Assembly: GCF_017255015.1 (NCBI RefSeq)
Contig: NZ_JAFKCS010000024.1
Span: forward strand, 2,204-53,460
Length of the DNA stretch: 51,257 nt
Reading direction: 5' to 3'
From: Bowmanella yangjiangensis
Lineage (GTDB): Bacteria; Pseudomonadota; Gammaproteobacteria; Enterobacterales; Alteromonadaceae
Shown: piece after piece, positions 1 to 51,257 of the stretch
Numbering within the stretch: position 1 is the stretch's first letter
Layout: each line of letters begins with the position of its first letter
Program-made: the position numbers and the translations under genes
Notes under the pieces: generated by a model
Database searches by the model: none
Told to the model about the DNA's origin: nothing
What the model saw: only the letters and a program-made list of their open reading frames with translations

Positions 1-109
<109 letters not shown>

Positions 110-168
110 TTAGTTAAGTAAAAAGTTAAAGGTTTAAGGTTAAATTAGAAAAAAATCTCTAATACGTT

Positions 169-1005
<837 letters not shown>

Positions 1006-1039
1006 TTATCCCAACAAGTTTTTTAAAAAATCTTTCATC

Positions 1040-1417
1040 TCAAGGCTTTATTTTTATTAACACGAGCCATTGAGTCAGCATTGTGGCGGCGAAACTGGCA
1101 AACAGCACTGGAGCCTGAACATAAGGCCACTGAAATACCGCCACAAAGATAAAAATCGTCAATATCAGTTTGAATTTAGAGCCCTGACTGAAACTGCGAA
1201 CCACAAGATCATTCTTACTGGCTCCAGCATATCTAAAGGCAAGGTGGGCAAATACGCTATTGGGAATGATGCAGGTAAACACGCCTGCAATTGCGGACAA
1301 CCCGCTGTCAGCCCCCCACAACCACCAAGCAGCAAGGGACAAAACCAAGCCAGTCAGGCTCTGGGCGATTAGTACTCTTCTGGCCAGCAACTTGCCGGTC
1401 CTGGCCAAATCCGCCAC
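1040..1417 (-). CDS. atpI: ATP synthase assembly protein I
   Basis: Small membrane protein encoded first in the atp operon; known family members help c-ring assembly or stability. The 125 residues contain four hydrophobic segments and match AtpI in length and position, directly upstream of atpB with 37 bases between. Sequence conservation in this family is low, so the call rests partly on context. A 133-base gap separates it from parB upstream. Confidence 0.88.
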   Translation of the reverse strand: MADLARTGKLLARRVLIAQSLTGLVLSLAAWWLWGADSGLSAIAGVFTCIIPNSVFAHLAFRYAGASKNDLVVRSFSQGSKFKLILTIFIFVAVFQWPYVQAPVLFASFAATMLTQWLVLIKIKP

Positions 1418-1550
1418 CGCGTTCCCCGCTCAATTCAAACTCAATTCAAAAGCGCCAAAATTATACTGTTTCGCCGTAAATATTCAACAATTACCGGATT
1501 ATGCCTTGGTCTTATAAGATCGAAGAATAAAGCGTCTTGTAGAATGGCAG

Positions 1551-2426
1551 CTAGTGAATCTTAGAAAGAATGCCGTCCAACTCATCCAGGCTGGTATAGC
1601 TGATGACCAGCTTACCTTTACCTTTGCTGTTATGGTTGATAGAAACGGCGGCACCAAGATTCTCGGCAAGTTGCGTTTCTAGTCGCTTAATATCGGGGTC
1701 GGCTTTCTTTTCAGGCTTTGCCGGAGCAGGTTCAAGCAGCTTACGCACCAGCTTTTCGGCATCACGAACCGTCATGCCTTTAGCCACGACGGCACGTGCG
1801 GCTTCTACCTGAAGGTCTCCTTCCAGACCGAGTAATGCACGGGCATGACCCATTTCAATATCGCCGTACTCAAGCAACAATTTAACGTCATCATTGAGAT
1901 TGTTTAAGCGCAGCAGATTGGTCACGCTGGCGCGGGATTTACCTACAGCATCTGCCACTTCCTGGTGAGTCAGTTCAAATTCGTTGAGCAAACGTTGCAG
2001 AGCTTGTGCTTCCTCCATGGCATTGAGGTCTTCACGCTGAATATTTTCAATCAACGCAATAGCCACCGCAGCTTCATCAGGTACATCTTTGATCAAACAG
2101 GGAATTTCGGCCAGTTGTGCCATTTGCGAAGCTCGCCAGCGACGTTCACCCGCGATAATTTCGTACTTTTGTTCTGCCACTTTGCGAACAACGATGGGCT
2201 GGATAATGCCCTGAGAACGGATGGAAGACGCCAGGTCTTCCAGCGCTTCTGGCGACATGTCTTTGCGAGGCTGGTATTTGCCGGGTTGCAAAAACTCAAC
2301 AGGTAACTTTTGCAATTCACCACTTTTTTCGAGCTGTTCCAGGTCCTGTTCCTGTTTGACATGCTGGTTACTGGTAGCCAGTAACGCATCAAGGCCTCGG
2401 CCTAGTCCTCGTTTCTTGCTCGACAT
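1551..2426 (-). CDS. parB: Chromosome partition protein ParB (CTPase clamp)
   Basis: ParB binds parS sites, spreads along DNA as a CTP-dependent clamp and recruits ParA and SMC for origin segregation. The 291-residue protein starts MSSKKRGLGRGLDALL, the ParA-stimulating N-terminal peptide. GERRWRA (93-99) and ENIQREDLN (128-136) are the conserved ParB-domain boxes that bind CTP. A helix-turn-helix follows at about 152-175 (LTHQEVADAVGKSRASVTN) and a C-terminal dimerisation segment ends the protein. It lies 48 bases downstream of parA. Two matching parS sites are present inside recF (18173 and 18797). Confidence 0.97.
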   Translation of the reverse strand: MSSKKRGLGRGLDALLATSNQHVKQEQDLEQLEKSGELQKLPVEFLQPGKYQPRKDMSPEALEDLASSIRSQGIIQPIVVRKVAEQKYEIIAGERRWRASQMAQLAEIPCLIKDVPDEAAVAIALIENIQREDLNAMEEAQALQRLLNEFELTHQEVADAVGKSRASVTNLLRLNNLNDDVKLLLEYGDIEMGHARALLGLEGDLQVEAARAVVAKGMTVRDAEKLVRKLLEPAPAKPEKKADPDIKRLETQLAENLGAAVSINHNSKGKGKLVISYTSLDELDGILSKIH

Positions 2427-2474
2427 GGGATCCTCAAAAGTTCTTGGTTTACTGTGTCGGCGAATTCTAACGGA

Positions 2475-3266
2475 TTAACCCGCTTTGGCTACAGTGGATT
2501 CTCTGTCACGTCGCCGTAAAATTTCACCAGCCAATGCCAAATAGGCCTTAGCACCAGCAGAAGATTTTTCATAATACATGGCTGGCGCACCGAAACTAGG
2601 TGCCTCAGCCAAACGCACATTGCGGGGAATAACCGTACGGTAAACCTGTTCGCCAAAGTGGCGTTTTAGCTGCTCGGATACATCATTAGCCAGACGGTTA
2701 CGAGGATCATACATAGTGCGCAGCACACCCTCGATTTTAAGCTCGGGATTAACCACAGAGGCCAATTTACGAATAGTATCCATCAGCGCTGTCAGCCCCT
2801 CCAACGCATAGTATTCGCACTGCATGGGCACTAAAACCGAATCTGCCGCCGCCATGGCATTGACCGTAAGTTGGTTTAGGGAAGGGGGGCAATCGATGAA
2901 AATGTAGTCGTAATAATCGCGAACCGGCTTGAGGGCATTACGTAATCTGACTTCGCGGGCAAACTGCTCCATCAGCTTGATTTCAGCCGCAGTGACATCA
3001 CCGTTGGCAGCGATCAGGTGATATTTACCGGACGTTTCTTTGATAATGACGTCATCAATAGGTTTTTCTTCAATTAACAACTCATAGCAAGTCGCGTCTA
3101 CGTCAAACTTATCGACGCCACTGCCCATAGTCGCATTTCCCTGCGGATCAAGATCAATTAGTAAAACCTTGCGCCGGGTTGCCGCCATGGATGCGGCAAC
3201 ATTCACCGCAGTGGTCGTTTTGCCTACACCGCCCTTTTGATTTGCAATGGCAATAACCTTACCCAA
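2475..3266 (-). CDS. parA: Chromosome partition ATPase ParA (Soj)
   Basis: Walker-type ATPase that works with ParB to separate newly replicated origins. Taken from a TTG at 3266 it reads MGKVIAIANQKGG, the standard family N-terminus, with the deviant Walker A KGGVGKTT at residues 11-18. IDLDPQGNAT and FIDCPPSL are the further ATPase motifs. A GTG at 3281 would add five residues but has no Shine-Dalgarno sequence, whereas GGGGA stands 8-10 bases before the TTG; I therefore prefer the TTG. It follows rsmG closely and precedes parB, the usual mnmG-rsmG-parA-parB order beside oriC. Confidence 0.95.
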   Translation of the reverse strand: MGKVIAIANQKGGVGKTTTAVNVAASMAATRRKVLLIDLDPQGNATMGSGVDKFDVDATCYELLIEEKPIDDVIIKETSGKYHLIAANGDVTAAEIKLMEQFAREVRLRNALKPVRDYYDYIFIDCPPSLNQLTVNAMAAADSVLVPMQCEYYALEGLTALMDTIRKLASVVNPELKIEGVLRTMYDPRNRLANDVSEQLKRHFGEQVYRTVIPRNVRLAEAPSFGAPAMYYEKSSAGAKAYLALAGEILRRRDRESTVAKAG

Positions 3267-3287
3267 GACAGTCTTCCCCACGTTCAG

Positions 3288-3926
3288 TTAGATTTTCTGG
3301 ATCTTGACCAGATGGCGTTGCGCATCCAGACCCGGTACTTCCAGCTTGACGACCTCGCAGACCTTGAAGTTCGCGGGAATTTCGTCCAATTCTTCGGCTG
3401 GAAATTGGCCCTTGAGGGCTAAAAAAGTCCCTTGAGAATCTACCAGATGCTGGCACCAGTGCAACATATCTTTTATGGATGCAAAAGCGCGGCTTAGAAC
3501 GCCATCATAAGGCACATGCTGATGAAACTCTTCCACACGACTCTGCACCGCCTGAACATTGGTCAAACCAAGCTCATGAACAACTTGTTTAATAAAACGT
3601 ATCCGTTTGCCCAGACTGTCTAACAGCACAAACTTTGTATCAGGCAGCATGATGGCCAGAGGAATCCCAGGTAAACCAGGCCCAGTTCCTACGTCGATAT
3701 AGTGCTTACCAGTGATTTGCGGCGCAACAACCACGGAGTCAAGAATATGCCTAATCAGCATTTCCTTAGGATCGCGCACAGAGGTGAGGTTGTAGGCTTT
3801 GTTCCACTTATCCATCAACTGTACAAAACCCACAAGCTTCTCAGTCTTTGATTGCTCTACAGGCAAGCCCATTTTGACCAGATAGGTATTCAAACTGGCC
3901 AGCAATTCACTATCAATTTTCATCAT
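3288..3926 (-). CDS. rsmG: 16S rRNA (guanine527-N7)-methyltransferase
   Basis: RsmG (GidB) methylates G527 of 16S rRNA using S-adenosylmethionine. The product of about 212 residues (E. coli 207) has the SAM-binding loop [15 protein letters not shown] and the downstream SRAFASI segment. The longest frame begins with a TTG at 3929, but the ATGs at 3926 and 3923 follow at once. With ATG 3926 the start overlaps the mnmG stop as TGATG, which suggests translational coupling. Confidence 0.96.
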
Positions 3927-5827
3927 CAAGCTGATTCTTTATCCAATTTTTTTAGCAAGCCCTGCTTTTTGAGGTGTACAAGCAGCAATGAGATAGCAGC
4001 AGGTGTGATCCCGGAGATCCTGGATGCTTTACCAACAGTTTCAGGGCGGGCCGATTTGAGCTTGGCCACCACTTCGTTGGACAAACCAGAAATGCCGGCA
4101 TAATCCAGATCAATAGGCAGTAAGGTATTCTCATTGCGTTGCGTCCGCTCGATTTCATCTTTCTGCCGCTCGATGTAACCAGCGTACTTGATCTGAATCT
4201 CAACTTGCTCAGCAGCTTGAGGATCATTCAGGCCAGGGCCAAGATCGCTGATTTGCATCAAGTCGGCATAAGTAACTTCAGGTCGACGAACCAACTCTTC
4301 TAGTGAATGCTCGCGAGAAATCGGATTTTTCAGCTTCAGATTCAACTCAGGAACTGCTGCATGTCCAGGATGGATCCATTGACTACGCAAGCGCTGTCTT
4401 TCAACCTCAATGGCTTCCAGTTTAGCGTTAAAAGCAGACCAGCGAATATCATCCACCAGCCCCAATTCGCGACCTTTAGCGGTTAAGCGCAAATCCGCGT
4501 TATCTTCGCGCAGTAGCAAACGATATTCTGCGCGACTGGTAAACATACGATAAGGTTCCTGCGTGCCCATAGTTGCCAGATCGTCGATCAACACACCAAC
4601 ATAAGCCTCATCACGACGAGGTGTCCAGCTGGCTTTCCCCTGAACCTGTAATGCAGCATTCATACCTGCGATGAGCCCCTGGGCGCCGGCTTCTTCATAG
4701 CCAGTGGTACCGTTAATTTGTCCGGCAAAGAACAACCCATTAATGTACTTAGTTTCCAAAGATTGCTTGAGATCTCTGGGATCAAAAAAGTCATACTCGA
4801 TGGCGTAACCTGGGCGAACAATATGAGCATTCTCAAATCCCTTGATGGAGCGCACTAATTGCCACTGAACATCAAAAGGCAAACTAGTGGAAATCCCATT
4901 CGGGTATATTTCAATGCTATTTAACCCCTCAGGTTCAACAAAGATCTGATGTGAGGTTTTATCCGCGAAACGTACGATCTTATCTTCAATAGAAGGGCAA
5001 TATCTTGGCCCAATTCCTTCAATAACCCCAGCATACATCGGTGATTGATGCAGATTATTGCGGATAATTTCGTGCGTTTTCTCATTAGTATGGGTGATAT
5101 AACAAGGGATCTGTCTGGGGTGATCCTGGATCTTACCCAAATAAGAAAATACCGGTAAAGGATCATCTCCAGGTTGTTCCTGCATGGCTGAAAAATCCAA
5201 TGTTCTAGCGTCTAAACGCGCCGGTGTACCGGTTTTCAGTCGCCCGACTCTGAATGGCAGTGCTCGCAATCTTTGCGCCAGAGCATTGGATGGCGGATCC
5301 CCAGCCCTGCCTCCCTGATAATTCTGCAGGCCAATGTGGATAATACCACCCAGGAAAGTGCCAACAGTAAGAACAACAGCACTTGCCTGAAATTTTAATC
5401 CCATCTGGGTAACCACACCGGTCACCCGATCGTTTTCAACGATGAGATCTTCGCAAGATTGTTGAAACAAGGTCAGGTTAGGTTGCTGTTCAAGAATGTT
5501 GCGAATGGCTGCCTTGTACAGGCTACGGTCAGCTTGTGCGCGGGTCGCGCGCACTGCAGGGCCCTTGCTTGAATTCAGAGTTCTGAATTGGATCCCACCC
5601 AGATCCGCGGCAAGTGCCATAGCCCCCCCTAGGGCATCTATCTCTTTGACCAGATGGCCTTTACCTATTCCACCAATAGCAGGATTACAGGACATTTGCC
5701 CGAGTGTATCGATGTTATGTGTCAGCAACAGGGTTTTCATACCCATTCTGGATGATGCTAATGCCGCTTCTGTGCCTGCATGACCGCCACCAATGACAAT
5801 CACATCAAACTTTTCTGTGTAAAACAT
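3926..5827 (-). CDS. mnmG: tRNA uridine-5-carboxymethylaminomethyl modification enzyme MnmG
   Basis: With MnmE, this FAD enzyme installs the cmnm5 group at the wobble uridine of several tRNAs. The 633 residues match the family (E. coli 629). The FAD dinucleotide-binding loop [10 protein letters not shown] is at residues 13-22, and [12 protein letters not shown] carries one of the conserved cysteines. A helical C-terminal domain for MnmE binding follows. It flanks oriC on the left, as in E. coli. A weak promoter candidate lies upstream: a TAGAAT-like -10 (minus strand, 5862-5867) followed by a GC-rich discriminator, the kind linked to stringent control. Confidence 0.98.
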
Positions 5828-5948
5828 CTTTCACTCTGACCTGCCAAAATTTGGGGCGCATATTCTATAGATTTTCCTGGCTAAACGGAACGATTAAAAT
5901 TCGAGCAGGGGATCTATGCGATCCTCTGATCCGGATAAGAAAAGAAAG

Positions 5949-5971
5949 GATCTATTCTGATCTCTTTATTT
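5949..5971 (+). other. oriC AT-rich 13-mers (DNA unwinding element)
   Basis: Two overlapping 13-mers begin with GATCT: GATCTATTCTGAT (5949-5961) and GATCTCTTTATTT (5959-5971). The second differs at one base from the E. coli right-hand 13-mer as I recall it (GATCTATTTATTT). The following 20 bases are almost pure A/T. In E. coli such repeats are where DnaA first opens the duplex. Confidence 0.75.
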
Positions 5972-6028
5972 ATATTTATTATATTTAAGCAGACACGATC
6001 CTCTGGATAAGCCATTTTAATTATTACC

Positions 6029-6041
6029 AATCAATAACATA
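6029..6041 (+). promoter_or_regulatory. Possible IHF site in oriC
   Basis: AATCAATAACATA fits the IHF consensus WATCAANNNNTTR with one mismatch. It lies between the R1-like and R5M-like DnaA boxes, the position of the IHF site in E. coli oriC. The position is the stronger argument; the consensus alone is loose. Confidence 0.45.
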
Positions 6042-6106
6042 GGTAACGATCTTAGGTGTGAGTAATCGTTGATCTATTGGGTATAAGCTGGGATCAAAAC
6101 GCGATC

Positions 6107-6115
6107 TTATCCACA
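6107..6115 (+). promoter_or_regulatory. DnaA box (R2-equivalent)
   Basis: Perfect TTATCCACA. It follows the conserved block at 6081-6096 as R2 does in E. coli, where R2 is TTATACACA. Confidence 0.88.
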
Positions 6116-6180
6116 GTCGATTTTCTTGTCTAAGTTATTCTTGCATTGATCAAAGGTTGATCACAGTAAACCTATAGATC

Positions 6181-6189
6181 TTATCCACA
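6181..6189 (+). promoter_or_regulatory. DnaA box (R4-equivalent)
   Basis: Perfect TTATCCACA at the right side of the origin, in the same orientation as E. coli R4. Confidence 0.88.
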
Positions 6190-6213
6190 ATTCCTTTATT
6201 CCTGTGGCTTCGC

Positions 6214-6222
6214 TGTGAATAA
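6214..6222 (-). promoter_or_regulatory. DnaA box TTATTCACA
   Basis: A consensus TTATNCACA box on the minus strand, facing the box at 6181 across 24 bases. It lies beyond the R4-equivalent, so it may be an extra box compared with E. coli oriC. Confidence 0.7.
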
Positions 6223-6369
6223 ACTATGAGTTGATCCTGAGTAAGATCCTAAGATCTGAGTGGCGATAAGGGAGATCAGCGATCAGGAAGGTGCGGCGAG
6301 ATCTGGGGATAATGATCTGAAAATGATGGCGGCGCTGACGGCGATATTTTTTGCCGTCAGCAGAAATAG

Positions 6370-7224
6370 TTATCTAACTTGGTTAGGAACATAGCCTGAG
6401 GTGGATTTTTTACTGGCAGATGTAAAATCGTCTGTGACTGTTTTACGTCGGCTGGGACCACTGAATCGAACTTTATAGGTGTCGTATTCCTTGATTGATT
6501 CAAAGCAATAAGGCCCCAGAGCCTGTTCAAGCCCAGTGAGATCATGATTAGTTATTAGAATACAGTTTTTATTCTGGCTATGACGCTGGCGCAGTAAGGT
6601 GCCTAACCAGCTTTGTGTGCTCTTCTTTAGTACGGTTTCGTTTACGCAGACTTCGTCTAAGATTAATAGATCCACAGACATAAGCTCCTGGGTGATCTCA
6701 CGAAACTTCTGTCCTATGTCATCCTTGGCTGAATAATCATAGGAAAAGTACCGCATTTCCAGCAAGCTGGTCAGTTGACGATACAAAACGGATATTTCAT
6801 AGCGATCTATAAGCTCATGCGCTATGGCGCCGGCAATATGCGATTTTCCTCGACCATAGTCCCCATAGAACACCATCATATGTGAGCCACTGGCTCGCCA
6901 GCTGGGGTCACTATGGGCGGCTATAAAAGACTGTGCAATGCTCACCGCTTCTGTGACGTCCGGACTGTCCTGAATGAGGTTGTCAAATGTCCACTTCGGA
7001 TTTAAGTCAGAACGGCCGTGAATTTGCTCTATGCGCTTCCGTTTGGCATCTAGTTGCTGCTGACGTACTTCGTTGTTAGCTTGTTGTTCGTACTCTTTGC
7101 GAAGCTGCGCATAGTCTTTTACTTGCTCTACCGGTTTGGTCTTCCCCAAGGTTCGGCCGAGTTGTTCGATTTTATCCTTTAGGCTTTGCACTGTATTTCT
7201 CCACCAGTTTCTTGGCGTTTTCAT
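6370..7224 (-). CDS. DnaC-like replicative helicase loader ATPase
   Basis: AAA+ ATPase of the DnaC/IstB type, expected to load the DnaB helicase. It has Walker A GDYGRGKS (121-128), Walker B LLILDE (186-191) and sensor 1 ITNHD (224-228). A charged helical N-terminus (about 30-70) is followed by HGRSDLNP and WTFDNL, comparable to the DnaC linker. At 284 residues it is longer than E. coli DnaC (245). The ATG at 7224 has GGAG nine bases upstream but overlaps the dnaT-like gene by 53 bases. A GTG at 7191 has a stronger signal (GGTGGAGA, 6 bases away) and cuts the overlap to 20. It ends at the edge of oriC and is transcribed into it. Function is inferred from motifs and from pairing with a DnaT-like gene. 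Confidence 0.85.
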   Translation of the reverse strand: MKTPRNWWRNTVQSLKDKIEQLGRTLGKTKPVEQVKDYAQLRKEYEQQANNEVRQQQLDAKRKRIEQIHGRSDLNPKWTFDNLIQDSPDVTEAVSIAQSFIAAHSDPSWRASGSHMMVFYGDYGRGKSHIAGAIAHELIDRYEISVLYRQLTSLLEMRYFSYDYSAKDDIGQKFREITQELMSVDLLILDEVCVNETVLKKSTQSWLGTLLRQRHSQNKNCILITNHDLTGLEQALGPYCFESIKEYDTYKVRFSGPSRRKTVTDDFTSASKKSTSGYVPNQVR

Positions 7225-7816
7225 CTGCTGCTACTCCGGGTGTAGCAGAAACAAATTGTTGCCCGATTTTATGTCTGCTACCCGGTGTCAGACGAGACTT
7301 TTTCAATTGTAGAACGAATCGCTGCGTCCACTGAAATTGGGTCAGGCTAATTTCCGGACGACTTAACCAATATGCGATGAACTCGCCGACGTCTTCATCA
7401 GAATACTGGTTATCCAACAAACCTACCAACTGACTTAATTCATCAAATAATCTCTGGTTTGGGCGCCAGTCGACAGACATACACTGCCAATGCAGATGTA
7501 AGGTTTGGTATTGGGTCTGTGATGCCACAACCAGAGGAAGTAGTAATTGCTGGCCATTTAAGCTGCGACTGCTAATACATTCATCGCGGCTGTCTACTAA
7601 ACCAGCGTCAGCAAGTTCTCGTAATAACTGATTGATATGTCTGCCTAGACTCAGCAACGGCTGTTTACTGTTAAGCAGAGCTAGTAGTTTACGGTAGTTC
7701 AGGGGCTTGGTTAAGCCAGTTGTATTATCAGCGTCTGGTCGCAAGCCCAGGCAATAAAGTACTCTGGCTTCGTTGCTCAGAGCCCCATTTAGCGCAATCA
7801 ATTCGGACTGATTCAA
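7172..7816 (-). CDS. DnaT-like primosomal protein
   Basis: The 214-residue product has an N-terminal winged-helix-like region (about 10-75, with HINQLLRELADAGLV as probable recognition helix). The C-terminal part (about 118-178) contains FIAYWLSRPEISLTQFQWTQ, which resembles the DnaT ssDNA-binding domain (aromatic-rich, FxxYW...QWxQ). DnaT partners DnaC in helicase loading in enterics. The start is TTG at 7816 with AGAGG six bases upstream, overlying the mioC stop three bases away, so the two are probably translationally coupled. It precedes the dnaC-like gene in the same direction. I infer a DnaT role; the N-terminal half has no counterpart that I can place. Confidence 0.72.
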   Translation of the reverse strand: MNQSELIALNGALSNEARVLYCLGLRPDADNTTGLTKPLNYRKLLALLNSKQPLLSLGRHINQLLRELADAGLVDSRDECISSRSLNGQQLLLPLVVASQTQYQTLHLHWQCMSVDWRPNQRLFDELSQLVGLLDNQYSDEDVGEFIAYWLSRPEISLTQFQWTQRFVLQLKKSRLTPGSRHKIGQQFVSATPGVAADENAKKLVEKYSAKPKG

Positions 7817-7819
7817 TTG

Positions 7820-8278
7820 TTACCTCTGCAACCGGGATTTTATTGCGTCGCGAACTAAGTCGGATTCAAACCAGGCTACAACTTCATCTTCAGGAACGGG
7901 GTGTTGTAACACATCAATCAGTATGGGCTCAGCCAGTAGCGTGGCACCTGCGTTATTTAACAGTGTCTGCATCTGCTTGGCGCCTTCACAGAAAGTATCG
8001 TAGCTACTGTCCCCCAGTCCGACTAAAAGATAGGCAAGCTGAGGTAATTGCTGTTCTTCAAGCTGTTTGGAAAAAGGTTTTATATTGTCTGGTAGCTCAC
8101 CCGCCCCATGAGTTGATGTGCAGACAAGCCATAGGGCTGAATTGTCTAAATCAGCCAGATCCGGCTTTAGATGCAGTTGGTTGGGAATTTCCATTTCCTG
8201 CAATTTTTCGACTAGTGCATCGGCAACATACTCAGTTGCACCCAACATTGAACCGACCAGTATTTCTATTTTTTGCAT
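7820..8278 (-). CDS. mioC: Flavodoxin-like protein MioC
   Basis: FMN-binding flavodoxin-fold protein; E. coli MioC was identified as needed for biotin synthase activity in vitro. From ATG 8278 it has 152 residues (E. coli 147) and begins MQKIEILVGSMLGATEYVAD, with the phosphate loop in GSMLGATEY, followed by CTSTHGAGELPDN and GLGDSSYDTFC, the other flavin-contact loops. A longer frame to 8311 would start inside the promoter -10 element, so the shorter start is preferred. In E. coli mioC abuts oriC; here two loader genes lie between. Confidence 0.93.
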   Translation of the reverse strand: MQKIEILVGSMLGATEYVADALVEKLQEMEIPNQLHLKPDLADLDNSALWLVCTSTHGAGELPDNIKPFSKQLEEQQLPQLAYLLVGLGDSSYDTFCEGAKQMQTLLNNAGATLLAEPILIDVLQHPVPEDEVVAWFESDLVRDAIKSRLQR

Positions 8279-8309
8279 GTCAAAATGTGCTGATAACCTC
8301 AATGCCGGC

Positions 8310-8318
8310 ATTATATCA
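8310..8318 (-). promoter_or_regulatory. Extended -10 promoter of mioC-dnaT-dnaC
   Basis: The minus strand reads TGATATAAT, a perfect TATAAT preceded by the extended -10 TGN. No good -35 is present, as is common with extended -10 promoters. Transcription would start near 8303, about 25 bases before the mioC ATG, and run through the loader genes into oriC. A 10-base palindrome TTGTCGACAA (8321-8330) lies just upstream and could bind a regulator. Confidence 0.6.
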
Positions 8319-8440
8319 AGTTGTCGACAAATTAGCCTTGATTGCTTTTATGCCTGACGGCCGTTGACTATGTTTATAGCTATAGTGAAATGATCAGCGT
8401 AGTTTTAACAGACAAGTGCTTTGTGAGATCAGAGTTGCCA

Positions 8441-9751
8441 ATGAGCCAAGCCACTTATATTGAGGAAGCGTTGCTGTTCAGCAACGAAGATGAGGAGTTA
8501 CAAAATTGTCGCGATAGCAATCAACCCTGGAAGGTGCTGATTGTTGATGATGATGAAGAAGTACACATACTGACGCGTTTGGTATTACGTGACTTAGTCT
8601 TTGAGCAGCGTCCACTGTTGTTGTTAAGTGCTAAAAGCGCGGCAGAGGCACGTAAGGTGCTAGCCGATGAGCAGGATATTGCACTGGTGTTGCTGGATGT
8701 AGTGATGGAGTCTGATGATGCAGGCTTACAGTTAGTTAAGTTTATAAGGGGGGAGCTTGGGAATGATGAAGTGCGCATTATTTTGCGCACCGGGCAACCT
8801 GGCCATGCACCAGAGCAGGAAATTATTCTCCAGTATGATATTAACGATTACAAAGGTAAGACTGAGCTAACCGTTCAGAAGCTTTTTACAGCGGTAATTG
8901 CTTCTCTTCGTACTTATATGTACATCGAAAAAGTCACGCAGTTAAATCAACATTTAGAACAAAAAGTGCAGGATCGTACCCAGGAGCTCGAAAAAGCCAA
9001 CACCCGTTTACAACAATCCCTGAAACTTTTGGAAGATGGTGAAAAGGCGGGCAAACAGGTCCAGTTCAAGCTACTACCGGAAAAGGAACTTTCTTTAACT
9101 TCATTGAAGTTCTCCCATTTTTTAATGCCCTCAGAAATTATGAGTGGAGATTTCGTCGATTACTTTTCTATCGATGACCGTTATATCGGGTTTTATTTGG
9201 CGGATGTGGCTGGCCACGGGGTGTCGTCTGCTTTTATTACTATTTACCTAAAGCGCTTTATTACCACTCTGCAGGAACAATATCGTTTCAATAAGCAAAC
9301 TGCACTTATCGATCCCGCCTCTGTATTGTCTATGTTGAATCAAGCATTAATCTCCGATGATTTGGGTAAGCATATTGCGATTTTTTATGCTGTGGTTGAT
9401 TTGCAGTCCAATCAATTGAGCTACGCGAATGCTGGGCTCTTTCCCTGGCCGGTATTGATTCAAAATGGGCAATCCAGCTTTATAGAGACTAAAGGCACGC
9501 CGGTAGGATTGTTTGATTTTACGCAATATCAAACGAGTCAATGCCATCTGGCTGATGAATTCAGGCTATTTGTTTGTTCCGACGGCATACTCGACATCAT
9601 GCAAGACAGCAATCTGGAAGATAAAATGAGTAAATTACTTGGCTGTCTGAAGCTTATACCTAAAACTCAGAATGTCTTGGCTGAGCAGTTTAAAATTACC
9701 GATTCGACCAGTTTGTCAGATGATTTGACAGTATTGAGCGTACTTCGCTAA
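8441..9751 (+). CDS. Response regulator with PP2C-type serine phosphatase output
   Basis: The 436-residue protein joins a receiver domain (about 30-150; acidic DDD at 36-38, phosphoacceptor Asp86 in LLDVVM, Lys near 138-140), a coiled coil (about 160-205) and an RsbU/SpoIIE-type phosphatase domain (about 205-435; metal-ligand motifs SGDF at 236-239 and ADVAGHG at 254-260). Such proteins dephosphorylate a STAS-domain antagonist when phosphorylated, as in Pseudomonas HsbR. The next gene encodes exactly such a STAS protein. The frame is open to 8342, but ATG 8441 (MSQATYIEEAL) gives the expected N-terminus. No RsbW-type kinase is present in the protein or nearby. Confidence 0.88.
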   Translation: MSQATYIEEALLFSNEDEELQNCRDSNQPWKVLIVDDDEEVHILTRLVLRDLVFEQRPLLLLSAKSAAEARKVLADEQDIALVLLDVVMESDDAGLQLVKFIRGELGNDEVRIILRTGQPGHAPEQEIILQYDINDYKGKTELTVQKLFTAVIASLRTYMYIEKVTQLNQHLEQKVQDRTQELEKANTRLQQSLKLLEDGEKAGKQVQFKLLPEKELSLTSLKFSHFLMPSEIMSGDFVDYFSIDDRYIGFYLADVAGHGVSSAFITIYLKRFITTLQEQYRFNKQTALIDPASVLSMLNQALISDDLGKHIAIFYAVVDLQSNQLSYANAGLFPWPVLIQNGQSSFIETKGTPVGLFDFTQYQTSQCHLADEFRLFVCSDGILDIMQDSNLEDKMSKLLGCLKLIPKTQNVLAEQFKITDSTSLSDDLTVLSVLR

Positions 9752-9774
9752 GCGAAACTTGATTCGGAGGTGTT

Positions 9775-10278
9775 ATGAGAGACGAACAGGTTTATTTTGC
9801 CAATCATGCGGGTTTATGTGTGTTTAAGTTTGTCGGAGAACTAAGGCATACCTCGGTGGAGGGTATGGACGGATTTATCCGTCATTTATTTGAGCAGCAA
9901 CACGCATGCTCTCGGGTTTCTGTTGATTTAACTGAGACCGAATATATGGACAGCACCTGTTTGGGGTTGCTTGCTATGCTGGCCAGACTCAGCTTGAGTA
10001 ACAGCAAAGGAAAACCAAACTTGTTCTGTACCAATGCCAATATGTTATTGTTGCTAAAGAGCATGTGTTTGGATCAGGTTTTTCATTTCGTCGAAGAACG
10101 CATAGAAGATATTCAGATGGATGAGTTAATTACGGAATCAACAACGGAGCCAACAGCTGATGCGCAGGCTGAGCTTATTTATCAAGCACACAAAGAACTT
10201 AGCGCACTGAGTGAAGACAATAGAAAGTTATTCCAACCGGTTGTAGAACTGATGGAGAAGGAGCGGCAAGGCAATTAA
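9775..10278 (+). CDS. STAS-domain anti-sigma factor antagonist
   Basis: The 167-residue protein has an N-terminal STAS domain (about 5-105) with EYMDSTCLG, in which Ser60 is the expected phosphorylation site in the DS(T/S) loop. A helical tail of about 60 residues follows. It has a strong ribosome-binding site (GGAGGTG) and starts 23 bases after the phosphatase gene, so it is probably its substrate. HsbA of Pseudomonas and SypA of Vibrio have the same general plan. The downstream target cannot be read from the sequence. Confidence 0.85.
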   Translation: MRDEQVYFANHAGLCVFKFVGELRHTSVEGMDGFIRHLFEQQHACSRVSVDLTETEYMDSTCLGLLAMLARLSLSNSKGKPNLFCTNANMLLLLKSMCLDQVFHFVEERIEDIQMDELITESTTEPTADAQAELIYQAHKELSALSEDNRKLFQPVVELMEKERQGN

Positions 10279-10384
10279 ATATTGGCCTTGCCAAAAATAG
10301 GTCGCGTTGGATTATTAACAACTTTATACCTGCATAACCAGCACGTTTACACCTATTATGTTGGTGAATAATATGAACTAGTGG

Positions 10385-11749
10385 CTATTTACCGATACAG
10401 AAAGAGCTGAATATTCTTCCCAACAGATCGTCAGAGCTAAATTCACCTGTGATTTCGTTCAGATGTTGCTGCACTAAACGAAGTTCTTCTGCCAGTATTT
10501 CTCCGGCAATACTGCTGACCAACTGCTCGTAGCCTATATCTAAGTGTTCTGCTGCCTTTTCTAGTGCCTCCAAATGGCGTCTTCTGGCAATAAATTGCCC
10601 TTCGGTGCTAGCATCAAATCCCATACAGTCTTTTAGATGTTGAGCTAAAAGATCTATACCTTTGGCCTGGCTGGCACTCAGACGAATCAAAGTGTTTCCC
10701 TCTATCTCTGCTTTTTCAACTGGTTCACCGGATAAATCGACCTTATTGCGGATTAAGGTGACTTTTGTGCCGCTTGGGAGTCTTTCTATAAATTCGGGCC
10801 AGATTACCTTAGGATCGGTTTCGCTGGTTTCGCAGCTGTCGACCATCATTAACACCCTGTCAGCTTGGGCGATTTCCTGCCAGGCACGCTGAATACCTAT
10901 TTGTTCCACCTTATCATCGCTATCTCGCAAACCTGCGGTATCAATAATATGCAGGGGCATACCATCAATATGTATGTGCTCTTTCAAAACGTCACGTGTG
11001 GTGCCGGCAATGTCGGTGACAATAGCGGCTTCTCGGCCGGCTAAGGCATTCAGCAGGCTAGATTTACCGGCATTGGGGCGACCGGCTATAACGACGCGCA
11101 TTCCTTCGCGCAGGATACTTCCCTGGCGAGCTTGGGTGCGTATTGCTGATAGCTGTTGGATGATGTCTTGCAGGTCATTTTGAACTTTGCCGTCGGAGAG
11201 AAAGTCGACTTCTTCATCCGGAAAGTCGATGGCCGCTTCAACATAGATTCGCAGATGGATAACCTGTTCAACTAAGTGGTGCACTTGTTTAGAAAATTCA
11301 CCCTGCAGGGAGCGAACAGCAGAGCGGGCGGCCTGTTCAGAGCTGGCATCAATCAGATCTGCGATGGCCTCTGCCTGAGCCAGGTCCATCTTATCATTCA
11401 GAAAAGCGCGTTCACTGAATTCGCCTGGACGCGCTATCCGCAGGCCATCAACGGCAAGAATGTGACGAATCAACATGTCCATAACAACCTGACCACCGTG
11501 TCCCTGGAGTTCCAGTACATCTTCGCCGGTAAAGGAATTAGGTGCCTTGAAGAACAACGCTATGCCCTGATCCAGAGGCTTTCCTTGTTCATCATGAAAA
11601 GGCAGGTATTCCGCAACACGAGGAGCAGGGACTTTACCCAGTACACGCTTGGCAACCTGCTGGGCTTGCTGGCCTGATACTCGGATGATGCCCACACTTC
11701 CTCGCCCTGGGGCGGTAGCCTGAGCAACAATGGTCGGTTGTCTGGTCAT
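10385..11749 (-). CDS. mnmE: tRNA modification GTPase MnmE
   Basis: Works with MnmG on wobble uridines. The 454 residues equal the E. coli length. It has an N-terminal formyl-folate-binding domain (about 1-120), a helical domain and a G domain with G1 GRPNAGKS (223-230), [12 protein letters not shown] (270-273) and NKVD. The C-terminal FCIGK (450-454) carries the conserved catalytic cysteine. The yajQ gene ends only five bases upstream, so the two are probably cotranscribed. Confidence 0.98.
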
Positions 11750-11754
11750 TACGC

Positions 11755-12237
11755 TTAATCGCGGAAATTGGTGAACTGGAATGGCTGCCCAAGGTCGGCA
11801 GATTTGACCAATGCAATGGCTTCTTGCAGGTCATCTCTTTTCTTGCCGGTAACGCGCACTTGATCACCCTGAATAGAGCTTTGCACCTTCACCTTGCTTT
11901 CCTTGATCAGTTTGCTGATCTTTTTCGCCATGTCTTGTTCAATACCTTGGCGAAACACCAATATTTGCTTATAGGTTTTACCACTGCGCTCGATACCTTT
12001 TTGCTCAATGCTTGCGGTACTGACTCCACGCTTGGCGCATTTAGAGCGCAAAATTTCCTGCATCTGTTGAAGCTGGAATTCTGCCTCTGCAATCAGCGTA
12101 ACCTGATTATCTTTTTGTTCAAAACTGGCTTCTATTCCACGAAAATCAAAACGGGTATCCAGTTCGCGGATGGCGTTATCTACGGCATTTTTCACTTCAA
12201 CCAGATCAATTTCAGAGACGATGTCAAAAGATGGCAT
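11755..12237 (-). CDS. yajQ: YajQ family nucleotide-binding protein
   Basis: The 160-residue product begins [20 protein letters not shown], the family signature, and matches the usual length of about 160. YajQ proteins have two ferredoxin-like domains and bind nucleotides; a Xanthomonas member binds cyclic di-GMP. It lies between yidC and mnmE, where most gammaproteobacteria have nothing. A terminator for yidC lies just upstream, so yajQ probably has its own promoter in 12238-12290. Confidence 0.95.
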
Positions 12238-12290
12238 GTCGGTTCCTCTAGGGTGATGAATAGGGGTATTTTACCCAACAGCTAAAGAAA

Positions 12291-12309
12291 AGGCCCGTAT
12301 AACGGGCCT
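12291..12309 (-). terminator. Rho-independent terminator after yidC
   Basis: Eight-base perfect stem AGGCCCGT/ACGGGCCT with a three-base loop, followed on the minus strand by TTTTCTTT. It lies 13 bases past the yidC stop and ends the rpmH-rnpA-yidD-yidC transcript before yajQ. Confidence 0.85.
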
Positions 12310-12321
12310 CTGAATTTGCTT

Positions 12322-13953
12322 TTAGTGGGATTTGATACCGCGTTTTTCCATGGATGCGTAGATCATCTTAGCCTGAACTAGAGTGATGACATTACTAATC
12401 AGCCAGTACAGTACCAGACCCGCCGGGAACCACAGGAAGAACACGCTCATCATGACTGGCATCCACTGCATGATTTTCTGCTGCATTGGATCCTGTATGG
12501 TCATAGGCTGCAGTTTCTGTAACAAGTACATACTGGCACCGGTTAGCACTGGTAGCACAAAGTAAGGGTCTTTAACTGACAAGTCGGTAATCCACAGGAA
12601 GAAGTCTGCATGACGTAGTTCAACACTTTCCAGGAATACCCAGTAAAGAGCCAGGAATATAGGCATTTGCAGCAGCAGAGGGAAACAGCCCCCCATAGGG
12701 TTCACTTTTTCCTTCTTGTACATTTCCATCATGGCCTGAGACATCTTTTGACGGTCTTCGCCATAGCGTTCTTTGAGCGCCTGCATTTTGGGTTGCAAAG
12801 CACGTAGTTTAGCCATGGATTCGTACTGAGCTTTAGTCAGCGGATACATGGCGCCTTTAACAATAATAGTGATGATAATTATGGCCAGGCCCCAGTTACC
12901 CACCAAGCCGTGGATAAATTGCAGTAACCAGAACAAGGGTTGTGAAAGCCACCACAGAATGCCGTAATCTACAGTTAAATCTAAACCTCTTGCGAGCTGT
13001 ACCAGATCGTCCTGATCTTTAGGACCTGCATAAAAGGTGCTGCTTAGCTTAAGGGTTTCACCTGGCGCAAGGGTTTTCAGGCTACCTTTAAAACCAATGC
13101 TGGCGAATTCATTGTTCAAAATACGGCTGTAAAGCGTATTTTGTTCTTCTTGCGGTGGGACCCAGGCTGAAACAAAGTAATGCTGAAGCATGGCAACCCA
13201 GCCGCCTTGGGTATTTTCATTTAATTTTTCGTCTTCAATATCGTCAAAAGCATGCTTCTGATAGCGCTCTTCGGCTGTTGAATAGGCGGCGCCACGGTAG
13301 GTAGGCATAAACATGCTGCCTTCCGGACCTGCTAATGACTGCTTTAATTGTGCATATTGTTGCACATGAATAGGTGCTGCGGAGTTGTTCTGAACACTGT
13401 ATTCGACGTTAATGTCATGCTTGCCTTTCTTGAAGGTAAAGGCTTTGGTAATCATTACACCATTGGCGTTTTGATAGGTAAGAGGAACTATTAAAGTGTC
13501 TTCGGTCAGATGATACTCGGTGGCCTGAACCGTATAAACTGGGCGCCCCTGAGCTGAGGAATCCGGGCCATCAGGACCAATCAGCCCACTTTGCGCGATA
13601 TATTGATGGCCTGGCTCTGATGTCAGTAGCGTAAAGCTCTCAGTGGAGCCTTGAGTGACCGGGAAGTCAGCGAGCTTAGCTGACACTATGTCACCACCCT
13701 GAGTGTTTATTTGCACATCCAGGCTATCAGTTACCACGTGGATCAACTTACCCTGGGTTTCGGCCAATGCTGCCGGATGCTGGCTATCAGCAACAGGAAC
13801 ATCATCCGACACAGGACTACTTATGTTAGCGGTACTGCCTGCAACTTCGGCTGTTTGAACAGGCGGTTGGCCATAATCCAATTGCCATTGTTGCCACAAT
13901 AAAAAGCTGACCAAGGCCAGGCCAATGAGAAGAAAGCTTCTTTGGGATTCCAT
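12322..13953 (-). CDS. yidC: Membrane protein insertase YidC
   Basis: Inserts proteins into the inner membrane alone or with SecYEG. At 543 residues it has the gram-negative layout: N-terminal helix (about 5-20), a large periplasmic domain (about 25-340) and the five-helix insertase core. The core contains MYPLTKAQYESM, NPMGGCFPLLLQMPIF and FFLWFPAGLVLYW. The position of the E. coli hydrophilic-groove Arg366 is Lys366 here, keeping the positive charge. It follows yidD by 17 bases. Confidence 0.98.
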   Translation of the reverse strand: MESQRSFLLIGLALVSFLLWQQWQLDYGQPPVQTAEVAGSTANISSPVSDDVPVADSQHPAALAETQGKLIHVVTDSLDVQINTQGGDIVSAKLADFPVTQGSTESFTLLTSEPGHQYIAQSGLIGPDGPDSSAQGRPVYTVQATEYHLTEDTLIVPLTYQNANGVMITKAFTFKKGKHDINVEYSVQNNSAAPIHVQQYAQLKQSLAGPEGSMFMPTYRGAAYSTAEERYQKHAFDDIEDEKLNENTQGGWVAMLQHYFVSAWVPPQEEQNTLYSRILNNEFASIGFKGSLKTLAPGETLKLSSTFYAGPKDQDDLVQLARGLDLTVDYGILWWLSQPLFWLLQFIHGLVGNWGLAIIIITIIVKGAMYPLTKAQYESMAKLRALQPKMQALKERYGEDRQKMSQAMMEMYKKEKVNPMGGCFPLLLQMPIFLALYWVFLESVELRHADFFLWITDLSVKDPYFVLPVLTGASMYLLQKLQPMTIQDPMQQKIMQWMPVMMSVFFLWFPAGLVLYWLISNVITLVQAKMIYASMEKRGIKSH

Positions 13954-13970
13954 AACTGACTACTTTTATC

Positions 13971-14210
13971 TTATGTTTTCGGCGGGACGGGATCGTCTCC
14001 CCCCGGATGTAAAGGGTGGCATTTTAATATGCGTTTGATGCTTAACCAACAACCAATCACAACACCATGGCTTTTTATTGCTCCAACAGCATATTCTGAG
14101 CAGGTCGGATTGAATCTGCATCTCGGCCCCAAAAGCGGAGAAATCCACCTTTGGTAAAGTCGAATTAGCCAGATACTGGCTGATTGCAACGCTGTTTGAG
14201 CTTTTTCCAT
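13971..14210 (-). CDS. yidD: Membrane protein insertion efficiency factor YidD
   Basis: A small inner-face protein that aids YidC-dependent insertion. The 79 residues contain the family core [20 protein letters not shown], then [10 protein letters not shown] and a cysteine near HPLHPGG. It overlaps the end of rnpA by 46 bases in another frame, an arrangement known for this gene pair. Confidence 0.95.
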
Positions 14211-14533
14211 AACCTACTCAAGAGTTCATACAACTGTTGATTGGTCAATTGATCCAACCCGGATTTGCCGACTAACACTATATCAGCACTGGGCAGATCA
14301 TGTTGGTTTAGTCGAAAACTTTCTCGAATAACGCGCTTCAGGCGATTCCGGTCATGAGCTTTTTTTACTCTTTTTTTAGCGAGAGTAATACCAAGTCGGG
14401 GATGGTGTAAGCCGTTGGGTCTGGCGAGTGCAGTTAATTGCGGAGATACAGCAGGAATTGCTTGTTGGAATACATTCTCGAAATGGGTGGGAGTAAGTAA
14501 CCTTAGCTCCCGAGAAAATTTATTTTCACCCAC
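14165..14533 (-). CDS. rnpA: Ribonuclease P protein component
   Basis: Protein subunit of RNase P, which matures tRNA 5' ends. The 122-residue protein (E. coli 119) starts at a GTG and has the RNR motif in [15 protein letters not shown] and the [13 protein letters not shown] strand. It begins 14 bases after rpmH and overlaps yidD at its 3' end. Confidence 0.96.
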
Positions 14534-14547
14534 TTCGATAAATGCAA

Positions 14548-14682
14548 TTAGGCTGATAAACGAGCACGGCCTTTAGCACGACGACTAGCTAGAACCTTGC
14601 GGCCATTTTTTGTCGCCATGCGGGCACGAAAACCGTGTGAACGTTTACGCTTTAAATTACTTGGTTGAAATGTTCTTTTCAT
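14548..14682 (-). CDS. rpmH: Ribosomal protein bL34
   Basis: A 44-codon gene encoding [20 protein letters not shown] and ending [13 protein letters not shown], the near-invariant L34 sequence. It is first in the rpmH-rnpA-yidD-yidC operon and has a strong promoter 70-100 bases upstream. Confidence 0.98.
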
Positions 14683-14752
14683 AACCTAGTCCGCCGCTTC
14701 AATAACTGATGTTGACTCTTCAAGCACGGGGTTGTGCTTAAAAGGACGCCGA

Positions 14753-14781
14753 ATTTTAGAGATCTATATGAAGCATGTCAA
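14753..14781 (-). promoter_or_regulatory. rpmH operon promoter
   Basis: On the minus strand TTGACA is followed after exactly 17 bases by TAAAAT. This near-consensus sigma-70 promoter would start transcription near 14746, about 64 bases before rpmH. Confidence 0.8.
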
Positions 14782-14859
14782 CGCAATTTGCAGGGCGCTG
14801 TCGCTTTTATGTACCTTGCGCAAAATTATTATGTTAATAACCTATATATTTAATAGGGT

Positions 14860-14868
14860 TTATCCACA
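14860..14868 (+). promoter_or_regulatory. DnaA box upstream of dnaA (1)
   Basis: Perfect TTATCCACA in the 517-base rpmH-dnaA interval. A one-mismatch copy, TTATCCACT, follows at 14915-14923. DnaA boxes here usually serve dnaA autoregulation; in pseudomonads this interval is itself the origin. Confidence 0.8.
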
Positions 14869-15053
14869 GAAAACAGCGAGTAGATCTCTAACTTATTAAA
14901 ATAAAGGCTGCTTTTTATCCACTTATTGCTTTTTGGTATATGCCATTGTCACTCTGTCACTATTCTTTGTTGTCAAAATAAATTGATATTAATCAAATGG
15001 ATATGTGTTTATCTAAGTTAATCCTGCAAAGCAGGAAAGATCGAACTTGAACA

Positions 15054-15062
15054 TGTGGATAA
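15054..15062 (-). promoter_or_regulatory. DnaA box upstream of dnaA (2)
   Basis: Perfect TTATCCACA on the minus strand, 138 bases before the dnaA start. Only three GATC sites occur in the whole interval, which argues for a regulatory role and against a second origin. The rest of the interval (14783-15199) is AT-rich leader without a clear sigma-70 promoter. Confidence 0.8.
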
Positions 15063-15199
15063 ATATGCGCAATAATTCACAGCCTTAGCGACAACAGGTC
15101 CTCACACCCAAATTTTTCGGTGTTCATTCTTTGTTCGCACGCATCCTTTTCGTCTTTTTAGCTGGTGACTTCATTGGTTCCGGCAGGAGTGCCTAATTA

Positions 15200-16585
15200 A
15201 TGTCTTTATGGGAAGAATGTCTCAGGCGGTTACAGCAGGAGTTGCCCACTCAGCAATTCAGCATGTGGATTCGTCCGCTTCAAGCCCAGTATGACAACTC
15301 TACGCTGACGTTGTTTGCTCCTAATAGATTTGTACTGGATTGGGTGCGCGATAAGTATATTTCTCGTATATCAGAGTTGTTCGCAGAGATCTGTGCTCCA
15401 GATACGCCTCCAGCTCTGCATTTTGATGTAGGTGTAGCCAATAGCTTGCCAAGTGTCTCTGCGCCCATGCAACCAGCGGTAATACCCGTCAGTACATTTT
15501 CTGCACCACAGGTTGTTACTCACTCTCCAGTATCAGGTGTGCCACAGCAAGTCAGAGTTGAGCACAAGAGCAATATTAATCTGACCTATACCTTTGATAA
15601 CTTTGTAGAGGGTAAGTCGAACCAACTGGCCAGAGCTGCTGCTAGTCAGGTAGCAGATAATCCTGGGGGCGCATATAACCCGTTGTTTATCTACGGAGGA
15701 ACAGGTTTAGGTAAGACTCACCTATTGCATGCTGTTGGTAATGGACTGATGGCCAAGAATAAAGACGCTAAAGTGGTGTACATGCATTCAGAGCGTTTTG
15801 TTCAGGACATGGTTAAGGCTCTGCAGAATAATGCCATCGAAGAATTTAAGCGTTACTACCGTTCTGTCGATGCGCTGCTTATCGATGATATTCAGTTCTT
15901 TGCAAAGAAGGACCGCTCGCAGGAAGAGTTTTTTCACACTTTCAACGCGCTGTTGGAAGGTAACCAGCAGATTATTTTGACTTCTGACAGATATCCAAAA
16001 GAGATCGATGGTGTAGAAGACCGATTGAAGTCTCGTTTTGGTTGGGGCTTAACTATCGCGATTGAACCGCCAGAGCTGGAAACCCGAGTGGCGATTCTTA
16101 TGAGAAAGGCGGTGGAGAATCGGATTCATTTACCGGATGAAGTGGCATTTTTTATCGCAAAGAGATTGCGGTCTAATGTGCGAGAATTAGAAGGTGCCTT
16201 GAATAGGGTTATCGCTAATGCAAACTTTACCGGGCGCCCTATTACCATTGATTTTGTCCGTGAAGCGTTACGAGATCTATTAGCCTTACAAGAAAAACTC
16301 GTTACTATAGATAACATTCAAAAAACGGTCGCTGAGTATTACAAAATTAAGGTGGCCGATATCCTCTCCAAACGGAGAAGCCGCAGTGTGGCAAGGCCAA
16401 GGCAGGTTGCTATGGCATTGGCGAAAGAATTGACTAATCACAGTTTGCCCGAGATTGGTGATGCATTTGGTGGTAGAGACCATACAACCGTCTTGCATGC
16501 CTGTCGAAAGATTGGCCAACTCCGTGAAGAGAGTCATGATATAAAAGAAGACTATCAGAATTTGATTCGAACCCTGTCGTCCTAA
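15200..16585 (+). CDS. dnaA: Chromosomal replication initiator DnaA
   Basis: Binds DnaA boxes and melts oriC. The 461 residues (E. coli 467) show domain I (1-80; [10 protein letters not shown]), a variable linker, AAA+ domain III with Walker A GGTGLGKT (166-173) and Walker B LLIDD (226-230), and domain IV with [11 protein letters not shown] near residue 430. The ribosome-binding site AGGAG lies 10-14 bases before the ATG and sits in the loop of a small stem (15182-15193). Confidence 0.99.
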
Positions 16586-16604
16586 AAACTACAACGAGTC
16601 GCTC

Positions 16605-17708
16605 ATGAAATTTACTATAAGTAGGGAAAACTTCTTACAACCTCTGCAGTTGGTTGCTGGTGCCGTTGAACGTCGACACACGCTGCCTATTCTGTCTAAT
16701 GTGCTGATTAAAGTTAGTGAGGGTACACTATGGCTAACAGGCACGGATTTAGAGGTGGAGTTAATATCTAACGTAAGTCTGGCAGGGCAGTTCGAAGACG
16801 GTGAAATTACCGTTCCTGCCAAGAAGCTATTAGATATAGTTAAAGGATTTTCCGATGTTGGTGACGTTGAATTTTTGCTGGAGGGAAACAAAGCCCTACT
16901 GAAATCAGGACGCGGAAGATATTCCTTGTCTACACTCCCAGCGAGCGAATATCCAAACCTAGAAGACTGGCAAGGTGAGGTGGAGTTTGAGATTTCGCAG
17001 TCTCAACTAAAGCGGTTGATAGACAGCACGCATTTCTCAATGGCCCAGCAGGACGTGCGCTATTACTTAAATGGCATGTCACTGGAAACAGAAGACGGCA
17101 TTATCCGCACTGTCGCCACAGACGGTCACAGATTAGCATTGTGCCGGACGCCTTACGAGGGAGCGCCGTTACCCGATCGTCAGGTTATTATTCCCAGGAA
17201 GGGGGTGATGGAGATATCACGCCTAATAGAGAATGATGATAAGTCCTTGAAGGTACAGATCGGTGCCAACCATATTCGAATCTTCTCTACTGATTTCATT
17301 TTCACCAGCAAATTAGTGGATGGCCGATTCCCAGATTATCGGAGAGTTCTGCCTAAGGATGGGGATAAGTCTCTCGAAGCCAGTAAGGAAATACTGAAGC
17401 AGGCTTTCTCTCGAGCATCTATTCTCTCTAACGAAAAATTTAGAGGTGTAAGGCTAAACCTCTCGTCAGGTGAGCTGAAGATTACAGCTAACAACCCTGA
17501 GCAAGAAGAAGCAGAGGAAATTGTTGATGTTCAGTATCAAGGTGACAGTTTAGAAATAGGTTTTAACGTTGCTTACCTGATTGATGTGTTGAACGCGCTT
17601 GGTTCTGAAAATGTTCGTATCAGCATGTCTGATTCCAACAGTAGCGCATTAATTGAAGACGCCAAAGATGATTCGGCACTCTATGTCATTATGCCAATGA
17701 GGTTGTAA
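16605..17708 (+). CDS. dnaN: DNA polymerase III beta sliding clamp
   Basis: Ring-shaped processivity factor. The 367 residues (E. coli 366) begin MKFTISRENFLQPLQLVAGA and end YVIMPMRL, both typical. It lies 19 bases after dnaA in the dnaA-dnaN-recF-gyrB cluster. Confidence 0.99.
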   Translation: MKFTISRENFLQPLQLVAGAVERRHTLPILSNVLIKVSEGTLWLTGTDLEVELISNVSLAGQFEDGEITVPAKKLLDIVKGFSDVGDVEFLLEGNKALLKSGRGRYSLSTLPASEYPNLEDWQGEVEFEISQSQLKRLIDSTHFSMAQQDVRYYLNGMSLETEDGIIRTVATDGHRLALCRTPYEGAPLPDRQVIIPRKGVMEISRLIENDDKSLKVQIGANHIRIFSTDFIFTSKLVDGRFPDYRRVLPKDGDKSLEASKEILKQAFSRASILSNEKFRGVRLNLSSGELKITANNPEQEEAEEIVDVQYQGDSLEIGFNVAYLIDVLNALGSENVRISMSDSNSSALIEDAKDDSALYVIMPMRL

Positions 17709-17748
17709 TCCTGCCCATCTTTTTGGCCCTAGCGGGCTTAGCATCTAA

Positions 17749-18834
17749 ATGATACTGGAGCGTCTCCAAATCCAGCAGTTTAGGAATTTGCAGAGTGTAT
17801 CGCTTATTCCTGCTGCTGGTTTAAATGTAATGTACGGTATCAACGGTAGCGGTAAATCCTCTTTACTAGAAGCTATCCATTATCTCGGTTTTGGCCGTTC
17901 TTTTCGTAGTGCTCGACATCAACATGTTATTCAACATGATGCCGATTCTTTCACCGTCTTCTGTAAGGCGATAGATGAAGAATCAACTCAGTCTGCAGCT
18001 ATCGGCTATCAGCGACTGAGAAACGGCGAGTCTATTATTAGGGTAAATGGTGAACAGCTAAACCGCGCTTCTGATTTAGTTAAGTTGTTGCCTGTACAAA
18101 TATTTACCCCTAATAGTGCTGAAGTCATTCACGGTGCTCCAAGTTTACGCCGTCGGTTTTTAGATTGGGGATTGTTCCACGTGGAACAGTCTTTCCTGAC
18201 GTTGAATGCCCGTTATCAGCAGATTTTGGCCCACAGGAATGCATTACTTAGGAAAGGTGTATTAGGCAGCGAAGGGGCTTATTGGAATGAATCTCTAGCG
18301 GTTAGTGGGGAGCAGGTAGATAAGCTAAGGGAGAGTTACTTGGATAGGCTGGCTCCTTATATATATGCAAATCTGAGCCATTTTCTACCTGAGTTTTCCT
18401 TCGAAATTTCGTATTATAGCGGGTGGGATAGATCTAAGTCTCTGGCGGATGTTTTGAATCAAAATATGCCTAGAGACCTAAAATATGGCTTCACATCCCA
18501 AGGACCACACAAAGCGGATCTTCGTGTTAAAGCTGACGGTATAATAGCGCAAGAGGTGCTATCGAGAGGTCAGGCGAGAATGTTGATGGCTGCGCTTCTT
18601 CTTTCGCAGTCTCAGTATTTACTGACAGAGAAACGAAAGGGCTGTGTGTTCTTATTGGATGACATTGGCGCCGAGTTAGACTCGGCCAAACGAGAAGCTT
18701 TTATCAGTGAGTTACTCAATTCTTCTGCACAGATATTTGTTACTGCTGTTGAGAAGCAACATGTCGGTTTTGTAGAAGATTACAAAGATAAAAAAATGTT
18801 TCACGTGGAACATGGCCAGGTGAAAGAGGAGTAG
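17749..18834 (+). CDS. recF: Recombination mediator RecF
   Basis: SMC-like ATPase that helps load RecA at gaps. The 361 residues include Walker A GINGSGKSS near residue 31, the signature around LSRGQARML and Walker B FLLDDIGAELD. Two parS-like palindromes lie within the gene (18173 and 18797); each encodes the same four residues, FHVE, in the same frame. It ends seven bases before gyrB. Confidence 0.98.
   Translation: MILERLQIQQFRNLQSVSLIPAAGLNVMYGINGSGKSSLLEAIHYLGFGRSFRSARHQHVIQHDADSFTVFCKAIDEESTQSAAIGYQRLRNGESIIRVNGEQLNRASDLVKLLPVQIFTPNSAEVIHGAPSLRRRFLDWGLFHVEQSFLTLNARYQQILAHRNALLRKGVLGSEGAYWNESLAVSGEQVDKLRESYLDRLAPYIYANLSHFLPEFSFEISYYSGWDRSKSLADVLNQNMPRDLKYGFTSQGPHKADLRVKADGIIAQEVLSRGQARMLMAALLLSQSQYLLTEKRKGCVFLLDDIGAELDSAKREAFISELLNSSAQIFVTAVEKQHVGFVEDYKDKKMFHVEHGQVKEE
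18173..18188. other. parS centromere site 1
   Basis: TGTTCCACGTGGAACA, a perfect 16-base palindrome equal to the canonical ParB-binding site. It lies inside recF about 12 kb from oriC, and parA/parB are in the same window. Confidence 0.93.
18797..18812. other. parS centromere site 2
   Basis: TGTTTCACGTGGAACA, one base off the perfect palindrome and within the known parS consensus TGTTNCACGTGNAACA. It lies 609 bases after site 1, near the end of recF. Confidence 0.9.
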
Positions 18835-18841
18835 AAGGTAA

Positions 18842-21259
<2,418 letters not shown>

Positions 21260-21263
21260 TAAT

Positions 21264-21291
21264 AAAAAAGCCGGCTTCCGCCGGCTTTTTT
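21264..21291. terminator. Bidirectional terminator after gyrB
   Basis: Six A, perfect stem GCCGGC-TTCC-GCCGGC, then six T. It can stop gyrB transcripts and also those of the leftward lipoprotein gene, which ends at 21307. Confidence 0.92.
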
Positions 21292-21306
21292 AATTAAATC
21301 AATTAG

Positions 21307-21747
21307 TTATCTTGATTTCTTATTTATGGTCACTTGTGGATGGGCCGAATGCGAGAAGTCTATATAGAATTCATAAAGTCCGGTTTCGCTTGGCGTGAAC
21401 TTGAAATTGTTATTGGTCATATCGCAACTAGCTTTTACGGGCTTACCTAGCTTGACCTGCTCATCATTGTCCTTTTGTAGATAGCCGCAGTTTGAACCCT
21501 CTGACCACTGAGCATCAGCAATTCTAAAATCGTAGGGTTGCCCATCGGCAATTAACTCAGCTTCACCTTTAAATAGGGTTTCTGAAAGACGCTGCATCTT
21601 ATAGTTCTCATCAGCCTCCCACCAGGTAAACACACCTCGCAAATAAAGATCTTGAATTTGCTCTTGTTCTGGCAGGCTAGGGCGACTCGCACAGGCAGAC
21701 AATGTCGAAAGTAGTAGGGCGATGGTAAGCGCTCTTGGCATGGCCAT
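21307..21747 (-). CDS. Predicted lipoprotein with pullulanase-like E-set region
   Basis: I do not recognise a named gene. From ATG 21747 (GAGGA eight bases upstream) the 146 residues have a signal peptide ending in the lipobox LSAC, so the mature protein should be lipid-anchored. The mature part has LYLRGVFTWWEADENYKMQR and YDFRIADAQWSEGSNCGY, which resemble the RGxxNxW...FKIADxxW pattern of starch-active enzyme accessory domains. Two cysteines (NCGY and ASCD) could form a disulfide. A longer frame to 21792 lacks a ribosome-binding site. Carbohydrate binding is only an inference. Confidence 0.7.
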   Translation of the reverse strand: MAMPRALTIALLLSTLSACASRPSLPEQEQIQDLYLRGVFTWWEADENYKMQRLSETLFKGEAELIADGQPYDFRIADAQWSEGSNCGYLQKDNDEQVKLGKPVKASCDMTNNNFKFTPSETGLYEFYIDFSHSAHPQVTINKKSR

Positions 21748-21860
21748 TCTGCGGATCCTCAATAATTCATATACGGCTTTAATATTGCGCATAGTTATAA
21801 CAAATCATCCGGGGCAAAGCGAATACGCCGGACGTTTATCTAGTACCTCACAAATAAAGA

Positions 21861-21880
21861 AGCCCACCAATGGTGGGCCT
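21861..21880 (-). terminator. Rho-independent terminator after glyS
   Basis: On the minus strand GCCCACCA/TGGTGGGC pairs with a one-base spacer (effective loop larger), followed by CTTCTTTATTT. It lies about 20 bases past the glyS stop. Confidence 0.75.
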
Positions 21881-21899
21881 CAATTTTCTATGCTCGGTA

Positions 21900-23966
21900 C
21901 TAATTTAGAATTGAGATGTCTGCGACACCCAGGAACAATGTGCGCAATTCACTCAGCAGCGCTAGACGATTAGCCCTGACTGCGAGGTCTTCATCCATGA
22001 CCATGACTTGATCGAAGAACAAATCGATGCATTCCCTGAGTGTGGCTAAGCTCACTAAGGCTTGCTTGTAATCCAACTGCTGCATGCTCTGCTGAACCTG
22101 TCCTTTTACCGACTCCAGTTGGCTAAGCAGTGCTTGCTCTGACGCGTCTTTCAACAAAGCTGCGTCGACTTTGTCCTGAAGTGGTTCTTCTACCTTGGCA
22201 AGGATATTGGCAACGCGTTTATTGGCCGCTGCAAGCGCCTGGGCAGCCTCTAATGTCTTAAAGTGCTGCACCGCTTTAATGCGGGCGTCAAAATCGGCAG
22301 GGCGCGACGGACGACGTGCCAATACCGATTGGATAACATCCACATCCACGCCTTGCTCCTGATACCAGGCACGGAAACGCCCTTGTACGAAGTCAAATAC
22401 CTGCTCTGCCGTGTCACTATTAGTGAGTTTGTCCCCGAACAAAGTAACAGATGCACTTATTAACGGCTGTAGGTCTAAAGGTAACGCTTTTTCTACCACT
22501 ATTCTTAACAGGCCAATTGCTGCTCTTCGCAACGCAAAGGGATCTTTATCACCTTTAGGTGCCTGCCCAATACCAAATATACCAACCAGGGTATCGAGTT
22601 TGTCGGCTATTGCGACCGCACAACTTATGTTAGAGCTAGGCAGCTGGTCACCTGAGAATCTTGGCATGTACTGTTCGTTCAGTGCCAAAGCAACCTCTTC
22701 ATCTTCACCATCCAAACGTGCGTAATGCATTCCCATTACACCTTGCACATCTGGGAATTCCATTACCATGTTAGACATTAAGTCAGTTTTAGATAATAGA
22801 CCGGCGCGCTGAGCCTGCTGTTGATTTGCGCCAAGTGCCTCGGCCACTTTGGCTGCTAAAGAGGCAATACGTTCGGACTTATCCTTCAGGGTACCCAATT
22901 GCTTTTGGAACAGTACGGTATCAAGACTTGCCAGGCGGTCTGCCAAACGTTGTTTCTTATCTGTAGTAAAGAAAAACTCTGCGTCGGCCAGGCGAGGGCG
23001 AATAACCTTCTCGTTACCTTTAACAATCTGTACAGGATCCTTGCTTTCTATATTGGTAACAAAAGCAAAGCGTGGCAGCAGCTCGCCATTTTGAGTAAAC
23101 AGCGGGAAGTACTTCTGGTCGCCCTTCATAGTGTAAATAAGGGCTTCTTTGGGAACTTGCAGGAAGCTTTCCTCAAAGGAGGCGGTAAGCACTACAGGCC
23201 ATTCTACCAGCGCAGTGACTTCTTCCAGCAGGCTCTCTTCCGGTTCAATGGCGGCGCCTTCGCTGCTCGCTGCCTGGGCTAGCCCTTGCCTGATAACTTC
23301 CTTTCGTTCGCGGAAGTCTGCCAGAACATAAGCACCTCGCAATAACGCCAAATAATTATCTGCATGATCCAGCGTTAGTGGAGCAGGATGATGGAACCTA
23401 TGACCGGACAGGGTGGTAGATGAGCGAATACCCAATACTTCACCGTCGATAAGTTCGTTGCCAAACATCATGCAGACATTATGCACAGGACGAATAAACT
23501 CTGTGCGCTTGTTGCCCCAGCGCATAGGTTTAGGGATGGGTAAAGCTTTAAGGGCCTGATTTACCATGTCGGCAAGAATCGTTGGCAGGCTCTCACCTTT
23601 AACATTGGCCATATGCAGTAGCCACTCACCTTTATCCGTAGATAAACGTTGAGCATCCTTAATGTCTATTCCCAAACCTTGAGCCCAACCTAGTGCGGCT
23701 CGGGTAGGTTGGCCGTCAGCATCAAAAGCAGCACTGATTGCCGGTCCCCGTTTCTCTATGACCTTGTCGGCTTGCTGATAAGCAAGGCCTTTAATGTAAA
23801 CGGCCAAACGTCTTGGGGAAGCAAACCAAGTCACGTCTTCTTTTGACAACTCAGCCTGTTGAAGCTGCTTATCCATTTCCTGCGCAAAGGACTCAGCCAG
23901 CTTAGTTAGCGCTTTAGGGGGCAACTCTTCTGTGCCAATTTCTATCAGTAAGTTTTCCTGGCGCAT
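21900..23966 (-). CDS. glyS: Glycyl-tRNA synthetase beta subunit
   Basis: tRNA-binding subunit of the bacterial alpha2beta2 glycyl-tRNA synthetase. From ATG 23966 it has 688 residues (E. coli 689) and starts [20 protein letters not shown]. The longer frame to 24038 only reads back into glyQ. GGAG precedes the start, and the ATG overlaps the glyQ stop as TGATG, implying coupled synthesis of the two subunits. Confidence 0.98.
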
Positions 23967-24877
23967 CAGTTGCTCTCCTTCTGCTTGCACATTGGGAAAC
24001 CGAGGGCTTCCCTTGACTCGTAATAGCTTTGTGCACACGCCTTAGCCAGGGTTCTTACCCTGAGAATATAACGCTGGCGTTCTGTTACAGAAATCGCGTG
24101 ACGGGCATCTAATAAGTTAAATGCGTGAGATGCTTTCATCACCTGCTCGTAGGCGGGCAAGGCCAAGCCTTTCTCGATAAGAGACTGGCTGTCCTTTTCA
24201 CACTGGTCAAAAGTCCGGAACAGCGCTTCTACATCCGCATATTCAAAGTTGTAGGTGGATTGCTCAACTTCATTCTGATGGAATACATCGCCGTAGGTTA
24301 CACGACCCATGGGACCGTCGGTCCATACCAGATCATAAATGCTATCAACACCTTGGATGTACATTGCCAGTCTTTCCAGGCCATAGGTTATTTCACCTGT
24401 TACCGGCGCGCATTCCAAACCACCTACTTGCTGGAAATAGGTGAACTGGGTAACTTCCATGCCGTTTAGCCATACTTCCCAGCCCAAACCCCAGGCGCCT
24501 AATGTGGGCGATTCCCAGTTGTCTTCGACAAAGCGGATGTCATGTACCAGAGGATCAAAACCTAGTTCAATTAATGAACCCAGATACAATTCCTGAATAT
24601 TATCGGGTGAGGGCTTCAGCATGACCTGAAACTGATAGTAGTGCTGTAGTCGGTTCGGGTTCTCACCATAGCGGCCATCAGTTGGTCTGCGGCAAGGTTG
24701 AACGTAAGCGCTGCTGATTGGCTCGGGGCCGATAGAGCGGAGAAACGTCATTGGGTGGAAGGTGCCTGCACCTACTTCCATATCAAGGGGTTGAATAATC
24801 ACACAGCCCTGACGTGCCCAGTAATCCTGCAGGGCTAAAATCAGTCCCTGGAAAGTCTTTATATCGAACTTTTGCAT
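23966..24877 (-). CDS. glyQ: Glycyl-tRNA synthetase alpha subunit
   Basis: Catalytic subunit that activates glycine. From ATG 24877 it has 303 residues, the E. coli length, and begins [20 protein letters not shown], followed by [18 protein letters not shown]. The frame extends to 24952, but the added 25 residues have no family counterpart. It heads the glyQ-glyS operon; the 153 bases upstream contain no gene. Confidence 0.98.
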
Positions 24878-25030
24878 AAGATCCGGTGTTTGCTGGTTTA
24901 TTTTAAAAAATGCTGCCAAGTATACCTTTTGAGCGACTTGGAAAGTAGGCAAAATTCAGGGGAATAAGCGCTGATTAGCAGAATTGAGGGATGAGATGCT
25001 AAAAGGGGCTAAGCGCACATTTGGGGGAAA

Positions 25031-25474
25031 TTAGAAGCTCTTTAAAACTTGAATCTCTTTTAGTATTTGCGATTCCAGTTCAGCTTCATGCTCTTCGCGC
25101 TCAAGTTGCATACGGCGCCTTTCTGGCTTAGGTAACTCACTGTAGGCTTTGTGGGTTGGCATATGTTTGATGCGCCCATAGAGCTCATGTAAAGCTGGAA
25201 AACGCTCAGCATAATCAGAGGCTTGATCAAAATTTTCCAGCAGTACGCAGAGTCTGATACTGCCTTCCGATAAGCCACACTGCTGTTGGTCGAGGGCTTG
25301 CGCTATAGTCTGAATACTTTGGCGGAGGTAATCTTCTCGCTGTTTAACAGTGGCCTGTTGTTGCTGTTTCTGACGTTTTAACTGGAATAAGAGTTGCCCG
25401 GCATAAAATGCCAGGGCAGCAATAATTAATACCGCCGCCACCAGAATGATGGTTATCAGAGGCGTGAAACTCAT
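25031..25474 (-). CDS. DUF2489-like membrane-anchored protein
   Basis: A 147-residue protein with one N-terminal membrane helix (about 5-30), then a long basic and glutamine-rich helix (KRQKQQQQATVKQRE) and a helical cytoplasmic domain. It starts within the stop of yihI (four-base overlap), so the two are cotranscribed. Its size, layout and place beside yihI match DUF2489 proteins as I recall them; no function is known to me. Confidence 0.65.
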   Translation of the reverse strand: MSFTPLITIILVAAVLIIAALAFYAGQLLFQLKRQKQQQQATVKQREDYLRQSIQTIAQALDQQQCGLSEGSIRLCVLLENFDQASDYAERFPALHELYGRIKHMPTHKAYSELPKPERRRMQLEREEHEAELESQILKEIQVLKSF

Positions 25475-25929
25475 TTCTTAAACTGATCCAGATTAATTTT
25501 TTCAAATTTATCAAGTAAGTCGTCGTCATCGTCTTGCTCAGCTTCCGGGTCAATACCCATCAGTTGGCAAAGTTCCTGATGACGTGCAAGCTTACTGTCG
25601 ACATACCGTTGTTCTTCGGCAGACAGCTTATCACCGGCGTCTAAGCGGTCCATCAGCGCGTCCAGGCGGGTATCTTGCTCTATTGACTTAAGTTCTGCAG
25701 CCGGTGAGAAATACTTAGCTTTAGGCTGGGCCTCAGACTTTTCGACCACCAATGGAACGGCCTTCTTACTGCCAAGCCTGGGATCCCGGGGCGCTTTGGC
25801 GAGCTGCTCTGCCTTCTTCGGGGTTACATTATTGCGGGTGCCGGCCGGTTTGCCTGTACGACGTTTAGGCTTCCTGTCTTGCTCAGGTTGCTGTTTTTTT
25901 GCTTTGTGGGTAAATGGCTGCTTAGGCAT
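25471..25929 (-). CDS. yihI: Der GTPase-activating protein YihI
   Basis: YihI stimulates the ribosome-assembly GTPase Der. The 152 residues have the family layout: a highly basic N-terminus (HKAKKQQPEQDRKPKRRTGK), a central DxRLDALMDRLDAG segment and an acidic tail (EAEQDDDDDLLDKFE). In E. coli it neighbours csrC and yihA (engB); the same neighbourhood is kept here with two extra genes. Confidence 0.92.
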   Translation of the reverse strand: MPKQPFTHKAKKQQPEQDRKPKRRTGKPAGTRNNVTPKKAEQLAKAPRDPRLGSKKAVPLVVEKSEAQPKAKYFSPAAELKSIEQDTRLDALMDRLDAGDKLSAEEQRYVDSKLARHQELCQLMGIDPEAEQDDDDDLLDKFEKINLDQFKK

Positions 25930-25959
25930 GAAAAGTCACTCTGATTGAATGCAGCTATT

Positions 25960-26592
25960 TTACACCTTGTCTCGGTACAAAAACACTACATCGGGTCCAG
26001 CAATCTCTAGCCGCAAGGAATATTGCTGCGCTATCCAGGTAAAGGTTGCCTCGCTAAAAAAGCACACATGGGTTTGATCATTCTTGTAGTGCCAGTTGGC
26101 AAAGCGCTCTTTATTGATCACTCGCTTTGTCATTATGCCCAGTGTGGCTTGAGGGGCCATCAGAGTTAACCACAGCTTGAGCACCTCACCAGGTTGATAA
26201 AAATGCTCAATAGCTTCTGTACAACAAATAAAATCAAAGGTACCTGTTGGCGCAGCGGGAAGATAAAAAGGGTCATAGCCAATGGTAGGGAAGCCTGACT
26301 CACTTAGCATGTTGGCAAGCACAGGGGCAGGGCCACAGCCGTAGTCAAGACCTTTGGCGCCTTGCTTCAAACGCTGTTTCAGAGGTTCAGCAAAGCGAGA
26401 CAAAAAACGCAGATAGCCTTCGTCTGTGTGACTATTTTGGTGTAGGTCGTAGATTGCCTTTTCTGCATCAGGGAGAAGTCTTTGTGCCTCATTGACAAAC
26501 ACCAACTGACAACAATTACACTGCCAATAGTCTCTTTTTTTATCGGCATGATAATGGCTGACAAGCTGATGGCAACAAAGGGGGCAGGGCAT
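25960..26592 (-). CDS. Class I SAM methyltransferase with N-terminal zinc-ribbon cysteines
   Basis: The 210-residue protein begins MPCPLCC with a second cysteine set at 25-28 (CNCC), a probable zinc ribbon. The SAM-binding motif GLDYGCGPAP is at 81-90, and CTEAIEHFYQPGEVL is the acidic motif of UbiE/COQ5-like enzymes. Substrate is unknown. It lies 30 bases upstream of yihI in the same direction, and a regulatory-RNA terminator lies 21 bases before its start. The promoter would have to overlap that terminator, or the gene could be fed by readthrough. Confidence 0.85.
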   Translation of the reverse strand: MPCPLCCHQLVSHYHADKKRDYWQCNCCQLVFVNEAQRLLPDAEKAIYDLHQNSHTDEGYLRFLSRFAEPLKQRLKQGAKGLDYGCGPAPVLANMLSESGFPTIGYDPFYLPAAPTGTFDFICCTEAIEHFYQPGEVLKLWLTLMAPQATLGIMTKRVINKERFANWHYKNDQTHVCFFSEATFTWIAQQYSLRLEIAGPDVVFLYRDKV

Positions 26593-26613
26593 AATGAATG
26601 AAGCACAAAAAGA

Positions 26614-26880
26614 AAAGGCGATAGTCTACCTATCGCCTTTCGTATAACCAAGTGCCAGATGACACTTCTCCCGTTTTATCGTTCATCCTGAACGGTGCAG
26701 ACAGCCTTATCATACGCTTCCCTTATTTTTCTTATTCGCGAAGCTTTTTTGTTATTGGTCTTCCTGACGCTTTATTGGCTTTCCGTATAATTTCCAAGAG
26801 CGAGTTAAAACGCTAAGAACAACGTATGGCTTTCCCTTCCTGGGTGCACTGTAGTCCCTGTTGTTGATGCGAAAGAATAC
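26614..26880 (-). ncRNA. csrC: CsrB/CsrC-type CsrA-sequestering RNA
   Basis: The minus strand from about 26880 to 26614 has nine GGA triplets in about 267 bases. Three sit in the loops of perfect small stems: CCC-AGGAA-GGG (26834-26844), GTC-AGGAA-GAC (26758-26768) and CGTTC-AGGAT-GAACG (26680-26694). GGA in a hairpin loop is the CsrA-binding element. An 11-base perfect stem (26614-26624 with 26630-26640) then TTTTCTTTTT forms the terminator. The location between yihI and engB matches E. coli csrC. The 5' end is estimated from AT-rich promoter-like sequence at about 26885-26925, so it may be off by 10-15 bases. I found no convincing GacA/UvrY box. Confidence 0.8.
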
Positions 26881-26988
26881 AGGATAAAAAATATTTTACA
26901 ACTTTTTTACAATGGTTTTTTTAACAAGTTTTGGCGTATTTTTTAACTAGCGTAAAGCAGAATAAACACTGCTAAGCCGCTAAAACGC

Positions 26989-27011
26989 AAAAACCGACCT
27001 AGTTAGGTCGG
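26989..27011 (-). terminator. Rho-independent terminator after cytochrome c4 gene
   Basis: Minus strand stem CCGACCT-AACT-AGGTCGG followed by TTTTTGCGTTTT, 24 bases past the cytochrome stop. It separates the cytochrome transcript from the CsrC-like RNA downstream. Confidence 0.85.
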
Positions 27012-27034
27012 CTTTCTATAGATGCACGCTATGA

Positions 27035-27652
27035 CTAGTACAAGCCGCCTACATACTTTGACAGCAGCTCAATATCCGCATCCGTCAGTCGCATGGCTAT
27101 GTCACGCATCATACCATTAGGGTCATTCACACGCTTACCGGCGCGGAAGTCCTCTAACTGCTTTTTCACATAGGTGGCATGTTGGCCGCTTATGTCAGGG
27201 AACTTGGCTAAGCCCATGCCATCTCCGCGAGGACCGTGGCAAGCCGCACAAGCAGCAATTCCGCGCTCCATATCGCCACCCAGGAACAACTTAGAACCTG
27301 CTTGAATGACATCTTCTGGTGTGCTGCCTGCATTTGCTTTCTGCGATGAGAAGTATGCAGCCATATCCTCAATATCTTGATCTGATAGCGGGGCAGCCAT
27401 ACCAGACATTACCGGATCATAACGGCCTTGTTCGCCATTAGTTTGAGCACCCAGGCGCAATTCCTGCAGTTGCTTGACGATATAGCTGGAATGTTGCCCA
27501 GCAATACTTGGATACATATCCACCAAACTATTGCCATCTGCGCCATGGCAGGCGGCACAACTAGCTGACTTCGCCTTGCCTGCTTCTGCGTCACCGGCGG
27601 CAACGGCTGGAAGAGTCATGGTCAGGCAAAGCATCAGGAAGATCTTTTTCAT
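27035..27652 (-). CDS. Diheme cytochrome c4
   Basis: Periplasmic electron carrier to terminal oxidases. The 205-residue product has a signal peptide (cleavage near AVAAG, about residue 20) and two cytochrome domains with CAACH at 32-36 and 135-139. Axial methionines are likely in the SGMAAPLS and MRDIAMRLT segments. The duplicated half-repeat (SIAGQHSSYIVKQL and DISGQHATYVKKQL) is typical of c4. It is divergent from engB. Confidence 0.93.
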   Translation of the reverse strand: MKKIFLMLCLTMTLPAVAAGDAEAGKAKSASCAACHGADGNSLVDMYPSIAGQHSSYIVKQLQELRLGAQTNGEQGRYDPVMSGMAAPLSDQDIEDMAAYFSSQKANAGSTPEDVIQAGSKLFLGGDMERGIAACAACHGPRGDGMGLAKFPDISGQHATYVKKQLEDFRAGKRVNDPNGMMRDIAMRLTDADIELLSKYVGGLY

Positions 27653-27871
27653 AGTAATTCTCGTTGAGCTTTTTATGGGCTGGCTACTGGTCTTGCCGTA
27701 TTTTACACATTTAATCCGGCAAAAAAATATATTCCCAAGGATTTGTAGGGTTTTAGCAACTTCTTAGTTGCTTGGCAGGGGACAATGATATACTGGCAAC
27801 TTGAGTGATGTCGGTATTTGACCGATGTAAATGCATATTTTTGAGGCCGAATCGGCCTGTCGGGAGACAAT

Positions 27872-28504
27872 GTGAGTCATTACAGCCATGCAAAATTTGT
27901 ATTAAGTGCTCCGGATATTCGGCACTTAGGCGCTGATCAAGGTGTAGAAGTTGCCTTCGCTGGCCGCTCAAATGCCGGGAAGTCCAGCGCGTTAAACCGT
28001 ATTACGCGTCAGAAAGGCTTAGCTAGGACTAGTAAAACCCCTGGTCGAACACAGTTGATCAACGTTTTTGAATTAGATTCTGATCGTCGTCTGATTGATT
28101 TGCCTGGTTATGGCTTCGCTCAGGTGCCGGTGGAAATGAAGAAAAAGTGGCAACGAGCATTAGGCGAATACTTGCAGCAACGAAAAAGTTTGAAAGGCTT
28201 GGTTGTGCTGATGGATATTCGTCATCCCTTCAAAGATTTGGATCAGGAATTGATTCATTGGGCGGTAAACAGCAAGTTACCAGTGCTGGCCTTGTTGACC
28301 AAAGCCGACAAGTTAAAATCTGGTCAGCGAAAAGCACAATTGCTGATGGCAAGAGAGGCTAGTTTGGCCTTTTGTGGTGACGTTACCGTGCATGCCTTCT
28401 CATCACTTACCGGTGTGGGATTAGAAAACGTTGAACAGGTACTCAACCAATGGTTTGGATTACCTAGTAAACAAGATACCTCAGATATAGCGCCCGCTTC
28501 CTGA
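27872..28504 (+). CDS. engB: Ribosome biogenesis GTPase EngB (YihA)
   Basis: Essential GTPase for large-subunit assembly. The 210 residues start at GTG 27872 (GGGAG upstream) and contain G1 [17 protein letters not shown] (G3) and TKADKL (G4). It lies in the conserved csrC-engB-spf-polA neighbourhood. Confidence 0.97.
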
Positions 28505-28523
28505 CTTTCCTCTGACCATCTGC

Positions 28524-28553
28524 AAAAAAAAGCCCCATCCAACAGGACGGGGC
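28524..28553 (-). terminator. Leftward terminator without an assigned gene
   Basis: The minus strand has GCCCCGTCC-TGTT-GGATGGGGC (one G-T wobble) followed by eight T. The plus strand lacks a T run, so this serves leftward transcription. The only known leftward gene upstream is Spot 42, which already has its own terminator at 28689. A TATACG -10-like element (28583-28588) with a weak TTTTCA 18 bases before it could drive a small RNA of about 50 bases ending here. Confidence 0.75.
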
Positions 28554-28688
28554 CAGACACAAACTCAGGGACACACATAAACCGTATATTCAGACGGCCG
28601 AGTTTTTGAAAAGTTCACAAGAAAATAGATTTTTTTAAAAAAAGTTTTGGATGTCGATTTTCGCGGCTTGATGAATAGGTTGGGGCAT

Positions 28689-28761
28689 AAAAAAAGCCCC
28701 GGCAGAGCCGGGGCCTAAAGCAAAGGTCTGAAAGATAGAACATCTTACCTCTGTACCCTAC
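28689..28761 (-). ncRNA. spf: Spot 42 small RNA, short form
   Basis: Hfq-dependent RNA that in E. coli is repressed by cAMP-CRP and silences catabolic mRNAs. The minus strand begins GTAGGGTACAGAGGTAAGAT and continues GTTCTATCTTTCAGACCTTT, which I recognise as the E. coli Spot 42 5' half. It then passes almost directly into a GGCCCCGGC/GCCGGGGC terminator with seven T. About 73 bases are encoded against 109 in E. coli, so the middle region is missing. TATTAT precedes the start by about 8 bases, with TTGCTT 16 bases upstream of it. A CRP-like but imperfectly spaced palindrome (28805-28819) is centred near -51. Confidence 0.92.
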
Positions 28762-28843
28762 AGGTTGAATAATAACCACGTTATGGATAAAAGCAAGATA
28801 TTTTTGTAATTAAATTACATTGGGTTAAAGTTGTGCAACTTCT

Positions 28844-31588
28844 CTAGTGTGCCTCGTCCCAGTTGTCCCCGAGGCCAGCTTCTACAACCAGTGGTACATT
28901 CAAACTGGCTGCTTGTTCCATCAGCTTAATTATTTTTTGCCTGTTTTCTTCCAGATTGTGTTCTTTTATTTCAAATACGAGTTCATCGTGTACCTGCATT
29001 ATCATGCGTACATCACCATCTGGTTGCTGATCAATCCAGTTATCAACGGCCAACATAGCCTTCTTGATGATATCCGCAGCTGTCCCTTGCATGGGGGCGT
29101 TAATCGCTGCTCGCTCAGCTCCCTTGCGTCGAGCGGCATTGCTGGACTTGATTTCGGGCAGATAAAGCCTGCGACCAAATACGGTACTGACATATCCCTG
29201 TTCTTTAGCACGCTCCCGGGTTGTTTCCATATATTGCAGGACACCTGGATAGCGTTCGAAGTAAAGATCCATATAGTTTTGGGCTTCGGCGCGGGGGATA
29301 TCCAATTGCTGTGACAGACCAAAGGCAGACATGCCGTATATCAGGCCAAAATTGATCGCCTTCGCACTGCGTCTTTGATCAGCTGTGACTTCTTCTAAGG
29401 GAACACCAAATACTTCTGAGGCCGTCGCTCTGTGAATATCCTTTCCAGCAGCGAATGCGGTCAGCAGTCCTTGGTCTGCTGACAAGTGCGCCATGATTCT
29501 CAGTTCGATTTGAGAGTAATCTGCCGCAACTATCTTGTAGCCAGGTGATGCCACAAAAGCTTGCCTTACCCGGCGCCCTTCTTCTGTTCTTATCGGAATA
29601 TTTTGTAGGTTAGGGTCAGTAGAAGACAGTCGACCCGTTGCTGCAACGGCCTGGTGATAAGAGGTGTGTACGCGCCCGGTGCGATGATTGATCATCTTGG
29701 GTAGTTTGTCGGTGTAAGTATTTTTCAGCTTGCTCAGCCCCCGGTATTCCATCAACAGCTTGGGTAGCGGGTACTGATGAGCTAATACCTGTAATACATC
29801 TTCAGATGTAGAAGGCACTCCTTTGGGGGTTTTCTTAATCACAGGCAGGTTCATTTTTTCAAATAATATTTCCTGCAACTGCTTGGGTGAACCAAGGTTA
29901 AATTCGCAGCCTGCCAGCTCGTGTACTTGCTTTTCCAGCTCAATAATGCGGCTGGCAAGTTGCTGGCTTTGATGCTTGAGCTTTTGGCTGTCTATCAGTA
30001 CACCTTGTACTTCCATTTTGGACAGCACGCTGGCGAGGGGAACTTCGATGTCGGTTAATATGCTTTTAAGCTCAGAAACCTGTTCCAACTCAGGCCAAAT
30101 TGCCTGGTGCAGCCTTAATGTTATATCTGCATCTTCAGCGGCATAATGTGCCGCCTGTTCAAGGGGAATTTGGTTGAAAGTAAGTTGCTTGGCGCCTTTA
30201 CCGGCAATGTCTTCAAAATGGACCGTTTTATGTCCCAGGAATCGCTCAGCCAGGCTGTCCATATCGTGGCGACCAGCAACGCTGTTACTTACATAGGATT
30301 CCAGCATGGTATCAAAGGCGATGCCTTGTAAATTGATGCCATGATTGGCCAATACATTCTTGTCGTACTTTATATGCTGTCCGACTTTCAAGCATTGGGG
30401 ATTCTCCAGCAACGGCTTCAATTGCTGTAGTACCCAGTTTCGATCCAACTGCTCAGGGGCATCAACATAATCATGTCCGACCGGCAGGTAAGCTGCTTCA
30501 CCCGGTGCGACGGCGAAACAAAAGCCCACTAACTCCGCTTCCATATAGTCCAGACTGGTTGTTTCTGTATCTAAGGCGATAAGCGGGGCTGCCTTAAGCT
30601 TGTCCAGCCAACGCAAAAAATGTGCTTCATCCAGAATTGTTTCATATTGGTCCGCGCTAATATCAGCGGCCATTGGAGATGCAGCTGCAGTGGCGTCAAC
30701 CGGTGATTCATGCGCCAGCTCCTCTAACCAGCGCTTAAACTCCAGCTCTGCGAATAATGTTGCCAGTTTTTGCTTGTCAGCCTCTCCTGGGGTTAGTTCT
30801 TCTGGTCGTAAAGGAAGCTCAACATCGGTCTTGATTGTGGCTAATTGATAAGACAGTTTGGCCTGTGTTTCATATTCTTGCATCTTCGCAGCCATGGTCT
30901 TGGCGCCGCGAAATTCAAGCTGAGCAATGTCATTCAATCTGGAATAGATGTCATCTATTCCTCCCAGTCCCTGCAGCATAGCTAAAGCACTCTTGTCACC
31001 CACGCCGGGGACGCCTGGAATGTTGTCGACCTTGTCGCCTTTAAGTGCCAACAGGTCGATAATCAGTTCTGGGGGAACGCCAAATTTCTCCACCACGCCG
31101 GTTGGATCCATCAGGGTATTGGTCATGGTGTTGATCAATGTGACGTTGTCATCAACCAACTGGGCCATGTCCTTATCCCCGGTACTGATAAGGGTTGGGA
31201 TCCCGGCTTCACTCGCCTGCCTGGCTAATGTGCCGATGACATCGTCTGCTTCAACACCTTCGATCACAATAATAGGTAAGCCCATGGCTTTAATGATTTC
31301 GTGAATCGGCTCAATCTGGACTCTCAGATCATCCGGCATGGGCGGACGATGCGCTTTGTATTCCGGATAGATATCATCCCGAAAGGTCTTACCTTTCGCA
31401 TCAAACACAACGGCCATGTGAGTAGGATGAAATTGCTTGATCAAGCTGCGAAGCATATTGATCACACCGTATACGGCATTGGTCGGTTGGCCTTTAGAAT
31501 TGGACAGATCCCTAATGGCGTGAAAAGCCCGGAATAAATAAGAAGATCCGTCTACTAATATCAGAGGATAAGCTGGTTGTGTCGACAT
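28844..31588 (-). CDS. polA: DNA polymerase I
   Basis: Repair and Okazaki-fragment-processing polymerase. The 914 residues (E. coli 928) carry a 5' nuclease domain (about 1-290), a proofreading domain (about 325-510) that keeps the DxE motif in [10 protein letters not shown], and a polymerase domain with motif [15 protein letters not shown], motif [15 protein letters not shown] and motif [11 protein letters not shown]. All three activities appear intact. The gene is divergent from elbB across 399 bases that hold three DnaA boxes. Confidence 0.99.
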
Positions 31589-31657
31589 GGTTTGGCGCTC
31601 TGGCGTATGAATGCCGGTAAGGATGCCACAAGCGGTGAGATTCAGCCACGCCTTGCT

Positions 31658-31687
31658 TTATCCACAACCTTTGTATGTTGTGGATAA
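31658..31687. promoter_or_regulatory. Inverted pair of perfect DnaA boxes upstream of polA
   Basis: TTATCCACAAC (31658-31668) and its exact reverse complement GTTGTGGATAA (31677-31687) face each other across eight bases. Each arm holds a perfect DnaA box (31658-31666 plus; 31679-31687 minus). It is 70-100 bases before the polA start codon, close to where its promoter should be. The arms could also form a hairpin in RNA. Confidence 0.8.
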
Positions 31688-31821
31688 CTTTGTTGATGAA
31701 GTTTTCTCTTGCGCAGGAGTAAGCTTTACCCAGTTACAGGCAAATGCTTAAAAGTCTTTAAAATACTGGCTTGGTATCAAAACAGGGGACATCTAGACCT
31801 GTTGTTATTCTTATAATCCTT

Positions 31822-31830
31822 TGTGGATAA
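31822..31830 (-). promoter_or_regulatory. Third perfect DnaA box, polA-elbB interval
   Basis: TTATCCACA on the minus strand, 135 bases from the inverted pair. The remainder of the 399-base interval (31589-31987) shows no gene and no clear sigma-70 promoter. Confidence 0.75.
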
Positions 31831-31987
31831 CGCACGGGGAAGGAATTTGCACTTGGCCCCAGCGGAACGCTACTCTACCATACCCCTGAGTGAAGAAAAG
31901 CCCTGATTGGTTAATTTTTAGATTGATTGGCTATGTATTTTTTAACCAAATTGCATAAGCCAGTGTCCTCGCGCTCTGGAGCAGAAA

Positions 31988-32641
31988 ATGAACAAAGTTG
32001 CTGTGATATTAAGTGGCAGTGGTGTATTTGATGGCGCTGAAATCCATGAATCGGTGTTGACCATGTTGGCGTTAAGTCAGCGAGGCGTCGCTTACCAGTG
32101 TTTCGCCCCCGATATATCGCAATTGCATGTGGTTAATCATCTGACTGGCGATGTGGTTGAAACAGAGCCGCGCAATGTTTTAGTTGAAGCGGCCAGAATT
32201 GCCCGGGGGAATGTACTACCTGTGTCTGCATTAGCTGCCGTTGACTATGATGCTTTGTTGGTACCTGGTGGCTTTGGTGCGGCAAAGAACCTGTGTAATT
32301 TTGCCCTGGTTGGTGCAAATTGCCAGGTGGAACCCAGCGTATTAAGAGCCTGCCGGGAATTTGCTGAATTAGCCAAGCCAACTGGCTATATGTGTATAGC
32401 GCCGGTTCTGGCGGCCCGTGTTTACGGCGAAGGGGTGAGGTTAACTATAGGTAATGATAAAGAGACTGCCGATGCCTTGCGTATTATGGGTGCCGAGCAT
32501 GTTGACTGTGAGGTTGATGATATCGTGGTGGATAAGACGCATAAGCTGGTTACGACCCCGGCCTATATGTTAGCGAAAGATATTGCTGAGGCCGCACAAG
32601 GGATAAACAAGCTGGTTGACGCTGTTTTAGCGTTTCGCTGA
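31988..32641 (+). CDS. elbB: Glyoxalase-type DJ-1/PfpI family protein ElbB
   Basis: The 217 residues equal E. coli ElbB in length and share MxKxxVILSGSGVFDGAEIHE, NHLTGDVVETE, ALLVPGGFGAAKNL and GYMCIAPV. The last carries the nucleophile-elbow cysteine of the class I amidotransferase-like fold. E. coli ElbB has glyoxalase activity in vitro; its physiological role is unclear. Ten bases separate it from the next gene, so they are probably cotranscribed. Confidence 0.95.
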   Translation: MNKVAVILSGSGVFDGAEIHESVLTMLALSQRGVAYQCFAPDISQLHVVNHLTGDVVETEPRNVLVEAARIARGNVLPVSALAAVDYDALLVPGGFGAAKNLCNFALVGANCQVEPSVLRACREFAELAKPTGYMCIAPVLAARVYGEGVRLTIGNDKETADALRIMGAEHVDCEVDDIVVDKTHKLVTTPAYMLAKDIAEAAQGINKLVDAVLAFR

Positions 32642-32651
32642 GGAATGAGGA

Positions 32652-33290
32652 TTGGATAGTCGTGCTGACAAAATCCTGTACTTATTGAAGAATCAGGGTG
32701 AGATGACCGCACAGCAGTTGGCAGAGGCCCTGCAGATAACCGCAATGGGTGCTCGACAGCATCTATTGCAGCTTGCAGATGATGAGTTGGTCAGCCACTC
32801 TTTCCAACCTGCCCTGATTGGTCGTCCCAAGCAATATTGGCATCTTACTGAGCTTGCACAGCGACGTTTTGCGGATATGCACAGCCAGCTGAGTGTGCAT
32901 CTTCTTGAATCTGTGCGAGCCGAGTTTGGTGAAAGTGGCCTGCAGCAGGTTATTGCTCGTCGGGAAACCACGATGCGCCAGGATTATCTGGCCAAGATGA
33001 GTGGCCTGACAGACTTGGTGGAAAAGTTGGATTGCCTGTGTCAGATACGTAATCGCGAAGGTTACATGGCCAGTTGGCATGAGGAGCCTGGTGTTGGGTA
33101 TTGGTTTGTTGAGAATCATTGCCCAATTTGTGCCGCCGCGAGATGTAGTGACGGGTTTTGCCAGTCTGAACTGGCGTTATTTCAGGCCTGCATTGGGGAT
33201 AAGTTTAAGGTACAGCGTCAGGAGCATATATTGGATGGCGCAAGGCGCTGCGCTTACCTGATTACCCGCTGCGATAAGATGTCAGTCTGA
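32652..33290 (+). CDS. HTH transcriptional regulator with C-terminal cysteine cluster
   Basis: The 212-residue protein has an N-terminal winged helix (about 1-70: LKNQGEMTAQQLAEALQITA, then GARQHLLQLADDELV) and a C-terminal domain with CPICAAARCSDGFC (C-x2-C-x4-C-x4-C) plus further cysteines near RRCAYLITRC. This resembles the SufR-like COG2345 regulators, some of which hold an iron-sulfur cluster. The start is TTG at 32652, preceded by TGAGGA. The target is unknown, perhaps elbB or itself. Confidence 0.82.
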   Translation: MDSRADKILYLLKNQGEMTAQQLAEALQITAMGARQHLLQLADDELVSHSFQPALIGRPKQYWHLTELAQRRFADMHSQLSVHLLESVRAEFGESGLQQVIARRETTMRQDYLAKMSGLTDLVEKLDCLCQIRNREGYMASWHEEPGVGYWFVENHCPICAAARCSDGFCQSELALFQACIGDKFKVQRQEHILDGARRCAYLITRCDKMSV

Positions 33291-33311
33291 TTATTCTGGG
33301 GCCAGCGGGTT

Positions 33312-33337
33312 GAGCCTCCGTATCGCTACGGAGACTC
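33312..33337. terminator. Hairpin between convergent genes
   Basis: CTCCGTA-TCGC-TACGGAG (33316-33333) with flanking GAG/CTC pairs lies between the convergent regulator and peptidase genes. There is no T run on either strand, so intrinsic termination is uncertain; it may protect RNA 3' ends or act with Rho. Confidence 0.4.
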
Positions 33338-33345
33338 ACTAGTCA

Positions 33346-34722
33346 TTATTCGCTGTCCTGAATATTGACCTGCTGTAATTGACCGTATCCTTTTACCCAG
33401 TCCTTAATGATTTCTGCTTGGCCCACCACTACAAATTGTAAATTCTGGCTTGGGAAGTATTGCTCTATAAGCGACTGACTCTTATCAACCGTTAAGGCAT
33501 TCACTCTTTCTGAGAAACCGTTGATAAAATCTTCATCAAAGCCATAGATAAACATATCCGACATCAGTGAGGCAAGCTGAGCAGAGGTCTCGTAATTTGG
33601 CGGGAACTGGCCTTTCACATAAGCTTTGGCCGAGTCGAGAGTCGATTGATCAATACCTTGCTTCCACAATTTCTGGTAAGTCTGTAATGCCAAGTCAATG
33701 GCTTGCTTGGTGGTATCGGTTTTTGTAAAGGTTGAAATATAGAAGCTGCCGCCTTGCTGATGAGATTCAAAACGGCTGCGGGCGCCATAAGTCAACCCAG
33801 AGTTCACGCGTAATTCGTCATTCAGCCAAGAGGTAAAACGCCCACCTAAAATGGTGTTGATAACACTGACGGCGACATAGTCTGGATTGCTCATGGCCAT
33901 ACCTGCGCCACCAATCATAAAGGTGCTTTCCACCGCATCGGGTTTGTCCACCAGTAGGACTTGGGCTTGCTTAGGTTGCACCGGTGTTGTCAGTTTTGCC
34001 CGCGCGGGGGCTTTTCCCTGCCAGGTCGCAAACAATTTGCTCAACTTACTTTTAAGTTGCTTGGTGTCGAAATCGCCCGCCACTATTACGGCCGTGTTGT
34101 CCGGTGTGTACCAACGCTTATGAAAGGCCTTCACATCGGCAAGTGAGATGCCGGCAACCGAGGTATTTGAACCGTCGATCTCTGCCGCATAGGGATGCCC
34201 TTTGAATAGCTGAGCGTTAAAGTAATCCTTAATGACGGCTTTTGGACTTTCCGTTTTCTGTTGCAGATTGGCCAAATAACGTTGTTTATGTTTGGCAAAC
34301 TCCTGGTCGTCAAACGCCGGGGTTAACAAGCTGTCTTTAACCCATTGCAGTACCTGGTCCAGATCCTTACTGGCCAGAGAGGCTGAAACACTGGAATATT
34401 CCAGCTCAGCGTCGGCATCAAGTTGAGCGCCAATAAAGTCCAGTTTCGCTTCCAACTCGGCACGCGGCAGTTGCTGAGTTCCTAATATCAGGTTGGCGGC
34501 GGTCAGTTTGGCCAGCCCCGCCTTGCTGTCATCTACAGCCCCGGCTTTAACTGTCACCACTAAGTCGATAAGCTGCACCTCATGCTGTTCCATCAAATAC
34601 AACGTCAGGCCGTTTTGTAGTGTTACTTTTTCGTACTTGGGCAAACTAAAGCCTGCAGCCCAGCTACCCAGGCTGATACACACCAGGCTGATGCAGCCAA
34701 TTACCTTATAAATCTTGTTCAT
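33346..34722 (-). CDS. M16 peptidase-family protein lacking the zinc motif
   Basis: The 458-residue protein has a signal peptide (ending near GSWAAG, residue 24) and two M16 half-domains. The HxxEH zinc motif expected near residue 70 is replaced by the non-metal sequence GLAKLTAAN. It keeps RVNSGLTYGARS, the R...Y element by which non-catalytic M16 subunits help bind substrate. The upstream neighbour has the intact motif and overlaps this gene by 17 bases, so the two probably form a periplasmic heterodimer. Confidence 0.88.
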   Translation of the reverse strand: MNKIYKVIGCISLVCISLGSWAAGFSLPKYEKVTLQNGLTLYLMEQHEVQLIDLVVTVKAGAVDDSKAGLAKLTAANLILGTQQLPRAELEAKLDFIGAQLDADAELEYSSVSASLASKDLDQVLQWVKDSLLTPAFDDQEFAKHKQRYLANLQQKTESPKAVIKDYFNAQLFKGHPYAAEIDGSNTSVAGISLADVKAFHKRWYTPDNTAVIVAGDFDTKQLKSKLSKLFATWQGKAPARAKLTTPVQPKQAQVLLVDKPDAVESTFMIGGAGMAMSNPDYVAVSVINTILGGRFTSWLNDELRVNSGLTYGARSRFESHQQGGSFYISTFTKTDTTKQAIDLALQTYQKLWKQGIDQSTLDSAKAYVKGQFPPNYETSAQLASLMSDMFIYGFDEDFINGFSERVNALTVDKSQSLIEQYFPSQNLQFVVVGQAEIIKDWVKGYGQLQQVNIQDSE

Positions 34723-36037
34723 GGCTATCCTCCTGAGCGTCCAGAATACCTACTGTACGATTGGCCTTCTTTAGATACTGGTTGGCGACACGTTGAATGT
34801 CGGCGACCTTTAGGGCTTCCAACTTTGTTGGGGCATCAAATAGCGCGCGATAGTCACCAAAGTACATTTCGTAGGTTCCCAGGGTATTAGCCTTGCCATT
34901 GATGGTGGCCATTTCTCGGTAAAAGTCGACGAGGCGGCGATTCTTAACTTTCTGCAGTTCCTGTTCCGTAATTCCTTCTTTCTTTATTTTTTGCAACTGG
35001 GCGATGATGCCCTGTTCCAATTGAGCTGAGGTTGTACCCGGGCTTGCTACTGCATAGATGTAAAACAGATTGGGGTCTATGGATTCAGGGAAGTAAGCGA
35101 AAAGTTCTGTCGCAAGTTGTTGGGAAAAAACCAGGCTGTCCTGCAATCTGGAGCTATTTCCGGTTGCCAAAATGTCGGCCAGAACCGACAGTGCGTAATA
35201 GTCTTCATGCCGTGAATTCGGTACATGAAATGCCATCATCAAATTGGGGCTGGACACCGACGCTTTGTGCAGATAAACCCGGCGCTCACCTTTTTGCTCA
35301 GGCTCGACGGTATGGACTTCTCGTGGGGGAGTTTGGGCTGGTATACCGGCAAAGTGTTTGTTGGCCAGCTTTTTCACCTCATCGACAGTGACATCACCGG
35401 CAACCACCATGACGGCATTGTTCGGTGCGTAGTAGGTTTTGTGGTACTGCACCAGATCTTGCAGGGACCAATTCTCAATATCAGATTCGTGACCAATTAC
35501 CGACCAGCTATAAGGGTGGGCGCGAAAGGCGCTGCCTTTAACTTCTTCCCAAATTGCCCGGAAGTTAGAATTCTCCAGCCCTGTGGAACGCTCTGAAATC
35601 ACCACGCCTCGCTCACTTTCCACCATTTGCGGGTCGATGGCTAAATGTTCGATGCGGTCTGCTTCAAGTTCAAAAATCAAATCCAGCTGTTCGGCCGGAA
35701 ACCAGTTGGTGTATACGGTCAGATTTTCCGTCGTGTAGGCATTGTTGCTGCCGCCGGCAGCCTCCATAGTACGGTCAAACTCTTTAGGGCCGTACTTCTT
35801 GGCACCATTGAACATCATATGTTCGAAAAAGTGTGAGAGGCCGGTGATGCCTGGATACTCGTTGCGCGAGCCAACTCGCCAGAATAAATAGGAGTTCGCG
35901 TTGGGAATGGAGTGATCTTCCAGAACCAGGAATTTCATGCCATTGTCGAGGCTGAAAGTCTGCACCTTATCTTCCTGGTTACCCAGCGCTGGCAAGGCCA
36001 GTGCAGACAACAGACTCCATATTGCTATTTTTTTCAT
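34706..36037 (-). CDS. M16 zinc peptidase, catalytic subunit
   Basis: The 443-residue product has a signal peptide (about 1-19) and the inverted zinc motif HFFEH at 69-73 with glutamates further on (ELEADRIEHL, VESERGVV) as candidate third ligand. It is an M16B-type periplasmic or envelope protease. It is translated first and overlaps its inactive partner, a layout seen for several bacterial M16 pairs. The substrate is unknown. Confidence 0.92.
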   Translation of the reverse strand: MKKIAIWSLLSALALPALGNQEDKVQTFSLDNGMKFLVLEDHSIPNANSYLFWRVGSRNEYPGITGLSHFFEHMMFNGAKKYGPKEFDRTMEAAGGSNNAYTTENLTVYTNWFPAEQLDLIFELEADRIEHLAIDPQMVESERGVVISERSTGLENSNFRAIWEEVKGSAFRAHPYSWSVIGHESDIENWSLQDLVQYHKTYYAPNNAVMVVAGDVTVDEVKKLANKHFAGIPAQTPPREVHTVEPEQKGERRVYLHKASVSSPNLMMAFHVPNSRHEDYYALSVLADILATGNSSRLQDSLVFSQQLATELFAYFPESIDPNLFYIYAVASPGTTSAQLEQGIIAQLQKIKKEGITEQELQKVKNRRLVDFYREMATINGKANTLGTYEMYFGDYRALFDAPTKLEALKVADIQRVANQYLKKANRTVGILDAQEDSHEQDL

Positions 36038-36214
36038 CCAAATCTCCGTAGGGTAGGGATCTAGGTAGTGTAAGTTTGTCTTTATCGTTAAACCAGTTGC
36101 CCCTTGTAAGAAACCTTTTCATTCAAAGCAAAGGCAAGAACTGAAATTGGGGCTTTTGATTTGATCTCAGTCGGTCAATAATTGGGTATTGACCATGCAA
36201 CCAATCAACTCCTT

Positions 36215-36640
36215 ATGTATCGGCGTGTTTATTTGGTGGGATTCCATCCACACCTACATCGGAAAATCCGTGAAACGGCCTTGGATATGGCGTTGCCGTT
36301 GCATTTTTTTCATGCATTGCAAGGCAACGCAGAACCGGTCGATTCAGCTGCAGCGCCCCTTGATAACTTATTAGGGGAGCGCTTGCGACAGAGCATCAAT
36401 CAGTTTTTGCTCGGTAGTGCCGATTGGGTTGCCTTCGCGCTGACCAGTGAATCTGAAGTCAGGTCACTGGCGGGGGAGATTGCCGTTGCGGCGGCTCAGG
36501 GCAAGGCAATTGTGTTTTTACATGATTCAGGGTCTTCAGCCAGCCCCACTTGTTTGGACCAGGTTGCCTGTTATGTGGCGGACGATTATCTGCAGCTTTT
36601 GACATTTTTGGGGCAGCGCTCAGTGAAGGTAGCTAGCTAA
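36215..36640 (+). CDS. Unknown protein upstream of trkH
   Basis: I do not recognise this gene. The frame is open from a TTG at 36182; ATG 36215 gives 141 residues starting MYRRVYLVGFHPHLHRKIRE. Neither start has a clear ribosome-binding site. The product is alternating helix and strand (VYLVGF, DWVAFALTS, KAIVFLHDS), like a small Rossmann-type fold, without cysteine or membrane motifs of note. It stops seven bases before trkH, so cotranscription with trkH is likely. Confidence 0.6.
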   Translation: MYRRVYLVGFHPHLHRKIRETALDMALPLHFFHALQGNAEPVDSAAAPLDNLLGERLRQSINQFLLGSADWVAFALTSESEVRSLAGEIAVAAAQGKAIVFLHDSGSSASPTCLDQVACYVADDYLQLLTFLGQRSVKVAS

Positions 36641-36647
36641 GGAAAAT

Positions 36648-38099
36648 ATGCAGTACCGTACAATAATTAGGATACTCGGCCTGCTGGTTGCTTTGTTTAG
36701 CGTTACCATGATTCCGCCTGCTGTCGTTTCTTTAATATATGCTGATGGGGGCGGTTTGCCCTTTATGCTGGCATTTTTCCTCTGTTTGATTACCGGAATT
36801 CTCTCCTGGTATCCCAATCGCACCCACCGCAATGAACTTAGGGCCAAAGAGGGATTTCTGATTGTTGCATTATTCTGGACCGTACTGGCCAGTTTTGGTG
36901 CATTGCCTTTCTTACTACTTGAACAACCGCAAATGTCGGTTACCGATGCTTTCTTCGAGTCCTTCTCTGGATTAACCACTACGGGGGCAACGGTAATAGA
37001 GGGAATCGACTATTTGCCCAAAGCCGTACAGTTTTACCGCCAGCAACTGCAGTGGCTGGGCGGCATGGGGATCATTGTATTGGCGGTGGCCATATTGCCG
37101 ATCTTGGGCGTAGGGGGGATGCAGCTATATCGTGCTGAAATTCCAGGTCCGGTTAAAGACTCAAAAATGACCCCCAGAATTGCGGATACCGCTAAGCATC
37201 TATGGTTCATCTATCTGGGGTTAACTATTGCCTGTATGGTTGCTTATTGGGCGGCCGGAATGAACTGGTTTGACGCTATCTGCCATGCGTTTTCAACCGT
37301 TGCCATTGGGGGCTTCTCCAATTATGACGCCAGCCTGGGGCATTTCGACAGCCCCGCCATCAACATGGTTTGTGTGGCATTCTTGTGGGTGTCGGCTCTT
37401 AATTTTGCCCTGCATTACAACGCGTTTAGCAATCGCAGCCTGAAAGCGTATTGGCACGACCCGGAGTTGCGGGCGTTTTTCCTGATTCAGTTTGTGCTGG
37501 TGGCGATCTGCTTTGCCACCCTAACTGCGCATAGCTGGTATGCTGATGTGGAAACCGCTTTGGACCAAGCGCTATTTCATGCTGTTTCAATCAGTACTAC
37601 AGCCGGCTTTGCGACTGACAGCTTCGCAGATTGGCCGGTATTTCTGCCGATTTTGCTTATTTTTGCCAGCTTTATTGGCGGCTGTGCCAGTTCAACCGGC
37701 GGTGGTTTGAAAGTAGTTCGAGTGCTGTTGCTGTTTTTACAAGGCAAGCGGGAAGTAGACAGGCTCATTCACCCCAAAGCCATTTACTCGGTTAAGCTGG
37801 GTGACCGTGCCCTACCTGACAGGGTAGTCGAAGCGGTGTGGGGATTCTTTTCTGCCTACACTTTAGTGTTTCTGATTATTATGATCGCCTTAGTGGCGAC
37901 CGGCATGGACAATATTACTGCCTTCTCTGCGACAGCGGCCTGTCTGAACAACCTGGGACCCGGGTTGGGGGCGGTTGCTGCTAATTTTGCCGATGTCACT
38001 GATGCAGGGAAATGGTGGCTTGTACTGGCCATGTTGTTTGGGCGACTGGAAGTGTTTTCTTTGCTGGTACTTTTCTCGCCCACATTTTGGCGGAGCTAA
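36648..38099 (+). CDS. trkH: Potassium uptake protein TrkH
   Basis: Membrane channel subunit of the Trk potassium system, gated by TrkA. The 483 residues equal E. coli TrkH. Four pore-loop segments are visible, each with the selectivity-filter glycine: TTTGATVI, TVAIGGFSN, STTAGFATDS and LNNLGPGLG. AAGGA precedes the ATG. TrkA is encoded 1.7 kb further on the opposite strand. Confidence 0.97.
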   Translation: MQYRTIIRILGLLVALFSVTMIPPAVVSLIYADGGGLPFMLAFFLCLITGILSWYPNRTHRNELRAKEGFLIVALFWTVLASFGALPFLLLEQPQMSVTDAFFESFSGLTTTGATVIEGIDYLPKAVQFYRQQLQWLGGMGIIVLAVAILPILGVGGMQLYRAEIPGPVKDSKMTPRIADTAKHLWFIYLGLTIACMVAYWAAGMNWFDAICHAFSTVAIGGFSNYDASLGHFDSPAINMVCVAFLWVSALNFALHYNAFSNRSLKAYWHDPELRAFFLIQFVLVAICFATLTAHSWYADVETALDQALFHAVSISTTAGFATDSFADWPVFLPILLIFASFIGGCASSTGGGLKVVRVLLLFLQGKREVDRLIHPKAIYSVKLGDRALPDRVVEAVWGFFSAYTLVFLIIMIALVATGMDNITAFSATAACLNNLGPGLGAVAANFADVTDAGKWWLVLAMLFGRLEVFSLLVLFSPTFWRS

Positions 38100-38259
38100 C
38101 GCTGGCCCTGAAGGTACTTGTATAAATAACGGAGAGTGCTGTCCAGAGCACTGAAACGCTGGTTTTATCACCACTATCTGATAGAGTCTGTTTGTTTACA
38201 TTTCTCATACAAACGGGCTCAATGGACCAACCAAGAAACGGAGCCTCTGGGGTTAACTT

Positions 38260-39507
38260 ATGTTTGCTTATATAGCCCGCCATCCTATTCTGGACAGTGA
38301 CCGGAATGTCTATGCCTATGAACTATTATTCAGGGATGGCAGGAAAAATTGCTTTCCGGATATTCGACCGGATGAAGCCACTTCCAAAATTTTAACCGGC
38401 AGCCACCTAACGCTGGGGCTGGAAGATATTGCCTGCCACAAGACGTCTTTTATAAATTTTCACAAAGAAACCTTATTACATGGTTTCCCCAGTATGCTGG
38501 ACCCCGAATCGGTGGTGGTTGAGATCGTTGAGACCGTGCCTACAGACAGCAGCATGGTGACAGCCTGTAAACAGATAAAAGACATGGGCTACAAGCTTGC
38601 TCTGGATGACCACAATTTTGACCCCAAGTGGGATATGTTCCTGCCGTACGTTGATATCATCAAAGTAGATACGCTGCGTAGTGACTATGAAACCATTGCC
38701 CGCAATATCGAGAAATTCAAACAAGCCAAGGTGCAGCTAGTTGCTGAAAAAGTGGAAACCTATGAAGACTTTAATCGTTTCCGCGATTTGGGCTTTGATT
38801 ACTTCCAGGGGTTCTTCTTCGCCAAACCGGAAGTTATACGTCAGCGTAGTTTACCGACATCTAAGCTGGCACTTTTAGAGTTGCTGCAAGAGAGCAGTAA
38901 CCGAGATTTTAATTTTGAGCGCGTGAATGGCATTTTCGAGCGGGATGTCGGTTTATCCTACATGCTGCTGCGTTTTATCAATAATCCTACTATTAACAAG
39001 CGTTACAAGATTTCATCGCTGCGTCATGCTCTGAATTACCTGGGTGAAGTTGAGCTTAAGAAGTTCATTTCTATTCTGGCCTTGGCCAATATGGGTGAAG
39101 AAAAGCCCATGGAACTGTTACATCTATCCTTGGTGCGGGCTAAGTTCTGTGAGCTGGTTAGTCAGGCTAAGAAAGACCAGGATAATCCGCCCAAAGGTTT
39201 TCTGGTTGGTTTGTTTTCGTTGCTGGATGCATTACTCGATCAAAGTATGGAGCATTTGGTGCAAAAGCTGCCTATCGATGAAGAGATCAAACAGGCTTTG
39301 TGTGGGCAAGAAGGGCGCTTGAGGAATTATCTGAGCCTGGCCAGGGCTTTTGAAAGTGCCAATTGGTTGGCCTTGATCAAGCTGTCAGGAGAGCTAGACC
39401 TAAGCCAGAAGATGTTGCATGGGTTGTTTAACCAAGCCATTGTTTGGGGCAATGAGATCCGTCAGACCGTTTCCCCACATTTTCCGAAATCGCAGGTCAG
39501 AACTTAA
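38260..39507 (+). CDS. EAL-HDOD signalling protein
   Basis: The 415-residue protein joins an EAL domain (about 1-200) to an HDOD domain (about 205-400). The signature is YELLFR in place of EAL, but other active-site positions appear present (NF in FINFH, VVEIVE, LDDHNF, VAEKVE, QGFFF). The family (YuxH/CdgJ type) is often catalytically weak or inactive and can act through HDOD in motility or c-di-GMP signalling. The gene stands alone between trkH and tRNA-Leu. Confidence 0.88.
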   Translation: MFAYIARHPILDSDRNVYAYELLFRDGRKNCFPDIRPDEATSKILTGSHLTLGLEDIACHKTSFINFHKETLLHGFPSMLDPESVVVEIVETVPTDSSMVTACKQIKDMGYKLALDDHNFDPKWDMFLPYVDIIKVDTLRSDYETIARNIEKFKQAKVQLVAEKVETYEDFNRFRDLGFDYFQGFFFAKPEVIRQRSLPTSKLALLELLQESSNRDFNFERVNGIFERDVGLSYMLLRFINNPTINKRYKISSLRHALNYLGEVELKKFISILALANMGEEKPMELLHLSLVRAKFCELVSQAKKDQDNPPKGFLVGLFSLLDALLDQSMEHLVQKLPIDEEIKQALCGQEGRLRNYLSLARAFESANWLALIKLSGELDLSQKMLHGLFNQAIVWGNEIRQTVSPHFPKSQVRT

Positions 39508-39557
39508 ACGTTGTGGCGTAAAAATGTGCGAACGACATAAAAAGTTCACGTTGAGTG

Positions 39558-39586
39558 TTGACAAGATTGGTCTGACTCAATAAAGT
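39558..39586 (+). promoter_or_regulatory. tRNA-Leu promoter
   Basis: TTGACA, 17 bases, TAAAGT, followed by the GC-rich discriminator ACGCGCAC. GC-rich discriminators are typical of stringently controlled stable-RNA promoters. Transcription would start about 7 bases before the mature tRNA. Confidence 0.82.
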
Positions 39587-39599
39587 ACGCGCACTTCTC

Positions 39600-39686
39600 G
39601 CCCAGGTGGTGGAATTGGTAGACACGCTAGCTTCAGGTGCTAGTGGCCGAAAGGCCGTGGAGGTTCAAGTCCTCTCCTGGGCACCA
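39600..39686 (+). tRNA. tRNA-Leu (anticodon CAG)
   Basis: 87 bases with encoded CCA. The acceptor stem GCCCAGG pairs with CCTGGGC. The anticodon stem CTAGC/GCTAG encloses TTCAGGT, giving anticodon CAG. A long variable arm (class II, as in Leu) and GGTTCAAGTCC T-arm are present. Confidence 0.98.
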
Positions 39687-39693
39687 ATTCTTG

Positions 39694-39727
39694 AAAAAAG
39701 CTCTAAACGTTAGTTTAGAGCTTTTTT
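39694..39727. terminator. Bidirectional terminator after tRNA-Leu
   Basis: AAAAAAGCTCTAAAC-GTTA-GTTTAGAGCTTTTTT, a nearly perfect 15-base inverted repeat with a four-base loop. It stops the tRNA transcript and probably also trkA-side transcription from the right. Confidence 0.95.
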
Positions 39728-39762
39728 CTTTTCTGCTTCTGAAACCCTGATGCTCCACAGCC

Positions 39763-41142
39763 TTAGCCAAAGAAGAAGGCGCTGGGTTGGAAGAGTTTTT
39801 CCACGTAGCTGATAAATTTCTTGTCGACTAAAAATAATACGACGTGATCATCTGCCTCGATAACAGTATCACCATGGGCAATAATCACTTCGTCTTTACG
39901 CACGATAGCACCAATGGTGGTGCCTGGAGGGAGCTTAATGTCATTTATGGCTTTGCCCACCACTTTGGATGTATTGGCATCACCATGGGCTATGGCCTCG
40001 ATGGCTTCCGCAGCACCACGTCTGAGTGAATACACATTTACAACGTCGCCGCGTCTGACGTGAGTCAGCAGGGCCGAAATAGTCGCTTGCTGTGGTGAAA
40101 TGGCGATGTCTATCTCTCCACCTTGTACGAGATCCACATAAGCGCTGCGCTGAATTAATACCATGGCCTTTTGGGCGCCCATGCGCTTGGCCAGCATTGC
40201 TGACATGATGTTGGCTTCGTCGTCATTGGTAACAGCAATAAATACATCTATCTGCTCAACCTGTTCTTCCAGCAACAACTCCTGATCAGAGGCATCGCCG
40301 CAAAACACTATGGTCTTTTTCAGGTTGGAAGAAAGGTATTTGGCTCTGTCCTGATTGAACTCGATCAGTTTAACCTGATGTTTTTCTTCCAACTGCCTGG
40401 CTAAGCCGGCACCAATCAGGCCACCTCCGGCAATCATGATGCGTTTGTAGCTGGCTTCCAGCTTCTGCAACTCACTCATTACCGCGCGAATATGCTTAGT
40501 AGCAGCGATGAAGAATACTTCATCATCTGCTTCTATGACGGTGGTTCCTAAAGGGCGAATGGGTTTACCGCGACGATAGATAGCCGCTACCCGGGTTTCC
40601 ACATTCGGCATATGCTCTTTTAGAGCAGAAAGTGCATGCCCAACCAGCAGGCCACCATAATAGGCCTTAACTGCGACCAGGCTGACTTTGCCCTCGGCAA
40701 ACTCTACGACCTGCAAGGCTCCTGGGTAATCGATTAAGCGTTTTATCGAGCGGGTCACCAGCTGTTCCGGGGCGATCAAGTGATTCACCGGTACATCTGA
40801 GTGCTTAAATAACTGCTCTTGGTAAACTAAGTACTGCTCTGAACGGATACGCGCGATCTTGGTAGGTGTTTTAAACAGTGTGTGCGCAACCTGGCACGCC
40901 ATCATATTGGTTTCATCGCTATTGGTCACGGCGATGAGCATATCGGCATCTTCTGCACCGGCTTTCTTCAGGACGTCAGGATGGGAGCCAAACCCGGATA
41001 CAACCTGCAAATCCAGTCGATCTTGCAGATTACGTAAAATGTCATAATCCGAGTCAATGACGGTGATTTCGTTTTTTTCACCCACCAGGTTCTCGGCAAG
41101 GGTTCCCCCTACCTGACCGGCGCCCACAATGATGATCTTCAT
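39763..41142 (-). CDS. trkA: Trk potassium system regulator TrkA
   Basis: Cytosolic NAD(H)-binding gating subunit for TrkH. The 459 residues (E. coli 458) have two RCK repeats, with nucleotide-binding loops [13 protein letters not shown] near residue 7 and [14 protein letters not shown] near 240. Each is followed by a ligand-binding RCK_C half. It is downstream of rsmB, as in the E. coli def-fmt-rsmB-trkA group, with a 59-base gap. Confidence 0.97.
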
Positions 41143-41201
41143 AGTTTGCGGTTCTTAATGTTGGTCGACGTACTGGCCAAAATCTGTAAGCCCATATTCT
41201 G

Positions 41202-42494
41202 TTAAGACTTTATCAGTCTCGCATAGTAGAAACCATCCATTTGCCCTTCTCCGGGCAGGATTTGCCAGCCAGGGTTGTCAGTGCTGTCTTGTGCATGTAG
41301 GGGAGAGAGCACGGCATCAGGATGATTGGCTAGAAACTGCTTAACCTGCTCGCGGTTCTCATCGGGCAGTATTGAACAGGTGGCATACAGCAAGGTGCCG
41401 CCAGGTTTTAGCATTGGCCAGACTGCCGCTAATATCCGGCGTTGCAATTCGACCAGGGGAGGGATGTCTGTACCTTTGCGTAGCCATTTGATATCAGGGT
41501 GGCGGCGGATAACCCCGGTAGCTGAGCAGGGAGCATCCAACAAAATACGATCGAATGGCTTGCCATCCCACCAAGAGGATGGATCTGCAGCATCGCCACA
41601 TATCACCTGGGCATGATGACCAAGCCGTTGCAGGTTCTCTTCTACCCGCTGTAAGCGAGTTGCATCGCTATCTAATGCCAGACACTCTATGTCAGCTTGC
41701 AATTCCAGCAGGTGACAGGTTTTTCCGCCGGGGGCTGCACAAGCGTCTAATACTCGGTCTTTGCTTTGCGGGGCTAGTAATGTTGCTGCCTGCTGAGCTG
41801 CACCGTCTTGGGCGGCAAACCAACCTTGTTGGTATCCGGGTAGCTGCGTCAGATCGTAGCCTTTGCTGAGTATCAGGGCGGGTTGCTTGTCATCCGGTAC
41901 CCTATATTGAATGCCCTGTTCATCCAGCGCTTGGCAAAACTCGCTTGGATTAACTCGCGCCTGGTTTACTCTTAGCCAGATGGGGGCCTTGCTGTTCATT
42001 GCCTGACTAAGGTCATCCAACTTATCGGGATAGGCTTGCTGCAATTTCTTGAATAGCCATTTAGGTAATCCGGAACGAATCTGCGCGTCATCTGGTTGCT
42101 TATCCTGCATCTCCTGGCGGATAAAATTGCGCAGACATGCATTCACCAAGCCTTTGAGCCCTGGACATTTGAGTTCCTGGCAGGCCCCCACGGTTTCAGC
42201 AACGGCGGCATGCTGAGATACTCTGCTGAAGGCCAATTGATAGAAACCAAGCAAAATCAGGTGTTCAATAACCTTCTGATTGGATTTAAGCGGTTTATTC
42301 AGTAGTTGTCTTAGCCAATACTGCAGTATTGGCAATTGACGGAGTACGCCATACAACATCTCTTGCAACCAGGCTCGGTCTTGCTCTTTGTGCTTGGCTT
42401 GCAAAGCTGGCATCAATTCTCGAAGCGAATGCCCTTGCTCTAATACCTGAAACAGGGTGCGAGCGATGTCCGCCCTTAGGGTTGAGGCTTTCAA
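41202..42494 (-). CDS. rsmB: 16S rRNA (cytosine967-C5)-methyltransferase
   Basis: Methylates C967 of 16S rRNA. The 430 residues (E. coli 429) have an N-terminal NusB-like domain (about 1-140), the SAM motif [15 protein letters not shown] and both family cysteines, in DAPCSATGV (catalysis/proton handling) and [11 protein letters not shown]. It overlaps fmt by four bases. Confidence 0.97.
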
Positions 42495-43426
42495 TTCAGT
42501 GTATTTCCGGGTAAAAACAGATCTTTTCTTGCATTTAGGATGTCAGCTACTGGCATGGCCTTTTTGCCTGCCAATTGGATAACCTCTAAGCGTAAGCTTT
42601 GTGCTGCTGTTGCGACCAGTATGCCTTGTTTACTGACCTCGAGAATTTCTCCTGGAACACCTTCTCTTGGTTCTACGCTGGCTTGCCACACCTTAACCGG
42701 TTGACCGTCCAATTCGAAGAAACAAACAGGCCAGGGGTTAAAAGCCCGAATATTGCGTTCCAGTTGTTCAGCATTGGCTTGCCAGTCCAATCGAGCCTCT
42801 TCTTTGGAAAGTTTTTCTGCGTAGTTTGCCAGATTGTTATCCTGAGGTTCAGCTGTGAGGGTCTCTAACTGCGCCAGAGTCTCCACCAAGGCCTTGGGAC
42901 CAAGTTCCGCGAGCTTCTCATATAAGCTTGCACTGGTATCAGAAGGCTCAATTGGCAATGCTGCTTTTTGCAGCATGGCGCCAGTGTCCAGGCCCTTGTC
43001 CATCTGCATAATGGTTACGCCGGTTTGTTGGTCACCAGCCCAAATTGAACGTTGAATTGGTGCGGCACCTCGCCATCTGGGGAGCAAAGAGCCATGCACA
43101 TTCAGGCAACCTAGTCGGGGAGCGTCCAGCACGGCTTGAGGTAAAATAAGTCCGTAAGCGACCACTACCATGACATCCGCGTTTAATTCGGCAAGTTGTT
43201 GTTGTGCTTCGGCACTTTTTAAGGTCTCTGGTTGGAATACCGGGATCTCATGTTGCAGGGCTAATTGCTTAACGGCACTCGGCTGCAGCTTTTTACCCCG
43301 ACCCGCTGGTTGATCTGTCTTGGTATAGACGGCGATAACCTGGTGAGAAGAATTCAATAAGGCTTGCAGATGCCGGGCAGCAAAGTCAGGCGTACCGGCA
43401 AATATTATTTTCAATGACGTGCTCAA
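42491..43426 (-). CDS. fmt: Methionyl-tRNA formyltransferase
   Basis: Formylates initiator Met-tRNA. The 311 residues (E. coli 315) contain [17 protein letters not shown], with the catalytic Asn and His, and a C-terminal tRNA-binding domain. It lies seven bases after def and overlaps rsmB. Confidence 0.98.
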
Positions 43427-43433
43427 CGGAACC

Positions 43434-43943
43434 TCAGGCTTTTTCTAACAGGCGGGCTTCTTTTTCCAGCTTCTTGCGAATTCGTTGGCGTTTCAGGGGC
43501 GATAGGTAGTCAACGAAGAGCACGCCACGAAGATGATCGAGTTCATGTTGGATACAAATAGCCAGCAATCCTTCCGCTTCAAGGGTGAACTCTTTACCTT
43601 CTCTATCCAATGCCGTCACTTTGATACGTTCGGCACGGTCGACTTTCGCGTAGTTATTAGGTACGGATAAGCAGCCTTCTTCACTAATGGTGGTACCGTG
43701 CTTTTCGGTAATTTCCGGATTGATGAATACCAATGGCTGGTCTTGATCTTCTGAAACGTCCATAACGACCAAACGCATATGAACATTCACCTGAGTGGCG
43801 GCTAAACCAATGCCATTCTCGGCTTTCATTGTTTCAAACATGTCGTCAACGAGTTTACGGATCTCGTCATTTACTTCCGCAACGGGTTTAGCGACAGTGC
43901 GCAAACGTTCATCAGGGAAACGTAGAACTTCTAATTTGGCCAT
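43434..43943 (-). CDS. def: Peptide deformylase
   Basis: Removes the N-formyl group from new proteins. The 169 residues (E. coli 169) have all three motifs: [16 protein letters not shown] and QHELDH, which supply the metal ligands Cys, His, His and the catalytic Glu. It heads the leftward def-fmt-rsmB-trkA run; the 207-base interval to the divergent LysM gene should hold both promoters. Confidence 0.98.
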
Positions 43944-44150
43944 TGATATCTTCAGCTACACTAGTTAATGGATCCAAGCATATGGATTCTTATACGAATT
44001 GCCATAAATGGCTATTTAATACTTGGCTTTAACGGTTATTCTAGCCCAATCGCTGGTAAAAAATAATAGCCGCTCCGTTTTGATTAGGTATGAATCAACG
44101 TCCGTAAGCATGTCGCAGTGGGGCGTGATGGTCGGCTCATTGGGGGAGTT

Positions 44151-45224
44151 ATGCGACTTAAGTTGTCTAGATGGTTTGTATGGCTGTGCTTGTTTCCTGC
44201 CTGGTGCATGGCAATTACGGTTAAGCCAGATGCACCCGAAATATATGTGGTGAAGAAAGGGGATACCTTGTGGGATATCTCTTCGCTGTATTTGGACCAG
44301 CCCTGGCAGTGGCCTGAGCTTTGGCGTCACAACAGCCAAATTAAGAATCCTCACCTGATTTACCCTGGTGATGAACTAAGGCTGGAATGGGGGGCTGATG
44401 GCCAGCCAACGCTGGTAATGAATCGCACTGAGGAACCCAAAACAACCATTAAGCTATCACCAAGTGGTAAGCGCATTGATAAGTCTGCCACCGCCATCCC
44501 GGTGTTGCCTTGGACTGTGGTGCAACCATTTATTGAAAACGGCTTAGTCATGTCAGAAGAAGAATACCAGGCCCTGCCCAAGTTGCTTGGTGATTATGAC
44601 GGAAGCATTCGCTATGCCAGTGGTGACATGGTGGTCGGTGAGTTCGGTGATACCGGGCAAGATATGTTGTTGTTACGTCAACAAGGTACGATTCGTGACA
44701 TGCATGACAACGTAATTGGCGTGCAGGTTCGTCACGTAGCTGATGCCAGTTTACTGCCGACCGAGCAGGAACGTCTGATGCTGGTAAACTTGCATGACGC
44801 TAATTTTGAGGCGGTTCAGGGCGACCGCATTGGTGCCCGTTCGCTATTACAGCAAGGGCAAGATCTCGAATTGCAGGCGGTTGGAGATGTGCGTGGTCAC
44901 ATTATAGGTAACCTTCGCGAACACAATATGATGGGTAAACTTGATATTGTCGTTCTGGATCTAGGTGAGCAGGATGGCATACTGGCTGGCTCAGTGATGG
45001 GGATATATCTTCCCGGCCCGAAATTGGATACCAGCGATACGCCGGATTACGCAGAAAGTGACACTTGGCTGTTTGGTCTGGCTGAAAATGAGAATGTTGT
45101 TACCGCTCCTCCTTTGAAAGTAGGGGAGCTGGTTGTGTTCAGGGTGTTTGAAAATACAAGCTACGGGTTGATTGTCAAAGCCTCTAACATCATCAAAAGA
45201 GGCGCCTTGGTCGCTCATCCGTAG
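44151..45224 (+). CDS. Secreted LysM-domain protein
   Basis: From ATG 44151 (GGGGGAG just upstream) the 357-residue product has a signal peptide (about 1-19, WLCLFPAWCMA) and an N-terminal LysM domain (about 30-85: YVVKKGDTLWDISSLYLDQP, then NPHLIYPGDELRL). The remaining 270 residues resemble the uncharacterised LysM proteins found upstream of dprA in many marine gammaproteobacteria. A frame back to 44118 has no Shine-Dalgarno sequence. It probably binds peptidoglycan in the periplasm. Confidence 0.88.
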   Translation: MRLKLSRWFVWLCLFPAWCMAITVKPDAPEIYVVKKGDTLWDISSLYLDQPWQWPELWRHNSQIKNPHLIYPGDELRLEWGADGQPTLVMNRTEEPKTTIKLSPSGKRIDKSATAIPVLPWTVVQPFIENGLVMSEEEYQALPKLLGDYDGSIRYASGDMVVGEFGDTGQDMLLLRQQGTIRDMHDNVIGVQVRHVADASLLPTEQERLMLVNLHDANFEAVQGDRIGARSLLQQGQDLELQAVGDVRGHIIGNLREHNMMGKLDIVVLDLGEQDGILAGSVMGIYLPGPKLDTSDTPDYAESDTWLFGLAENENVVTAPPLKVGELVVFRVFENTSYGLIVKASNIIKRGALVAHP

Positions 45225-45250
45225 GTCATCATGACTGTGCAAGGATTAGC

Positions 45251-46363
45251 ATGTCTACTGAAGCGGAGTTGTATGCATGGCTCGTATTGGACCAGGTCCC
45301 TGGGCTTGGTTCTGATGAACTGGAACAGCTAACTCAATTAACGTCAAACAACGCATCCGCATTGTTTGATCTTGAAGACCAACAGTTGCGGCAGCTTGGC
45401 TGGAAAGCAAAGCAAGTTGCCGCGTTCAGAAATCCAGACAAAGCCTGGATTGACGATGCGTTGCACTGGCTGCAAAGTTCGCCGGAACATGCCATCCTAA
45501 CTTACCGAAGCGATACGTACCCTAAGCTTCTTCAACAACTGTTTCGCCCTCCCGTAGTCCTTTACTGTAAAGGCAATGTTTCACTGCTTGATGAACCGCA
45601 ACTGGCAATAGTGGGCAGTCGTAATCCAACACCAACGGGTCATCAGTTTGCATTTGATATTGCTGCCCAACTGGTAGCTGCGGGGCTGGTGGTTACCAGC
45701 GGATTAGCTTTGGGTATTGATGGCTGGGCACACAAAGGCGCACTTGAAGCTAAAGGTAAAACTATTGCCGTCTTGGGCTCTGGGCTGGCTAAGCCTTATC
45801 CGCGCAGAAATGTCGGCCTGTCAGAGCAAATATGCAATGGCGGTGGGTGCCTGATATCAGAGTTTGCGCCGCAATTGGGGGCGAGGGCCGAACATTTTCC
45901 GAGGCGCAATCGTATAATTAGCGGCTTAAGTTTGGGAACCCTGGTGGTCGAGGCCGCTATTCGCAGTGGTTCGTTGATTACTGCCAGATGTGCATTGGAG
46001 CAAGGTCGGGATGTATTTGCTGTTCCGGGCAGCATCTTTAATCCTCTTGCTCAGGGTTGTCATTATTTAATCAAACAGGGGGCCAAGCTGGTGGAAGGTG
46101 TTGAAGACATTCTCGAAGAATATCAAAATCTTGCTTTAGGACGGCAAAATTATGCCTGTTCTCAACAGGAAAAAAGTGATGAGAATGGCTTGGCAAAGGA
46201 TATATTGTTGGGTAGTGTAGAATTTGAAGTCACATCTATAGATGTGATTGCACAGCGCAGCGGCTTGCCGGTGACACAAGTGCTTGCACAATTACTAGAA
46301 TATGAGCTGCGTGGCCTGGTAGCTGCCGTCCCCGGTGGTTACGTCAAGTTGAGGGGAAAATAG
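45251..46363 (+). CDS. dprA: DNA processing protein DprA (Smf)
   Basis: Protects incoming single-stranded DNA and loads RecA during transformation. The 370 residues contain an N-terminal helix-hairpin-like region, the Rossmann core with [10 protein letters not shown] and [30 protein letters not shown]-like [13 protein letters not shown], and a C-terminal winged helix (about 310-370). It heads the dprA-smg-yrdD-tsaC block. Confidence 0.97.
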
Positions 46364-46364
46364 T

Positions 46365-46841
46365 ATGTTTGACATCCTCATGTATCTGTTCGAAAACTTC
46401 ATCCATAGTGAAACCGAGATTCGCGTCGACCAAGACGAGTTGACCGATGAACTGGTGCGTGCCGGTTTTCATCATGATGAGATCTACAAAGCCTTGTCCT
46501 GGTTGGAGAAGCTGGCAGCTTTGCAAGAGTCCGATACCAATCCCTATCTGGCTCATATGTCTGCAATGCCTGTCACTCGTATCTTCACACAGGAAGAGGA
46601 GATGCGACTGGACGTTGAATGTCGAGGCTTTTTGATGTTCTTAGAGCAAATCAAAGTGCTTGATGCCAGTACCCGTGAAATGGTGATTGACCGGGTGATG
46701 GAGATCGATGCAGCAGAGTTTTGCCTGGAAGATCTCAAATGGGTAGTGTTGATGGTACTGTTTAATGTACCCGGCAAGGAAAACGCCTACGCGCAAATGG
46801 AAGACCTACTGTTCGAGGAGCCTGAAGGGCCTCTGCACTAG
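46365..46841 (+). CDS. smg: Smg family protein (DUF494)
   Basis: The 158 residues (E. coli 157) begin [20 protein letters not shown], the family signature. Function is unknown. It starts one base after the dprA stop and is conserved next to it in gammaproteobacteria. Confidence 0.95.
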
Positions 46842-46903
46842 CGTTATTGCCTACCTACAACGCTTAGATATTAAGCGAGCTCTGATTATGACATAATCCG
46901 TTT

Positions 46904-47455
46904 ATGTCAAAGATAGATCACTCCCTATTTAACGCCGACGAACATGCTCTGGAGCATGCCTATGGCAATTGCCCTTTGTGTGATGCCAAGTTGCAAATTC
47001 GTTCGGGTAAAAGTGGACCTTTCCTCGGTTGCAGTCGTTATCCACACTGCCATTTCAGTAAACCGCTGCATGAATACCAAAGCCACGAAGTAAAAGTGAT
47101 TGAAGGGGCGCAGTGCCCTGAATGTCAATCTCCTCTGGCGGTGAAGAAAGGCCGATTTGGTTTGTTCATCGGTTGCACCAACTTTCCACAATGCCACCAT
47201 ATTGAAAAACTCGAGCAAAAGCAGGAAAGCCTGGTTAGCTGCCCACAATGTAAAACCGGGAAACTGCATAGACGTACAAATAAGTATGGAAAGAGTTTTT
47301 TTGCCTGTGATGGCTATCCAGATTGTCGCTATCTGCTGAATTTTCCGCCTGTGGCGAAAAGCTGCTCTGCTTGTGGTTGGCCTATTATGATGCGCAAAGG
47401 GCATACCTTGGTTTGCCCACAGAAGGCTTGTCAGCATAAGGAAACGGATGACTAA
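46904..47455 (+). CDS. yrdD: Topoisomerase-like zinc-finger protein YrdD
   Basis: The 183 residues hold three topoisomerase I C-terminal type C4 fingers (CPLC...GCSRYPHC, CPEC...GCTNFPQC, CPQC...ACDGYPDC) and a shorter fourth (CSAC...CPQKAC). E. coli YrdD has 180 residues and the same plan. It has no topoisomerase catalytic domain; DNA or RNA binding is likely. It occupies its usual place between smg and tsaC. Confidence 0.93.
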   Translation: MSKIDHSLFNADEHALEHAYGNCPLCDAKLQIRSGKSGPFLGCSRYPHCHFSKPLHEYQSHEVKVIEGAQCPECQSPLAVKKGRFGLFIGCTNFPQCHHIEKLEQKQESLVSCPQCKTGKLHRRTNKYGKSFFACDGYPDCRYLLNFPPVAKSCSACGWPIMMRKGHTLVCPQKACQHKETDD

Positions 47456-47512
47456 CTGGCATTGCACTTCGGCAAGCTTATATTAATATGCCGGCAAACT
47501 GGTAAACCTAGT

Positions 47513-48079
47513 ATGGGAAGTCCTGTCTTGAACTTTGATGCAGAATTAAAATCGGCCTTTGATGATGGGGAAATTTTTGCTTATCCAACCGAAGCGGTTT
47601 TCGGTTTGGGTTGCGACCCGGATAACGAACAAGCAGTGATGAAAATCCTGGAGTTAAAACAAAGGCCTGTCGAAAAAGGCGTGATTTTAATTGCCAGTAA
47701 CTATTCGCAATTATTCCCTTATGTCAAGGACGAAGCGATTCCAATGGACCGTCGCACAGAGATCGTATCCAGCTGGCCAGGACCGCACACTTGGTTGCTA
47801 CCTAAATCCGATAAAGCACCAGATTGGATCACCGGCGGTTCTCCGTTGATTGCGGTGCGGGTTACTGCTCACCCTGTGGTACGAGCCTTGTGTGATTTCC
47901 TCGGCAAGCCACTTGTGTCAACCAGCGCTAATTTGGCAGGTCATGAGCCAGCCAGAACGGCGGCAGAGGTGGAACAGGAGTTTGGTGAAAAAGTCAGAAT
48001 CATTCATGCGCAGGTTGGACAACAAGCCCAGCCTACCCAGATCCGCCACGGTCTGACTGGTCAAGTTATCAGAGCCTAG
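47513..48079 (+). CDS. tsaC: Threonylcarbamoyl-AMP synthase TsaC
   Basis: Makes threonylcarbamoyl-AMP for the t6A37 tRNA modification. From ATG 47513 it has 188 residues (E. coli 190) with FAYPTEAVFGLGCDPDNEQA and KRPVEKG-like KQRPVEKGVI, plus STSANLAGHEPA. The frame is open from a TTG at 47462, but the added 17 residues are not typical. Neither start has a strong ribosome-binding site. Confidence 0.95.
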   Translation: MGSPVLNFDAELKSAFDDGEIFAYPTEAVFGLGCDPDNEQAVMKILELKQRPVEKGVILIASNYSQLFPYVKDEAIPMDRRTEIVSSWPGPHTWLLPKSDKAPDWITGGSPLIAVRVTAHPVVRALCDFLGKPLVSTSANLAGHEPARTAAEVEQEFGEKVRIIHAQVGQQAQPTQIRHGLTGQVIRA

Positions 48080-49441
<1,362 letters not shown>

Positions 49442-49443
<2 letters not shown>

Positions 49444-50263
49444 GGATCAATACGCTGTCTTCGGTAATCCCATTGCGCATAGCAAGTCACCTTTTATTCA
49501 TAAGATGTTTGCCGAGCAAACCGGACAATCATTGGAGTATTCGGCGATCTTATCACCCCTTGATGGTTTTGCGGATACCATCCAGGCCTTCATTACGTCT
49601 GGAGGTAAGGGGGCAAATGTGACGGTTCCTTTTAAAGAGCAGGCTTATAAGCTGGCTGACCAACTGTCGGAAGCGGCTGAACAGGCCGGGGCGGTGAATA
49701 CCCTTACTTATAAAGAAGGGAAATTATTTGGTGACAATACAGACGGCATCGGATTGGTCAAAGACCTGCTATTTCATGGTGTGGTACTGCAAGGTAAAAA
49801 GATCCTGATCATTGGTGCAGGTGGCGCAACCCGAGGCGTGGTGTTACCTATCCTGGAACAAACCCCGGCCTCGTTGCATATTGCTAACCGTACTGCAGAG
49901 AAAGCATTAAACCTGGCTAAACACTTCGCTTCGTTTGCCAGGGTTACCGGCAGTGGCCTGAATGATATTCCCGATACTTCCTTTGATCTTATTATCAATG
50001 CCTCATCATCAAGCTTATCCGGTGATGCCCCCAACATAGATGCTGCCTATATGGTTAATAAGCCGGTGTGCTACGACATGGTATACGGTAAAGAAGACAC
50101 GGCGTTTAATCTTTGGTGCCAACAGCAAGGAGCAAGCATGACCCTGGATGGTCTGGGTATGCTGGTCGAGCAGGCGGCGCAAAGTTTCTATTTATGGCGG
50201 GGAGTAATGCCCGACACCCAGCCGGTTCGTCAGGCATTAAGGAATATGCTGGCTCAGTCCTGA
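49442..50263 (+). CDS. aroE: Shikimate dehydrogenase (NADP+)
   Basis: Reduces 3-dehydroshikimate in aromatic amino-acid synthesis. From ATG 49442 the 273 residues (E. coli 272) begin [29 protein letters not shown] carries the catalytic lysine and GAGGATRG the NADP loop. The longer frame to 49376 is antisense to the haemoglobin gene. The two divergent start codons share the palindrome CATG, so the promoters must lie within each other's coding regions, unless aroE is read from hemF. Confidence 0.97.
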
Positions 50264-50787
50264 GCCAGATAATCTTCTTTTAATTCTACATAGTTAATGG
50301 CGGACTGTTTAAGAAACGCCAGTTCACTGTCGGTAAGTCTGCGGGCCTGTTTCACTGGGCTGCCGACATACAGGTAACCTGATTCCAGGGTTTTACCAGG
50401 TGGCACTAAGCTTCCCGCGCCAATAAATATGTCATCTCCGACTATGGCGCCGTCCATAATAATTGCACCCATTCCAACTAAAATACGGTTTCCCAGTGTG
50501 CAGCCATGTAACATGCACTTATGACCGACAGTGACATCATCGCCTATTATTAGCGGATAACCGGCCGGATGCTGCGTCGACTTCCTCGTTACGTGTAGTA
50601 CGGTACCATCCTGAACATTAGTGCGAGCACCAATACGGATATGATTAACATCACCTCGGGCCGCAACTAATGGCCAAATACTGCTGTCATCGCCTAATTC
50701 AATGTCACCTTTTAATACAGCACTGTCATCAACGTAGCAATTTTGCCCAAGTTTGGGATATGCCTTCTTATAAAATCCTAAGCTCAT
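50254..50787 (-). CDS. yrdA: Gamma-carbonic anhydrase-like protein YrdA
   Basis: Left-handed beta-helix protein built from hexapeptide repeats (for example [51 protein letters not shown]). The histidines in VLHV and GHKCMLHGC match the metal-ligand positions of gamma-carbonic anhydrases. The 177 residues resemble E. coli YrdA (184). It is convergent with aroE and overlaps it by ten bases. E. coli has yrdB between aroE and yrdA; it is absent here. Confidence 0.94.
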
Positions 50788-50893
50788 TTCACTCTTTTCC
50801 GCTGTTTGAACAGGAGTATAGTAGCAAAAATGGACGTTTAATGCCTTAAATGCTCAATAACTCATCAAACGATAAATTTTCTGCAAAAACCAG

Positions 50894-50921
50894 TTGACGG
50901 CTTCGCTGAAATCTCTAGAAT
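50894..50921 (+). promoter_or_regulatory. rRNA operon promoter P1
   Basis: TTGACG, 16 bases, TAGAAT, then GCGCACC. GC-rich discriminator and 16-base spacer are typical of growth-rate-controlled rRNA promoters. The 106 bases before it (from 50788) are AT-rich and may act as an UP element or Fis region. Confidence 0.85.
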
Positions 50922-51007
50922 GCGCACCACTTCGACGGGGTAGCCCGGCAGGCCAGGAAGGCAGAAGGATTCAGGGAACGGCAAGCAACGAAAGAATAAA
51001 AAGTTGC

Positions 51008-51035
51008 TTGACACAGAAAACGGATAGCGTAGAAT
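51008..51035 (+). promoter_or_regulatory. rRNA operon promoter P2
   Basis: TTGACA, 16 bases, TAGAAT, then GCGCGTCCC, 114 bases after P1. The -10 and first four discriminator bases (TAGAATGCGC) are identical in P1 and P2. Confidence 0.9.
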
Positions 51036-51087
51036 GCGCGTCCCGCTTGAGAGAGGGAAGCCTCACTTAAGCCGCCTGATAAGGCAC

Positions 51088-51099
51088 TGTTCTTTAACA
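51088..51099 (+). promoter_or_regulatory. rRNA leader boxA antitermination site
   Basis: TGTTCTTTAACA, one base from the E. coli boxA TGCTCTTTAACA, bound by NusB/NusE to prevent Rho termination. A perfect 16-base palindrome CACTCGTTAACGAGTG follows at 51126-51141 and probably forms a leader hairpin. Confidence 0.85.
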
Positions 51100-51170
51100 A
51101 TTAGCAACGAGACAATCTGTGTGGGCACTCGTTAACGAGTGTCGGCTCAAGAAATTCATGATTTACATTT

Positions 51171-51257
51171 AATTGAAGAGTTTGATCATGGCTCAGATTG
51201 AACGCTGGCGGCAGGCCTAACACATGCAAGTCGAGCGGTAGCACAGAGGAGCTTGCT
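51171..51257 (+). rRNA. rrs: 16S ribosomal RNA, 5' fragment
   Basis: The first 87 bases from AATTGAAGAGTTTGATCATG through GATTGAACGCTGGCGGCAGG to the V1 region; the gene continues past the right edge. The sequence is gammaproteobacterial. In E. coli, rrsD also lies beside yrdA. Confidence 0.98.

Follow-up and report, generated by a model that had tools for sequence, protein, structure and literature searches.

Among the described systems that come closest to the locus reported here, the DnaT-DnaC pair of Escherichia coli consists of two chromosomal residents, dnaT placed before dnaC, of which DnaC opens the ring of the DnaB helicase and places it on single-stranded DNA and DnaT serves restart. 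As an earlier, sequence-only reading of the present DNA had stated, this pair is located far from the origin (in E. coli K-12, mnmG, oriC and mioC adjoin, and dnaT-dnaC is found ~0.68 Mb away). Phage O/P-type modules comprise an initiator gene followed by an adjoining loader gene, and Bacillus-type systems combine DnaD/DnaB with DnaI. A known kind of event, the replacement of DciA by a phage-type loader, was published in 2016 for "a restricted clade of Alteromonadales" (Brezellec et al. 2016, PMC5109545); the data set of that study includes Alteromonas macleodii and Aeromonas hydrophila, dciA was lost where domesticated dna[CI] is present in Alteromonadales and Aeromonadales, and the main text counts two events and mentions neither dnaT nor mioC.

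The pair of genes analyzed in this study resembles that of E. coli in gene order, in the DnaC fold, in the C-terminal ssDNA-binding domain of DnaT and in chromosomal residence, and differs from it by a DnaC identity of only 20.7%, by the placement of E. coli DnaC outside the clade in the tree, by a DnaT N-terminal half without a sequence match and by its position at oriC. It shares with phage O/P-type modules the succession of initiator and adjoining loader as well as the DnaT-like C-terminal domain, whereas the phage loaders are outside the clade and <30% identical among the matches listed (best 40 of 237 and best 30 of 435 records of the phage collection). The C-terminal domain, which is that of DnaT, sets the pair apart from Bacillus-type DnaD/DnaB, to which the winged-helix match is at the level of a common fold only. 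The pair very probably represents the same genes as the domesticated dna[CI] of Brezellec et al. (PMC5109545). Overall, we consider, with a probability of about 0.87, that DnaC and DnaT constitute the resident chromosomal helicase-loading system of a clade of Alteromonadaceae, inserted between mioC and oriC in an ancestor that subsequently lost dciA.

Neither the mioC-dnaT-dnaC-oriC order nor a two-domain DnaT is treated in the titles and abstract openings of the literature searched, and no experiment on the two proteins was found there. Apparently new are the predicted N-terminal winged helix of DnaT and the presence of the same two-domain DnaT with DnaC in Aeromonas away from oriC; the origin-side insertion with DciA-bearing controls is also apparently unpublished in the literature searched, as is the relationship of the complete pair to its Aeromonas counterpart. 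The replacement of DciA by a phage-type loader is hereby pinned in one family to one clade and to a single site of insertion, at oriC. Sister genera in which no replacement took place serve as controls, making it testable by loader swaps between close relatives.

Organization of the mioC-oriC region

In the window (the whole stretch of 51,257 nucleotides of Bowmanella yangjiangensis DNA that was analyzed), mioC, the dnaT-like gene and the dnaC-like gene are arranged head to tail and point at oriC, with mnmG beyond (Table 1). The claim of the sequence-only reading that a DnaT-like and a DnaC-like gene separate mioC from oriC is confirmed by this layout, and all 79 related loci keep the mioC-dnaT-dnaC order (77 of them with mnmE and 74 with mnmG identified), so that the arrangement is not a product of chance. 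These loci were obtained by one scan of genome contigs and bear the names of Alteromonadaceae genera or MAGs with two exceptions, a MAG assigned by name to Thalassotalea and another labelled no further than Gammaproteobacteria; the nearest named relative is Bowmanella pacifica (DnaC identity 97%).

The finer details previously noted also proved correct upon re-reading the sequence: a gap of 3 bases (7817-7819) between mioC and the dnaT-like gene, a TTG start of the latter with its Shine-Dalgarno motif AGAGG immediately before the mioC TAA, and a dnaC/dnaT overlap, which amounts to 53 nt from the ATG at 7224 or 20 nt from the GTG at 7189-7191. The GTG, preceded by GGAG, is where most relatives start (by eye), and the upstream ATG is also kept in Bowmanella-type relatives. 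The mioC ORF extends over 7820-8311, with ATG 8278 as its likely start.

Table 1. Features of the mioC-oriC region (positions refer to the window)
Feature	Position	Strand	Description or basis
mnmG (gidA)	3926..5827	-	ORF, homologues, likeness to E. coli mnmG; far flank of oriC
oriC, flanked by mnmG and dnaC-like	5828..6369	.	GATC density, DnaA boxes
Stem of 9 bp (perfect), loop of 10 nt, no T tract	6334..6361	-	just past the dnaC stop; candidate operon end
dnaC-like AAA+ helicase loader	6370..7224	-	284 aa from ATG 7224; 273 aa from GTG 7191
dnaT-like	7172..7816	-	winged-helix N-terminal half (aa 1-98, predicted) and DnaT ssDNA-binding C-terminal domain (~aa 106-180)
mioC flavodoxin	7820..8278	-	NF006531 MioC, 162.8 bits (cut-off 158)
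Extended -10 TGATATAAT before mioC	8310..8318	-	sequence; same element in L002, L004, L005; variant in L001
mnmE	10385..11749	-	named by eye; gene upstream of mioC in most relatives

The 542-bp oriC is E. coli-like, with 20 GATC sites (vs. ~2 expected) and five DnaA boxes at no more than one mismatch, two of them exact, at 6002(-), 6107(+), 6181(+), 6214(-) and 6304(-). Rfam yielded no match within 5700-8500. Three further exact DnaA boxes (31658+, 31679-, 31822-) are clustered at 31658-31830, in the gap that separates a polA-like gene (28844-31588, named by eye) from its neighbor at 31988, and possibly reflect DnaA control of polA or a titration site. Another local feature is the presence between mnmE and mioC, on the opposite strand, of genes for a response-regulator + SpoIIE phosphatase protein and a STAS protein (8342-10278), which were matched only in L001-L005 among the 79 loci.

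Family assignment and proposed roles of the two proteins

The DnaC-like ATPase, the sole copy in its genome at E values up to 1, matches the DnaC-like loader family phrog_50 of PHROG (4e-31) and conserves the AAA+ core motifs GDYGRGKS (Walker A), LLILDE (Walker B) and TN (sensor 1). Its best Foldseek matches are E. coli DnaC chains (E 1e-11), IstB being fourth, and fold scores by themselves fail to separate DnaC from DnaA or IstB. E. coli DnaC binds DnaB through an N-terminal helical region; in the protein studied here, N-terminal helices are predicted at residues 7-25 and 38-72 (block pLDDT 57-90), the profile spans E. coli residues 1-242, and the structural alignment begins at model residue 9 or 29. 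With 60.9 bits against the NCBIfam DnaC equivalog NF005931 (cut-off 357), the ATPase is, judging by sequence, a distant relative and not an orthologue of enterobacterial DnaC. Arginines 216 and 220 of E. coli DnaC align with Tyr and Ser here; inter-subunit catalysis may differ from that of E. coli DnaC, or the alignment may be off at these positions.

That the ATPase is instead an IstB-like accessory of a transposon or the remnant of a prophage is extremely improbable. The score against NCBIfam IstB (NF038214) is 50.4 bits with a cut-off of 200, no IstA was seen by eye among the ORFs of the window, and the only IstB row in the tree is a far outgroup. The mean column identity of 67% in a 44-row alignment of DnaC-like proteins, the DnaT partner and the neighbors mioC, oriC and mnmG also speak against such a helper or remnant, and an IstB or prophage origin of the locus is rejected on the gene order shared by all 79 relatives, together with the tree. 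The initial assignment to DnaC-type loaders thus stands.

The DnaT-like protein contains a DnaT-like C-terminal ssDNA-binding domain and scores 20.4 bits against the NCBIfam DnaT equivalog NF002770 (cut-off 201). Its N-terminal half is predicted by structure modeling to be a winged helix, and no sequence match to the N-terminal domain of E. coli DnaT was found in it. The sequence-only reading had taken this half for an addition that E. coli DnaT does not obviously have; the predicted fold and the lack of a match agree with this, but E. coli DnaT also has an N-terminal domain, one that oligomerises according to PMC13377028. Of 67 DnaT members, 66 have a DnaT domain that matches a phage initiator family over the C-terminal part of the latter, and one of the 67 gave a weak match (0.0027) to the DnaD-like phrog_186. 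A tblastn search of the phage collection revealed no relative of the N-terminal half. The same assembly has a second ORF with a DnaT domain (L162, at G000:C479:1918-2121), surrounded by phage-like ORFs as seen by eye, which is possibly a prophage or contamination.

By analogy with E. coli, DnaA would open oriC, and the DnaC-like AAA+ protein would bind the DnaB ring via its N-terminal helices, open it and place DnaB on ssDNA. The C-terminal domain of the DnaT-like protein would coat ssDNA, its N-terminal winged helix may self-associate or touch duplex DNA, and the protein as a whole may help DnaB-DnaC to reach restarting forks and possibly oriC. The locus also provides a DnaT with an N-terminal half that may function in the manner of DnaD. 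A broader scheme, which we regard as unlikely, would make the two-domain DnaT a DnaD-type origin adapter, its winged helix working on the oriC duplex and its DnaT domain on the opened strand so that DnaB-DnaC is passed to an oriC opened by DnaA, and DnaT-DnaC one bacterial loader lineage that displaced dciA in both Alteromonadaceae and Aeromonas via one domestication and a transfer, being planted at its own origin in Alteromonadaceae.

Replacement of DciA and relatives of the pair

The sequence-only reading had suggested looking for a dciA gene elsewhere in the genome; a search with PF05258 detected no DciA gene there (assembly listed as 100% complete, 922 contigs). Across 147 genomes of the family, DnaC is strongly matched (E <1e-100) in 52, DciA is present in 89 and neither in six, and DciA and a strong DnaC match do not occur together in any of the 147 (DciA in 0 of 52 carriers); weak DnaC matches are observed in four more genomes, all four with DciA. 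Fisher's test for this exclusion gives p = 2e-33 with kinship ignored. In a tree of MnmG, the gene adjoining the locus (a chosen subset of 24 DnaTC rows, 18 DciA rows and E. coli; quick method), the DnaTC rows fall into a single clade (SH-aLRT 98) that lies within the DciA rows, and on this tree the exclusion amounts to roughly one event instead of 52 independent cases. The six genomes with neither DciA (PF05258) nor a strong match to the DnaC of the window (G074, G085, G101, G107, G133 and G138) may have a weak DciA or another loader.

Among 59 genomes examined for gene spacing (24 DnaTC and 35 DciA), mioC and mnmG are at least 1971 bp apart in 24 of 24 DnaTC genomes and at most 645 bp apart in 29 of 35 DciA genomes; most DciA relatives have oriC alone between the two genes. 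Therefore, insertion of the pair took place between mioC and oriC, in the simplest case as a single event. The DciA genome G020 has 1936 bp in this place with an antisense GGDEF-type gene (by eye), in G022 mioC and mnmG are 42 kb apart, and the count is given without G029 (mnmG not found) and G035, G049 and G050 (best mioC match elsewhere and weak). Probably, the pair arrived a single time, at the origin, and DciA disappeared.

A related pair is found in a 4.94-Mb record of Aeromonas caviae, where DnaC (38% identical) and DnaT (29%) are encoded by neighboring genes; none of mioC, mnmE and mnmG was matched within the 16.7 kb retrieved. This record (NZ_AP026896.1; L096) is filed in PLSDB as plasmid pKAM479_3 and is probably a chromosome. 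Among 247 genomes of the order, both genes are carried by 17 that belong to family f25, with the DnaT match next to DnaC in all 17, and their sequences group with A. caviae in the DnaC tree; more distant versions are present in family f3 (both genes in 12 genomes, on one contig in 2 of the 12). The DnaT match covers both halves in f25 and f3, and the C-terminal domain only in the seven matching f18 genomes. At least one f25 genome (G292) carries DciA (E 3.3e-5) as well as DnaC.

Whether the Alteromonadaceae and Aeromonadaceae pairs result from two separate captures from related phages was weighed in several ways. The best DnaC tree unites 33 rows (19 from Alteromonadaceae, 11 of Aeromonas type and 3 from f3, selected from a larger number) in one clade (100/99) apart from the remaining 12 of its 45 rows (E. 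coli DnaC, 10 phage/prophage loaders and one IstB); its branches are long, the phage rows are only some of the best tblastn matches, and Staphylococcus phage 187 (96/73), itself long-branched, comes nearest among them. Holding the Aeromonas and f3 rows with phages and E. coli gives a p-AU of 0.024, against two captures, whereas holding the Alteromonadaceae rows there is unrejected (p-AU 0.18), as separate captures would permit; a third test, in which Aeromonas rows were held to phages but split from f3, gives 0.011 and says little. The pairs sit in different places, between mioC and oriC and elsewhere in A. caviae, and two events are listed in PMC5109545. Nevertheless, the same two-domain DnaT is present in both (192 aligned columns, E 5.8e-33), with an N-terminal half for which tblastn shows no phage relative. 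Three scans of viral contigs likewise revealed no relative. Two captures are a real possibility, rated somewhat below even, and one lineage for both pairs is favoured. The shared DnaT and DnaC raise the question of whether loader modules pass between bacterial lineages.

Transcription toward the origin

The sequence-only reading had proposed that one extended -10 promoter before mioC serves all three genes and drives transcription into oriC. The element exists in the sequence and is conserved in near relatives. In 10 of 79 loci (vs. 0.34 in shuffles), TGnTATAAT lies no more than 100 nt upstream of mioC, seven of the 10 being apparent near-copies at one spacing, and a consensus promoter scan that requires a -35 element does not list it. 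It is, however, not general, as mnmE ends no more than 30 nt from mioC in 32 of 77 loci, where one longer operon is therefore likely.

The second part of the proposal, transcription into oriC as a design, is not supported. The first 70 nt past dnaC fold with a z of -4.4 relative to shuffles in the window and with z < -2 in 38 of 79 related, not independent, sequences (40 shuffles each; L070, too short, left out), compared with control values of 9/79 for the next 70 nt, 2/79 after dnaT and 5/79 after mioC. Among the related loci, L001, L002, L004 and L005 have strong hairpins there (that of L001 is like the one in the window, the other three are unlike it in sequence) and L003 has none (z 0.5). 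A hairpin followed by a T tract is present in 18 of 80 sequences, against 1.0 expected from shuffles; the window itself has no such T tract.

An operon positioned to send loader transcription into oriC as an aid to its opening is accordingly improbable, and coupling by read-through is unlikely as a rule for the clade. All three genes do face oriC, no canonical terminator intervenes in the window, and the E. coli mioC promoter, also beside oriC, is repressed by DnaA (PMC5835720). Transcription may also go on in the 18 loci with a same-strand ORF among the 41 of 74 in which the dnaC-mnmG gap exceeds 850 bp. On the other hand, apart from the hairpins and T-tract terminators, no DnaA box (at most one mismatch) is present from 6313 to 12587, and hence none at the mioC promoter, where TTGTCGACA, just upstream of the -10, is two mismatches off the DnaA box, and mioC is already beside oriC in relatives without the pair.

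The dnaC-oriC gap is in itself an insertion hotspot. The same-strand ORFs of the wide-gap loci are 254-271 aa long; of the two loci tested for content, L007 (6931-8955) has DUF4097 there, beside an HMG-CoA reductase, and L074 has an ABC-ATPase gene.
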